53,837 nucleotides of DNA from Desulfocapsaceae bacterium (lineage in GTDB: Bacteria; Desulfobacterota; Desulfobulbia; Desulfobulbales; Desulfocapsaceae): the NCBI GenBank assembly GCA_031292275.1, contig JARLHL010000003.1, positions 1-53,837 of the forward strand. The letters are read 5' to 3'. Made by a program: the position numbers and the translations under genes. Every line of letters begins with the position of its first letter. Position 1 is the first letter of the stretch. The notes below the pieces were generated by a model that did no database searches, had not been told where the DNA came from, and saw only the letters and a list, made by a program, of their open reading frames with translations. This document shows, piece by piece, positions 1 to 53,837 of this stretch.

Positions 1-279
1 GCTCTGGACCGGATTCCCATTGAAGGAAAATTCGGTCAGGGGAAAAACGGCTACCGGCTCAACTACATCCGGGCCAGACTTCTGAAGACATCGGAAGCAT
101 GGATAAATAGTATCTTCCTGGTGATGAACCTGATGATTCTTCTAAGGGAACTGTATGACGAGCTCCTTTCTCGGGGAAGAAATGTGTGTCTCTTCTTGTT
201 TCATATCTGCTTTACTCGAATTGCCACTGTTCTTCAGGGTATGTTCAGATTTCCAGCAATGAACGTGCTTTTAGAGTAG
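1..279 (+). mobile_element. IS5-type transposase, C-terminal part (cut by window edge)
   Basis: An open frame runs from base 1 to a TAG at 277-279. Its first half carries the C-terminal signature of IS5-type DDE transposases: IEGKFGQGKNGYRLNYIRA, then a stretch containing TSEAWINSIFLVMNL. The E in IEGKFGQGK corresponds to the last acidic catalytic position in that family. The N-terminus lies outside the window, so completeness cannot be judged. The last 30 or so residues are ordinary tail sequence. The IS end should lie in the following 190 bases, but I could not identify a terminal inverted repeat without the other end. It marks the start of the accessory stretch that also contains the fic gene and an IS66 relic. 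Confidence 0.75.
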
Positions 280-470
280 TCGTTTTTTGAGGAGACTCCA
301 CTTACAGGCTCATTTTGTTGCAATACACTGTTCAAATCCTTTAATAGTGCCTCCAAGGCTGTGAATGAGTCCTGCAACCCTCTTACGTGCGCTTCGGTCT
401 GAATCTGCCGAGTCTCCAGAGCAAGATCTCCTCTTGGCTCTTTTGGGTAATTTAAAACTCAACATTCCAC

Positions 471-659
471 TCAATATCGACCATGATCATCATAACCCCT
501 GTCATGGTCGTATCTACCGTCTCTATCATGGTCGCGCCCATGGTCCCTGTCACGATCATGTCTTTCATCTCTATCCGGCCAAGGAGGAGGTAAGATACAG
601 CCCCCAATAGAAAACAATATCGCTGATAATACAATTAACAATATGATTTTTTTCTTCAT
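471..659 (-). CDS. Small His/Asp/Arg-rich lipoprotein
   Basis: A 62-residue protein with a lysine-rich start, a hydrophobic segment (about residues 5-17) and a lipobox-like SIGGC ending at Cys21, so it is probably exported and lipidated. The mature part is PPPWPDRDE followed by a low-complexity tail built almost only from D, R, H, G and Y (DRDHGRDHDRDGRYDHDRG). Such His/Asp tails can bind metal ions, but this is inference; no named family is recognised. A ribosome site (AGAGGGC) lies just before the ATG. Its ATG overlaps the stop of a doubtful upstream frame (656-943) as ATGA. Confidence 0.6.
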   Translation of the reverse strand: MKKKIILLIVLSAILFSIGGCILPPPWPDRDERHDRDRDHGRDHDRDGRYDHDRGYDDHGRY

Positions 660-943
660 TTTTGCCCTCTTTTTTGGTTTTTATCGCAATATATGGAAAA
701 GCCACATATTGATTTTCCTAAGTTTAAGATTCCTCTTACAATGATTTCCCCCCTCTTTCCATCCAAAGTGGCCCTAAACATCGTGGGTTTTGGCGGATAG
801 AAGGTATCCGGATTCTTGGTAACGTCGGGGTAACCTGCTGCGCTACCTGAACCTGTCGCCTCAGCACCGCCGACGTTTTCGCAGTCAGGCTGACCCGATT
901 GTTGGGATTTTTCTCTTTTAAAATATTTATATTTATAATACAT
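656..943 (-). CDS. Doubtful 95-residue frame ahead of the lipoprotein gene
   Basis: This frame would start at an ATG at 943 in AT-rich DNA with no visible ribosome site, and its stop overlaps the ATG of the lipoprotein gene by ATGA, an arrangement typical of coupled genes. The predicted protein has a charged start, a Gly/Ala/Ser-rich middle (GGAEATGSGSAAG) and a Pro-rich part (TFYPPKP), with no signal peptide, membrane segment or known domain. The overlap is the only argument for it; chance is as likely. The stretch 660-1029 otherwise shows nothing recognisable, and no clear promoter for the fic gene downstream on the other strand. Confidence 0.22.
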   Translation of the reverse strand: MYYKYKYFKREKSQQSGQPDCENVGGAEATGSGSAAGYPDVTKNPDTFYPPKPTMFRATLDGKRGEIIVRGILNLGKSICGFSIYCDKNQKRGQK

Positions 944-1029
944 TATTCGTTACATATTTTACGGAAAAATATTGCCATTCTACTTAATTTAGGTGCTTTT
1001 TTAGTTACATTTATCGTGTCAATTTCGCG

Positions 1030-2160
1030 GTGAAAAAAATGAAAGAAATTATGACCTTTAAGTCTGGAAAGTTTTATTTGTGTGATATTTACGATGAAAC
1101 CAAAATTAACAACTTACTTATGCGGGCCACTGTGCTCAACGAAACAGTTGTCGATCTGCCAATTTTACCTGAGCTATCATCGCACCTGGAGCCTGACATT
1201 ATGTATAGCTCAATATCTGGGACTGCTATGATTGAAGGGAATGCAATCACAGGAGAAGATGTTAAAAGAATCGCTGCAGGTGAGGACATAGTCAGTTATA
1301 CCCAAAAAGACAAACAAGAAATAAAGAATTTAATAAATGCTTACAATTTGTTATCTGGCTTTGAGCCTGCTGACGAGCCATTTACTTTAACAGAAGAAAT
1401 AATCAAAAAATTACATAAAATTATTACCGGCAATGTTCTACTTGAAAACAATATACCAGGACAGTACCGAAACGAAGTGGTTTATGTCGGAGACAAGGCT
1501 CATGGGGGTAAATATACTCCTCCTAAAATATCAGCTGACATAAAAAATCTAATGACCGAGTTTGTTAGTTGGATAAATAGCGAAGAAATAAAAATACTTA
1601 ACCCATTTATCCGTGCTGCCCTCGCCCATTATCACTTTTGTCTTATTCATCCTTTTGCTGACGGAAACGGGAGGACGGCGAGAATAATAGAAGCCTTATT
1701 ACTCCAAACCTCCAACATTAAATACGTACCCAAGAAAATATCTAATTATTACTATCGAAATGTCGATGATTATTACATTTCTTTTTCAAAAAGCATTAAT
1801 CTTAAAAAAAATATTACCCCATTTGTAGAGTTTATGCTAAAGGCGTCTGTCGAAAGCCTGCATAGCATTAAGGAATCTATTGTTTATTTCATCAGAAAAT
1901 TTACGCTCAGAGATTTTTATGCATTCGAGAAAAAAGAGAAAAGAATTACAACACGTCAATTTGACCTGCTTTTATTGTTGTTAGACAATCAAGCTCCATT
2001 CAGTTTAAAAGATTTGACGGAAAAGTCTCCCTTCTCTCTTCTATACAGGAGAGTTTCGACTCAAACTGCCAGGCGGGACTTGAAAAAGTTAACCGAGAAA
2101 AATATTCTTCATATTTCGAATGACAACAAATATTCCTTAAACCTACGAGCACTTGGATAG
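1030..2160 (+). CDS. Fic-domain protein with inhibitory helix and C-terminal winged helix
   Basis: A 376-residue Fic family protein, expected to transfer AMP or a similar nucleotide group to target proteins. The catalytic loop [12 protein letters not shown] is at residues 207-217 with His207 intact. Upstream, TAMIEGN (65-71) fits the (S/T)xxxE(G/N) inhibitory motif, here N-terminal to the Fic core, which makes it a class II, self-inhibited enzyme. [10 protein letters not shown] (about 145-154) is the usual Fic_N flanking segment. Residues about 300-376 look like a winged helix-turn-helix. The start taken is GTG at 1030; ATG codons at 1039 and 1051 are alternatives and no ribosome site decides. 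The gene is clearly more AT-rich than its surroundings and ends directly against an IS66 relic, so it was probably acquired. No antitoxin gene is seen beside it. Confidence 0.9.
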
Positions 2161-2342
2161 CATATTTTGTAGCCTCCTGCAACCGCAAGCAGGATATCGT
2201 GAAGATCTTGTATTGGGATCGCAACGGCTTTTGCCTCTGGCAAAAGCGTCTGGAAAAAGATACGTACCGGTGTGGGACGAGTGCAGAGGCAATGCCTTTT
2301 GGAACCGGGGAGTCGCATTGGCTGATGAAGGAGCCTTCGTGA
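2160..2342 (+). pseudogene. IS66-family TnpB (Orf2) relic
   Basis: Beginning at the last base of the fic stop codon, one frame reads [19 protein letters not shown] and then [12 protein letters not shown]. This is the core signature of the IS66 accessory protein TnpB, whose usual form is [24 protein letters not shown]. The typical N-terminal part is missing and the frame decays after about codon 38 before a TGA at 2340-2342, so this is a fragment. The complete TnpB is about 115 residues. Neither IS66 transposase (TnpC) nor TnpA is present nearby. Confidence 0.75.
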
Positions 2343-2410
2343 GCGCAGCGGGACGCGCACGGTAATTTGTCTTTTCAATCTCCCACCGGGCCGCCATGAG
2401 TTCTATGGCA

Positions 2411-2572
2411 TTACTTGGGATGTGTCTTCCACAAAACCAGCATCTTTGTTATTGTCCACAGGCCGTGGAGACATATGCAGACCATGCGGACGACAAGGAT
2501 CATCAGCGGAATTACGATCATTGCAGCGGGTATGAAGAGGAGAACCAGAATAAGGCTCGAGATTGAGAACAT
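2411..2572 (-). CDS. Possible 53-residue membrane protein
   Basis: The frame starts at ATG 2572 with a well-placed GGAG (complement of 2580-2583, 7 bases upstream). It encodes a short, strongly hydrophobic protein: MFSISSLILVLLFIPAAMIV, then a second hydrophobic run and a short basic tail ending WKTHPK. One or two membrane spans are likely. No family is recognised. A longer frame open to 2767 exists, but its upstream part runs through the dispersed repeat at 2651-2716 and lacks a good start. The ribosome site and membrane profile are the only support. Confidence 0.4.
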   Translation of the reverse strand: MFSISSLILVLLFIPAAMIVIPLMILVVRMVCICLHGLWTITKMLVLWKTHPK

Positions 2573-2650
2573 TATTAATCTCCGCGCATGAAGGATGCAA
2601 ATTCCCTTTCGTTCGTTTTTATATGGAAACCCGTCGGAAACAGTGGCATT

Positions 2651-2716
2651 GCCTTGCTGAAATGACGTGTCTTCATACTCCGTTGGGCTGGCAGATCTGG
2701 CCCGGCCATGCTGGTT
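2651..2716 (+). repeat. Dispersed ~66-bp repeat, copy A
   Basis: This copy matches those at 35726-35792 and 53761-53827 over its whole length. Shared blocks in order are GCC-TGCTG, AATGACG, TTCA, CGTTG, GGCTGG, then GGCC-GGCCATGCTGG. The GGCTGG and CCGGCC arms can pair as a hairpin. This copy has one base fewer before GGCTGG and is the most diverged. It sits in a gene-poor gap between the fic/IS66 relic and the CBS genes. The rest of this gap up to 2901 shows nothing else. Confidence 0.7.
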
Positions 2717-2901
2717 AGAAGAGAGGTGATGCCTGGAAAGTGATGGAAAATATTCTCTACAGCTCACATTTTATATGAATCAAAGACCAACGAGAATCGG
2801 CTCTGGCCTGATTTTCCGGTACGTCCTTTCACTACAGCAAGGTAGGCTGCATACCGATGTATAACCCGACAATACCTCTTATCTTCCATGAAGGACCAGC
2901 A

Positions 2902-3375
2902 ATGAAGGAATTCGCCAGGGATATCATGCGCAGAAGTTTCCAGACCCTGCACGAAGAAATGTCGATTATGGAGGCAGTTAACGCATTCAAATCTTCAGGA
3001 GCGACTGAAGAAAGGATGATATTCGGAATGATGGTCACGGACAGAAACGACAGGCTTGTCGGGATGCTCTCTCTGTACGACATTCTCCTCTTCATCCTCC
3101 CTAAATATGCTCATATATGGGGGGCGATCGAGGATCTGGATATTTCAAGGATGATCACGTCTTCATGCGAACAGGCCCGCAACATACGGGTGGCGGATAT
3201 TATGACCTCTGAGGTAATCAGCGTAGGCCCGGATGCGAACCTGATCCTGCTGCTGGACATCATGATCAAAAAGCATGTGCGCCGCATACCGGTAATCGAA
3301 GAGGAACGTATTCAGGGTATCGTCTATCTCTCTGACATATTCAATCATATTGCCGATCGCCTCACCCAAAGCTGA
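2902..3375 (+). CDS. CBS-domain pair protein
   Basis: A protein of about 157 residues made of two CBS motifs forming one Bateman module, the type that binds adenine nucleotides. The first begins at MKEFARDIMRRSFQTLHEE, the second at RVADIMTSEVISVGPDANL and closes with RRIPVIEEERIQGIVYLSD. There is no attached enzyme or transporter domain. I chose ATG 2902 because GAAGGA stands 6 bases upstream and the CBS fold starts there; ATG 2857 in the same frame would add 15 residues with a weaker site. It lies 14 bases before the second CBS gene, so the two are probably cotranscribed. Confidence 0.85.
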   Translation: MKEFARDIMRRSFQTLHEEMSIMEAVNAFKSSGATEERMIFGMMVTDRNDRLVGMLSLYDILLFILPKYAHIWGAIEDLDISRMITSSCEQARNIRVADIMTSEVISVGPDANLILLLDIMIKKHVRRIPVIEEERIQGIVYLSDIFNHIADRLTQS

Positions 3376-3389
3376 ACCCGGAGGAAAAG

Positions 3390-4292
3390 ATGGGAGCTGT
3401 TCGCAACTCAAATATCCTTTCCAATCTCGCCGTCAGGACTGCAATGCGTCGGCGTGTCGTTACATTGCCTCCTTTGGCCTCGCTGAAGCAATGCATCAAC
3501 CATCTCATTAAATTTAAGGTAAACGCATTGCTCGTTTCAGATGAACAACTGGCAATAACCGGGCTCATCTCAAAAACGGATATCATCGGCGCCTATTATG
3601 CAGGACTGCCTTTCGAGACCCCTGTCATGGATATCATGACTCGCCTGCCCCTCTTCTGCAGCGAGGATGAGTCTCTCGAACAGGCGCTGAATATCATGCA
3701 GGAAAACACAGCAAGCAGGCTTTATGTTCAAGATGGGGCGGGACAGATCAAGGGAGTTATTGCCGCCCCCGACATAGTCGGAATGCTGTATAGGTATTGC
3801 CGCCGGTGTCCGCAGAGCCGGTGGAGGCCAGGCCGATACGCAGGAGACCCTGAATTATCCCGGGGAATTAAGGTTAAAGAGATAATGACGCCATCGGCAA
3901 CAAGTTTTTCAGTCGATGACATCTTGTCTGTGATCATGGAAGGACTTTCCACGGAGAGCATCGATACGGTTCTCATCCGGGACCGGGAGGACACACCCGT
4001 GGGAGTGGTATCCAAGACCGACCTTATCCTGGCATATCGTCATGGCCTGCCGACGGAGTCCCCGGCATCTCAGATTATGAGCGCTCCGGTCCTGAGCGTG
4101 AATCAAGAGGAATACATGGATACCGCCCTGAAACAACTCATTCTCTGTCAACTCCAGCGGATTTTTGTCTTCAAAGAAAGGCCTGACAATATCATCGGCG
4201 CACTCAATCTGTCGGAATCGGTTCGGAAGCGTTCCGGCTCCTGCCAGGCTTGTATCATATGCAGGATGCGCTTAGAGGACTATGACATCTGA
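3390..4292 (+). CDS. Four-CBS-repeat protein with cysteine clusters
   Basis: A 300-residue protein with four CBS repeats (two Bateman modules). Repeat starts are visible at about residues 15 (VRTAMRRRVVTLPP), 79 (VMDIMTRLPLFCSEDE), 160 (VKEIMTPSATSFSVDD) and 225 (ASQIMSAPVLSVNQEE). A GGAGG ribosome site precedes the ATG. Two cysteine clusters stand out: CRRC at 137-140, in the linker between modules, and CQACIIC at 285-291 near the C-terminus. They could bind a metal or sense redox state, which is inference. With the upstream CBS gene it forms a two-gene unit that probably senses adenylates; the output partner is not in the window. The 89-base gap to the convergent phospholipase gene holds only a weak hairpin near 4303-4318. 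Confidence 0.87.
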   Translation: MGAVRNSNILSNLAVRTAMRRRVVTLPPLASLKQCINHLIKFKVNALLVSDEQLAITGLISKTDIIGAYYAGLPFETPVMDIMTRLPLFCSEDESLEQALNIMQENTASRLYVQDGAGQIKGVIAAPDIVGMLYRYCRRCPQSRWRPGRYAGDPELSRGIKVKEIMTPSATSFSVDDILSVIMEGLSTESIDTVLIRDREDTPVGVVSKTDLILAYRHGLPTESPASQIMSAPVLSVNQEEYMDTALKQLILCQLQRIFVFKERPDNIIGALNLSESVRKRSGSCQACIICRMRLEDYDI

Positions 4293-4381
4293 GGGCTGGC
4301 AGAGTATCGAAAAATACTTCTTCAAATCTCCTCCATCCAGCCGTGAAACATGCCCATGACATCCTTGCCGCTGCATGCGCT

Positions 4382-5497
4382 TTATAGACCCCAATCTGTG
4401 ATCATTATCCCCGCGCTGATACGGTTTGAACTTGAGTTATAGTCGAGTAAACTTTCTCCATAACCGTTGAAGTACTGAATATAAAAGCTGATTTTATCAT
4501 TAAACGCCGAGAGCGGCACACTCAGGTCCAACTGCAGCGCCCCCTTGTTGTCGGCTGTTCGGAGATTGTTGCGCCACATTATACCGAATCTGTAATCTTT
4601 CCAATAATATATACCGCTGATTTCTCCATGTCCCATGTATTTTTCAATGTCGGGATTATCGTCATTCTGACTGTTTTCCGGCAGCCTGTACCAGAGTTTC
4701 ACGAAGAGGTCGAATTCGTTCCTGTCTTCTTCCCGTTCTTTGTCAAAAACCTTTTCGAACCCAAATTCGGTGAATAAACGGTTCCAACTTCGGGAAAGCG
4801 GTCTGGAGCGACCGTTTGATTGATGAATGAAGCCCGCATTGACAATGCGCAAGTTCATCAGATTCAGATCGAGAACATCGTAATTTGTCCGGTAGGTAAA
4901 GAACCCTTCCGGAGCATAGTTGGTATCGCGAAAGGGAGCGGAGAACGCTGAATTATACAGTTGCCAGAAGGAAATCTGGGTATAGCCTAACCAGAAATCA
5001 AGTTTTTTGCCAAAAAAATCATCCGGCAGCGGCCGCAGCTTGCCGCTCAATTGGAACACGGCCTCTGTGTTTTGGGGTTTTGCCGTCGGGTCGACATCCA
5101 GCATCGTTTCTTTGTTGGGCGTGTTGTTGTATGCGGCAAACAAGAAATAGTTCGGATTATGCCACTGGACCAATGGTGCATTTTTGCGGCTTTCTTCATC
5201 AAGGTCCCAATGTTTTTCCATCATGGAAATTCGATGAACCGGCTTATGCTGTTTCTCGGCATCAGGTTCAGCCGCGTTCACAATTGCTGCAGGGCCAGTT
5301 CGTTTGGAGAGATTGTCATAACATGCAAGCCTTTCATCCTTATCCTTTTCAGCCGCACATCTTTCAATCGCTTCTGTCATATCGGCAGGGATTTCTTTGG
5401 AAAAAATAAGCTCCGGATAAAAAAAAAGAAGCATGAGACAAAATAACACGCCCAATCGCCTTTCTTCATGCCCGGCCCAGCCGCTGGTATTTTTCAT
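4382..5497 (-). CDS. pldA: Outer-membrane phospholipase A (OMPLA)
   Basis: Phospholipase A of the outer membrane, which hydrolyses acyl chains of misplaced phospholipids. The catalytic motif is complete: His225 and Ser227 in FIHQSNGRS and Asn239 in SRSWNRLF. The 14-residue spacing from His to Asn equals that of the E. coli enzyme (His142, Ser144, Asn156). Start ATG 5497 is chosen because GGAGG stands 5 bases upstream; a longer frame to 5629 has no comparable site. Residues 1-33 form a signal peptide. Between it and the barrel lies an extra segment of about 100 residues with a Cys-containing motif (AIERCAAEKDKDERLACYD) seen in other proteobacterial envelope proteins, so the protein (371 residues) is longer than the E. 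coli one. It ends with a barrel-like C-terminus. Confidence 0.88.
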   Translation of the reverse strand: MKNTSGWAGHEERRLGVLFCLMLLFFYPELIFSKEIPADMTEAIERCAAEKDKDERLACYDNLSKRTGPAAIVNAAEPDAEKQHKPVHRISMMEKHWDLDEESRKNAPLVQWHNPNYFLFAAYNNTPNKETMLDVDPTAKPQNTEAVFQLSGKLRPLPDDFFGKKLDFWLGYTQISFWQLYNSAFSAPFRDTNYAPEGFFTYRTNYDVLDLNLMNLRIVNAGFIHQSNGRSRPLSRSWNRLFTEFGFEKVFDKEREEDRNEFDLFVKLWYRLPENSQNDDNPDIEKYMGHGEISGIYYWKDYRFGIMWRNNLRTADNKGALQLDLSVPLSAFNDKISFYIQYFNGYGESLLDYNSSSNRISAGIMITDWGL

Positions 5498-5650
5498 GGT
5501 AACCTCCATTTCAGGTCTTCTGGGGTGGAAATCTTCAGTGTAACACAGGAAAGCAGCAAAGGTGAATGATGATTTCCAACAAACCTCCGATATCCATATC
5601 CACACCTGGGCAAAAGGATCATTTTGCAACAGGCTTTGTCACATCATTTT

Positions 5651-5950
5651 CTATCGGGCAAAGGGGAAAGGAGTTAGCGAAGAGCCGGATCCCGATGGAG
5701 GTATCGCTATGGCAGTCTCTATGGAGATGGTCTTGACGACCGTCTCGTTTATGGACTCCGGGGGGAATTCGCAGGTGGCCGGGGTGATGTTTTCCGTATC
5801 GCGGGTACCGATGCTCCAACCGATCCTGGCCGGAACAAAATCAGTCCCATCGTCGGCCCCGGGTAAAATCGCCGCCTTAGACCTGCATGCAGGAAAAAGG
5901 CAGAAACTTTCGGTTATCCGGACGGCATCAACAGATAAAGGGCACGGCCG
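5651..5950 (-). pseudogene. Start-less open frame after the 1258-residue gene (possible frameshifted tail)
   Basis: On the minus strand a frame of 99 codons is open from just after a TGA at 5951-5953 to a TAG at 5651-5653, with no ATG, GTG or TTG in it. It reads plausibly as protein (DGTDFVPARIGWSIGTRDTE, then ITPATCEFPPESINETVV), with GC-rich third positions. It overlaps the last 8 codons of the 1258-residue gene in the +1 frame, so a single-base change between 5928 and 5950 would join the two. It may be a lost C-terminal extension of that gene, a decayed separate gene, or chance. The remaining 5498-5650 shows nothing. Confidence 0.35.
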
Positions 5951-8900
5951 TCAGCGGCGAGGTCCGGAGGATACGGCGCGAGCCGAGCCCGGCTCCGAGA
6001 GGATCCTCCCGCAGAGTATCCGTCGAGGTGCCGCCGGCACCGGTTGTACCGGTTGAGTCGGCGACCAGATCTCGGTTGGGATCCACCAGAGGCCCCGGAA
6101 GGACTTCAACCGCGAGGACGCTCAGGGCCGTGCCTGCAGGCAGGCAGACCAGGGTCAAACGGGCCTCAATGTCTTTTTGCGGAAAGAGGATCCCAGCAAT
6201 CGGGCTGCGGTTGGGTCCATGCTGCGGATTCAGACGGATCTGACCTTTGAGTGGCGAATTCGCAAGGATCGTGCCTTCGCGGTGATCGAGAAGAATATTG
6301 CGGTACGATGCGCCGTCCGCCTGCAGGACCTGGGCATACAGCATGAACCAGATGCGGGTCTGAGGATCGCCCGTCTTGAGATCATAGAGGCGATTGCCGT
6401 TGTAGACAGTGACGGCAAACGGGGCTGTGGCGCCGACGCCATTGGCGATGCGCTGCGGGGTGCAGATCAGATGCGGACAGGGATGCTGGATGCCGCTGAC
6501 ACGTAACGGACGGCCGAACCGGCCTTGGGCCGTGGACCACAGGCCGGCATGGCCGACCCGAAATTCATAGGTCCAGAAGCCGAACAGCTCGAGATCCTCT
6601 GCAGTCAGATTGGCAGGCAACGGCAGCAGAAAGTGCCTGCCGGAGCTCCCGACCCCCACCGGGTCTGCGGGAACCATCCGGGTCATGGCCTCAAGGCCGG
6701 ATTCGTCGCCCGACTGACCGGAAAAGATCCGTCGGACGGGCTCAGGGTCGACAGGGAGCGCCGGCTCGATCGTGTCGGCCAGCATCCGGGATACATTGTA
6801 CTGCGGCAACAGGTCGCCTGCGAGCAGAGGATCGGGGCCATAGGCAAGGACACGGGCAAAATAGGTATCCTCCGGATCATTGATCGGACTGTCAAACTCG
6901 ATCCATAAAAACCGGTCGCGCAGTGCCGTTTCCGCATACGTGGGCGAATGATGATATGGGGATTCGGCAATACCGGTGGCGACGATCTTCGGCACCTGCA
7001 CCGGCGGGGTCGTGACGGGGAGATGGATCGTGAAGGGGTATTGCTGGGAAGCGGCGGAATTGAAGCTGGCCGTGACGGTATAGTTGAGCTGGAGTTCCTT
7101 CGGGAAATCGCCGGGCCCCGGCTGCGGATTTACGCCGTCGAAGAAAATGATGCGGCTGAAAGAACGCTGGGGCTTTTGTCCCGGATTGCCGGAGATGCCA
7201 GGGCCTATGACCGGAGGCAGCAGGACCGTGCCGATGTCACGGCCGTCCCGCTGGTAGCTCAAGGCCGGGCTGCCGAAGCCTGTCCAGGTCCAATCACGCT
7301 CAACATCGAGAACCAGGGCGACAAGCCAATGGCCGAGCAGTTCGGTTTGATTGGAAAACACAAAAGAGCCGCCGTCCGGGGATATGCTGTGCCGAAGCGT
7401 GCCGGAACCGCCGAAGACGGTGCGGATCCCCGGCTGACCGGTAAATGTGAGGTCTTGCTGCTGCAAATTCATCTGCTGCCCGAGTATCTGGGCAATGTTT
7501 GCTCCGGGCTGGAAGAAGAAGGCCTGGAGCTGCAGCTCCGGAGTACTGGTAAAAAGCGCGTCCTCGGCGGCTGCCTCCTTCCGCACGGCATAATCCGACG
7601 ACAGGCCCACCATGGCTGCGTCGGACCCGTAATACCCGGTGCGTACCGCAGCCTTCGGGAAAAGACGCACACGAATGTCGCGCGAGGTCGGGATCGGCAG
7701 AGTGGTCGTCCCGATCGGCGGGGGGGGGATTTTCGCGATGTCGTCGATGCCGTCGGTATAGTCAAGGGCAAGGGTGACGGTGGGATCGGCTCCGGCCGGG
7801 AAAGGCACTTCAACGGAGTAGAGAACGCGATACAGGCCGTCGAGATCCCCAGGATCGGTTCCCGACTGGCCGGTATCGTTTATCGGGATGCGGGCTTCGA
7901 CACGCACCTCGAAGCGGTCGACATCGGGATCGGGCACATTGATCGCCCGCCCGCTGGCCCAGGCCTGCTGAATGAGCGTGCCGAGATTTGCCAGGTCAAA
8001 GGTGGAAGGGTCGACACCGGCGAATACGGCCTCGGGGTAACTGATCCGGGGGCGCTGGACGCTCAGGGTCTGGATAGTGCGCACAGCCGGAGGTGCGAGA
8101 GCGGGCGGGGCCACAGGAAACGGCGTCAGTCCCGGCGAGGCCGCGACCTCCAACGACTTTGGCGGCACATAACGGAGAAAGCGGATAGCGGTTGTAGGTG
8201 CCGGTCCGGGGTGGATGGCCGGATCGGTCATCAACGGGCCGCCGCCGGTGATATCCACCAGGCGCACACGAAATTCGTAGGTATTGCCGTAGCGCAGGAC
8301 CGGGACGGCGGTCAGGTCGGGATTGGGATTGGCAAGAGTCAGCGGCGGCAGGGGCGGCGGCGGGCTGCTGTTGGCATTCTGCACGGCAAATGCCAGAAGA
8401 TTCACAACCGGATCGGGCAGGACCAGGCTTGAGCCGGCCCACTGCGCAAAATACAGCGGCAGCCAGGCCGGATTATCGTTCATGGAATTGTCGTCCATGC
8501 TGACCCGCACGGGGGCCGGAGACAGCCAGAATTCATTGCCGCTGATCGATGTTGAAGCGGGCGCCCCGTAAGTGGTCTGGTTGAACGGCAAGGTGCCGTT
8601 GACCACGCAGAGCGAATCCCATTGGCTATCCCCCTGCAGACGCACGTCGACCCGATAGCCCTGGACTCCGAGGGGCGCTTCGGGAGTGAGGGTGGTCGCA
8701 CCGACACGATCGCGCAATAAATCGATCTGATTGTTGAGCCAGACCGTCACCTGTTCATCGTCCCAGCCGAGTTGAATTCCGGCTTCGGTGCCGGGGGCGA
8801 TCTGGTCGGCATCAAGCGTGGCTGTGTCGATGGTCTCGGGCTGGTTGGCATGGACGATCTGCGCAAAACCGTCGTCATACTCTTCGGCTTCGAGCTGGGC

Positions 8901-9704
8901 CTGGGCAAGATTCGAGGGCGGAGTCGTGACGATGGGGAGCAGGCTTGCAGCAAAGAGAGGCCGGTTGTGGGCTGCATCGAGTTCGGGGATGCGGGCAGCA
9001 TAGGATTTCACCGTGTCGGCGTTGGCTTTCCAGTCAGCAACCCACGGATTGGTCAGAGAAGAGGTATCCAGCGAAACCCAGAGAAAGCCGCCGCCCGCAA
9101 CCATTGCCGCCGGGACAGTCATACTCACCGTATAGATGAGGCCGAGCGATCGGGCCAGCGCGGGTTGCCGCAGGGCATAGGAGAGGATCTGCCCCCAGGA
9201 GATGGCTTTATCGGGCGGCGGCAGCGTGGAATTCACTGGCGGGGCCTGGCCGCGGAGGGCGCAGCCGAAACCCTGGCCGACAAAAATATCCCCGCTTCGG
9301 GGCTTATTGAAAGGAAAAGCGCCTGTGTAACTCTGGGGCAGCGATTTCCTGATGCGCGCCGCGGCGGGCGGCACAGTTGTCAATTTGCCGCTCTTGACCG
9401 CGATGCCCTTCGCGACCAGCTGGTTGTACAGGCCTGTGAACAGCTGTGTTGCAACCGCAGGAGGCTGGGCGAGGAAGGAGACCGACTTCGCCGGGGCGGT
9501 GGAGGTGGAGGGAAGCGACGCGAGCCCTGCCGCCAGATTGACGATCAGCGGTACGGCGGTTCCGGCAAACTGCGGGCCTCCGCCTAAAGGAGCCGTGGGA
9601 TCGCCAACCGGTAAAAGCAGGATATTGACGGTAAGGGTGCCCGAAGGACCGTCCCATCGTTGCGGAAAAGCCATAAGGCTGAGTTCGAGGTCATTTAATG
9701 CCAT
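5928..9704 (-). CDS. Giant protein of unknown function, 1258 residues
   Basis: No function is recognised. The protein is rich in Pro, Ala, Leu, Gly and Asp, has no signal peptide or membrane span, and reads as a chain of beta-sandwich-like domains: VPVLRYGNTYEFRVRLVD (about 465-485) resembles a fibronectin-type strand pattern, and FGFWTYEFRVGHAGLWSTAQ (about 1040-1060) with the following GRFGRPLRVSGIQHP is a distinctive block I vaguely recall from other uncharacterised bacterial giants. Residues 1-120 look like a separate globular start. AGAGGAG precedes the ATG, which is only 15 bases after the stop of the 1641-residue gene, so the two are cotranscribed and probably act together. It may be truncated by a frameshift at its 3' end (see 5651-5950). 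Long frames on the opposite strand are artefacts of its base composition. Confidence 0.85.
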   Translation of the reverse strand: MALNDLELSLMAFPQRWDGPSGTLTVNILLLPVGDPTAPLGGGPQFAGTAVPLIVNLAAGLASLPSTSTAPAKSVSFLAQPPAVATQLFTGLYNQLVAKGIAVKSGKLTTVPPAAARIRKSLPQSYTGAFPFNKPRSGDIFVGQGFGCALRGQAPPVNSTLPPPDKAISWGQILSYALRQPALARSLGLIYTVSMTVPAAMVAGGGFLWVSLDTSSLTNPWVADWKANADTVKSYAARIPELDAAHNRPLFAASLLPIVTTPPSNLAQAQLEAEEYDDGFAQIVHANQPETIDTATLDADQIAPGTEAGIQLGWDDEQVTVWLNNQIDLLRDRVGATTLTPEAPLGVQGYRVDVRLQGDSQWDSLCVVNGTLPFNQTTYGAPASTSISGNEFWLSPAPVRVSMDDNSMNDNPAWLPLYFAQWAGSSLVLPDPVVNLLAFAVQNANSSPPPPLPPLTLANPNPDLTAVPVLRYGNTYEFRVRLVDITGGGPLMTDPAIHPGPAPTTAIRFLRYVPPKSLEVAASPGLTPFPVAPPALAPPAVRTIQTLSVQRPRISYPEAVFAGVDPSTFDLANLGTLIQQAWASGRAINVPDPDVDRFEVRVEARIPINDTGQSGTDPGDLDGLYRVLYSVEVPFPAGADPTVTLALDYTDGIDDIAKIPPPPIGTTTLPIPTSRDIRVRLFPKAAVRTGYYGSDAAMVGLSSDYAVRKEAAAEDALFTSTPELQLQAFFFQPGANIAQILGQQMNLQQQDLTFTGQPGIRTVFGGSGTLRHSISPDGGSFVFSNQTELLGHWLVALVLDVERDWTWTGFGSPALSYQRDGRDIGTVLLPPVIGPGISGNPGQKPQRSFSRIIFFDGVNPQPGPGDFPKELQLNYTVTASFNSAASQQYPFTIHLPVTTPPVQVPKIVATGIAESPYHHSPTYAETALRDRFLWIEFDSPINDPEDTYFARVLAYGPDPLLAGDLLPQYNVSRMLADTIEPALPVDPEPVRRIFSGQSGDESGLEAMTRMVPADPVGVGSSGRHFLLPLPANLTAEDLELFGFWTYEFRVGHAGLWSTAQGRFGRPLRVSGIQHPCPHLICTPQRIANGVGATAPFAVTVYNGNRLYDLKTGDPQTRIWFMLYAQVLQADGASYRNILLDHREGTILANSPLKGQIRLNPQHGPNRSPIAGILFPQKDIEARLTLVCLPAGTALSVLAVEVLPGPLVDPNRDLVADSTGTTGAGGTSTDTLREDPLGAGLGSRRILRTSPLTAVPFIC

Positions 9705-9719
9705 GTTATGCTCCTCTGT

Positions 9720-12700
9720 CTAGACGCCCACCGTAATCTGCGGCGTGGTGACTGATTGCGAAAACTGCCAGGATCCGTCCCAGTCGATGCTGACGACCCA
9801 GCAGATGCTCAGATGGATACCGACGGAACAGGAAGCGAGCAGGGTGATGGTCTCAGGACCGAGCGTGACGGAGGTGTCGTTCAGCTCGGGATAAGGGGTA
9901 TTCGACGGGTTGAAGACAATGGGCGGAACAAGCGGGCTGAGCCCGAATCCAAGCGCCGCGGTGAGCGACAGGCTGGCACTGGCCAGGCCGTCAAGGACAT
10001 CGACCGAGGCCTGTCCGCTCAGGATGGCCATCAGGGCGATGGAATTGCCCGTAACGCTCAGTTGGACCGCGATGGTGACGGAGGCAGAGCCCGAGGCAAT
10101 GCCGAGGTCGATGGCAAGCCCGAGCCCAATACCCGCCTGGATACTGAAAGAAGGCTTGTTGGCGCGGACGCCGAAATCCATAAGACCGTTTCCGGCTAGC
10201 GGCGAGACGATCCAGTTGAAGGGATTGCCCGGATCGCCTATGCCGACGAAGAAATCAACGGCCAGCGGCGAGAGCTGGACATTGAGGCCGAGATCGAGGC
10301 TGATGTCCGTCAAATCGCCCAGGCCGAGCGGCAGATCGCCGATGGTGAAGCTGTCGCTGACTGTGATCGAGCCATTGGACACGGCGACGTCCAGATTGGC
10401 GCCGGCACCGCCGGGCAGGAATTGGGCCAGGGCCTGAAGGTGACTGAACACGGCCTTGACGGCGCTGAGCGCATCGCCCATTTGGATGTTGAGGCCGGTG
10501 AGTCCGGCCTTGGTGTGCTCATCGGCGTAAAAGCCCCCGGTGATGGTCAGCACCGGACTATTGCCGAAGGCGGGGACGGTGACGAGAAACGAGAGCGTAC
10601 CGACGCTGAGGCTCCAACTGGGCGAGGTCTGGGAATCGACGGTGTAGACCAGTTGGGCGGGCGGCGGGCCTGCCTTGGTGGTGTCGGCATACTGAAGATC
10701 GATGCGGATGAGGCCCAGATCAATGAGTGTGGTTGTCGGTGTATCTGTGAAGGGGAACGATTTGTTGTAATGAAAACCCTGGCCGATGGTGTCGATCTGT
10801 TCCATCGTGCCTTGAATGATTGAAAGCGCATTGGCGATGTCGGGGAAGAGGCCGCTGGAGTTCAGGATAGAGGCCAGATCACCCAGGTTGGGCGAGCCCG
10901 GGTTCAAGGGCACGCCGCCGGATTTCGGGCTTCCGGTCGGTTTAGGAAACTGGAGTCCGGGAGTGGCCGCCGCCGTCGGAATCTGAGGCGATTCGAACAG
11001 GACTTTATTGGTCCCGGTGGAATGCATCAGACTATAGAAATTGATCGGCTGCGCCAGCTGCAGTATATCCTTGATGTCCGCCAGGTACCAGAGGTCGGTG
11101 GTGCCTGCGGGCTGCACCAGAGGGACGGGAAAGTCGCTGGCCAGAGCAGAGGGAGCAGGCTCGGTATATTTCCGCCGGCCCATGCTCCAGCCGCCGCCGC
11201 GCGGAATCTGCGGGGCGCCCATGAGCGCGACGCCCAGGGCGGGCCAGGGTCCGGCAGTGCCAGCGGTGATCATATCGGTCTGGAAGGCGGAACAGCGCAG
11301 GGTGGTCCCGGGCAGGCTGTTTGCGGCGCCGGCCTCGATGGTGCCGGCAATGGCTGCGTTCAGAGCACCGATCTGGCTGAACAGATCCCTCATGACGTCA
11401 GGGTCGGGCACTTTACTGTCGGGCTGAACCTGGAGATAGCCGACCATGTCCCGGGAGGCGACAAGCACCGGAGGGTTGACAACGCCCTGCACCGCTGCGC
11501 TGAAGCCGCCGCTGACGGTCTCAAGTCCGGGCGACACGCCGAGATCGGCGTCAAAAAGCACCTTGGTGAAGAGAAAGGGTATGGCGGGGTCGGAGCTGTT
11601 GGCAACCGTGACGGTATCCGCCTGTTCCCGAATGTTACGGACGTTGAATACCCCGGCAAGCGCCCCTTGATGCACACGATTGCTCCAATCGGCGGCGGGG
11701 TCGGCGGGAAACTGGAACTGACCGTGCGAGGCAGGCTGCCATCCGGTGTCGCTGCGCTTCACCCATCCGGCGTTCTGGCGCAGCATGGTAATGGTGCGGA
11801 CGGTACGGATACAGTAGGGATAGATGACGCTGGCGGCCTTTATTACCTCATAGGACGTTCGCCCGATTGATGTATCGAACTGGACCTTGATGATTGCAGG
11901 CGGAATCTGGTCGGGCTTGTTCCAGTCGCTGAAGATGCTGGCCCCGTAGCCGGAGAAATCGATGCGATTGAGAGGAACCCCGGGCTGGGTGCCGCCGGCA
12001 CCAAACTGATTTTCGAACATGATGCCGACGTCGCCCGTACTGCTGGCAGGCCCCTGGCCGAGCACGGTGTATCCATAGCCATTGGGGGCGAGGCCGTTGT
12101 AGGGACCGTGGGCCGAATCCACCTCGGTTGCGCCGGGGAAGAATGCGTCGGGCCGGTCCGGATGCTGAGGCTGCACCGACAGCTGGACAGCGCCTTCCAG
12201 GGTGGGGACCGGGGGGCTCGGATCCGGGACAAAGGACTCCGGAAAGAGTGGCCGGTTGAGATGGAACCGGCCGCCGTTCAAGAGGAAGGATGATCCGTAC
12301 GAATATTTCTTATACTCAACATGGTTGGGCTGAATGATGAGGGCGTTCAAGCCGAAGGGCAGGCTGAAAACCGCCCCGAAAGGAACTCCCGCAGAGACAT
12401 TGCTGATGTTGTTCAGAAGAAGCGGGCCGGGGCTGAAGGGAACCAGCTGCTGATCGTCGGGGGACGTCAGGAGCAGCGGCAGGCCGTCGGACGGAGGATC
12501 GCAGAGAATGGGCCCCTGCTGATCGGCCGACGTCGATTCCATCGGCTCCCAAGACATCTGGGGCAGGGCAAAGGTCACAGCGAGGGCGCCGTTGAGGGCA
12601 AGCGACATCCCGCTGATGGCCAGCGGCGGCGCAGGCGTCGTCACGTCAGTCTGGGTTTGAAGACGATCAGAGGAACCGATACGCCGGGCCAGGGAAGGAA

Positions 12701-14645
12701 ACAGCGCCACACCGAAGAGATCGACGCGGGTCGAGAGGTCGAGCAAGGCGGGAGAGGCGGTTGAGCCCCGGCGGGCTGCGGCAATGACATCCCCTTCGAG
12801 GCTGAGGACCGACGGAAAAGGAGTCCCCGCTGTCCCGGCATTGTTCGGCGACGGCAGCAGGGCAAAGGCCAATGCAGGCTTGGTGTTTCCCCCGTCCCAG
12901 CCGATGACTGCCAGGAGAATGGCCTGCATGCCGCCCTTGGATTCCGGCGGGATCAGCGACAGATCGAAATTGGCGGCATAGGGGTCCGGCAGCGTGGGCA
13001 GCAGCCAGCGCAATCTGAAATACAATCCGATGACGCAACGTTCAACATCAAGGCCATGCACCATCCCGGACACGATCAGCACAGAGGGAGCGTCGACCCC
13101 GAGCAGCACATTTTCAAGCGCGATCGAGTCGACTGGTGCCTTAGCATCGGCCCGGTCCGCGAGAAGGAAAAGAAAGGTTGCGTGCTTGGCGGCGTCGAGC
13201 AGGAGCATGCCGCCAGCCTGGTACGGAATTTTCGAACCGGTAGAGAAGAGCGGGCGGTCGAGATAGGCCGCAAGCTCACCGGTGCTGAAAAGCAGCTCCC
13301 GGGCGGGCAAGGCCAGGAAGACGAAGAGAAAGTCGGGCGGCGTGCTGAATTTAACAGTGGCGCTCAATGTCGAAGGGGCGGTCTGCGGCCAGAGCCGGTA
13401 TACAGTATCGGCGGGCCGGGCCTTACCGAAAACGACGCTATAGAGACCACCCATACCGATCTCGAACAGTCCGGTGGTAATGGCTGCCCCGGACGACTCC
13501 ACCGCCGTTGCGACGAAAGCACCGCCATGAACGGCAAGGGCCGCAGCCCCCGGCCCGGCAGCTTCCGGGAGACTCGAGATACCGGTAATCGAAAGAGGCA
13601 GCGACCACCCGGCCCCGGCAATTTTTGCCTTTCCGGAAGGCATGAACAGCGTGGACTGAACGGTGGAAAATGCGAAAGTCTGCGGCGAAGCGTCGCAGGG
13701 TATCAGCACCGACGGGAGCCCGCCGACCTGCTCCGGCGTTTTCTTGTTCCAATGCAGCTTTATCGTTGAGCCATAGGCATGGGCGGTGCAATCGGCCACG
13801 ACCTCGAAGACGGCGCCGGTCTGCTGAAAAACGACGGTGACGCCGGACGGCGGTTTGAAGACCGCAGCGGCGGCATCGGCGCCCGGATTACCGGCAGGCA
13901 CGGGGCCGGGAGCCGGGGCGAGACCGGCTTTGAGAGTGAGGGTCGCATTGCTCGGGACAATATAAACACCGTTTTGATAACTGAGCGGAACCGACGACGT
14001 AAGCGTGCCCCCGGTGATGGTAAATCCTGTAAAAGCTCCGCCCGGCAGCGTAGAAGAGAGCAGCTGCGCAAGGAACCAGACGCTGCCCGGACCGAGCGTC
14101 AGGCTCGACGGCGAGGGCGAAGGGGAAAATTGCCTCTGGCAGGGAAATACCCCGAAGGGCGAGGAGGCGCTGCCGAAGGCAAAGGGAATGGAAACGGTGA
14201 AGGGAATGAAATCCACCCAGTGCAGAACCCCCTGGAGGTCTTGGAAGGGTCCGTATGTCTGCAGAACCTGCGCACCCCGGACCCAATCGGGCTGACCTTT
14301 CGGGCTGGCCTGGGTGGCGGCCAACGGACTGCGGATTATGCCAAAGAAGGAGGGCTTCGGCTGCGCCAATGCGCTCGCCGCAATCTGCAGCAGCTCGGTT
14401 ACGAGCTGCGGATTGGCCGGCGGTTGTGCATGTACTGGCCCGGGAACTGCGTGTATTTCCGCAAGGGACTTCCCGGCAAGAAGACTGGCGGCGAGACCGG
14501 AACGGGCGGCAGCCAGGGCCTCCGCTGAAACGCCGGGGCCAGGACTCCAACCGAAAGTAAGCTGTTCAAGAGAGGCGGCAAGAGAGGCGGCATCATTGCC
14601 ACTGCAAGGTTCACTATCGGGACGGGAAGGATCTGAAGTAATCAC
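9720..14645 (-). CDS. Giant protein of unknown function, about 1641 residues
   Basis: No function is recognised. The start taken is GTG 14645, with GAGGAGG 5 bases upstream; ATG 14666 in frame would add 7 residues but places that ribosome site inside the gene. There is no signal peptide. The body is beta-rich and Ala/Gly/Pro/Leu-rich, with recurring phrases such as LDRPLFSTGS and LNRPLFPESF. The last 200 residues are a striking run of alternating small and hydrophobic residues (GLGLAIDLGIASGSASVTIA, then SVDVLDGLASASLSLTAALG) that looks like amphipathic beta-strands. I recall similar C-terminal blocks in other uncharacterised giant proteins, without a confirmed name. It leads a two-gene unit with the 1258-residue gene. 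Candidate roles (surface structure, lipid-binding groove, secreted effector) are guesses. Confidence 0.85.
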   Translation of the reverse strand: MITSDPSRPDSEPCSGNDAASLAASLEQLTFGWSPGPGVSAEALAAARSGLAASLLAGKSLAEIHAVPGPVHAQPPANPQLVTELLQIAASALAQPKPSFFGIIRSPLAATQASPKGQPDWVRGAQVLQTYGPFQDLQGVLHWVDFIPFTVSIPFAFGSASSPFGVFPCQRQFSPSPSPSSLTLGPGSVWFLAQLLSSTLPGGAFTGFTITGGTLTSSVPLSYQNGVYIVPSNATLTLKAGLAPAPGPVPAGNPGADAAAAVFKPPSGVTVVFQQTGAVFEVVADCTAHAYGSTIKLHWNKKTPEQVGGLPSVLIPCDASPQTFAFSTVQSTLFMPSGKAKIAGAGWSLPLSITGISSLPEAAGPGAAALAVHGGAFVATAVESSGAAITTGLFEIGMGGLYSVVFGKARPADTVYRLWPQTAPSTLSATVKFSTPPDFLFVFLALPARELLFSTGELAAYLDRPLFSTGSKIPYQAGGMLLLDAAKHATFLFLLADRADAKAPVDSIALENVLLGVDAPSVLIVSGMVHGLDVERCVIGLYFRLRWLLPTLPDPYAANFDLSLIPPESKGGMQAILLAVIGWDGGNTKPALAFALLPSPNNAGTAGTPFPSVLSLEGDVIAAARRGSTASPALLDLSTRVDLFGVALFPSLARRIGSSDRLQTQTDVTTPAPPLAISGMSLALNGALAVTFALPQMSWEPMESTSADQQGPILCDPPSDGLPLLLTSPDDQQLVPFSPGPLLLNNISNVSAGVPFGAVFSLPFGLNALIIQPNHVEYKKYSYGSSFLLNGGRFHLNRPLFPESFVPDPSPPVPTLEGAVQLSVQPQHPDRPDAFFPGATEVDSAHGPYNGLAPNGYGYTVLGQGPASSTGDVGIMFENQFGAGGTQPGVPLNRIDFSGYGASIFSDWNKPDQIPPAIIKVQFDTSIGRTSYEVIKAASVIYPYCIRTVRTITMLRQNAGWVKRSDTGWQPASHGQFQFPADPAADWSNRVHQGALAGVFNVRNIREQADTVTVANSSDPAIPFLFTKVLFDADLGVSPGLETVSGGFSAAVQGVVNPPVLVASRDMVGYLQVQPDSKVPDPDVMRDLFSQIGALNAAIAGTIEAGAANSLPGTTLRCSAFQTDMITAGTAGPWPALGVALMGAPQIPRGGGWSMGRRKYTEPAPSALASDFPVPLVQPAGTTDLWYLADIKDILQLAQPINFYSLMHSTGTNKVLFESPQIPTAAATPGLQFPKPTGSPKSGGVPLNPGSPNLGDLASILNSSGLFPDIANALSIIQGTMEQIDTIGQGFHYNKSFPFTDTPTTTLIDLGLIRIDLQYADTTKAGPPPAQLVYTVDSQTSPSWSLSVGTLSFLVTVPAFGNSPVLTITGGFYADEHTKAGLTGLNIQMGDALSAVKAVFSHLQALAQFLPGGAGANLDVAVSNGSITVSDSFTIGDLPLGLGDLTDISLDLGLNVQLSPLAVDFFVGIGDPGNPFNWIVSPLAGNGLMDFGVRANKPSFSIQAGIGLGLAIDLGIASGSASVTIAVQLSVTGNSIALMAILSGQASVDVLDGLASASLSLTAALGFGLSPLVPPIVFNPSNTPYPELNDTSVTLGPETITLLASCSVGIHLSICWVVSIDWDGSWQFSQSVTTPQITVGV

Positions 14646-15122
14646 TTTGACCTCCTCACGACGCATTCTGGATAGGGAAGGTGATTATCGACCGCTTTTC
14701 CAGGAAGGCCTGAAAGAAGCTCACCCTGTTATCGTTCGTCTTGCTATGTGACTGTAATCTAGTGCCGCAAACCCAATGATGCAATATTTATTTATGAATA
14801 TTATTTGTTCTTCCTATAACAAGCGGACAAAATTCATTGGAGGGAGTCACGATTCGGATCATCTCCCACACGATTGCGAAATCCGAAACGCTGTTCTTGA
14901 AGTGTTGCTGATACGGGAATTCCAGGTTGCGATCAGAGGACGCCTGCACCCCTAATCTCCGGAGAACTGTTGACACTGCCGCCGAAGATGCAGCGGCACC
15001 GCAGGGTCGGGAAGACCTCATAGTCGGTCATGCGCTTTGCCCTGCGGCCGGAAATGCAGGCCCGGGGCTGGTGCCTGACCGCATAAAGCCAGAGAGTCTC
15101 TCTGCTCAAAGCAGAAAGCATT
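14646..15122. other. Gap between giant genes and fabD
   Basis: About 480 bases without a supported gene. The part nearest the giant gene should hold its promoter, but I see no convincing -35/-10 pair. 14780-14820 is AT-rich. Short frames here have neither ribosome sites nor recognisable products. Confidence 0.5.
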
Positions 15123-15144
15123 GAGGGCCCAGAAAAGGGCCCTC
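15123..15144 (-). terminator. Perfect hairpin downstream of fabD
   Basis: GAGGGCCC (15123-15130), loop AGAAAA, GGGCCCTC (15137-15144): an 8-bp perfect stem about 24 bases past the fabD stop. No T-run follows on either strand, so it may be a transcript-end stabilising hairpin instead of a classical intrinsic terminator. Confidence 0.45.
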
Positions 15145-15167
15145 CGACAGCCGGATAAAAATTTGAC

Positions 15168-16127
15168 CTAATTTCGACACGTCCCTTTCAGCACTGCGGT
15201 ACAGGTGGCCAGGCTCTCAGGCGAATCCACCTGCATGACGGTGCAGAAGCTGTCCTTGGGAACAATCTTTTTTATCAGGCCCTTGAGGACGGCCTTCGGC
15301 CCGACCTCAATAAAGGTATCGACACCGTCGGCAAGCATGCGGTTGATCAGTTCGAACCACCTGACCCGGGAGGCGATCTGCCGGGCCATCATCGCCTTGA
15401 TGGCCTTGCTATCATATTCTGTCGCGGCGGTGACATTGAAATAGATCGGATACTCAGGCTTTCTGAAGACAATATCTTCCATAAAACGGGCGAAATCAGG
15501 GATGGCACCGGCCACCAGAGGACTGTGATTGGCTATGCGGATATTCAACGGTACCACCCTGGCCCCCCGCTCCACGGCGATGGCGGTGATCTCGTCCATG
15601 GCGTGTTCATTACCGGAGATAACGGTCTGTACACTGGTATTATGGTTGGCCAGGGTGACGACGCCAACGCCCTCATAGGCGGCGATCAGCCCCTCAACCT
15701 CCGTCAGGCCCAGCCCCACCACCGCCCGCATGCCGCCGGGATACTTCTGGCCCTCCCGCTCCATCAGCGCCCCCCGCCTGGCGATCAGACGGATGGAGTC
15801 TTTCAGGCTGACCACACCCGCTGCATAGAGGGCGGAATACTCACCGGCGCTGTGTCCGGCAAAACAGCTCACCGGCACATCATGGCCCAGGGCCTTGCGC
15901 ACCGCGCACCAGCAGATCAGATTGGTCACGGTAATGGCCGGCTGGAGGTGAATGGCCCGGCTCAACTCGTCCATGGGCCCTTCATGACACATCTTCCCCA
16001 GGGAGAAGTCACAGACGGCATCGGCCTCTTCCATGATGGCGGCACACTCCGGATCGGCCTCCATAAACCCATTCCCCATACCTAAATACTGGGACCCCTG
16101 ACCAGGAAAAAGCACAGCAATCTTCAT
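15168..16127 (-). CDS. fabD: Malonyl-CoA:ACP transacylase
   Basis: Transfers malonyl from CoA to acyl carrier protein to supply fatty acid synthesis in the cytosol. The 319-residue length is normal. The N-terminal FPGQGSQ (7-13) and the nucleophile elbow GHSAGE (91-96, Ser93) are present, and the partner His201 lies in IANHSPLV at the position it has in E. coli FabD. AGAGGGAG stands 6 bases before the ATG. It stands alone: no acpP, fabF, fabG or fabH gene adjoins it, unlike the usual fab cluster, so it may be a second copy or a dispersed gene. It could instead serve a polyketide-type pathway, but no synthase is nearby. Confidence 0.93.
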   Translation of the reverse strand: MKIAVLFPGQGSQYLGMGNGFMEADPECAAIMEEADAVCDFSLGKMCHEGPMDELSRAIHLQPAITVTNLICWCAVRKALGHDVPVSCFAGHSAGEYSALYAAGVVSLKDSIRLIARRGALMEREGQKYPGGMRAVVGLGLTEVEGLIAAYEGVGVVTLANHNTSVQTVISGNEHAMDEITAIAVERGARVVPLNIRIANHSPLVAGAIPDFARFMEDIVFRKPEYPIYFNVTAATEYDSKAIKAMMARQIASRVRWFELINRMLADGVDTFIEVGPKAVLKGLIKKIVPKDSFCTVMQVDSPESLATCTAVLKGTCRN

Positions 16128-16666
16128 ATAGCACTCCCTCTATTACCTAAAACTTGATTTTTCTTCTGTAAGAACAACGCTCTGGAGCTGCCATGCACCC
16201 GGACGGATGAACTGTCTGTTAACATTGGCAATCAACCGTTCAAGGCCTGGCAACGACGTCAACCATGCAAGAAATGTCAACAATAAAACACAAGAACAAG
16301 CATTCATTACACCTGCGGCTGCGAACAGGCACGATCCAAGCCTGCCCCCGGGCGGGTACACTTGGTATTGTCACGGCATAAGCAATGCTCAAATCAGCAC
16401 CCTACGGCCTGCCGGAACGCCTGGTCAGTATGAAGCAAATATGGTGCCAGAAGCGGAGGGGATATAAAACATTGCGTAATCATTGACATACGAAACAAAA
16501 CGTTTTCTTCTAGTCGCAATTTGAGACATCGAATCTCACTTTTAGACAAGGAGGGGGACAATCTGGAATCGGTCGAGCGGCACGGCGAGGAGGAAAACGT
16601 GTCTCCAGGGGCGGAAAGACATCACCCGGAAACAGGATTACAGGGAGGGATCGCGGGAAATAATAA
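16128..16666. other. Gap between receiver gene and fabD
   Basis: About 540 bases with no supported gene. It should hold the fabD promoter. On the plus strand TTGACA (16483-16488) is followed by the palindrome AAAACGTTTT (16497-16506), but no good -10 is spaced from it and no plus-strand gene follows. No RNA gene is seen. Confidence 0.45.
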
Positions 16667-17056
16667 TCAGGATTCGCCGGCATGAATCCCCATGCCTCTA
16701 AGCAGAGAGATAATTTTTGCAATCTGGACAGGTTTATCGAAATAGCCGCAAGCGCCCAGAGTCAGGGCCGTTTCCCTGATCTCACTGCTGCCATAGGCCG
16801 TCAGCAGAATAACCGGTGTTCCCGGTTTGTGGACCATGACGTATTGCAGAATTTCCAAGCCTTCATTCCCTTCCGAATGCGAAAGTCTCAAGTCGGTTAT
16901 GATGGCGTTGTAGCTATTGTCCCTAATCATGCCAAGGGCATCATCCAGGGTCATGCAGTCATCCACCTTGACATCTGCGCCGCGCAGGAGTTTTTTGTAG
17001 GAAAATCCCATCGCTGCCTCGTCATCGACGAAGAGAATACGTTGTGCTGTCTCCAT
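16667..17056 (-). CDS. Single-domain response regulator (CheY-like receiver)
   Basis: A 129-residue receiver domain without an output domain. The acidic pair Asp11-Asp12 (FVDDE), phospho-acceptor Asp55 (IITDLRL), Thr86 (ILLTAYG) and Lys108 (YFDKPV) are all present. ATG 17056 is chosen because it sits 5 residues before the first beta strand; an ATG at 17074 is in frame. It lies downstream of the NtrC-type regulator on the same strand, separated by 176 bases containing a palindrome. It could be an alternative phosphate sink or relay for the kinase at 18527-21175, which is inference from position. Confidence 0.85.
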   Translation of the reverse strand: METAQRILFVDDEAAMGFSYKKLLRGADVKVDDCMTLDDALGMIRDNSYNAIITDLRLSHSEGNEGLEILQYVMVHKPGTPVILLTAYGSSEIRETALTLGACGYFDKPVQIAKIISLLRGMGIHAGES

Positions 17057-17195
17057 AAAATTATATTGCCTCATTCAGGTTGTATAGAGATGTCTACAGA
17101 CCATCCATACAAAAAGAATGCCAAAATACTTGAACGGCAATAAACTGAAATTATGGGTGTAATTTGTATACAAGACCCTTTCCTTCTGTCTTATC

Positions 17196-17214
17196 ATGAG
17201 ACGGTCTGTCTCAT
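17196..17214. repeat. Palindrome ATGAGAC-ggtct-GTCTCAT
   Basis: A perfect 7-bp inverted repeat with a 5-base spacer, followed by TTTT on the plus strand, lies 18 bases past the NtrC-type gene stop and 140 bases before the receiver gene. It may be a transcript-end hairpin or an operator for the receiver gene. Confidence 0.45.
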
Positions 17215-17232
17215 TTTGAGAGAGGGGGGTTC

Positions 17233-18570
17233 TCAGGTGGCCTCTCCCATCTCCTTCAGTCGGCGATAGAGGGTGGCCCTGGAAATCCCCAGGCTCTTGG
17301 CAGTCTTGGTAACATCCCCCTTATTTTTCTCCAGGTGGGAGAGAATATGGATATGTTCAATCTGTTCAAGGGTTTTTGCCCCATCTGCGGAGGGTTGCAA
17401 GGCCGCGCTCTTCAGCCAGGAAAAATGTTCGCGGGTCAAGGTATCGCCGCGGGAGAGAATCCTTGCCCGTTCCAGTACATTCTTCAGCTCCCGGATATTG
17501 CCCGGCCATGCATAGTTTTTTAACATCTGCAGGGCGTCTTCGCTGATCGCGATGTCCGAAGACCGCATCTCCTCCAGCAGATGCCGGACCAGATCGGGCA
17601 ATTCGCCCAGTCTCTCCCTAAGCGGCGGGAGATGGATGGTGAAGAGATTAATGCGGAAGAGGAGATCATTCCGGAAACTGCCGTTACGCACCTCCTCCTC
17701 GATATGCTTATTGGTAGCGCAGATCAAGCGGAAATCGCTTCGCTGCAGCTTGGTATCGCCAAGCCTCCTGTAGGTTTTTTCCTCCAGGACCTTCAGAAAC
17801 TGGGACTGCACCGAAAAATCCATCTCCCCGATTTCATCCAGAAAGAGCGTCCCCCGGTCGGCCGCGTCCAGCAGACCGTCCCTATCCCGTTCGGCGGAGG
17901 TAAACGCCCCGCGAACGTTGCCGAAGAGTTCCCGGGCGAGCAGGTCCCCTTTCAGGCCGGAACAGTTCACATCGACAAAGGCAAAGGAGGCGCAGCCGCT
18001 GTGATTGTGGATCCACCGGGCCAGCACCCCTTTGCCGGTACCGGTCTCGCCGGTTATCAGTACAGGTGCATTATTCTCCGCCGCAGCGCCGGCATGGGCA
18101 AGGATCTCCTGCATGGCGGCAGACTCGCCGATCCACATGTCCTCTTTCTTCTTCAAACGCTGCCGAGAGGAATGGAGCTTTTTGATGACTCCGACCTCAA
18201 GACTTTTTTTCAAAAAAATTTCCAGCCCCTGCATATCAACAGGTTTTGTGAGGAAATTATCAGCTCCCCTGCGCATCGCATCCACGGCCAGCGGTATGTC
18301 TCCTGCACCAGTAATAACGATAATTGCAATTTCCGGAGAGTCCTGCCGGATCCTGTCTATCAAACCAAGGCCGCTGCCGTCAGGAAGTCCGATATCAAGG
18401 ATGACGGCATCGAACTTCAGACTGGACAACTGTCTGTCGGCCCCCTCTATGTCCCCGGCCTCAAGCACTTCAAAACCGGAGGAGGAGAGGAACCTGGTAA
18501 ATCCGAAGCGTGTGGCTTCCTCATCATCAATCAGCAGTATTTTCGGTCTCACCTTCCCCCCCTGCGGCAT
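17233..18570 (-). CDS. Sigma-54-dependent response regulator (NtrC family)
   Basis: A 445-residue activator of RNA polymerase carrying sigma-54. Order: receiver domain (Asp59 in VILDIGL, Lys109 in LTKP), AAA+ domain with Walker A GETGTGKG (174-181) and Walker B LFLDEIGE (242-249), and a Fis-type helix-turn-helix at the end (VTKTAKSLGISRATLYRRLK). The sigma-54 contact loop reads GAFTSA (221-226) instead of the common GAFTGA. The start at ATG 18570 overlaps the kinase gene by 44 bases; GTG 18552 with an upstream G-run is an alternative. The overlap marks kinase and regulator as a cognate, translationally coupled pair. The target genes are not evident; no -24/-12 promoter was found in the neighbouring gaps. 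Confidence 0.92.
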   Translation of the reverse strand: MPQGGKVRPKILLIDDEEATRFGFTRFLSSSGFEVLEAGDIEGADRQLSSLKFDAVILDIGLPDGSGLGLIDRIRQDSPEIAIIVITGAGDIPLAVDAMRRGADNFLTKPVDMQGLEIFLKKSLEVGVIKKLHSSRQRLKKKEDMWIGESAAMQEILAHAGAAAENNAPVLITGETGTGKGVLARWIHNHSGCASFAFVDVNCSGLKGDLLARELFGNVRGAFTSAERDRDGLLDAADRGTLFLDEIGEMDFSVQSQFLKVLEEKTYRRLGDTKLQRSDFRLICATNKHIEEEVRNGSFRNDLLFRINLFTIHLPPLRERLGELPDLVRHLLEEMRSSDIAISEDALQMLKNYAWPGNIRELKNVLERARILSRGDTLTREHFSWLKSAALQPSADGAKTLEQIEHIHILSHLEKNKGDVTKTAKSLGISRATLYRRLKEMGEAT

Positions 18571-21175
18571 TCAGAGTCACTTCTGCGGTGCAGCCTGGCG
18601 GAGGCTCGTTATTGCGAATCAGGATTCCCCCCCCCATGCTCTCAATGAAATGTTTTACCAGCGTCAAACCGAGCCCCGTCCCGCCCCTGGTCAGGGTAAA
18701 AAAGGGTTCGAAAATCCGCTCAATCTTCTCCGGCGGTATCCCCGCCCCGCCGTCCTCTATTTTCACGCAGATCCTGCCTCCGTCCCTCCGGCCGATCTGC
18801 AGCAGGATCCCCTTTCCGGCCGGGCTGCAGCGGGCCGCGTTATCCATGAGATTGAGAAGGGCCTGTTGCAGATGCATGCCGTCCGCCCAGACCCGGACCT
18901 CATCGTTAAGCGCGTTTACCCAGGTCACGGAGTGATCTTTGGCCGCCTCAGTCGTTTCCCAGAGTGCGATGGTGTCGGCACACAGTCGATTCAGGGACAG
19001 AGGATGAATATTGGCGGGCTTGATCGGTTTGCCGAGGTCAAGAAGATCCGTCATCAATTTGGAAAGCCGGTTGACCTGCGTGCGGATATGGCCGATATAA
19101 GGTTGGTATTCGGGGTTATCCGCTATGTCCTTTACGGTAAAAAGCGCCTCGGTTATGGACAGGATGGCATTCAGGGGATTGCGGACCTCATGCGCCACTC
19201 CACCGGCAAGCTGGCCGATTATCTCCAGTTTCCTGGCCATAAAGAGTTCCTTCTCCAGCCTCCTGTGCCGGGTGATATCCCTGGAGATACAGACGAAGCG
19301 GTAGACCCTTCCTTCCGCATCGCACAACGGGATGAAGGATGTCGAATAAAAGCGGATCCCTGCAGGGACGCTGAGCTCCATCTCCTCATCAAGAATTGCC
19401 CCTTCCTCGATGCAGCGGCGGCACAGGGCAATGGTCATCCGGCCTATGGCCTCCGAGGAGATTTCGTCTGCAAGTTTTCCGACGATCTCCTCCGGCCGTA
19501 TGCCCGTCGACTGGGCCATGGCCGGATTCTGCTCAATATAACGGAAACGCCTGTCATCCGTGACCTCCAGCATATACAAGCCTTCGGAGACATTATTGAA
19601 AATTTCTCTATAGCGGCGTTCGCTCTCCCGCAGGTTTTCCTCCATCCGCTGGTGTTTGGTAATATCCCGAAAGGTTATGACCGCCCCCAATATGTTGCCA
19701 TCCTCAATGATGGGACTACTCGAGTAGGCGAAGGGAAACGTCGTGCCGTCCTTGCGCCAGAGCACGCCGTCACCCTCCCTTCCAGCCGTCCCCAGGCCCA
19801 GGGTTTTGTAAATAGGATAGTGACTGAGAGGATAACTGGAACCGTCCGGGAAGGAATATTGCCGCACTTCCCCGCCGAAAAGGTCGTGCAGTTCGTATCC
19901 GGTCATTGCCGCAGCCGCAGGGTTTATAAAAATTACGCCCCCTTGCGCATCCAGGCCTACGATACCTTCCCCGGCGGTATTGAGAATCAGCTGATTTTGC
20001 TTGCTGAGCTGCCTAATTGATTCCTCGGACGCCAGCCGCTCATCCTCCCGCGCCTGCAGCGCCGATGCCATCAAATCGAAGGATTGGGCCAGCAAACCAA
20101 TCTCCCCGCCTTTGGCATGCGGGATTCCGGACCGTAAATTGAAATTCCCCGCACCCATTTGCCGGGAGGCCTCAACCAGCTGCTTTATCGGATTGACAAT
20201 AGTCAGATTACCCAAGAAATACGCGGCAGCCAAGGCGAGACAACTCGCAACGCCGAAGAGAAGCAGATCATGCTTCAGCCTGGTATTGGCCGAGGACAGT
20301 GCACTCTTTTCGGGGATACCTATCCTGACGAACATATAAGGTTTATCGTCTTCCTGCAATCGCAGCTGAATAAAGCCATATATCCTGCGAATTCCGTCTC
20401 CGCCCTCCTCAGTATAGATACCTGTTTTTTGCTGGCCTGATATAATCCTCCATACCTTCTCCGGCAGGGGCTGCCCGACCTCTTCGCCTGCCCTTCCGTC
20501 TATTTGAGATATGCGGCAGAGACGGACTCCGTTCCGGTCTTCAATTCCGACTACCGTCCCCTCCGGGAATTCGATCCGCTGAAGAAGAGCAGGGTACCTG
20601 TCCAGGTTAAACGAGGCAACAAGCATGCCCTTGCTCCGGTTATCCTCATCTCTGATCGGAAAGGCAAAAAAAAGCGAAGAAACCCCGCCTAGTCCGGCAG
20701 CCGTATACTCCCCTACCACGAAATTCCCGGCGTCCATGGCGGATCGAATATAATCTTTGCCGGCCAGATCGTATGAAACCTTACCCGCTCCTACAGCAAA
20801 GACCGTCCCGTCCGGCCGTGTGGCAAAGACATTGTCATGATAAAGAGAATTCCGCAGGAGGGACTCGAAGAGTTTATCGCAGGCCTGCGCGTCACCGTTC
20901 AGCACGTCTGGATACCGTGCGATATTTTTGAGCATCTGTTTGGTGCTTGCGGTGATGGTTTCCTGGAGTCTGGCGATATTCTCGGCAGTCTGGAGAATAT
21001 TTTTCTCCGCATGCTCGACATCCTTTCTTTTATCCTCAAATCCAGTATGGAGAATGATACCCAGGGCAGGCAGCACCGATAGCAGGACCAGAAGGATAAG
21101 GCGTACTTGAATCGACCACGCCCCCCAGAATGGGGGAATCAGCCGGGATATTTTTTTAGATCTCTTCTTGTCCAT
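18527..21175 (-). CDS. Membrane sensor histidine kinase with Cache, HAMP and two PAS domains
   Basis: An 882-residue sensor kinase. It has a first membrane span at about 23-44, a periplasmic double-Cache-like ligand-binding region (about 45-300, with GKDYIRSAMDAGNFVVGEY), a second span at about 303-322, a HAMP segment to about 376, two PAS/PAC units (about 393-510 and 518-640, each closing with an ITFRDITKHQ or CISRDITRHR type helix), then the kinase core. The phospho-acceptor His is in GGVAHEVRNPLNAI (about 652-668). The ATPase part shows NLMDNAARCS, EDGGAGIP and GTGLGLTLVKHF. It is cotranscribed with and overlaps the NtrC-type regulator. The Cache form suggests a small external molecule as signal, but the ligand cannot be read from the sequence. 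The ribosome site is weak. Confidence 0.92.
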   Translation of the reverse strand: MDKKRSKKISRLIPPFWGAWSIQVRLILLVLLSVLPALGIILHTGFEDKRKDVEHAEKNILQTAENIARLQETITASTKQMLKNIARYPDVLNGDAQACDKLFESLLRNSLYHDNVFATRPDGTVFAVGAGKVSYDLAGKDYIRSAMDAGNFVVGEYTAAGLGGVSSLFFAFPIRDEDNRSKGMLVASFNLDRYPALLQRIEFPEGTVVGIEDRNGVRLCRISQIDGRAGEEVGQPLPEKVWRIISGQQKTGIYTEEGGDGIRRIYGFIQLRLQEDDKPYMFVRIGIPEKSALSSANTRLKHDLLLFGVASCLALAAAYFLGNLTIVNPIKQLVEASRQMGAGNFNLRSGIPHAKGGEIGLLAQSFDLMASALQAREDERLASEESIRQLSKQNQLILNTAGEGIVGLDAQGGVIFINPAAAAMTGYELHDLFGGEVRQYSFPDGSSYPLSHYPIYKTLGLGTAGREGDGVLWRKDGTTFPFAYSSSPIIEDGNILGAVITFRDITKHQRMEENLRESERRYREIFNNVSEGLYMLEVTDDRRFRYIEQNPAMAQSTGIRPEEIVGKLADEISSEAIGRMTIALCRRCIEEGAILDEEMELSVPAGIRFYSTSFIPLCDAEGRVYRFVCISRDITRHRRLEKELFMARKLEIIGQLAGGVAHEVRNPLNAILSITEALFTVKDIADNPEYQPYIGHIRTQVNRLSKLMTDLLDLGKPIKPANIHPLSLNRLCADTIALWETTEAAKDHSVTWVNALNDEVRVWADGMHLQQALLNLMDNAARCSPAGKGILLQIGRRDGGRICVKIEDGGAGIPPEKIERIFEPFFTLTRGGTGLGLTLVKHFIESMGGGILIRNNEPPPGCTAEVTLNAAGGEGETENTAD

Positions 21176-22089
21176 ATCTCATCAGTCTAAAGGAGCGCAG
21201 GCACGAAAACGACCGGCAGACTGCACACTCCGCTGCGATCTTCTCCAACGGAGCGGGTAGTTCCGGGCACCGCCCCCTATCCTCATCATTGCAGATGCAG
21301 ATCTTGTATTTCGATATATTTCCTGGTGCATGCTGCCGTTGTAATCGATCTTGATGGAGTTGAAAAGAGCTTGTTCGGCCCAATGCCCAAACCAGCATAC
21401 CGTATGCGTCCTCTTCAGGCGACTGCACCGTGGTGTGCTGACCGTGATGCAGAGATGCCGGGGATTCTGCCGCGCAGCACAGGTGGAACCCAGCGCGTCA
21501 AATGCATCGGACCATTCATGATATTCCCGAAACATCTTCATATTATTTAGGTATCAAAATAGTATCAAATAAATATATTTCTGCTATTGATGATAATACG
21601 ACCTCTACGACCAGCAATTGCCGCACAGTTCAGCAAAGGCCAACGGCACCGCTGTTCATCAAGCCCGCAGGCGTACCTGCAATCGAGGGCAGTATATTAA
21701 TCCTTGGCAGCTGAGGTTTTTCGTATTAAAGATAATCTTTTCCCATCCGGTGATCCTTTGCGGATGCAGCGATATCAGTGAGCCGGCACGCGGTATACCG
21801 CTCTACGATCTTCACGGCAGCTGACGACATAAGATATCAATCTCATATCATCCATGTATCTATATGCTGTCACAAAATGGGCTTATCCCGCTGTTATAGA
21901 CTGCCGTCAACAGCGTTCACCAAGGCTTCTGTTGTCGATATCCGAAAGATTTCCAGCTGAACCCGCCCAGATTTTTTTGTCATATGAACTGCAGAAGGCA
22001 TCTCACCTGCAACAGAATCATGCAGAATAAGAGCAGCGGAGTACCGCCAGTATCCTCTCTTCTCCATGTAGAGCAAGAATAACGACCTT
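21176..22089. other. 914-base gap between kinase and glycosyltransferase genes
   Basis: No gene is supported. It separates two divergent units and should hold both promoters. A perfect 12-base palindrome GCGGTATACCGC lies at 21790-21801, and 21543-21600 is AT-rich. Frames in the half near the kinase lack starts with ribosome sites and resemble nothing known. The length is unusual for this gene-dense region and may hide a decayed gene. Confidence 0.4.
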
Positions 22090-23307
22090 ATGAACATTGC
22101 CTATTTTTCAGACCAGTACTGGCCTTCCATCAGTGGTGTTTCCGTATCCATCGATGCCTTTAAAAAACAGTTGACCCTCATGGGGCATCGGACAGCATTA
22201 TTCGTCCCCGAATATCCAGGCTCCGAACTCCATGACCAGAAGGAGCAACTCAAAGATGTCTTTCGTTTCCGATCGTATAAGGTCCTGATAAACGATGAAA
22301 ACAGGCTGGTTTACAGGTCAGAAAAAAAGAAGATATTTTCACTGCTCGACGAATTTCAGCCACAGATTATTCATGTCCATACCGAATTCTCTTTAGGAAA
22401 GATCGCCACCCATTACGCAAAAAAGCGAAAAATTAAGCTGGTCATGACGGCACATACCAATTGGGAACAGCTTATCCATCATTACCTTCCCTTAATCCCC
22501 ACCTTTTTCGGTCACCTGTGCTGTCGGGCCTACATGCGGCATATATATAATAAAGCGGATGTATTAGTTGTTCCCACCTCTCTTATGGAAATATTGCTCA
22601 GCTTCTATTTTGTCAAGACGCCTGTCCGGATCATACCCACCGGCGTTGACATAAGTCTTTTCAAAAATGAGACTCAGGGGAGTTTCCCGCCCCCAAGCGA
22701 AACCTTTCCGGTCCTCAAGGACAAAAAATATCTCTTTTTTGCCGGACGCCTCAGTAAGGAAAAAAATATTCCCTTTCTCATCGACGTCTTCGCCATGCTG
22801 AAGCCCCGTCATGCCGACCTCATGCTGATCATCAGCGGTGACGGCCCCGCCAGAGAGTCACTCCAGGAATATGCGGCTCAGGCAGGGCTTGCAGATTCGA
22901 TTGTCTTTACAGGCTATGTCGAGCATGCGAACCTGGGGCATTTTTACCGCAACGCCGAAGCCTTCATTTTCGCCTCCAAGGTTGAAAGCCAGGGTATGGT
23001 TGCCCTGGAATCCATGGCCTGCGGCACGCCGGTGGTGGCTATCGGTAAAATGGGCACCCGCGAGGTGATGGGCGGAGACCTGGGTGGTTTTATGGTCGAT
23101 GACGATATGCACGAGTTTGCCGAAAAGGTAGAACTTCTCTTGAACAGCCCCGAAATCCGAAATGCCAAAGCCGAAACGGCCAGAAGACATGCAGGATCAT
23201 GGACGATCGAGGTTGAAGCCCGAAAAATGTTAAAACTATATACGACCCTCCTGGAAGGACATGCCGAAAGCCCCTCTACCCGAGTTCCCGCAAGAGAGCT
23301 GGCTTAA
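22090..23307 (+). CDS. GT4-family glycosyltransferase
   Basis: A 405-residue retaining glycosyltransferase of the GT-B fold. The N-terminal acceptor half starts MNIAYFSDQYWPSISGVSVS with the glycine-rich loop, and includes HVHTEFSLG and TAHTNWEQ. The donor half shows FFAGRLSKEKNI, ISGDGPARE and the sugar-nucleotide motif ESQGMVALESMACGTPVVA. This pattern fits enzymes that glycosylate lipids such as diacylglycerol, or transfer mannose (PimA-like); the exact sugar and acceptor cannot be told. Its 3' end overlaps the convergent DUF2334 gene by 32 bases. No strong ribosome site is visible. Confidence 0.88.
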   Translation: MNIAYFSDQYWPSISGVSVSIDAFKKQLTLMGHRTALFVPEYPGSELHDQKEQLKDVFRFRSYKVLINDENRLVYRSEKKKIFSLLDEFQPQIIHVHTEFSLGKIATHYAKKRKIKLVMTAHTNWEQLIHHYLPLIPTFFGHLCCRAYMRHIYNKADVLVVPTSLMEILLSFYFVKTPVRIIPTGVDISLFKNETQGSFPPPSETFPVLKDKKYLFFAGRLSKEKNIPFLIDVFAMLKPRHADLMLIISGDGPARESLQEYAAQAGLADSIVFTGYVEHANLGHFYRNAEAFIFASKVESQGMVALESMACGTPVVAIGKMGTREVMGGDLGGFMVDDDMHEFAEKVELLLNSPEIRNAKAETARRHAGSWTIEVEARKMLKLYTTLLEGHAESPSTRVPARELA

Positions 23308-23974
23308 ACCCTCGCAGATTGAATTTTGCAATCATTGCCTCAAAAAATGGCAGTGATCCGGAGGCGAGATCGCAGGTGTGTATCACGATTCGGACACGAT
23401 TCAGACCGAACAGGGCTGAAGACCAAAAGATTGCGCCGGCCAGCTTTTTCAAAAAAAAGATCTCAACTCCGTTAGGACTGCCCAGGGATAGTACTGGAGA
23501 AGTGATTCTTTTATCCTGGAAATGCAGAGAGAGAAGCGTTTCGATATAGAGGGGATTCAGGGCGCGGAAAACAGCATGGTTTTCCCTGGTAGCCAACCAG
23601 CATGGCGGACAGATCCCCGACTCCCGCTGCAGGAGGTGTGCGAGCGCCCTGAACGTTCTCTTGGTCGCTGCCTGGTGGCCCGCATCATTATCCAGATATT
23701 CAGCCTGATGTTTATGATAGAACGCCCCAAGGCTCGCGACATCCTTTGAGCAGGTATGCCTCAGTCCATGAAAGACAATTTCAAGGCCCCCGGAATGCGT
23801 CAGGTCCTGCAGATAAGCCGAGAGTTCAGGGTGGATCGGCAATTCTGCATCACATATCAGATGGATGGTGAGGGGAATCCGAAAACGTCTTCGCAATCCT
23901 TCAATTATAGCTATGTTCTTGCAACCTTCAGAGATTCTCAGATCATGAAGGGCCAAAGAATAGAGCCCCGCCAT
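23276..23974 (-). CDS. DUF2334-type polysaccharide deacetylase-like protein
   Basis: A 232-residue protein that resembles the DUF2334 group of the NodB/polysaccharide deacetylase superfamily. The early ALHDL (His10, Asp11) and the metal-type motif FHGLRH (His69, His73) fit the usual Asp and two His ligands. No signal peptide. It starts 3 bases after the stop of the secreted-protein gene at 23978, so the two are translationally coupled, and its end overlaps the convergent glycosyltransferase gene. A role in trimming an envelope glycan is inferred from family and neighbours. Confidence 0.72.
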   Translation of the reverse strand: MAGLYSLALHDLRISEGCKNIAIIEGLRRRFRIPLTIHLICDAELPIHPELSAYLQDLTHSGGLEIVFHGLRHTCSKDVASLGAFYHKHQAEYLDNDAGHQAATKRTFRALAHLLQRESGICPPCWLATRENHAVFRALNPLYIETLLSLHFQDKRITSPVLSLGSPNGVEIFFLKKLAGAIFWSSALFGLNRVRIVIHTCDLASGSLPFFEAMIAKFNLRGFKPALLRELG

Positions 23975-23977
23975 AGG

Positions 23978-24724
23978 TTAATCGATAACCCGGACAAGTT
24001 CGTTGGCGTACCACTGGCCGTTTTTGTCCTTTTCTTCATACTTAATGAACTGATGAGGTTTATCCACGGCGTAATAGAGATAATATTTATCCGAGGCGAA
24101 GAGGGACTGCCATCCGTCTACAGACAATTCCAGTTCATAGCAATTGAATGTCCCTGCCTTTACCTTGACGGCTTTTTTCCCTTTGCAGGTGACCTTCATT
24201 GGCAGGGCATCACCATACTCCGCTACATACGATGCAAAGGTGACGCTTTTTCCCTCCTCAAAAGGGAATCCCTGGAAAGACAAAAAATAAGCATATCTGG
24301 AATAAATGTTTTTATCACTGTTGGCAAACTGCTTATCAATTCCCTTTTCCTGGTTGAAAAACCGGATGCCCCCTTGACCATTGTTGTGGTAGGACTCGAC
24401 TACTTTTCCGGTCTTGCAGTCATATCGGGATTCCGAAATGGTCGTCAGCGTATCGTAATCGAGTTTTATAGTATTGATGAAGAGATCCCCTTCAGCCACA
24501 TTGACAAGATAATATTTCTCGCGCTCCTCCTGATGGACAGAGATGTCCACCCTGGCGATCACATATCCCGTCTTGCTGTCAATCCTGTCTGACAGTTCAA
24601 TGCTTTCTCGATGCGGAATCCCCGGATTTGAAAAGACGGTTTCAGCATGCGCCTGAAGGATAAAGGACGTGGTCACGCCTGTAAAAAGCAAGAAACTTCC
24701 CAATAGTGCCGTTGTCGTCTTCAC
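23978..24724 (-). CDS. Secreted DUF3108-like protein
   Basis: A 248-residue protein with an N-terminal signal peptide (about residues 1-27, ending QAHA) and a mature beta-rich part. KVKAGTFNCYELELSV resembles the hallmark strand of DUF3108-type periplasmic proteins, followed by YYLYYAVDKPHQFIKYE. Start is GTG 24724 with AGGAAACAGC just upstream. It leads a two-gene unit with the DUF2334 gene. Function unknown; an envelope role is likely because of export and neighbours. Confidence 0.72.
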   Translation of the reverse strand: MKTTTALLGSFLLFTGVTTSFILQAHAETVFSNPGIPHRESIELSDRIDSKTGYVIARVDISVHQEEREKYYLVNVAEGDLFINTIKLDYDTLTTISESRYDCKTGKVVESYHNNGQGGIRFFNQEKGIDKQFANSDKNIYSRYAYFLSFQGFPFEEGKSVTFASYVAEYGDALPMKVTCKGKKAVKVKAGTFNCYELELSVDGWQSLFASDKYYLYYAVDKPHQFIKYEEKDKNGQWYANELVRVID

Positions 24725-25657
24725 GCTGTTTCCTGTGCTCTTCTTTCACCATCAGGGGAAAGAAAAAAAATCAATATGACCTGCAGAGAACCTACAATAC
24801 CTGAATCATCAGCTAAGTATTACCGTTAGTTTTGATAAAATGTCAATAATCAAAGCTCTGACCGTGCACTCTCTACCCTCTTTTTTCGGCAGATATACTG
24901 CAATCCGGCCTTTGACGATTTGTTTGGATGCGGCAAGACATTCCGGGCAAAAATCCCGGTGAGCTGTGTAAAAGCTGAGAATTTTCAGCTGGAATCGAGG
25001 CAGGCAAAGAATTTTCACAGATATCCGATCGCAACGGGAGAGCTGGGGGCTTGCCAGCCGCAACAAATCATGAGCGCTCGTCGCTTCGGCAGGGCAATGC
25101 CGCCGCTTTAATGAAAACGTGAAGTTCTTCCCCGTTTGCACCGCGATGATCTGAAATCACCTCCGGCTGCTCGCCTCGCCATATCCTGACAAGTCGAGGA
25201 TCCCCCCTGAATACTCTCTGACAGAGATATCATATAAATATCATTTTTATATTAGAATAATATAGAAAAGGTACCTAAGAAACTTCGCCAAAATAAAAAA
25301 TTTACCATTACAGGATACTGCAAAACACGCATAAAAACAGTCCAAGACTTTACCGGCAGCGGGGAGACTCGGACCAAGGTGGCGCGTCCTCGCGCTGAGA
25401 CAAAATCGAAGATAATAAGCCCCACTCAACTTCAGAAGCTCTTCCTTCTCTCCCGGATGAGACGGTCAGGCATCGGAGTCTCTCCAACCTCCTCCCAAAA
25501 CATTTTTTGACGGCACCACTATCCCTCCTGCCGGACACCCATCAACGCTCCCTTTAGACGACAGGTGCTGTTGTCATCCTCGGTATGTGATCATGGTGGA
25601 TTTTCGGCAATGCTTCAGAATAATGTATTTCATTAAAATATTTTTTTGATATATATT
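24725..25657. other. 933-base gap before the partition cassette
   Basis: No gene is supported. The half near 24730-24850 should hold the promoter of the secreted-protein gene. A near-perfect palindrome AGCTGA-N6-TCAGCT lies at 24973-24990. From 25210 to 25280 and 25610 to 25660 the DNA is very AT-rich. Short frames show no ribosome sites or known products. It may be part of the foreign DNA that brought the parA cassette. Confidence 0.4.
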
Positions 25658-25930
25658 CTATATCTTATCAATATCTTTTTCTTCGGCACGAAGACGGGCG
25701 TACAAAGCCTCAATAATCCATGTTTGTCTTGATATTCTAATTGGATGTCTCCGCTTTACGCTGGCATCAATCTGGGCCAGCATATCAGCCGGAATCCGAA
25801 GAAGGACCGATGACAGCTGCGTCGATTTTTCCGGAGTCGCGGCAGCCACGCTGCCGCCCTTGTTGATGAGCTTCTGGACGATTGCCTCATCGGGCTTACG
25901 GCTGGTTTTCGGCTTGGTTGTAATTGTCAT
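25658..25930 (-). CDS. Ribbon-helix-helix partner of ParA
   Basis: A 90-residue protein: a basic, flexible N-terminus (TITTKPKTSRKPDE) followed by a ribbon-helix-helix fold (SSVLLRIPADMLAQIDASVK, then RISRQTWIIEALYARL), the DNA-binding form used by small centromere-binding proteins of the ParG/CopG type. ATG 25930 is chosen because it follows the parA stop by one base (TGATATG) and AGGTG lies 7 bases upstream; a longer frame would extend into parA. It probably binds the AT-rich inverted repeat upstream of parA, both as operator and centromere, which is inference. Confidence 0.75.
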   Translation of the reverse strand: MTITTKPKTSRKPDEAIVQKLINKGGSVAAATPEKSTQLSSVLLRIPADMLAQIDASVKRRHPIRISRQTWIIEALYARLRAEEKDIDKI

Positions 25931-25931
25931 A

Positions 25932-26609
25932 TCAGGCACCTGCTTGTTGATACCTTTCAGATATATTTTCGGTATCAAATATATATTTATAGAGGAGCAG
26001 TATTTCACTAATGGCCTTGGGGTCCGCATGTCGCAGCTCGGTCACCGACATACCCTGAGCGGCCGCATTGCTGAAGGCCTTCCGCGCCCCAAGCTGCAGA
26101 TCGATAAAACTGAGAGCCGAGCAATCGCGCAGAACCTCGCCGGCATCTGCATTATCCTGCCCCCGGGGATCCGCTCTGTTGAGAAAAGAACAGGCCTGAA
26201 GTTTAGGGTTTACGGTTCGCATTTCCTCCACCAGGGCACTGACCTTCTCCAGGGTCCAGACATCGAAGGATCGCGGAACAAAGGGCACCAGCAAAACATC
26301 CGCAATGGTCATGGCCGCCCGCTGGCTGGTTGTGTCCCTGCCGCCCGTATCGATTATAATATCCTGATATTTGGTCCTGAGCTTCAATATCTCAGTCCTG
26401 ACAGCTGCACCGGTTAGTTTTATACTGGTGTACCGGTTGGCGACGCCATCCTGCTCATTGCGCAAATTCGTAAAATCTGTGGCCGTTTCCTGGTCGTCAG
26501 CATCAACCAGCAAGACATCGTTGCCCTGGCCCGCTCTGATAACAGCAAGATTGGTCGCAACCGTTGTCTTGCCTGATCCGCCTTTAATACCACCAGCAAT
26601 GATAATCAC
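25932..26609 (-). CDS. parA: ParA-family partition ATPase
   Basis: A 225-residue ParA/MinD-type ATPase with a deviant Walker A motif KGGSGKTT (9-16), the switch segment LLVDADDQETAT and IIIDTGGRDT. It lacks an N-terminal DNA-binding domain, so it is the small type (as in class Ib plasmids) in which the partner binds the centromere and represses the operon. The start is GTG 26609 with a perfect AAGGAGG site. The ribbon-helix-helix gene follows at once. No replication protein, toxin or integrase lies nearby, so this is an orphan cassette in a chromosomal setting, or a remnant of an integrated plasmid. Confidence 0.88.
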   Translation of the reverse strand: MIIIAGGIKGGSGKTTVATNLAVIRAGQGNDVLLVDADDQETATDFTNLRNEQDGVANRYTSIKLTGAAVRTEILKLRTKYQDIIIDTGGRDTTSQRAAMTIADVLLVPFVPRSFDVWTLEKVSALVEEMRTVNPKLQACSFLNRADPRGQDNADAGEVLRDCSALSFIDLQLGARKAFSNAAAQGMSVTELRHADPKAISEILLLYKYIFDTENISERYQQAGA

Positions 26610-26630
26610 GAATGAACCTCCTTAATAAAA

Positions 26631-26653
26631 ATTGATATTAAAAAAATATCAAT
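26631..26653. promoter_or_regulatory. Perfect inverted repeat upstream of parA (candidate operator/centromere)
   Basis: ATTGATATT (26631-26639), five A, AATATCAAT (26645-26653): a perfect 9-bp inverted repeat 22 bases before the parA start. Short TATAC-type motifs continue to about 26720. This suits autoregulation by the ribbon-helix-helix protein. Confidence 0.55.
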
Positions 26654-27118
26654 AAAATATACATCAGGTATACTGAGCATATTTATATACTATCTATATA
26701 ATACTAAAATAATATATACATAAAGGTCAAGTCTTCGTTTTCACAAATGCCGGTTTTTATCATCATTTTTTGACAATCCGAAGAAAAACCCCGGGCATGG
26801 CCTCACAGGACGGTACGGGAAAGCAGCAGAGCCGGACCTGACTGGCCGGCCGCAACGACACATCGAAGCGCACCGCATCGGCATGGCATGACAGCTGCTC
26901 CAGGGACGCTTTCGGCGTAAAAACGCCAGACTTGCAAGAACAGCCGCAGCCCTGCACGAAATTTTCACAGACCTCAATCCCGGTCAAAAATTGTCATTCT
27001 TCTCCAGGGCAGTCATCAGGCAATGGGGAGAGACGGGACTGAAAAGGATTAATGCAGCACCTTTAAGGGAGTCAGGCGTATATCCGCCAACACGGGGCCT
27101 GCCGGATGGCCCGTAATC
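26654..27118. other. AT-rich parA leader and gap to the Nudix gene
   Basis: 26654-26730 is almost only A and T with repeated TATAC/TATATA steps and includes GTATAC at about 26668-26673; it probably contains the parA promoter and more binding sites. 26740-27118 returns to normal composition and shows no gene. Confidence 0.45.
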
Positions 27119-27682
27119 TTACTCTCTTCTCATTCCTTCATGGAACATCAACGCATTCAAGACCAGGCCATGATCGATATCACCGGTTGCGATCAGTTTA
27201 AGGACCTCTTTTTCCGGCAGAGAGAAGCACTCGATATCCTCCATATCGTCAAAAGTCGGTTCAGCCACCTTAATCGCCTCTTCGACCATGACGGTGTGGC
27301 AGTAATTGCGTTGAATGGCGGGATTGGGGCAGACGCGACCGATGATCCGGGCGTTTTCCCCGGCATAGCCTGTTTCTTCCAGGAGTTCCCGGCATCCTGC
27401 AGCCAGCGGTTCCTCCCCCTTATTGACCATGCCGCCAGGTATCTCAATCTCCAGCCTGTTCGTACCATAACGGAATTGTCTGATCAGGAGTATTTCACGC
27501 TGCGGCGTCAGGGCGATAATATTGACCCACTCCGGAAATTCGAAGAGATAGAAATCTTTTTGCTTCCCGCTCCGGCTGCAGTGCACCGGCCCGGAATGAA
27601 TGGTGACCACAGGGGTCTCCAACAACACCTGGCGAGGGTAGACCTCCCATCCCTGCGCACCGTCTTTTTCCCTTTTCTTCAT
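27119..27682 (-). CDS. Nudix hydrolase, ADP-ribose pyrophosphatase type
   Basis: A 187-residue Nudix enzyme. The full Nudix box Gx5Ex7REUxEExGU spans 84-106 (Gly84, Glu90, Arg98, Glu99, Glu102, Glu103, Gly105). The upstream VNIIALTPQREILLIRQFRYG and the IEIPGG entry are typical of ADP-ribose or sugar-nucleotide pyrophosphatases (NudF-like), which cleave ADP-ribose to AMP and ribose-5-phosphate. The exact substrate is not certain. It stands alone on the minus strand. Confidence 0.88.
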   Translation of the reverse strand: MKKREKDGAQGWEVYPRQVLLETPVVTIHSGPVHCSRSGKQKDFYLFEFPEWVNIIALTPQREILLIRQFRYGTNRLEIEIPGGMVNKGEEPLAAGCRELLEETGYAGENARIIGRVCPNPAIQRNYCHTVMVEEAIKVAEPTFDDMEDIECFSLPEKEVLKLIATGDIDHGLVLNALMFHEGMRRE

Positions 27683-27935
27683 TATTCCTCCTGATGCAGC
27701 AGAAGACGGTCAGGATCGATCATCCCTGATCCGCACCCGCCCGCCTACACGCGTCAATTCCGAAGCAAGCCTTTAACAGGCTCCCGCTCCGGAAATCTTA
27801 CCCTTCCCTGGCAATATTGGCCACAAACTTTTCCGGTTTCCCGCTGCATCCGGAAACAGAAGCAGGCGAAAAATAATTGAAAGCCCTCCCTGACAGTGCT
27901 AGTGTCGGCAAGGAGAGGGCATACAGCCTCTTATC

Positions 27936-27957
27936 TGAAGGATCTGAGGATCCTTCA
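27936..27957 (+). other. Perfect 9-bp hairpin in the gap before the SUI1 gene
   Basis: TGAAGGATC, loop TGAG, GATCCTTCA. A T-run begins 16 bases later (27973). The whole gap 27683-28031 holds no gene. The hairpin may be an upstream terminator remnant or a leader structure of the SUI1 transcript. Confidence 0.45.
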
Positions 27958-28031
27958 CACCTGAACCGCACAGTTTTTTTCTGGAGTTTTTCCCAAAATA
28001 CAGCAATCCGGCCGGAGAAGAGGCGGCAACC

Positions 28032-28391
28032 ATGCGAGACGTCAAATCAAAAGGCCTGGTTTATTCAACCGAGACAGGCCGGATGTGTCCCGGCTGCGGC
28101 CAGGCGATCAAGACCTGCTGCTGCGACAAACAAAAGCCGCAGCATGGAGGAGATGGAGTGGTGCGTATAAGTCGCCAGACCAAGGGGCGCAAGGGCAGCG
28201 GGGTCTGCATAATTACCGGACTCTCTTTACGAGAGGCAGAACTCAAAACACTTGCCCAGCAACTGAAGAAAAAGTGCGGATCAGGCGGCACCGTCCGGGA
28301 AGGCCTCATTGAAATCCAGGGGGATCATCGCCAGGTCCTGCTCGATATCCTGCTGAAGCTAGGATATACGGCCAAGCTGGCAGGGGGATGA
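28032..28391 (+). CDS. SUI1/eIF1-family translation factor (YciH-like)
   Basis: A 119-residue homologue of eukaryotic initiation factor eIF1 (E. coli YciH). The conserved parts are GLVYSTETGR (8-17), GDGVVRISRQTKGRKGSGVC, AQQLKKKCGSGGTV and IEIQGDHR. It is expected to bind the small ribosomal subunit and affect start-site fidelity. Between the first and second block it carries a cysteine-rich insert, MCPGCGQAIKTCCC (18-31), absent from E. coli YciH, which could hold a zinc ion. AGAGGCGG precedes the ATG. Confidence 0.9.
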   Translation: MRDVKSKGLVYSTETGRMCPGCGQAIKTCCCDKQKPQHGGDGVVRISRQTKGRKGSGVCIITGLSLREAELKTLAQQLKKKCGSGGTVREGLIEIQGDHRQVLLDILLKLGYTAKLAGG

Positions 28392-28724
28392 TGATGCCGG
28401 TCTCCGGGATCATCCTTGTTCCGCTCTTCAAAAAAGAAAGACCGGACGCAGGCCGCCCCCCCATCGGCAGATCTCCAATGTCAGGAAACAACCTCGTCCC
28501 TGCACCGGAATTCTCCGGCGGCACGGCAGACGGCAGGCCTGTTTATTTTGGTTGTTCGATAAAATTTTCTTGCCAAAATCACGAATTGTGACCAATAGAA
28601 AACTAATCTGCAGCCCGGTTATGGCAGAGAAGCGGCTCTTCCCGGGGAGATAAGGAAATATCGGATCATCACTGGTCGCCTTCCGCCCCATTGCGACCGG
28701 CAGATTTTTTTTATTGGAGTTCGC
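28392..28724. other. Gap between SUI1 and dtd genes
   Basis: 333 bases with no supported gene, hairpin or promoter that I can recognise. Confidence 0.45.
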
Positions 28725-29174
28725 ATGCGCAGTGTCGTTCAGCGGGTGAGCCGCGCCCGGGTGATGATCGACGGAGAGCCGGTGGGGACCATCGGCCCCG
28801 GCCTCGTCGTCCTGCTGGGAATCCACACCGATGACAGCGAAAAAGAGGCGCAGCGGCTGGCCGACAAGATCATCCACCTGCGGATCTTCGAGGATGAAAA
28901 GGGCCTGATGAACCGTTCTCTGCTGGACGTGGGCGGCGAGATGCTTATCGTCTCTCAATTCACCCTCTACGGTGACTGCCGGAAGGGCAGACGCCCGGGC
29001 TATTCTTCAGCCGCCCGGCCCGAGAAGGCGGAACCCCTCTACCGGTCTTTCATCGGGATGGTGCAGCAAGCAGGCATCAGGACCGCGACCGGCAGGTTCC
29101 AGGCCATGATGGAGGTGGAGCTGGTCAACGACGGACCGGTGACACTCCTGCTTGATTCCGCAGGAAATTTTTAA
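28725..29174 (+). CDS. dtd: D-aminoacyl-tRNA deacylase
   Basis: Removes D-amino acids wrongly loaded on tRNA. The protein has 149 residues, the usual size, and both signature motifs: SQFTLYGD and the cross-subunit NDGPVT near the C-terminus (usually NxGPVT). [18 protein letters not shown] is the standard N-terminus. GGAG stands just before the ATG. It is the first gene of a same-strand run with the protease and methyltransferase genes. Confidence 0.95.
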
Positions 29175-29224
29175 ACGATTTGAACTGACAATCCACTTAT
29201 TCTATGCCAGACAGGAAAATACCT

Positions 29225-32137
29225 ATGTCCTTTACTCCAGGAACATCCTTTTCGGGTTTCACTCTGAAGAAGGTATCTCGCATCGACGAGATCAATGCTG
29301 AAGTCTTTTTCTTTGAGCACGATTGTCTTGGCTGTCCCCTTCTTGCCATCAAGAACGACGACCAGAACAAGACCTTCGCGGCCGCCTTCAACACCATCCC
29401 CACCGATTCCACCGGGGTGGCGCACATCCTTGAGCACTCGGTGCTGATGGGTTCGAAAAAGTACCCGGTCAAGGACGTCTTCGGCGAGATCCACAAAGGC
29501 GGGCTGATGACCTTTTTAAACGCCATGACCGGCTCGGACATCACCTACTACCCCTTCGCCACCCGGAACCTGAAGGAATACTTCAACCTGATGGACATCT
29601 ACTGCGATGTGGTCTTCAATCCGCTGCTGGAACGGACGACCTTCGAGCAGGAAGGCTGGCATTATCACCAAGAGAGCCAGGATGCCCCGCTTCAATACCA
29701 GGGCGTGGTCTACAACGAGATGAAGGGCGCCTTTTCCGATCCCTTCCGATCCATCTTTCACAATATCCTGGGCGGGCTGATGCCCGGTTCCACCTATGCC
29801 CATGAATCCGGCGGTGACCCGAAGAACATCCCGGATCTCTCCTACGAGGACTTCTGTGCCTTTCACCGCCGCCACTACCACCCCTCCAACGGGATGTTCT
29901 TCGTCTACGGCAACGCGCCGCTCGAGGAAGAGTTGGCCTTTCTGCAGGACAGGTTCCTCAGCAAGGTCACTGAAAGGGGAGAGCGCCGCCTGATCGAGCC
30001 CGGAGAGACCATCACCGCCCCGGTCATGATCACCGACAGCTATGCCGTCGACCAGAATGACACCGCGGAAAAGACCTTTCTGGCCGTCGGAACCGGCGTC
30101 ACCGACGTCTTGGACAAGGAAAAGAATGCAGCCTTTCAGGTCATTGCCAACATCCTCTACAACTCCGACGCCTCGCCCCTGAAAAACGCCATCGTCTCCA
30201 GCGGACTCTGCAAGGATTTCGGCGGCTTGTACCTGTCATCGTCGAGCTTTAAGACCTTTATGATCACCTATCTGGTGGGCAGCGAGGCCGAGAGACGGGA
30301 TGACTTCCTGGCCCTCTATACCACCACGCTCAGGACCATGGCCGAAGAGGGGCTGGACAAGGATCTGGTCCTCTCCGAATTGAACAAATACGAGTTCAGC
30401 GTCCGGGAAGAGGCCTCCAAGGCCCAGCGCGGCCTGGATCTGATCGGCAAGGCCATGGTCGCCTGCAAATTCGGCACCGATCCCTTCGACAGCCTGGTCA
30501 ACGACGAGATTATCCGCACCATCCGGCAGAAGGCCATGCAGTCCGACTACTTCGAGGATCTGATCCGCCGGTATCTGCTGGACAACCAGGCGACGGTGGT
30601 GGTGACCCTGACTCCGGATGCCGCAAAACTTGCCCGGAGCATGCAGGAGGAGGAGCAGCGGCTTCAGGCTCATGCGGCAGGTCTCACGGCTGCGGAAAGA
30701 GATGAATTAATCAAAAGAACGAATGAACTCAAGCAGCTGCAGCAGACCCCCAATGCGCCGGAGGTGCTGGCAAAATTACCGCAGCTGGGCCTGGCCGACC
30801 TGCCGGCCAACATCGATTTTCACGCCGTGAAACCCACCGCCATGTTTGGTCGGCAGGTCCTGGTCAGCGAACTGATCACCAACCGCATCACCTATCTGGA
30901 CATCGGCCTCGACTTTTCCTGCCTGCCCGCCCGTCTTCTGCCCTGGCTTAATCTTTTCGGCACCATCATTACCGAGATCGGTACCTCGAAGATGGACTAC
31001 ATCCGCTTTGCCAAGGAGGTCGCCACCTGCACCGGCGATTTTTCCCACTCCCTAAACACCTACGGCAGAAGGGAGAAGCCGGATGCGGTGCAGCCGGTCC
31101 TCTGGCTGCACCTGAAATGTCTACCCGACTATCTGGAGCGGAGCCTGCGGCTGGTGGCGTCGATCCTCTCCGATCTCTCTTTGCAGGATAAGGCCCGGAT
31201 CCGGGAGATCGTCAGCCGGGAGTTCGCCTGGGATGAGCATTCCGCCCAGAGCGAGGGATACAATCTGCCGATGACCCGTGTTTTTTCTCATCTTTCTCCG
31301 GCCGGCAGATATAACGAGCTCTTCAGCGGCGCCACCGCCTATCTGGCCGTAAGGGAGCTTAGCCGTAATTACGACAGGCGGGAGGATTCCTTCCTCGCCG
31401 ACCTACAGGAGATTGCGGCCCTGCTCTTCAACCGTAACAACCTCCTGCTGGCCATCACCGCCGATGGCCAGGAAATTGCCAGTTTTGCGGAGAGGGGCGG
31501 CTGCATCGTCGATGCCCTGGCCGCGGCACCGGTGACAAAGCAGGAAATCGATCCACTGGGACTCCCCGACCACGAGGCCTTCGTCACCTCCGCCGAGGTG
31601 GTCTTCGCGGCTCAGGGCGGCAGCCTGCTCCCCGGGGGTACCGGCTATAACGGCCATTTCGAGGTGCTCAGGACCTATCTCTCCCGGGATTATCTCTGGA
31701 ACACGGTCCGGCAGATGGGCGGCGCCTACGGCTGCTTCATCCAGTTCAGTCATATCACCGGCAATATGGCTCTGGTCAGCTACCGCGATCCCCAGGTCAG
31801 AAAGACCTACGAGGCCTACAATCAGATCCCCGGAGTCGTGGCCGGCCTTACCCTCCCGACCGAGGTCTTGGAGCAGGTCGTCATCGGCACCTACGGCGCC
31901 TTCGACCCCCACCAGAGCCCGGCGGCCAAAGGGGCCTCGGCCCGCAACGAGTACCTGAGCGGCATCGATACCGCTTACAAGCAGCAGCGTCTGCGCGAAA
32001 TCGTCTCCACGGGCATCGACGACCTGCGATCCTTCGCCCCTGCCTTCTCGCAGATGCGGGGATACCGGGCCATCATCGGCAACCGGGCCAAGATCGAAGC
32101 CGATCGCGACCTCTTTACCACCCTGACGGAGCTGTGA
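29225..32137 (+). CDS. M16C metallopeptidase (PreP/presequence-protease-like)
   Basis: A protein of about 970 residues of the insulinase/pitrilysin M16C group, which forms a closed chamber and degrades peptides. The inverted zinc motif HxxEH is present as HILEH (67-71 with this start), followed by HSVLMGSKKYPVKD. The full-length form has four M16 units, as in PreP, and the second half is present. ATG 29225 is chosen since AGGA lies 9 bases upstream; ATG 29204 would add 7 residues. No signal peptide, so it is cytosolic. Its stop overlaps or nearly touches the methyltransferase gene. Confidence 0.92.
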   Translation: MSFTPGTSFSGFTLKKVSRIDEINAEVFFFEHDCLGCPLLAIKNDDQNKTFAAAFNTIPTDSTGVAHILEHSVLMGSKKYPVKDVFGEIHKGGLMTFLNAMTGSDITYYPFATRNLKEYFNLMDIYCDVVFNPLLERTTFEQEGWHYHQESQDAPLQYQGVVYNEMKGAFSDPFRSIFHNILGGLMPGSTYAHESGGDPKNIPDLSYEDFCAFHRRHYHPSNGMFFVYGNAPLEEELAFLQDRFLSKVTERGERRLIEPGETITAPVMITDSYAVDQNDTAEKTFLAVGTGVTDVLDKEKNAAFQVIANILYNSDASPLKNAIVSSGLCKDFGGLYLSSSSFKTFMITYLVGSEAERRDDFLALYTTTLRTMAEEGLDKDLVLSELNKYEFSVREEASKAQRGLDLIGKAMVACKFGTDPFDSLVNDEIIRTIRQKAMQSDYFEDLIRRYLLDNQATVVVTLTPDAAKLARSMQEEEQRLQAHAAGLTAAERDELIKRTNELKQLQQTPNAPEVLAKLPQLGLADLPANIDFHAVKPTAMFGRQVLVSELITNRITYLDIGLDFSCLPARLLPWLNLFGTIITEIGTSKMDYIRFAKEVATCTGDFSHSLNTYGRREKPDAVQPVLWLHLKCLPDYLERSLRLVASILSDLSLQDKARIREIVSREFAWDEHSAQSEGYNLPMTRVFSHLSPAGRYNELFSGATAYLAVRELSRNYDRREDSFLADLQEIAALLFNRNNLLLAITADGQEIASFAERGGCIVDALAAAPVTKQEIDPLGLPDHEAFVTSAEVVFAAQGGSLLPGGTGYNGHFEVLRTYLSRDYLWNTVRQMGGAYGCFIQFSHITGNMALVSYRDPQVRKTYEAYNQIPGVVAGLTLPTEVLEQVVIGTYGAFDPHQSPAAKGASARNEYLSGIDTAYKQQRLREIVSTGIDDLRSFAPAFSQMRGYRAIIGNRAKIEADRDLFTTLTEL

Positions 32138-32139
32138 CC

Positions 32140-32772
32140 ATGAATTCGGATCGTTTTGACAAGGCGGCTGCGGCCTGGGACCAGCTGCAGCGGCGGGTTG
32201 ATCTGTCCCACGCCATTGCGGCAGGCATCACCCAGCTGCCCCTGCGCAAAGATATGGCGGCCATGGAGTACGGCTGCGGGACCGGCCTGGTGGGCCTGGA
32301 GCTGGCCCCCCTGCTGGGTTCGCTCACCGCGGTGGACACCTCGGCAGGCATGCTCGAAGTCCTGGCCGAAAAGGCCGGGGAGGCGGGACTCACCAATGTG
32401 ACGCCGCTCTGCCTGGATTTGACGATAGGGAATCTTTCCGGGCGCTTCGACCTGATTTTTTTGGCCATGACCCTCCATCATATCGAGGAAACCGGGCTGA
32501 TCCTGGAAAAATTTCATCACCTGCTCAACGACGGCGGCATCCTGGCCATTGCCGATCTCGACCGTGAAAACGGGACCTTCCACTCTCCTGGCGCCGGCGA
32601 AAAGCACCACGGCTTCAGCCGCCAGGAGCTGGCCCAGGAGGCTATGGCCCTGGGTTTCTCCGATCTGCGCTTCAGCACCATCCACACCATCAAGAAGACC
32701 GGAGCTGACGGCTGCTGCCAAGACTATCCGGTTTTTCTGCTCACTGCAAAAAAAGAGCATGTAATAGAATGA
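32140..32772 (+). CDS. Class I SAM-dependent methyltransferase
   Basis: A 210-residue methyltransferase of the Rossmann type. Motif I is MEYGCGTGLVGLEL, followed by AVDTSAGMLEVL and FDLIFLAMTLHHIEE. The group is broad (UbiE/type 11 and 12), so the substrate cannot be told. ATG 32140 is preferred because GGAG stands 8 bases before it; GTG 32134, overlapping the protease stop as GTGA, is also possible. Either way it is coupled to the protease gene. Confidence 0.85.
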   Translation: MNSDRFDKAAAAWDQLQRRVDLSHAIAAGITQLPLRKDMAAMEYGCGTGLVGLELAPLLGSLTAVDTSAGMLEVLAEKAGEAGLTNVTPLCLDLTIGNLSGRFDLIFLAMTLHHIEETGLILEKFHHLLNDGGILAIADLDRENGTFHSPGAGEKHHGFSRQELAQEAMALGFSDLRFSTIHTIKKTGADGCCQDYPVFLLTAKKEHVIE

Positions 32773-32873
32773 AAGAATAAGTACTATCTGAGAGATTTGA
32801 TCTTTATCCAACACCATCGACACCCCGTGTCTGACTGAGAGCTTGTCCGCAAACAGGCTGAAATGAGATCGCG

Positions 32874-32889
32874 CCGGCCTTTGGGCCGG
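32874..32889 (+). other. Small GC hairpin before the IscU-like gene
   Basis: CCGGCC-tttg-GGCCGG, a 6-bp perfect stem 55 bases before the start codon at 32945. It may end the upstream unit or be a leader element; no T-run follows. Confidence 0.35.
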
Positions 32890-32944
32890 TTGTGAGCGCC
32901 AAAGTTTTTTCGGGCAAACTTCTATTTAATCCAAGGAGAATCCT

Positions 32945-33637
32945 ATGCAATACTCTTCTGAAATCAAGGAAATGTGCCGTGTTGCCCTGGGGACGAATCA
33001 CGGTCCGGCCCCCATCCCGCAGGAGGGAGGGTGGACCCAGGCCCGCGAGGTCAGTGATATCAACGGCCTTACCCATGGAGTCGGCTGGTGCGCTCCCCAG
33101 CAGGGGGCCTGCAAACTGACCCTGAACGTCAAAAAGGGCATCATCGAAGAGGCCCTGGTGGAGACCATCGGCTGCACCGGCATGACCCACTCCGCCGCCA
33201 TGGCCTCGGAGATCCTGCCCGGCAAGACCATCCTTGAGGCGTTAAACACCGATCTGGTCTGCGACGCCATCAACGTCGCCATGCGCGAGCTCTTCCTGCA
33301 GATCGTCTACGGCCGCAGCCAGTCCGCCTTCTCCGAAGGGGGGCTTCCCATCGGCGCGGGGCTTGAAGACCTCGGCAAGGGACTGCGTTCCGTCTGCGGC
33401 ACCATGTACGGCACCAATTCCAAGGGTCCCAGATACCTGGAGATGGCCGAGGGATATGTCACCGACATCGCCCTGGACAAGAACGACGAGATCATCGGCT
33501 ATAAGTTCGTCAATCTGGGCAGGATGATGGACAAGATCAAAAAAGGGACGGAACCGGGAGCCGCTCTGGACAAGGCCTCCGGCACCTACGGGCGTTTTGC
33601 AGAGGCCGTCAAGACCATCGATCCGCGAAAGGAATAG
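32945..33637 (+). CDS. IscU-like iron-sulfur cluster assembly scaffold protein
   Basis: A 230-residue protein whose N-terminal 130 residues follow the IscU/NifU scaffold pattern: Cys49 and Cys56 (GVGWCAPQQGACKL), Cys77 (ETIGCTGMTHS, matching the IscU GCG-type loop) and a helix with MASEILPGKTILEAL. The C-terminal 100 residues are particular to this family. AAGGAG precedes the ATG. The next gene encodes the GGGtGRT protein, its usual partner in anaerobes. A role in iron-sulfur or related metal-cluster handling is inferred from the fold. Confidence 0.82.
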   Translation: MQYSSEIKEMCRVALGTNHGPAPIPQEGGWTQAREVSDINGLTHGVGWCAPQQGACKLTLNVKKGIIEEALVETIGCTGMTHSAAMASEILPGKTILEALNTDLVCDAINVAMRELFLQIVYGRSQSAFSEGGLPIGAGLEDLGKGLRSVCGTMYGTNSKGPRYLEMAEGYVTDIALDKNDEIIGYKFVNLGRMMDKIKKGTEPGAALDKASGTYGRFAEAVKTIDPRKE

Positions 33638-33648
33638 GGAGGAATATC

Positions 33649-34644
33649 ATGGCACTGTTTGAAAGCTACGAGAGGCGGATCGGCCAGATTATCCCGGTCC
33701 TGAAAAAATACGGGATGGACAGCATCGAAGAGGCAAAAAAGGTCTGTGACGACTACGGGGTCGATGTGGCCGCCATCGTCAGGGGCATCCAGCCCATCTG
33801 CTTTGAAAACGCCGTCTGGGCCTATACCCTGGGGGCCGCCATCGCCATCAGGAAGGGACAGAAGAAGGCGGCCGAGATCGCCGCGACCCTGGGCGAGGGC
33901 CTGCAGGCCTTCTGCATCCCCGGCTCGGTGGCCGATGACCGCAAGGTCGGCATCGGACACGGCAATCTGGCCTCCATGCTCTTGAAGGAAAAGACCAAAT
34001 GCTTCGCCTTTCTGGCCGGTCACGAGTCCTTTGCCGCCGCCGAGGGCGCCATAGGTCTGGCCAAGTCGGCCAACAAGGTCAGAAAGCAGCCCCTGAAGGT
34101 AATCTTAAACGGGCTGGGCAAAGATGCGGCCAAGATCATCTCGCGGATCAACGGCTTCACCTATGTGCAGACCAAGTTCGATTACGCCACCGGCCAGCTG
34201 CAGGTGGTGGCCGAGACGCCTTACTCCGGCGGCGACCGGGGCAAGGTCCGCTGCTACGGGGCCGACGATGTCCGGGAAGGGGTGGCCATCAACCACCTGG
34301 AGGGAGTCGATGTCTCCATCACCGGCAACTCCACCAACCCCACCCGTTTCCAGCATCCGGTGGCGGGCACCTATAAAAAGGAATGCCTGCTCCAGGGAAA
34401 AGAGTATTTTTCCGTGGCCTCCGGCGGCGGCACCGGCCGGACCCTGCATCCGGACAATATGGGCGCGGGCCCCGCCTCCTACGGCATGACCGACACCCTG
34501 GGCCGCATGCATTCCGACGCCCAGTTCGCAGGCTCTTCCTCGGTCCCCGCCCATGTGGAGATGATGGGACTTATCGGCATGGGGAACAACCCCATGGTGG
34601 GGGCCTCCGTGGCCGTGGCCGTGGCCCTGGAACAGGCGGCCTGA
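33649..34644 (+). CDS. GGGtGRT protein
   Basis: A 331-residue protein of the family named after its motif; here SGGGTGRTLHPDNMG (about 258-272). MALFESYERRIGQIIPVLKK is the typical start. The protein is glycine-rich and probably globular and cytosolic, with no signal peptide or membrane span. GGGAGGA precedes the ATG, 11 bases after the scaffold gene, so the two form an operon closed by the terminator at 34669-34700. The biochemical function is not established as far as I know; the constant pairing with an IscU-like scaffold suggests metal-cluster work. Confidence 0.88.
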   Translation: MALFESYERRIGQIIPVLKKYGMDSIEEAKKVCDDYGVDVAAIVRGIQPICFENAVWAYTLGAAIAIRKGQKKAAEIAATLGEGLQAFCIPGSVADDRKVGIGHGNLASMLLKEKTKCFAFLAGHESFAAAEGAIGLAKSANKVRKQPLKVILNGLGKDAAKIISRINGFTYVQTKFDYATGQLQVVAETPYSGGDRGKVRCYGADDVREGVAINHLEGVDVSITGNSTNPTRFQHPVAGTYKKECLLQGKEYFSVASGGGTGRTLHPDNMGAGPASYGMTDTLGRMHSDAQFAGSSSVPAHVEMMGLIGMGNNPMVGASVAVAVALEQAA

Positions 34645-34668
34645 ACCGGCCTAATGATATCGTAAAAA

Positions 34669-34700
34669 AAAGAGGATGGGGCACGCGCCCTATCCTCTTT
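34669..34700 (-). terminator. Intrinsic terminator between convergent genes
   Basis: AAAGAGGATGGGGC pairs with GCCCTATCCTCTTT around the loop ACGC (34683-34686): 14 pairs with one G-U. On the minus strand it is followed by eight T, so it ends the amidotransferase transcript, whose stop codon lies inside the stem; on the plus strand it can also stop the GGGtGRT transcript. Confidence 0.85.
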
Positions 34701-35439
34701 GCCTCATGCAATAGCTGCAGCACCCGCGTTTTTCTCGCGGCAGCCCGGCCAGATAATCCAGGATTCCATCCATGGTCCGGTTAATGCCCGTGTATCGCTC
34801 AAGCCCCGCCACGATCTCCTCCTCCTTCTGAATCCACGGTCCGGCCACAAGCTCATGCCGGCAGTTTTCAATCAGGGGTCCGGCGGAGGCAGGGGTGGTC
34901 TCCAGGTGAAACTGCAGCCCCAGAACCCTGTCCGTGTGGAGGAAGGCCTGGTTGCGGCAGCCTTCGCTGGCAAGGAGATGGACGGCGCCGGGCGGGATCG
35001 CGAAGGTGTCGCCATGCCAGTGAAAGACCGTCTGCTCGTCTGGAAGCATGCCCCTCAGCGCCTCCGGGACCGAATCGGTCCTCCTTACAGGGAACCAGCC
35101 GATCTCCTTGTGGGCATTGGCCGAGACCGGCCCGCCCAGGACATCGGCCAGCAACTGGGCCCCCAGGCAGATGCCCAGTACCGGCTTTTTCTTCGAGATG
35201 GTCTCCCGGATAAAGACCTTCTCCCATTTCAGCCAGGGGTATTCCCGATAGTCGTAAATCCCCATGGGACCGCCCATGATCACCAGCATGTCAAAGGTGT
35301 CCTGATCGGCAAAGTCATCGCCTGCAAACAGACGGGTGCAGGAAAGGCTATGCCCACATCTTTCAGCCCACATTTCGATAGCCCCCAGCCCCTCAAAGGG
35401 CACGTGTTGCAACCATTGAATATTCATCATCATGTCCAT
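34690..35439 (-). CDS. Class I glutamine amidotransferase (GuaA-like domain protein)
   Basis: A stand-alone class I amidotransferase of about 249 residues. The nucleophile is Cys91 in GICLGAQLLA and the rest of the triad His178 and Glu180 in GLQFHLE. DMLVIMGGPMGIYD is the usual oxyanion-loop entry. Such proteins resemble the glutaminase half of GMP synthase and may hydrolyse gamma-glutamyl compounds. The start is uncertain: ATG 35439 or the next ATGs two and three codons on; a TTG at 35463 is less likely. The C-terminus ends with CCSYCMRQRG, a cysteine cluster after the domain. Confidence 0.85.
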   Translation of the reverse strand: MDMMMNIQWLQHVPFEGLGAIEMWAERCGHSLSCTRLFAGDDFADQDTFDMLVIMGGPMGIYDYREYPWLKWEKVFIRETISKKKPVLGICLGAQLLADVLGGPVSANAHKEIGWFPVRRTDSVPEALRGMLPDEQTVFHWHGDTFAIPPGAVHLLASEGCRNQAFLHTDRVLGLQFHLETTPASAGPLIENCRHELVAGPWIQKEEEIVAGLERYTGINRTMDGILDYLAGLPREKRGCCSYCMRQRG

Positions 35440-35725
35440 TAAAATAGGTTTATGCTCTCGCAACCGCGGCGTCGCAAGCTCCTGCAGATCGTATCACACG
35501 AATAGTGCATGCCTCTACTGTAACACCTTCGGCACTCTATGCAAGATGGGAATGGACTCCCGCGCATCTGAGAATATCCTGTAAAAATTCCGCCGATCTG
35601 CGTTCTTGTCTTGCCTTCCTGGAGATGAGGCACTATAAGAATTCGTCAGTACTCATCATCGAAATCCGCCGGTATGCATGATCATCTGCCGGCTTTATCT
35701 GAAAGCGTGTTTGAGCGACGGCCCT

Positions 35726-35792
35726 GCCATGCTGCAATGACGAGCTTTCAGAGTGTGTTGTGGCTGGCGAGCTTGGTCCAGCCATGCTGGTT
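35726..35792 (+). repeat. Dispersed ~66-bp repeat, copy B
   Basis: The copy reads GCCATGCTG, AATGACGAG, TTTCA, GTTG, GGCTGG, GGTCCAGCCATGCTGG in order; the arms GGCTGG and CCAGCC form a perfect hairpin and GCCATGCTG occurs at both ends. It ends 10 bases before the ribosome site of rsmB. The rest of the gap 35440-35725 shows no gene. Confidence 0.75.
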
Positions 35793-35815
35793 TATCTCAA
35801 AAAAGGACGGCAGAA

Positions 35816-37180
35816 TTGGCCGGATCATCACCAAAAACCGCACGCTTTGCAGCCATCGAGACCCTCTGCAGACTGCAGAGAAGCCCGATGCCGGTGACCA
35901 TCCTCTTCGAGCAGCTGGCCGTGGAGTGCGCTCTGAGCGGCAGCGACCGGCATCTGGCCATGAATCTCATCTACGGGGTCCTCCGCCAGCGCCAGCACCT
36001 GGATCGCATCGCAGGCCTCTTCTGCAGACAGCCTCTCAAAAAACTGCATCCCTTCGTCCATCAAGCCCTGGCCGTGGGCCTCTATCAGCTGTTTTTTCTA
36101 GACAGGATTCCTGCGTCGGCAGCGGTCAATGAGACGGTCAAAGCCATGAAGGTCGTGCGTCTGCCGCAGAGACTGCAAGGCTTCGTCAACGGCGTGCTGC
36201 GCGAGAGCATCCGGCAGCGGCAGGATATCCCCGCCCCCGGGGCCCCGGATGCCGCCGGCCGGCCGGTCCTCAACCATCCGGACTGGCTCACCGAGCGCTG
36301 GGAGCGGTATTTCGGCAGGCAGGAGATGCTCAGGATCTGCCAGGTCAACAACGGCCAGCCAGCCCTGGTCCTTCGCCTCAACAGGCTGGCCGTGGTCAGG
36401 GACGCCTTCTGCGCCCTGCTGGCAGAAAAGGGCATCGCGGCCAGCCAGGGGGCCTGCGCGCCCGACGCGGTGATCCTGCCCGACTATCACGGCCCTATCC
36501 GCGATCTCCCCGGATTTGCACAGGGATTCTTCCAGGTGCAGGATGAATCCGCCCAGCTGGCAAGCCTGCTGCTGGCCCCGTTTTCCCCGAGGGGCAGGAT
36601 CCTTGACGCCTGCGCCGGACTCGGAGGCAAGACCTGCCACCTCCTGGAGCTTACCGCAGAGACGCAGACGGAAATGTACGCCGTGGAACCCGAGGCGCGC
36701 AGGCTGCTTCAGCTGCGGGAGAATCTAGAACGCCTGCATCCGCAATCCCCGGTCACGATCCATGCCGGCAGCCTGCAGGATTTTTCCGCAACCGGTCCCG
36801 CCCCTTTCGACGCCATCCTCATCGACGCCCCCTGTTCGGGCACCGGGGTCATCAGGCGCCGTCCCGATATTCGCTGGAACCGCCAGGCCGCAGACCTGGA
36901 CGCCTACCAGCAGACCCAGAGGCAGATACTGGATCAGGCCGCCCTGCTGCTGGCCCCGGACGGGATCATCGTGTATGCCACCTGCTCTCTGGAACCGGAA
37001 GAAAACAGGATGGTCATCAGTCATTTTCTCCATCGGCATCCGGAATTCGGGCTGTCGGACTGCGGCCCACTGCTGCCCGGACCCGCCCGGGATCTGGTTG
37101 CAGACGGCTGTTTTCAGCCCCGCCCCTCCCTCTCGGCCGACGGATTCTTCGCGGCCAGGCTGGTCCGGCGCCTCATATGA
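35816..37180 (+). CDS. rsmB: 16S rRNA (cytosine-967-C5)-methyltransferase
   Basis: RsmB methylates C967 of 16S rRNA. The N-terminal NusB-like domain (about 1-140, with RHLAMNLIYGVLRQRQHLD) is followed by the methyltransferase: SAM motif DACAGLGGKT, Cys340 in DAPCSGTG and catalytic Cys390 in TCSLEPEEN. I chose TTG 35816 because AAGGA lies 8 bases upstream and the NusB-like part starts there. The frame is open further up to GTG 35753, but those codons come from the dispersed repeat (copy B). It opens a run of same-strand genes to 43017. Confidence 0.9.
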   Translation: MAGSSPKTARFAAIETLCRLQRSPMPVTILFEQLAVECALSGSDRHLAMNLIYGVLRQRQHLDRIAGLFCRQPLKKLHPFVHQALAVGLYQLFFLDRIPASAAVNETVKAMKVVRLPQRLQGFVNGVLRESIRQRQDIPAPGAPDAAGRPVLNHPDWLTERWERYFGRQEMLRICQVNNGQPALVLRLNRLAVVRDAFCALLAEKGIAASQGACAPDAVILPDYHGPIRDLPGFAQGFFQVQDESAQLASLLLAPFSPRGRILDACAGLGGKTCHLLELTAETQTEMYAVEPEARRLLQLRENLERLHPQSPVTIHAGSLQDFSATGPAPFDAILIDAPCSGTGVIRRRPDIRWNRQAADLDAYQQTQRQILDQAALLLAPDGIIVYATCSLEPEENRMVISHFLHRHPEFGLSDCGPLLPGPARDLVADGCFQPRPSLSADGFFAARLVRRLI

Positions 37181-37271
37181 GGATTTTCTTTGCGCTGGCG
37201 GACGACCTGTTGTACCATTTGCTAATACCTGGTGAGTACAACATTCTCCAATATTCAACATGGGATACTTC

Positions 37272-37859
37272 ATGGCAGAGATAAAAAGTACAATGGAAAT
37301 GGTCCTGGAACGGGCAGCAAAGATGGCGGCCGATGCCGGCAGTCAGGAATCCGGTGAAGATCTGGATAGACTGGGCATGCGGATGGCCGCCGAATTCCTG
37401 AACAGCGACGGGAAAAACCTGCTTGACGGCCTGCAGCGGCAGCCGGCGGAGCAACAGGCGGCCGTTCGGGCCGGCATGGCCACCACCCTGCTGCGCAATA
37501 TCGTGCTGCCCCGGGACAAGGCGCTGATCGAATCAGGGACCAGGGCCCTGCAGGGTCTGCTTGATCTGGGGCAGTCGACAGGCGATCTGGCCCCGCTCTG
37601 CACCGAGATCCAGCAGCTCCTCGGCCAATACAACCAGCATAAGGATCAGCTGAAACAGCAGTTGGAGACAGCCATCCGGACCCAGATGGAACAGAAGCTG
37701 GGCCCACGGGGAAAGTCTTCCGGTCAGATGGCGATGAATCCGGCCATGCATCCGCAGTACCAGGAAGAACTAGCCCGGATGCTCAGTGATCTCAATACTC
37801 AATACAATCAGGCCCTGGACCAGCGCAAAAAGATGATCCAGCAGCTCCTGGCCATATAA
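37272..37859 (+). CDS. Conserved helical protein (DUF6657-like)
   Basis: A 195-residue, largely helical, Gln/Leu-rich protein without a signal peptide or membrane span. MAEIKSTMEMVLERAAKMA is a start I associate with small conserved Desulfobacterota proteins of DUF6657 type (from memory, not checked). The C-terminal third (about 135-195) has heptad-like character, e.g. DLNTQYNQALDQRKKMIQQL. ATG 37272 is preferred over 37260. It sits between rsmB and the peptidase gene in the same direction; function unknown. Confidence 0.75.
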   Translation: MAEIKSTMEMVLERAAKMAADAGSQESGEDLDRLGMRMAAEFLNSDGKNLLDGLQRQPAEQQAAVRAGMATTLLRNIVLPRDKALIESGTRALQGLLDLGQSTGDLAPLCTEIQQLLGQYNQHKDQLKQQLETAIRTQMEQKLGPRGKSSGQMAMNPAMHPQYQEELARMLSDLNTQYNQALDQRKKMIQQLLAI

Positions 37860-37874
37860 GTTCTTTCTGCGACC

Positions 37875-38975
37875 ATGGAATATCAGAAACGGATTGAGAA
37901 AATTCAACGGACGCTGCGCAGACAGAAATTGGACGCCGTCCTGATCGGTCAACCTGCAAATCGCCGGTATCTCTGCGGCTATTCGGCCCCGGATCACGGC
38001 ATCTCCGAAAGCGCCGGCATGCTGCTGGTGCCGGCAGACGGTCAGGTCTATCTGCTCACCGACTTCCGTTTTGAGCTGCAGGCCAAGGCCGAGGCGCCGA
38101 CGGCTACCGTTCTCCTCTACCCCAAAGGCCTGCTGGCCCTGCTGCTGGCCCTGCTCCCCGATCTGGGTATCCGGTCCCTGGGCTTTGAGAGCGATTACAC
38201 CCTGCATTCAGTCGCCGGGGCCCTGGAGAAGAAATGTGCGGGTCTGGGCATCACCACCGTACCGCTGACCGGACTCGTCGAGGCCCTGCGGCTCGTGAAG
38301 GAAGAGGCAGAGATTGACAGGATCCGGGCCTCGGTCGCACTCAACGAGGCGGTCTTCCAGGAAGTCTACGCCCAGATCCGGCCGGGACAGACGGAACTGG
38401 AGCTGGCCATCGCCATCGAGACCTGCATGCGCAGGCGAGGTGCCGAGTATCCGAGCTTTGAGACCATCGTTGCCACCGGCAGCCGCAGCGCCCTGCCCCA
38501 TGCCGTCCCCGGCCAGGTCGAGGTGCTTGAAAACCAGCCGCTGATGATCGATATGGGCCTGGTGCTGAACGGCTACTGTTCCGATATGACGAGGACCTTT
38601 CCCCTGGGAAAGGCCAGCGACCGTTATCTGGAGATCCACCGCCTGGTACGCAGGGCCCAGCTGGCGGGGATTAAAGCCATCCGGGCCGGAGTCACGGGAC
38701 GTACGGTCGATCAGGCAGCCAGACAGACCATCACCGATGCCGGTTACGGCCAGTATTTCGGCCATGCCCTGGGTCATGGCGTAGGGATTGACGTCCATGA
38801 AGATCCCAGGCTGTCATCACGCAGCGGCAAACGTCTGAAGGCGGGCATGGTCGTCACCGTCGAGCCGGGCATCTATATCCCCGGCTGGGGCGGCGTCAGG
38901 CTGGAAAACATGGTGGTGGTAGGCAACGACGGCTGTGAAGTGCTCAACTCCGATACGACATGGCTGGATATATGA
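37875..38975 (+). CDS. M24 Xaa-Pro aminopeptidase/dipeptidase
   Basis: A 366-residue M24B metallopeptidase that cuts next to proline. The creatinase-like N-terminal domain (1-about 130) is followed by the pita-bread fold with all five metal ligands: Asp226 (MIDMGL), Asp237 (CSDMTR), His301 (GHGVGIDVHE), Glu in VEPGIY and Glu in RLENMV. It is 15 bases after the helical-protein gene and overlaps the PhoH gene by ATGA. Confidence 0.92.
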   Translation: MEYQKRIEKIQRTLRRQKLDAVLIGQPANRRYLCGYSAPDHGISESAGMLLVPADGQVYLLTDFRFELQAKAEAPTATVLLYPKGLLALLLALLPDLGIRSLGFESDYTLHSVAGALEKKCAGLGITTVPLTGLVEALRLVKEEAEIDRIRASVALNEAVFQEVYAQIRPGQTELELAIAIETCMRRRGAEYPSFETIVATGSRSALPHAVPGQVEVLENQPLMIDMGLVLNGYCSDMTRTFPLGKASDRYLEIHRLVRRAQLAGIKAIRAGVTGRTVDQAARQTITDAGYGQYFGHALGHGVGIDVHEDPRLSSRSGKRLKAGMVVTVEPGIYIPGWGGVRLENMVVVGNDGCEVLNSDTTWLDI

Positions 38976-40288
38976 AAAAGTCTCTGAAATACTTCGTCCT
39001 CGACACCAACGTCCTCCTGCATAACCCCGAATCCATCACCTCCTTCGATGATAATTTTGTCATCCTGCCAATGACGGTGATCGAAGAGCTGGATAATTTC
39101 AAACGCCACAACGACGAACTGGGACGCAGCGCCCGCCACGTCATCCGCCAGCTGGACCAGCTCAGGGCTGAAGGGAGCCTGAAGAACGGTGTCAAGATGA
39201 AGAACGGCGGCACCCTCAGCATCGTCGTCGAAAAAAAGGATATGCCGGGAACCTTCATGGACATGTCGGTGCCTGACAACCGCATCCTGGCCGTTGCCCA
39301 CTCCCTGCTGGCCCAGGGCGAACGGGTCATCTTCGTCTCCAAGGATATCAACTCGCGGCTCAAGGCCGATGCCCTGGGCATCGAGGTCATGGACTTCGAG
39401 AAGCAGAAATGCAACTTCGACGAGCTCTATACCGGCTGGACTGAAAAACTGGTGCCGGCCGAGATCATCGACGGGTTCTACAAGGCTGAGGCCCTGTCCG
39501 ATCCGGACTTCGACTTTCTGGCCAACCAATTCGTGATCCTGAGAAACGAGAACAATCCAAAACACTCAGGCCTGGGCAGGGCCATCGCTCCCGGAACCAT
39601 CGCCCATCTCGACTCAAAATTTGAGACCGCCTGGCATATCCACCCCCGTTCCAAGGAACAGAGGATGGCAATCGAGCTGCTCATGCACCCGGAAATCGAT
39701 CTGGTCACCCTGATCGGCCGGGCCGGCACCGGCAAGACGCTGCTGGCCATCGCCGCCGGCCTGGAATGCGTGCTCCACCAGGGCAGCTTTGAAAAGCTCC
39801 TGGTCTCCCGGCCCATCATCCCGATGGGCAAGGATATCGGCTTCCTGCCCGGCACCAAGGACGACAAGCTCTCCCTCTGGATGCAGCCCATCTTCGACAA
39901 TCTCAACTATCTGATGCGGCTCCAGCACAAGCTGGACGAGGGCACGGTCCAGCAGAGGATCGACCGGCTCTTCAAAGAGCAGCAGATCGAACTGGAGGCG
40001 CTGACCTATATCAGGGGACGTTCCATTCCCAAGCAGTATATCATCATCGACGAGGCCCAGAATCTCACTCCCCATGAGGTGAAGACCATCATCTCCAGGG
40101 CCGGGGAAAACACCAAGATGATCCTGACGGGGGATCCGAACCAGATCGACAACCCCTATCTGGATTCGTCATCCAACGGGCTCTCCTATGCCATTGAAAA
40201 ACTCAAAGGACAGCCGCTCTACGGCCATGTCACCCTGATCAAGAGCGAGAGGAGCCCCCTGTCGGCCATTGCTGCGGATTTCTTATAA
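38972..40288 (+). CDS. PIN-PhoH fusion protein (putative ribonuclease/ATPase)
   Basis: A 438-residue protein joining an N-terminal PIN nuclease domain (LDTNVLLHNP with Asp11, VIEELD, SVPDNRIL) to a PhoH ATPase domain (Walker A GRAGTGKT, 249-256; Walker B YIIIDEAQNL; sensor LTGDPNQID). PIN-PhoH proteins (YlaK/PhoH2 type) are thought to unwind and cleave RNA. ATG 38972 overlaps the previous stop as ATGA, which supports translational coupling. Confidence 0.93.
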   Translation: MKKSLKYFVLDTNVLLHNPESITSFDDNFVILPMTVIEELDNFKRHNDELGRSARHVIRQLDQLRAEGSLKNGVKMKNGGTLSIVVEKKDMPGTFMDMSVPDNRILAVAHSLLAQGERVIFVSKDINSRLKADALGIEVMDFEKQKCNFDELYTGWTEKLVPAEIIDGFYKAEALSDPDFDFLANQFVILRNENNPKHSGLGRAIAPGTIAHLDSKFETAWHIHPRSKEQRMAIELLMHPEIDLVTLIGRAGTGKTLLAIAAGLECVLHQGSFEKLLVSRPIIPMGKDIGFLPGTKDDKLSLWMQPIFDNLNYLMRLQHKLDEGTVQQRIDRLFKEQQIELEALTYIRGRSIPKQYIIIDEAQNLTPHEVKTIISRAGENTKMILTGDPNQIDNPYLDSSSNGLSYAIEKLKGQPLYGHVTLIKSERSPLSAIAADFL

Positions 40289-40333
40289 GAGTTTCATCGC
40301 AAGATATTTTAACTTCTCATTATCACACTCGAT

Positions 40334-40666
40334 ATGCGACAGATTGTCATAGATGATTTATCCCCGATGGAACGGGATAATATTGATTCATACCTGAAAC
40401 GTTCCTTACAGCAGGGCCCCATGATCGGTCTCTACTGGATCGCCCTTCCCCCTGATCTTCTTTCCCCGACCCAGCACGGGCATGAAAAATGCGGCCCCTT
40501 CTACCTGGCGGTGGAGGTGGAGAATGACAGCATCCGTTTCGAGCTGCTGGTCCGCAGCCATGCCAACCTGCATTGTTCATGCATTGCCTATGCCACACCG
40601 GTCCAGCGGCAGTTTGTCCTTGACTTCATCGACAGAATGCTCGATGAAGAAATGATCCGGGCCTGA
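40334..40666 (+). CDS. Conserved hypothetical protein, 110 residues
   Basis: No family is recognised. A soluble protein with one Cys-rich stretch (LHCSCIAYATP) and an acidic C-terminus (FIDRMLDEEMIRA); pattern suggests a small alpha/beta fold. It fits between PhoH and aconitase genes in the same direction, with normal codon use, which supports it being real. The ribosome site is not clear. Confidence 0.7.
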   Translation: MRQIVIDDLSPMERDNIDSYLKRSLQQGPMIGLYWIALPPDLLSPTQHGHEKCGPFYLAVEVENDSIRFELLVRSHANLHCSCIAYATPVQRQFVLDFIDRMLDEEMIRA

Positions 40667-40749
40667 CAGTGAAGAATCCCTTCCATCTCGGAACCCGTTG
40701 AAATCTTAAAAATATGCAGCCGGCGGACAGCCGGAATCCAGGAGATACC

Positions 40750-43017
40750 ATGACCACTTCCGTCGATTCAACAGCCGAATTCATCGAAAGGGCATACCGG
40801 AAAATGGAGACGAACATCGGCCTTGTACGATCGAGACTCGGCCGTCCTCTCACCTATGCCGAAAAGGTCCTCTACGGGCATCTGGACAATGCGGCCCAGG
40901 CCGATCTTAGCCCCGGGACATCCTACATCAAAACGCGACCGGACCGGATTGCCCTCCAGGATGCCACGGCCCAGATGGCCATCCTCCAGTTCATGCTGGC
41001 CGGCAAGAACGAGGCGGCCGTCCCGGTGAGTGTGCACTGCGACCACCTGGTCCGGGCCAAGAGAGGCGCTGCGCCTGATCTGGACACCGCTCGAATCGAG
41101 AATAGGGAGGTCTATGATTTCCTCTCCTCCGCCTCCCAGCGCTATGGCTTCGGCTGCTGGCTGCCCGGTGCCGGGATCATCCACCAGGTGGTGCTCGAGC
41201 AATACGGATTTCCCGGATTGATGATGCTGGGCACCGACTCCCACACCCCCAACGCCGGCGGCATCGGCGCCTTTGCCTCGGGAGTCGGCGGCGCCGATGC
41301 CGTGGACGTCATGGTCGGTATGCCGTGGGAGGTCCTGCATCCCGCCATCGTCGGCGTCCGCCTGACGGGGAGCATGCAAGGCTGGACGGCCCCTAAGGAT
41401 ATTATTCTGAAATTGCTGGGGATGCTCACCTGCGCCGGCGGCACAAACCGGGTCTTTGAATATTTCGGTCCGGGCGCCGAGACCATCTCCTGCACCGGCA
41501 AGGCCACCATCTGCAATATGGGGGCCGAACTGGGAGCGACCACCTCCATCTTCCCCTATGATGGAAGGATGCAGGCCTATCTTGAGGCCTGCGGCAGACC
41601 GGAGGCCGCCCGGCTGGCCGAACAATACGGCCACCTGCTCACAGCCGACCCCGAGGTCCTGGCCACGCCTGCAGACTTTTTCTCCCAGGTCATTGAAATC
41701 GATCTCAGTACCCTGGAGCCTCATATCGTCGGCCCCCATTCGCCTGACCGGGCAGCCACGGTAACCGACATGGAGAGACATGTGCGGCAGGGGGCCTACC
41801 CGGCCAATATCACCTATGCCCTGGTCGGGTCCTGCACCAACTCCTCCTACGAGGACATGGGCCGGATTGCCGCCATGGCCGAGCAGATAATAAAAAAAGG
41901 TCTACGGCTGAGGATTCCCCTTCTTATAACCCCGGGTTCAGAACAGGTCCGCGCCACCATCGAACGGGACGGTCAACTCACCAAACTGGAGGCCATCGGG
42001 GCCACCGTCCTGGCCAACGCCTGCGGCCCCTGCATCGGCCAATGGCAACGGGAGGGTATCGAGGCAGGCTTCAAGAATTCCATCATTACCTCCTACAACC
42101 GGAATTTCCCGAAACGCAACGACGGCAATACCGGCACCTGCAGCTTCATCGCCAGCCCCGAGACCTGTATGGCCTACGCCCTGTTTGGAACCTTTACGGT
42201 GAATCCGTTCACGACGGAGCTTGAGGACGCCGAGGGGCAGCCCTTTATCCTCTCCTCGCCCGGCAAGGTACCGGAGGTACCGGCCCGGGGACTTGTCCGC
42301 GATCGCGCCGGATTCCTGGCCCCCACTGAGGACAGAAAAGAAGTGCAGGTACGGGTCAATCCGGATTCGGACCGGCTGGCCCTGCTGACCCGCTTTCCAA
42401 AATGGGACGGCCAGGACTTCAAAGATCTGCGGCTGCTCCTGAAGGCCAGGGGAAAATGCACCACCGACCATATCTCGCCTGCCGGTCCCTGGCTGAAATA
42501 TCGCGGTCACCTGGACAATATTTCGAATAATCTCTTTCTCGGGGCCGTCAATGCCTTCAGCGGAGAAGCCGGTGAAGGGATAAACCAGTTGTCCGGCAAG
42601 GCCCAGTCGTTCAATGAGATCGCCAGGGCCTATACCGCTGCGGGGGATGGCTGGGTTGTCGTCGGTGACAGCAATTACGGAGAGGGATCCTCCCGTGAGC
42701 ATGCGGCCATGAGCCCCAGGCATATGGGCGGCCGGGCCGTGATTACCCGCTCCTTTGCCCGGATCCATGAAACCAACCTGAAGAAACAGGGGATTCTCCC
42801 CCTGACCTTTACTGACGCAGGCGATTACGAGGCCGTCCGGGACGGCGACCGTATCGACCTGCTGGGCGTAAGCGAACTGGCTCCCGGCAGCAGTATCAGG
42901 GCGGTTTTCATTCATCTGGACGGCACCCGGACCGAGGCGGTCCTGCAGCACTCATTGAATGCGGAACAGATCGAATGGTTCAAGGCAGGCTCTGCCTTAA
43001 ATGCATTGCAAGGCTGA
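40750..43017 (+). CDS. acn: Aconitate hydratase
   Basis: Interconverts citrate and isocitrate. The protein has 755 residues, the size of the mitochondrial-type single-chain aconitase. The three cysteines that hold the 4Fe-4S cluster are Cys362 (GSCTNSS), Cys425 and Cys428 (ACGPCIGQW). DSHTPNAGGIG, KCTTDHISPAGPW and the swivel-domain GDSNYGEGSSREHAA are present. ATG 40750 is chosen because AGGAG lies 6 bases before it. The gene ends at a strong terminator. It fits citrate-cycle carbon flow in either direction. Confidence 0.95.
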   Translation: MTTSVDSTAEFIERAYRKMETNIGLVRSRLGRPLTYAEKVLYGHLDNAAQADLSPGTSYIKTRPDRIALQDATAQMAILQFMLAGKNEAAVPVSVHCDHLVRAKRGAAPDLDTARIENREVYDFLSSASQRYGFGCWLPGAGIIHQVVLEQYGFPGLMMLGTDSHTPNAGGIGAFASGVGGADAVDVMVGMPWEVLHPAIVGVRLTGSMQGWTAPKDIILKLLGMLTCAGGTNRVFEYFGPGAETISCTGKATICNMGAELGATTSIFPYDGRMQAYLEACGRPEAARLAEQYGHLLTADPEVLATPADFFSQVIEIDLSTLEPHIVGPHSPDRAATVTDMERHVRQGAYPANITYALVGSCTNSSYEDMGRIAAMAEQIIKKGLRLRIPLLITPGSEQVRATIERDGQLTKLEAIGATVLANACGPCIGQWQREGIEAGFKNSIITSYNRNFPKRNDGNTGTCSFIASPETCMAYALFGTFTVNPFTTELEDAEGQPFILSSPGKVPEVPARGLVRDRAGFLAPTEDRKEVQVRVNPDSDRLALLTRFPKWDGQDFKDLRLLLKARGKCTTDHISPAGPWLKYRGHLDNISNNLFLGAVNAFSGEAGEGINQLSGKAQSFNEIARAYTAAGDGWVVVGDSNYGEGSSREHAAMSPRHMGGRAVITRSFARIHETNLKKQGILPLTFTDAGDYEAVRDGDRIDLLGVSELAPGSSIRAVFIHLDGTRTEAVLQHSLNAEQIEWFKAGSALNALQG

Positions 43018-43048
43018 TTCTCTCCACGCATCCCGGATGCAAACAAAA

Positions 43049-43078
43049 AAAGCCCGTTGCCTTTCAGCAACGGGCTTT
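43049..43078. terminator. Bidirectional intrinsic terminator
   Basis: AAAGCCCGTTGC, loop CTTTCA, GCAACGGGCTTT: a perfect 12-bp stem between the convergent aconitase and winged-helix genes. Seven T in the RNA follow on the minus strand and a broken T-run on the plus strand. Confidence 0.9.
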
Positions 43079-43101
43079 GATTTTCTGGGCAGCCGGCAGA
43101 A

Positions 43102-43341
43102 TTATTTTTTCAAGGCTTCCCTGCCGCTGGCGGTAATTCCACTCTTGCAGCGGACCGGACTGTCTGCATAACCCAGCTTTTTCAGGTCGGTGATCTCCTT
43201 GCTGGCAACCTTTGCATCCAGGCCGGCGGCCGCGGCGATATCCTTTGAGGTACAGGGTCCATCAATTTTGGCCATGGCCTCAAGCACCTTTTTCTGTCCC
43301 TCTGTCAGTGTCTTCGAACTGCATGCGCATCCGCATCCCAT
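43102..43341 (-). CDS. Small Cys-rich winged-helix protein
   Basis: A 79-residue protein. The N-terminus MGCGCACSS has Cys3, Cys5 and Cys7; the rest is a winged helix-turn-helix (QKKVLEAMAKIDGPCTSKDI, then KEITDLKKLGYADSPVRCKSG). Proteins of this shape occur in anaerobes next to metal or redox regulators. GGAG lies 8 bases before the ATG. It overlaps the 3' end of the Fur gene by 37 bases, so both are made together. Cysteine-bound metal or redox sensing is inference. Confidence 0.75.
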   Translation of the reverse strand: MGCGCACSSKTLTEGQKKVLEAMAKIDGPCTSKDIAAAAGLDAKVASKEITDLKKLGYADSPVRCKSGITASGREALKK

Positions 43342-43739
43342 GTTTCCGTCTCCTTCGACATTTTCTCATTTTTCAATCTGCACTCCCGGCATATGCCGGA
43401 AAATTCCAATCTGTAGCCGGTGATGGTGTATCCTTCTACCAGCCCTGCGGGCAGGCCGCCGACCTCATCCCTGTTCAGCTCAAGATTATCAAGCCTGTGG
43501 CATTGGATGCAAAAGATATGATCGTGCTCACTGACATCGCTGTCAAACCGTTTCTGCCTGCCGCTGACTTCGCGCTTGGCAATAATACCGGCCTGGGTCA
43601 GTATCTCGAGATTCCGGTAGACTGTGGCCAGACTGATCCTCGGCAATCTCTTTCTCACACGTTCATAGAGTTCATCGGCGGTAAGATGCTGTCTGCTGGC
43701 CTGTAACTCCTGCAGAATAATCTCCCGCTGATGGGTCAT
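43305..43739 (-). CDS. Fur-family metal or peroxide regulator
   Basis: A 144-residue Fur superfamily repressor. The DNA-binding half has HLTADELYERVRKRLPRISL and ATVYRNLEIL; the dimer half has the metal motif HDHIFC and two CxxC pairs (CIQC, CREC) for structural zinc. It cannot be told from sequence whether it is Fur, PerR or Zur. ATG 43739 is chosen because GGAG stands 6 bases upstream; ATG 43751 and GTG 43757 are in frame. A Fur-box-like AT-rich region lies directly upstream, so autoregulation is likely. The winged-helix gene overlaps its end. Confidence 0.88.
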   Translation of the reverse strand: MTHQREIILQELQASRQHLTADELYERVRKRLPRISLATVYRNLEILTQAGIIAKREVSGRQKRFDSDVSEHDHIFCIQCHRLDNLELNRDEVGGLPAGLVEGYTITGYRLEFSGICRECRLKNEKMSKETETWDADAHAVRRH

Positions 43740-43757
43740 TCGCAGCTCCATAGGCAC

Positions 43758-43803
43758 CCATTATCAATAATTATTATTAAGTGTAATTGATTATCGTTTA
43801 CAT
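43758..43803. promoter_or_regulatory. Fur-box-like AT-rich operator region
   Basis: Read on the minus strand it contains two GATAAT hexamers (complements at 43760-43765 and 43790-43795), the palindrome AATAATTATT (43766-43775) and TGTAA/TTACA arms (43782-43802). Fur boxes are made of GATAAT-type hexamers. It lies between the Fur gene and the divergent ABC transporter operon and could control both. Confidence 0.6.
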
Positions 43804-43966
43804 GTCAAGGCAGTTTCAGAAAGAAGGCGGATAATTTTTCCTCTATTTCCTTTCCCATGGGGAAAAATGATTTATAGTAAGTCTGCCGGCCTGGAGCATA
43901 TTGCGAATGCCGGGTGATTTTCTTCTATCACAAACCATTTCGAATTGGATATTTTCCGTTTTCCTT

Positions 43967-44854
43967 ATGCAAGAGCCTATTGTTGAAGTCATCCACCTGA
44001 AAAAGGTCTTCCATAATATCGAGGCAGTGCAGGACGTATCGTTCACCGTCCCCACCGGGATCTGCTTTGGCCTGCTCGGGCCCAACGGGGCCGGAAAAAC
44101 AACGACCATGGAGGTGATCGAAGACATTATCCCCCAGACCGCAGGCCAGATCCTCTATAAGGGAAAACCTCGGACCGAGTCCTTCCGCGAAGAGATCGGC
44201 ATCCAGTTCCAACGGACATCGCTGCTCAATTTCATGTCGGTCAAAGAGACACTGGTCTCCTTCTACAACCTCTTCCATCATCCTGAAGACATGGATGAAT
44301 TGATCAACCGCTGCGATCTGTCTTCCATCATCAACCGGCAGAATACCACCCTGTCGGGCGGCCAGCAGCAACGGCTGATGCTGGCCCTGGCCCTGATCAA
44401 CAGACCCGATCTGGTCTTCCTCGACGAGCCGTCCACCGGACTCGACCCCCAGTCCCGACGCAATCTCTGGGAGATCGTCGAAGGGATTAAAAGGGAAGGA
44501 AAGACCATCATCATGACCACACATTCTATGGAAGAGGCTGAATTTCTCTGCGATGAGATTGCCATCATGGACGGCGGTAGGATAATCGCCAACGGAAGCC
44601 CGAAGTCGCTGATCAGCACCCACTGCCACGGCAGCACCATCCTGCTGCCCAGACACGCCTTCAGCATGGATATCCAGGATCTGCCCTTCACCTGGAGGAT
44701 GCGGGACGATATGATCGAGATCGACACCGACAATATTCATCAGGGCCTGACCCGGATGCTCGAACTGCAAATCGAGCTCTCCGAAATGCTTGTCCGTTCG
44801 GCCAATCTGGAGGACGTCTTCCTGCGTTTGACCGGCAAACAGCTACGGGATTAA
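43967..44854 (+). CDS. ABC transporter ATP-binding protein
   Basis: A 295-residue ATPase of an ABC-2 type exporter. Walker A GPNGAGKT (38-45), signature LSGGQQQR (about 128-135) and Walker B LVFLDEPSTGLDP are intact, with the H-loop in TTHSMEEAE. The last 80 residues form a family-specific C-terminal part. ATG 43967 is used; TTG 43901 would add 22 doubtful residues. It is 4 bases before the permease gene. The cargo is unknown. Confidence 0.9.
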   Translation: MQEPIVEVIHLKKVFHNIEAVQDVSFTVPTGICFGLLGPNGAGKTTTMEVIEDIIPQTAGQILYKGKPRTESFREEIGIQFQRTSLLNFMSVKETLVSFYNLFHHPEDMDELINRCDLSSIINRQNTTLSGGQQQRLMLALALINRPDLVFLDEPSTGLDPQSRRNLWEIVEGIKREGKTIIMTTHSMEEAEFLCDEIAIMDGGRIIANGSPKSLISTHCHGSTILLPRHAFSMDIQDLPFTWRMRDDMIEIDTDNIHQGLTRMLELQIELSEMLVRSANLEDVFLRLTGKQLRD

Positions 44855-44858
44855 AGAA

Positions 44859-45905
44859 ATGAGCTTCAAACGCATCTGGGCCATGTTTGTGGCCAGAAAT
44901 TATGAGTTTTTTCGGGACAAGGCTGCCTTCGGCTGGAACTTTGCCTTTCCTTTTCTGATCATCATCGGTTTCAGCGTCATGTTCGGGCATCAGGATCTGA
45001 AGAAGTTCAAGATCGGCGTTTTTCCTGCCGATGATCAGGCGCAGGCCTTCAGCCAGAGCGTTGTGCCGGCCTCACTGCAGGACAATAAACAGCTGGACTT
45101 CATACCCTTCCCCAACCGGCAGGAGGGGGAAGACAAGCTCCGCCACTATAAGATCGACCTGTTGCTGGACAGAAACTCCGCTACCCATGCCTACTGGGTC
45201 AACACGGCTTCGCCCAACGGCTATCTGGCCGAGCAGATATTTCTGGCCTCCTTCCTGCCCAAGGACCGGCCCGTCGCCTCAAAACAGGAGATCCGCGGTG
45301 AGCAGATCCGCTATGTCGACTGGTTTTTCCCCGGGGTCATGGCCATGAATATGATGTTTTCAGCGCTCTGGGGCGTCGGTTTTGTCGTGGTCCGCTACCG
45401 CAAAAACGGCACCCTCAAACGTCTGAAGGCCACCCCGCTCACGGCCTTCGAATACCTGTCGGCCCAGATGCTGTCCAGGATTTTCCTGTTAATGTTTACT
45501 CTCTGCGTGGTCTGGTTCGGTTCGAATCTTCTCTTTCACTTCCAGATTCACGGTTCTTACCTCCTGGTTTTCTTCCTCTTTTTCCTGGGAGGCCTCAATC
45601 TCTGCGGCATGGGCCTGGTGCTGGCGGCTAGGGGGACAAGCGAGGAGTTTACCAGCGGCGTGCTCAACATGATCTCCTGGCCCATGATGTTCCTCTCCGA
45701 GGTCTGGTTCTCTCTGGACGGAGCGCCCCAATGGGTTCGTACCTCTGCTGAGATTTTCCCCCTCTCCCACCTCCTGAAGGCGGTGAGGAAGGTCATGAAT
45801 GACGGGGCAGGTTTTGCCGCAGTCCAGAATGATGTGGCCTTTCTGGCCGCCTCGACGGTGGTCTTTCTGCTCATCGCAGCGGCCATCTTCTCCTGGAACG
45901 AATAA
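44859..45905 (+). CDS. ABC-2 type permease
   Basis: A 348-residue membrane protein with a first span near residues 22-42, a soluble loop to about 155 (KIGVFPADDQAQAF), then about five spans to the C-terminus, the plan of ABC-2 exporters of the YhhJ/DrrB kind. It pairs with the ATPase just upstream; these systems export drugs, polysaccharide precursors or other hydrophobic cargo. Nothing in the sequence shows which. Confidence 0.88.
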   Translation: MSFKRIWAMFVARNYEFFRDKAAFGWNFAFPFLIIIGFSVMFGHQDLKKFKIGVFPADDQAQAFSQSVVPASLQDNKQLDFIPFPNRQEGEDKLRHYKIDLLLDRNSATHAYWVNTASPNGYLAEQIFLASFLPKDRPVASKQEIRGEQIRYVDWFFPGVMAMNMMFSALWGVGFVVVRYRKNGTLKRLKATPLTAFEYLSAQMLSRIFLLMFTLCVVWFGSNLLFHFQIHGSYLLVFFLFFLGGLNLCGMGLVLAARGTSEEFTSGVLNMISWPMMFLSEVWFSLDGAPQWVRTSAEIFPLSHLLKAVRKVMNDGAGFAAVQNDVAFLAASTVVFLLIAAAIFSWNE

Positions 45906-45976
45906 TTCCATTTCCTTTACCGCCAGACAGAGGAAATGGGCATCCCGGAATTTTTGAGACCGCCAACAAGGTCAAT

Positions 45977-46126
45977 ATGTTTGAACCTCATACGAACCTG
46001 CGGTTTATATTTGAAAAACCGCTAACTACTACCATCCTTGAGGCTTATGATTCCTTGCTGCCTTTGAATGTGAAAAAAAGCTTGGTTATGTGCTGCGGAA
46101 ATGAATCTTCAAAAACTGATTCCTGA
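45977..46126 (+). CDS. Possible 49-residue small protein
   Basis: An ATG at 45977 with AAGG 6 bases upstream opens a frame to TGA 46124-46126, 11 bases before the next start. The product (MFEPHTNLRFIFEKPLTTTI and on, ending CCGNESSKTDS) has no recognisable domain. Support is only the ribosome site, the position and the AT-rich context shared with the next gene. Confidence 0.3.
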   Translation: MFEPHTNLRFIFEKPLTTTILEAYDSLLPLNVKKSLVMCCGNESSKTDS

Positions 46127-46137
46127 GGTTTGATGAT

Positions 46138-46641
46138 ATGATAAGTATGGCAAATCAAATTAAATTTGTTTCATATGTGATCGGAGTCACCGCTCTTGTA
46201 ATTTTACTTAACTTTACGAGTTTGTATGCAGATGACATAGGAGATCTGCAAAAAGAAGAATTAGTTAATTCAATAAAGTCAGTAAATGAAGTCAAAGAAG
46301 CCCTGAAAAACGCCCTTAAATCGTTAGACGAATGCGGATTTGGCAGTTGTTTTGATGCTCGAACAACACAAATTTGTGAATTGGTAGGTGCATTAGACGT
46401 AAGAGTTAATGGGAAAATATCAGATGGTATGCAATTGAATCAGGCAGAACAATATATCGATATTTCTGAAAATGACTTAAAATTAATGAAAATTATTTTC
46501 AAGAATTGCAAAGCAACTACGTATCAGTATTGGAAATTTGACAGCATTCTTCATGTCTCATATTTGCCATCTACCATTGATGACCAGCGTATTCGTAAAG
46601 CGCTCAAGGCAAAGAAAAAAGATTCAGTTCCTATACATTAA
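46138..46641 (+). CDS. AT-rich exported protein of unknown function
   Basis: A 167-residue protein with an N-terminal hydrophobic segment (about 8-28, FVSYVIGVTALVILLNFTSL) followed by YADD, a likely signal peptide cleaved near Ala32. The mature part is charged and helical, with cysteines in DECGFGSC, QICEL and KNCKAT that could form disulfides. No family recognised. GAGGT precedes the ATG. The gene is much more AT-rich than the neighbouring permease and TcdA genes, so it was probably acquired. Confidence 0.7.
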   Translation: MISMANQIKFVSYVIGVTALVILLNFTSLYADDIGDLQKEELVNSIKSVNEVKEALKNALKSLDECGFGSCFDARTTQICELVGALDVRVNGKISDGMQLNQAEQYIDISENDLKLMKIIFKNCKATTYQYWKFDSILHVSYLPSTIDDQRIRKALKAKKKDSVPIH

Positions 46642-46698
46642 TACCGCCTTAGAAACGTTTATTCTGGTGCTTACGAATTTTGCGCATAAAGAGAAACG

Positions 46699-47436
46699 AT
46701 GGAGCGATTTACACGAATCCGGCTCTTCCTGGGTGAAGAGAAGTTCAAAAAACTGCAGGCGGCGTCGGTGACGGTGGTAGGCCTGGGCGCCGTTGGCGGC
46801 CATGTGGTCGAAGGTCTGGCCAGGGCGGGGATCACCAGGCTCCGTCTGGTGGATTTTGATAGCGTTCAGCCCTCCAACATCAACCGTCAGATCCTGGCCC
46901 TGGAGAGCACCCTGGGACAGCCCAAGGCCCAGACAGCCATGCGGCGGGTCCTGGATATCAACCCTGCCTGCGATGTGGAGGCCCTGCAGATCTTTGCCTG
47001 CGACGAGACCATGGAGCAGGTCCTCGAGCCTGCCCCGCGGCTGCTCATCGACGCCATCGATTCGCTGAACCCCAAGGTACAGCTGCTGACGGCCGCCTAT
47101 TTCCGGCGTATACCGATTTTATCTTCCATGGGGGCGGCCCTGCGTACCGACCCCAGTCAGATCCGGTTCGGGGATCTCTTCACGACCAGAAAATGCCCGC
47201 TGGCCCGTCGCCTGCGCAAGCGTCTGCGCCATAACGGCATCAACGAGGGCATTGAATGCGTCTATTCCACCGAAGAGGTGGCATTCGACTATCAGCCGCC
47301 GCTCAGGGACGACCTTGCCGCCAACGCCTTCGCAGACCGCGGCCGCGCCCGCCGGACCCTGGGCAGCCTGCCGACGCTGACCGGGATCTTCGGGCTCTGC
47401 CTGGCCAACCGGGCCATTCTGAAGCTGGCGGGATAA
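46699..47436 (+). CDS. tcdA: tRNA threonylcarbamoyladenosine dehydratase
   Basis: A 245-residue E1-like (ThiF family) enzyme that cyclises t6A at position 37 of tRNA. The nucleotide loop VVGLGAVGGHVVE (26-38), FDSVQPSNINRQ and LIDAIDSLNPK are typical of TcdA/CsdL and not of MoeB or ThiF, which carry zinc CxxC pairs absent here. MERFTRIRLFLGEE is the standard start, with AAAGAGAAA upstream. Confidence 0.92.
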   Translation: MERFTRIRLFLGEEKFKKLQAASVTVVGLGAVGGHVVEGLARAGITRLRLVDFDSVQPSNINRQILALESTLGQPKAQTAMRRVLDINPACDVEALQIFACDETMEQVLEPAPRLLIDAIDSLNPKVQLLTAAYFRRIPILSSMGAALRTDPSQIRFGDLFTTRKCPLARRLRKRLRHNGINEGIECVYSTEEVAFDYQPPLRDDLAANAFADRGRARRTLGSLPTLTGIFGLCLANRAILKLAG

Positions 47437-47583
47437 AAATAGCCCCGGCCGGGACAAAAGAGAAAAAGGGGGACACTCTTTCCGCCAGCCAATGGAATCC
47501 CCCAGGAACAGGAGGTGCCTTCTGCATATTTTCAGCCCAGAGCAGGAAAGGGTCGCTGCCCTGCACACAACCGGCAGACTGCC

Positions 47584-48126
47584 ATGATCCGCCTCTTCGT
47601 CGCCCTTGACATCCCGGCCCCGCTGCGCCAGAGGCTCCACGCCATGGGCAAAGACATCCCCGGGGCCCGCCCGGCACCCCGGGACCAGATCCATCTGACC
47701 CTGCGTTTTATCGGGGAGGTGGACGACGGGATGGCCTTGGATATTGAGGCCTCCCTCGCGGCAGTCCGATCCCCTCCTTTTTCCCTGTCGGTCCGGGGTG
47801 TCGGCTGCTTTCCGCACCGGGGGACTCCCCGCGTCCTCTGGGCCGGGCTGTCCGAAAGCCGAGAATTGGATATACTCCATACCCACATTGAAAACCGGCT
47901 TATCGCCTGCGGCCTTCCTCCCGAGCCCGGGAAATTCTCTCCCCACATCACCCTTGCCCGTCTGCGGGACTGTCCGCGCAGACAGGCGGATGCGTTTCTC
48001 GCGGACAAGGCCCTGTTTCGGTCGGAAGACTTTCCGGTGGAGGGCTTTGTCCTCTATGCCAGCAGGCTGCTTAAAAGCGGCGCCGTACACGTAGCCCGCG
48101 CCTCCTGGCCCTTGGGGGCCACTTAA
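47584..48126 (+). CDS. thpR: RNA 2',3'-cyclic phosphodiesterase
   Basis: A 180-residue 2H phosphoesterase (ThpR/LigT) that opens 2',3'-cyclic phosphates at RNA ends. Both catalytic HxT(S)L motifs are present: HLTL (37-40) and HITL (121-124). MIRLFVALDIPAPLRQRL is the standard N-terminus, so ATG 47584 is chosen over ATG 47515. The last bases overlap the convergent EamA gene by 4. Confidence 0.92.
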   Translation: MIRLFVALDIPAPLRQRLHAMGKDIPGARPAPRDQIHLTLRFIGEVDDGMALDIEASLAAVRSPPFSLSVRGVGCFPHRGTPRVLWAGLSESRELDILHTHIENRLIACGLPPEPGKFSPHITLARLRDCPRRQADAFLADKALFRSEDFPVEGFVLYASRLLKSGAVHVARASWPLGAT

Positions 48127-49019
48127 GAGCAGGGCTTCTCGTCTCTCTGGAGAAGAACCATGGCCAGTAAAACCAGCGAGAGACCGGGCAGGACGGAGAC
48201 TCCTGGCCAGCCATGGCCCAAGACAAGGTCGATGATCAGGACCAGCCCCGGATACAGGTAGGAATAGGCCATGGCCTTGGTGGGACCGATAAACGGAACG
48301 GCATACTGGGTCAGGAAGAAGGTGACCACAGTGGTGAAGATCGCCAGATAGACAATTCCTGCCCAGACCATCAGGGGAATCTCGGGCCAGTTAACCGTAA
48401 AGAGGCGGCTGCCGGTGGCCAGCAGCAGCCAGCAGCTGCCCGTGAAGACGATCCAGAAGGTCATCACCAGCATGGGTTCCCCCCTGTGCAGGAGCCGGAC
48501 CAGAGGGGTGTAGAGGGCCATGGAAAAACAGCCTGCCAGAAAAATCAGATCGCCCTTGTTCCAGGCCATAGCCAGCAGCAGGGACGGATCGCCCCTGAAA
48601 ATGACCCAGACGGCACCCACCAGTCCCAGGCCAAGCGCCAGCAGCATCCGCTTCCCCAGCCGCTCACCGACCAGAAGCACCGCATAGGCCCCCGATATGC
48701 CGGGCACCAGGGTATAGATAACGCTGGTGTTGAGGGCACTGGTATACCTGAGCGCCAGAAACATGCACCAGAAGAAAAAAACCAGCGAGGCACTGATAAT
48801 GCCGCAGCGCCAGAGGGCCGACCAGGAAAAAGATAAAGGGGAGCGCAACCGCACGCAGGGCCAGAGGAGCAGGGTGGCCAGGATAAAACGGAGCAGGGTC
48901 AGCACGGCCGGGTCGAGTCCGGCCGTAATTGCCGCCCCAACCGTAAAGGACGAGGCGACCAGCACTGAACAGATCACCATCAGCAGGTGAATGAAAGGAA
49001 GGGAATGCGGTTTGTCCAC
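48123..49019 (-). CDS. EamA-family (DMT) transporter
   Basis: A 298-residue integral membrane protein with ten predicted spans in two EamA repeats, the plan of drug/metabolite transporters such as RhaT- and YdcZ-type exporters. GTG 49019 is used with CAGGA upstream. The substrate cannot be told. It is convergent with thpR and stands before the SPFH gene on the same strand, with 138 bases between. Confidence 0.88.
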   Translation of the reverse strand: MDKPHSLPFIHLLMVICSVLVASSFTVGAAITAGLDPAVLTLLRFILATLLLWPCVRLRSPLSFSWSALWRCGIISASLVFFFWCMFLALRYTSALNTSVIYTLVPGISGAYAVLLVGERLGKRMLLALGLGLVGAVWVIFRGDPSLLLAMAWNKGDLIFLAGCFSMALYTPLVRLLHRGEPMLVMTFWIVFTGSCWLLLATGSRLFTVNWPEIPLMVWAGIVYLAIFTTVVTFFLTQYAVPFIGPTKAMAYSYLYPGLVLIIDLVLGHGWPGVSVLPGLSLVLLAMVLLQRDEKPCS

Positions 49020-49157
49020 GTGTGCGTCCTGCAGGTCTCCTTCCCCTTCTCAGAAAAACACTCCCCTTTCCGGGGCATCACCCGGCGCCCTTGCTCCGCG
49101 CGCCCGGTAGTGTTCGGCGCAGCCAGACTGCACCCCCATGCCAGAGGAGAAAAGGAA

Positions 49158-50012
49158 TTATTTTATTGTTCCGAGTATCCCTCGGATAGCGGCCGGCAGA
49201 TCACCCGGCAGAAGGACAATCTTGGAATTGGGAGAGGCGGAGACGCCCTTCAGGGCCTCGATGTATTTCTCTCCCAGAAGATAGACAACCGGCAGATCGT
49301 TGGTCTGAATGGCATGAGCCACCTTCTCGATGGCCTTCTGGCTGGCCTCGGCCAGCACGATCTTTGCCGAGGCGTCACGTTTGGAGGCCTCGAAGCGGCC
49401 TTCGGCCTGGAGGATCGCCGCCGTCTTATCGCCCTCGGCGGTGGTCACCGTCGCCCGGCGCTTTCTTTCCGCCGCGGCCTGCTCCTCCATGGCGGTCTGC
49501 ATCGTATGAGATGGATTGATATCCTGAATTTCAACGGTCTTCAGGGCAATGCCCCAATCCGAGATATCGTCGGAGATGGCCTCTTTCAGCTTGGCCCGGA
49601 TCATATTCCTGTTGGAGAGAGCCTCGTCCAGGTCCATCTCGCCGATGATTGACCGCAGCGAGGTCTGCACCAGGGTGGTAATGGCCAATTCATAGTTTTC
49701 AACCCCGTATACAGCCTTTTCCGGAAAGAGGATGTTGATATAGGCCACCGCGTTGGTAATGATTACAGCATTATCCTTGGTAATGACATCCTGGCTGGGG
49801 ATATTCAGGACGATGTCCTTGGTAGTGACCCGATAGGCAACGGTGTCCATATAAGGGATGATCAGGTTCAGGCCGGGCCCCAGAGTCGTATGATACTTCC
49901 CGAGACGCTGAACAACATACTTATGGCCCTGCGGGACGATTCTGACCCCAAGAAAAATGGTGACCACCACAACCGCCAGAAAAATTACAGCAACAACCAA
50001 TCCTTCACCCAT
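49158..50012 (-). CDS. SPFH/stomatin-like membrane protein
   Basis: A 284-residue stomatin/QmcA-like protein: one N-terminal membrane span (about 4-24), an SPFH domain (VPQGHKYVVQRLGKY to about 190) and a helical C-terminus ending with LPAAIRGILGTIK. Such proteins form membrane scaffolds and pair with NfeD. ATG 50012 is preferred (GAGGT 7 bases upstream) over GTG 50021. It follows the NfeD gene by 18 bases. Confidence 0.92.
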   Translation of the reverse strand: MGEGLVVAVIFLAVVVVTIFLGVRIVPQGHKYVVQRLGKYHTTLGPGLNLIIPYMDTVAYRVTTKDIVLNIPSQDVITKDNAVIITNAVAYINILFPEKAVYGVENYELAITTLVQTSLRSIIGEMDLDEALSNRNMIRAKLKEAISDDISDWGIALKTVEIQDINPSHTMQTAMEEQAAAERKRRATVTTAEGDKTAAILQAEGRFEASKRDASAKIVLAEASQKAIEKVAHAIQTNDLPVVYLLGEKYIEALKGVSASPNSKIVLLPGDLPAAIRGILGTIK

Positions 50013-50030
50013 CACCTGCACCTCACCGTC

Positions 50031-50474
50031 TCATGGTTTTACAACAAGCGTATTCCCGGACACATCAACGACAGTAACCCTGTCGCCCACCGCCACCGGC
50101 TCACGGCAGATAAACTGCCACTCCTCCGAACCTAGGAGCGGCGTGGTAAATTTGACCGTTCCCCGGCCGCCTGCGTTCGGGACCTTTATCACCAGGCCAG
50201 ATTCCCCCAGAACAGCTTCCGACGAAAGGCCGGCCTTGGTTTTATCCCGCATCCTGGGCCTGAGCATCCGAAACCAGACCAAGGTAAAGAAAATCGAGGC
50301 CAGGGCCCAGAGAAAAATCTGCAGACTGAAACTCATGCCGGGCACCAGCCAGGACAGGCCGGCAACCAGCGTCGCTCCGCAGCCAAACCAGATGATGGTA
50401 AAACTCGGCACCACCAGCTCAATTCCAATCAGCATCATGCCAAAGACTAGCCAATGCCAGGGTTCAATCGTCAC
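50031..50474 (-). CDS. NfeD-family membrane protein
   Basis: A 147-residue short-form NfeD: about three membrane spans in residues 7-72 and a C-terminal OB-fold domain (about 85-147, with ICREPVAVGDRVTVVDVSGN). Short NfeD proteins are partners of stomatin-like SPFH proteins, and that gene is next. Start is GTG 50474 with GAGGT 7 bases upstream. Confidence 0.9.
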   Translation of the reverse strand: MTIEPWHWLVFGMMLIGIELVVPSFTIIWFGCGATLVAGLSWLVPGMSFSLQIFLWALASIFFTLVWFRMLRPRMRDKTKAGLSSEAVLGESGLVIKVPNAGGRGTVKFTTPLLGSEEWQFICREPVAVGDRVTVVDVSGNTLVVKP

Positions 50475-50614
50475 TCGTCGTACCTCATTCTACCAGATAG
50501 GCAGGTCAGGCCTTCTCTTGCCACGTCCGGAACAGCTCCAGGTCCCATTCTTTTTCTTTATACATCTTACTCCTGGATAGGCAAGCCAATTTTTCTCATA
50601 CCGGACCGACACAA

Positions 50615-51385
50615 TTATTTCGACGTTATAAGATAAACAGCCAGCAGGATCAGCGCGACTACCGCAACTCCCCCGACAAGCAGCCTGATCTTCCCCGCAG
50701 GATTCTTCTCTCCATCGGCTTTTGCCGCTTCCTCTTTGGCAGCAGCAGGATCATCTTCCGACTTTTCGACAGTTTCCACTGTCCCCTCCTGCTCGGCAGG
50801 AGAATCGGGTTCCGCCTTCGCATCAACTTCAACCGGCTCCTGCGGAGCTGCGGATAAATCGCCTTCAGTCTTTTTTCCCGGAGCGCAGGCCTGGCAGAAT
50901 GCAAGGCCTTCATGGACATGCTTGCCGGACTCCTCCACAGCAATCCCGCAGACCGAACAATTTTCCCCGAGGAGACCCTCTATTGCTGACTCCAGTTCCT
51001 CGTCGTTGAGTAATGCAGCTTCATCACTCTTCGGAGTCTCAAGGGCTGCGGCAGTCTCGGCGTCAGCCGCGGCATCGGGCTCCGGTGCATGCGCAACCTC
51101 TCCGGCACCTGCATTCTGCTCCGGGCCGGAATTTTTCATGTCCTCGAATATCTTGGCGAGCTCATCCTCCAGGGCTGCCTCATCCTCCGCCAGTGTTTGA
51201 TCAGCCGATTCATGGCCGGATTTGAGCACCGAAGCATCCCCGCCCTGTCCCGGCAGCGGAAAGAAGTCTTCCTCTTCTGAGGAAGCTCGAAAAATCTCAT
51301 TACATTTTGGACATTTGACCTTCTTGCCGAGCAATGAATCAGACACCGAACCGTTTACTCCGCAATTGGGACATTTCATCTTCAT
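50615..51385 (-). CDS. Zinc-ribbon protein with acidic linker and C-terminal membrane anchor
   Basis: A 256-residue protein. An MJ0042-type zinc ribbon (Cys5, Cys8, Cys25, Cys28: MKCPNCGVNGSVSDSLLGKK then KCPKC) is followed by an acidic low-complexity linker, a second cysteine site near 142-168 (NCSVCGIAVEE... FCQAC), another Ala/Glu-rich linker and a single C-terminal membrane span (about 231-252) with a short tail. So the zinc sites face the cytosol from a tail anchor. GGAGG precedes the ATG. The function is unknown; such ribbons may bind nucleic acid or protein. Confidence 0.85.
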   Translation of the reverse strand: MKMKCPNCGVNGSVSDSLLGKKVKCPKCNEIFRASSEEEDFFPLPGQGGDASVLKSGHESADQTLAEDEAALEDELAKIFEDMKNSGPEQNAGAGEVAHAPEPDAAADAETAAALETPKSDEAALLNDEELESAIEGLLGENCSVCGIAVEESGKHVHEGLAFCQACAPGKKTEGDLSAAPQEPVEVDAKAEPDSPAEQEGTVETVEKSEDDPAAAKEEAAKADGEKNPAGKIRLLVGGVAVVALILLAVYLITSK

Positions 51386-51779
51386 TTCATCCTCCAGACT
51401 GGACGTTCACGTCCGGGCTATCCTGCTTTTGAATGTACGGGGCCGTTCCTTGAAAAACCCCACGCAACCAGGCAAACAGCTCCTCTCACCCGGTTATACT
51501 GCATTTGCCTGCGAGAATCGGCAGATCAGTCTGCATCGAGAGATCGAAACTGCATCCTGCCCCGCTCCGCGGGGGCAATACGCTGTGCCGCATGCAACCC
51601 ACCCGGAGCCATGAAAGCCTGATCCAATCGGCATATGCACGGGGCCCCATCACCTCATCTGTAGGATATCGACGGAAGGTGACGGTTTACTTTTTCGAAA
51701 AAGTGGGTACACTTTGTATTATTAAAGAGAACATATTCCAAATACAATATATTTTTCAAAATTATTCGCAAAATTCCCT
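51386..51779. other. Gap upstream of folA
   Basis: 394 bases without a gene. The last 70 bases are AT-rich and probably carry the folA promoter, though no clear -35/-10 pair or ribosome site can be picked out. Confidence 0.4.
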
Positions 51780-52298
51780 ATGGATATTATCATAATTGCC
51801 GCTATGGCAGCCAACCGGGTAATAGGCCGCGACAACACCATCCCCTGGTCTCTGCCGGAAGATCTCCGCCAGTTCAAGACAAAAACCCTGGGCCATGCCC
51901 TGATCATGGGCAGAAAGACCTATGAATCGCTGGGGCGGCCCCTCCCCGGCAGGACGAATATCGTAATCAGCAGGAACAGAGACCTCCGTCTCGCAGGATG
52001 CGAGGTGGTAGCGGACATGCAACAGGCGCTTGCCCTGTGCCGGGGCAGGGATAAGGTCTTTATCATCGGCGGCGGTCAGATTTTCGAGCTTGGAATCTCC
52101 TTGGCGGATACCATAATTCTCACGGTCCTTGAAGAGGAGGTTGCGGGCGACACCACATTTCCGGACTTCATGGGTCAAGGGTTTTCTGAAATAGGAAGGG
52201 AGTGGTTTTCGACAGGCCGGCCTTTTTCAGTGGTCACCTACAGACGGCCAAGGCCTTTCGTCCCCGGGCCGGCTGCCGCGGATGACCGCCATGGCTGA
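51780..52298 (+). CDS. folA: Dihydrofolate reductase
   Basis: Reduces dihydrofolate to tetrahydrofolate. The 172-residue protein shows IIAAMAANRVIGRDNTIPWS, the LPEDLRQFK active-site stretch (the acidic residue is Glu), MGRKTYESLG, and FIIGGGQIFE. The C-terminus has a longer Pro/Ala tail than usual. No thyA gene lies next to it. Start ATG 51780 matches the family start, although no ribosome site is seen. Confidence 0.93.
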   Translation: MDIIIIAAMAANRVIGRDNTIPWSLPEDLRQFKTKTLGHALIMGRKTYESLGRPLPGRTNIVISRNRDLRLAGCEVVADMQQALALCRGRDKVFIIGGGQIFELGISLADTIILTVLEEEVAGDTTFPDFMGQGFSEIGREWFSTGRPFSVVTYRRPRPFVPGPAAADDRHG

Positions 52299-52657
52299 TC
52301 GGTCTGCCCAGAAGCTGGCCTGCATTCAGGATGGGCCGCTGACAGCATATGTACCGGGGACATCCCGGGTCTTCCGAGTCTGTTTTTCATACTAAAAGCA
52401 GACGGCGAGACAGACGGATGCAGCTCTTCTCTAAGGCGATGGAATCGTGAGCCACCTCACCTTACAACTTTTCATCCTCGGTAATATAGGGTACAGAGAG
52501 AGAATGTTATTTTCGCTCTCTCCTCAATCAGGGTCTAACCAGTTTGGTTGGGCAACCGCTGTGGTTCTCCTCAAATTGTCACCGGCGCCTGTCATTACAG
52601 ATTAGAAGAGCAGTCTCTCACTCTTAGGTTTTTCATAAATAACAATACGGTATACTT
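52299..52657. other. Gap upstream of the MetE-like gene
   Basis: 359 bases with no gene. A hairpin GAGAGAG (52496-52502) with CTCTCTC (52516-52522) and a 13-base loop is the only clear structure. I looked for a cobalamin or SAM riboswitch pattern and found none I could defend. Confidence 0.4.
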
Positions 52658-53734
52658 ATGTCATATTTCAAGGCTAACTGCCTCCCGCTTCTCATAGGAA
52701 GCCTGCCCCTGGCAGACCACGATCAGGCCACCGGCCTCATTCTTCAATACACCCCGGAGATCCCCATCTGGCCTCAGCTGCCGGTGCACAAAGAGGAGGG
52801 AATGCTCGTCCAGTTTCTCTCAGGATTTCCCGGAAGAACCGAGGTAGACGGCAAGGTCTTCATAGACACAGAAGCCGCAGGCTTCGACGATGATTTTCTG
52901 GCCTTCTATACAGAATACGTGGAGGTTACCGAGGGAGGCGCGGACCTTGAAAGTTCCCGTTTCGTCCTCACGCAGGACAGCGCCAAAGGTTTTTTCACCT
53001 TCCTGGAGCAGACCGGACGCATCAAAGAAAGACTCACCGCTCTGAAAGGCCAGATAACCGGCCCGATCACCTTCTGCACCGCCATGGCAGACGGCAGCGG
53101 CCGGGCAATCTTCTATAATGACCAGCTCAGGGATGCAGCCGTCAAGATGCTGGCCCTGAAGGCCGGGTGGCAGATACGCAGGATGGCCGGGATCTGCCCC
53201 ACGGCCATCGTCTTTTTCGATGAGCCCGGCCTGGCGGGATTCGGATCATCCGCCTTTATCACCATCGGCCCCGACGACATCAAAGCCTGCCTGAACGAGG
53301 TCTTTGCCGGAGTCCATGCCGAAGGGGGGCTTGCCGGAGTGCATGTCTGCGCCAATACCGAATGGCCCGTCATCCTGGAGTCCGATGTCGACATCGTCAG
53401 CTGCGACACCTACTCGTACTTTGATAAACTGCTCCTCTACCCCGAGCACCTGAAGCGCTTTTTCGAAAGAGGCGGCATCCTGGCCAACGGCGTCATCCCC
53501 ACCATCCCGGAATTTCTCGATATCGAGACCGCGGAGAGCTTGACGGCCAGATGGCTTGCGCAGACTGCGCAGCTGGAGAGCTTAGGAATTCCCCGCGACC
53601 GCATCTCTGCCCAGACCCTGATTACCCCGAGCTGTGGGACCGGTTCGCTGCCTGGCGGCCACGCCCAAAAAGTCCTTGAACTGACGCAAGCGGTATCCCG
53701 GGCAATCCGCACCGGAGGCGGCGTAGGTTTATAG
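52658..53734 (+). CDS. MetE-like core methionine synthase/UROD-fold protein
   Basis: A 358-residue protein of the catalytic (C-terminal) half type of cobalamin-independent methionine synthase, without the MetE N-terminal half. Zinc-ligand candidates are in GVHVCANTEW (His-x-Cys) and TPSCGTGSL (Cys), corresponding to the MetE HxC and C ligands. FDEPGLAGFG and CDTYSYFDKLL support the barrel. Such short forms occur in anaerobes as methyltransferases that use corrinoid or other one-carbon donors, so methionine or methyl-corrinoid chemistry is possible. The stop is followed by copy C of the dispersed repeat. Confidence 0.8.
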   Translation: MSYFKANCLPLLIGSLPLADHDQATGLILQYTPEIPIWPQLPVHKEEGMLVQFLSGFPGRTEVDGKVFIDTEAAGFDDDFLAFYTEYVEVTEGGADLESSRFVLTQDSAKGFFTFLEQTGRIKERLTALKGQITGPITFCTAMADGSGRAIFYNDQLRDAAVKMLALKAGWQIRRMAGICPTAIVFFDEPGLAGFGSSAFITIGPDDIKACLNEVFAGVHAEGGLAGVHVCANTEWPVILESDVDIVSCDTYSYFDKLLLYPEHLKRFFERGGILANGVIPTIPEFLDIETAESLTARWLAQTAQLESLGIPRDRISAQTLITPSCGTGSLPGGHAQKVLELTQAVSRAIRTGGGVGL

Positions 53735-53760
53735 AAAAGTCTCGTTGTGATGCCGGCCGT

Positions 53761-53827
53761 GCCATACTGAAATGACGAGATTTCATATTTCGTTGAGGCT
53801 GGTCATTCCGGTCCAGCCATGCTGCTA
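53761..53827 (+). repeat. Dispersed ~66-bp repeat, copy C
   Basis: This copy reads GCCATACTG, AATGACGAG, TTTCA, CGTTG, GGCTGG, GGTCCAGCCATGCTG in the same order as copies A and B. It begins 26 bases after the stop of the MetE-like gene, where it could act as a transcript-end hairpin (GGCTGG with CCAGCC). The window ends 10 bases later. Confidence 0.75.
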
Positions 53828-53837
53828 CGTCCCAGCA

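Follow-up and report, generated by a model that had tools for sequence, protein, structure and literature searches.

The window, meaning the whole stretch of 53,837 nucleotides analysed here (contig JARLHL010000003.1 of a Desulfocapsaceae bacterium), contains five copies of a short repeated element, as found by a search with covariance model R1. An earlier note, made from the letters of the sequence, had reported three copies of about 66 bp at 2651-2716, 35726-35792 and 53761-53827, all in the same orientation and all in gaps. The three are present at these positions, with their blocks in a common order and a mean column identity of 75%, a likeness that is far beyond chance. When copy 1 was used as the sole query against the whole host genome (4.14 Mb, 114 contigs), 41 matches were returned, with copies 2 and 3 at E 2.0e-6 each. 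The block of 66 bp is therefore real, but it makes up only the 3' two thirds of a unit of about 98-106 bp; the 5' third (TTTATATGAAAG...) was missing from the earlier note, and the alignment of 30 host places in one orientation puts the start about 30 bases further 5'. The common orientation is true of the three best copies, all on the plus strand, but not of two degenerate copies on the minus strand. The features in the window are as follows:

2617..2721, plus strand: element copy 1 (98.4 bits, model R1), with 2651-2716 as its 3' part
35693..35797, plus strand: element copy 2 (91.6 bits, model R1)
53727..53832, plus strand: element copy 3 (108 bits, model R1)
25022..25124, minus strand: element copy 4, degenerate (44.7 bits, E 2.1e-9 in 441 kb searched)
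26816..26921, minus strand: element copy 5, degenerate (40.6 bits, E 2.8e-8 in 441 kb searched)
53735..53789, plus strand: module A of copy 3, outer hairpin GAAAAGTCTCGT ... ACGAGATTTCAT, arms paired, with covariation between genomes
53790..53822, plus strand: module B of copy 3, spacer, GGCTGG...CCAGCC hairpin and ATGCTG end, with sequence conservation

The genes around the window copies are mutually unrelated. The neighbours of copy 1 are a Fic-domain ORF (1030-2160) and a CBS-domain gene (2902-3375), whilst copy 2 separates two divergent genes, one for a class I glutamine amidotransferase (minus strand) and one rsmB-like (plus strand), with TTTATCT on both of its sides. Copy 3 is the exception to the placement in gaps, as its first 8 bases lie within the 3' end of the ORF at 52658-53734 and supply the TAG stop codon of that ORF (53732-53734). 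Elsewhere in the window, two adjoining and very large ORFs on the minus strand (5928-9704 and 9720-14666; 1258 and 1648 aa) have no Pfam match at E 0.001, and beside them is a phospholipase A1 gene (4382-5509).

In the orientation of the earlier note, the unit reads TTTAT-NN-module A-spacer-module B, followed by TT and, in recent copies, by AG. Module A is a GAAA...TTTC hairpin with a variable interior, and module B is GGCTGG...CCAGCC, CATGCTGG. The covariance model was built from 28 of the 30 aligned host places, leaving out two that lack the usual 5' part. The search of the whole genome with such a model, proposed in the earlier note as a check for further copies, gave at least 150 copies in the host genome, the weakest listed at E 5.4e-6, and among those listed there are seven head-to-tail arrays with a spacing of 94-100 bp, and in the arrays that were read through the junction is GCTGG-TTTATATG or a variant of this. 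The median pairwise identity of host copies is 0.654 and the best 0.962 (n = 97): the host copies are old on the whole. Module B is seldom found without module A, as only 4 of 163 module-B matches in 1.46 Mb reach E <= 1e-4 with no long profile match covering them, and three of these four still match model R1. A longer autonomous form was rejected on these counts for the 110 bases inspected before the four matches, though one with a more distant gene between its ends is conceivable. Two copies of 147 and 138 bases (L118:2980-3126 and L070:1501-1638) have unrelated sequence as the interior of module A, which in the latter forms a long hairpin of its own. No coding role is visible in the unit of about 100 bp, as far as can be seen.

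The GGCTGG...CCAGCC hairpin pointed out in the earlier note is conserved by sequence, as module B, but single window copies taken as RNA do not fold better than shuffled sequences (z +0.13, +0.02 and -1.38). Among the host copies alone, none of the 17 pairs of an RNAalifold consensus has two-sided changes. With neither excess folding nor two-sided changes in the host copies, the case for structure is weak within one genome, and the evidence for it comes instead from comparison between genomes. A structure of 12 pairs for module A, named after inspection of the sequences, was scored on alignment A8 (29 rows, 6 of them from the host), which had been fitted to a model without the 12 tested pairs. 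Two-sided changes occur in 8 of the 12 pairs, and 78.9% of cells are paired. Covariation scored 0.219, which no shuffled alignment out of 500 attained (0.130 +- 0.013), and the six versions of the structure slid along the alignment all gave lower scores; the shuffles ignore relatedness, which the slid versions do not. Duplex energies calculated for 109 of 137 copies agree in direction: in 14 of the 16 genomes, all but G001 and G045, own arms form a more stable duplex than arms paired across genomes. The paired stem changes that the earlier note had suggested looking for are thus found, in the arms of module A and between genomes. The asymmetry of G-U against A-C pairs, taken as a guide to the functional strand, showed no clear preference.

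Matches were found in 16 of 58 genomes, the host included (E 0.01), and, under stricter filters and with the scoring limited to 15 places in each genome, in 57 of 257 genomes of the class, representing 26 of 69 genera (E 1e-4). The distribution is patchy, with three matches each in G001 and G002, of the same genus, against at least 67 in G026, of the same family, and 64 in G039, of another family. Searches of Rfam with the window and five loci at the gathering score, and with four loci at E 0.1, gave no family matches, and searches of plasmids (with one copy), phages (with another copy) and viral contigs (with one exact pattern) gave short matches or none. No description of the repeat family was found in the literature by title and abstract, within a coverage that leaves out most subscription journals.

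The borders of the element can be read in genome G051, since 15 of its copies are near-identical (median identity 0.941), the sixteenth being divergent. Among the G051 loci examined, four copies of a repeat, X, are filled by the element at one and the same place and two are empty, the empty form reading GTTACTTAGCCATCC and the filled form GTTAC[TTTATATG...GCTGG]TTAGCCATCC, with the element in square brackets. The junction is accordingly CTTAGCC when empty and C[TTTATATG...GCTGG]TTAGCC when filled. A second repeat in G051, with one filled and one empty copy, gives the same reading but for one base of the left flank. Repeat X (..CGAATTTTGTTACTTAGCCATCCGGGCTTTGTCGCCGACTTTTTACGAG..) is itself intergenic, lies on the minus strand at L122:17309-17412 and L123:17869-17972 of G051, and has served four times as a landing place. 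TTAGC stands directly 3' of 13 of the 16 G051 copies, and a version with one base changed behind two more. This motif does not derive from stop codons, as just 2 of the 16 copies are at a predicted one. In G115, TTAG is found behind six of nine copies, but among the old host copies behind only 14 of 84 (7/18 of those abutting a stop codon and 7/66 of the others), so that TTAG as the target is supported chiefly by G051 and, to a lesser extent, by G115.

Nine G026 sites were also checked in the sister genome G011, where two are readable and both are empty. At one of these, the TGA stop of the preceding gene is common to both genomes and the G026 element starts right behind it. The other seven are too diverged or rearranged in G011 for a clean reading, one being about 100 bases shorter there. 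One readable site may alternatively be read as a 5-bp duplication, TTTGT, and the TTTATCT on either side of window copy 2 points the same way. The target duplications that the earlier note had raised are not a general property of the family: none of three or more bases is seen in X or in the second repeat, where there is only an ambiguous TT. A permutation test of flank likeness in 114 non-tandem copies likewise found it not to be copy-specific in 19 of 20 settings, with one at z 2.8. Insertion is therefore at TTAG (CTAA on the other strand), without a duplication of three or more bases and with a TT that may or may not be duplicated. Another short repeat in G026 (L111:8574-8654) has more than a dozen matches in G011.

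Genes were called with a simple script of our own and not with a standard gene finder, and the host context set comprised 96 copies, the five weakest having been left out, with genes on both sides for 88. As to clustering at gene ends, which the earlier note had put forward as a check, a stop codon lies exactly at the 3' border in 25 of 67 stop-facing copies (18/49 in the host and 7/18 in five relatives). A single facing gene extends deeper into the element, by 20 bases, and one other copy falls within a predicted gene. This is not what would be seen if genes merely ran into the element, since they would then stop in three frames. With TTAG/CTAA as the target and a stop codon inside CTAA, the target is probably why many copies sit directly behind stops. 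Where a host copy lies between two co-directional genes, it runs antisense to the pair in 37 of 55 cases (28/40, p 0.017; 9/15, p 0.61), but without the 14 stop-abutting host copies the count is 23 antisense against 18, and in the relatives alone it is 14 of 23 (p 0.40). The orientation bias is mild and is largely explained by the target.

These findings make it likely that the repeat, about 100 bp long, is a non-autonomous mobile element, moved in trans and inserting at TTAG. Its mobility is evidenced through the at least 150 copies, the arrays, the patchy presence, the near-identical copies in G051, and the filled and empty sites. The earlier note had named a lack of further copies, or of conserved paired arms, as the outcome that would tell against its reading, and neither was observed. 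Of its two suggestions, a "REP/MITE-like family" is right in that the family is dispersed throughout the genome, but the strict MITE and REP labels both fail. Its other suggestion, a structured regulatory element, does not agree with the sites that are empty in a sister species, the copies inside other repeats and the lack of an Rfam match. In its fuller form, this would be a conserved cis-acting RNA element of many genes that is not mobile. The paired changes in module A would fit such an RNA, as would the complementary strand being co-directional with the genes in the 37 of 55 host gaps, but copies lie inside other repeats of which empty copies are found nearby, orthologous sites in G011 are empty, the orientation count evens out once stop-abutting copies are removed and in the relatives, and the neighbours of the window copies are unrelated, which together make this reading very improbable. 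As to the MITE label, small mobile repeats and MITEs, ERIC, RUP and Correia among them, as far as the cited text describes them (PMC2229807), are alike in being about 100-200 bp long and intergenic, with long stem-loops, whereas the element differs from them in having no terminal inverted repeats, no general target duplication and a TTAG rather than a TA target. A classical MITE was rejected, as in the alignments read the 5' end TTTATATGAAAG does not match the reverse complement of the 3' end CCAGCATGGC, and duplication does not extend beyond the ambiguous TT in X and the second repeat, although one site permits TTTGT.

The question of which enzyme moves the element has several possible answers, and the host genome has neither a Y1 nor a Y2 transposase match. 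One special case of the mobile-element explanation is that the element is a PATE, which keeps only the ends of an IS200/IS605 element, inserted 3' of CTAA on the complementary strand; the Y1 transposase that moved it would then have disappeared from the host genome. This is possible but doubtful. In the portion of the source consulted (PMC7290912), IS200/IS605 elements and PATEs are described as lacking inverted ends and target duplications, with a fixed tetranucleotide next to one end and a hairpin close to either end. The element likewise combines a lack of inverted repeats and of duplication with a fixed tetranucleotide, and has hairpins near both ends (module A by covariation, module B by conserved sequence). 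It also resembles PATEs, as the same portion presents them, in being short and non-coding with a short fixed target and an enzyme acting in trans, and Y1 genes were found in all nine relatives searched. However, it differs from them in having no related full element found, no Y1 match in the host, no strand bias and at least 150 copies. Its ends are absent from the four IS200-like Y1 loci (in G017, G030 and G001), and in the host genome no full Y1 element shares them. A guide tetranucleotide complementary to the target was not recognised on inspection by eye. IS608-type insertion is described, in the part of the source at hand, as preferring the lagging strand (PMC6006769), but the orientation of 96 host copies does not correlate with GC skew (Fisher p 0.21-1), and a replication-strand bias was rejected on this comparison. 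An equally simple reading of the junctions is the action of a recombinase that uses a two-base core, be it of IS110, IS607 or another serine or tyrosine type, with a circle joined as GCTGG-TT-TATATG recombining with the chromosomal TT in TTAG. The junctions permit a duplicated TT and the arrays carry the junction expected of such a circle, yet no circle was seen, and as an identification this is rather doubtful. A derivative of an IS91-type (Y2) element was rejected, since Y2 genes occur in 7 of 16 genomes, not including the host, and the element ends are found at none of 12 Y2 loci. It is improbable that the element is a REP/BIME-like repeat moved by a RAYT (TnpA-REP). As presented in the sections consulted (PMC3733652, PMC8266576), REPs and RAYT REPtrons are alike in being high-copy, intergenic, palindromic and sometimes clustered, and CGTC REPs in being without a known dedicated transposase, but REPs measure 20-50 bp, against about 100 bp with two hairpin modules and no conserved GTAG or CGTC tag here. 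RAYT-like Y1 genes are common in the relatives; four of the eight Y1 genes of G051 lie within 2.8 kb of a copy, a closeness noticed after the fact, and in G039 one RAYT gene has copies at 197-300 and 2175-2272 around its ORF (431-1414). Against this, the host has at least 150 copies without a Y1 match, the G051 copies stand at 2.1-2.7 kb on either side, and the flanks of the relatives' RAYT genes mostly differ from the element. Of 15 RAYT-like loci, a single one (L172), whose genome has frequent copies, carries element-like sequence within its 350-bp flanks, whilst four have an inverted pair unlike the element. A RAYT as mobiliser, and a GTAG REP with its own RAYT gene, were rejected on these grounds, and a tagged REP on the unit of 98-106 bp, the mostly GTTG-like bases before hairpin B and the absence of CGTC from the G051 family. 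The RAYT-like Y1 genes are many in the relatives (L162-L181), and several of their flanks carry GGGGACG...CGTCCCC-like sequences.

For the non-autonomous mobile element that is preferred here, the claim extends to mobility and target site but not to a particular enzyme. The element would join at the TT of TTAG without duplicating three or more bases of the target, and a new copy landing at the border of an older one would give rise to a head-to-tail array. An enzyme acting in trans would be needed, which would probably recognise the hairpin ends, and it may read a folded single strand, since it is the shape and not the sequence of module A that is kept between genomes. As CTAA holds a stop codon, a copy landing just behind a stop would spare both neighbouring genes, and such copies may have been the ones to survive; their complementary strand would be co-directional with the genes, where some effect on the mRNA is conceivable. 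A more far-reaching form of this proposal, an orphan family of mobile hairpins in one bacterial order that lands at CTAA, accumulates behind stops and is moved by an undescribed enzyme system, perhaps reading a folded single strand, is speculative and, taken as a whole, unlikely.

Abundant in a deltaproteobacterial group, and with insertion points read exactly from filled and empty copies, this family of probably mobile repeats poses the question of which enzyme moves it. As a caution, screens for conserved intergenic RNAs in the same group will pick up this element. The stop-containing target, in turn, suggests how a repeat may fill short intergenic gaps without breaking genes.
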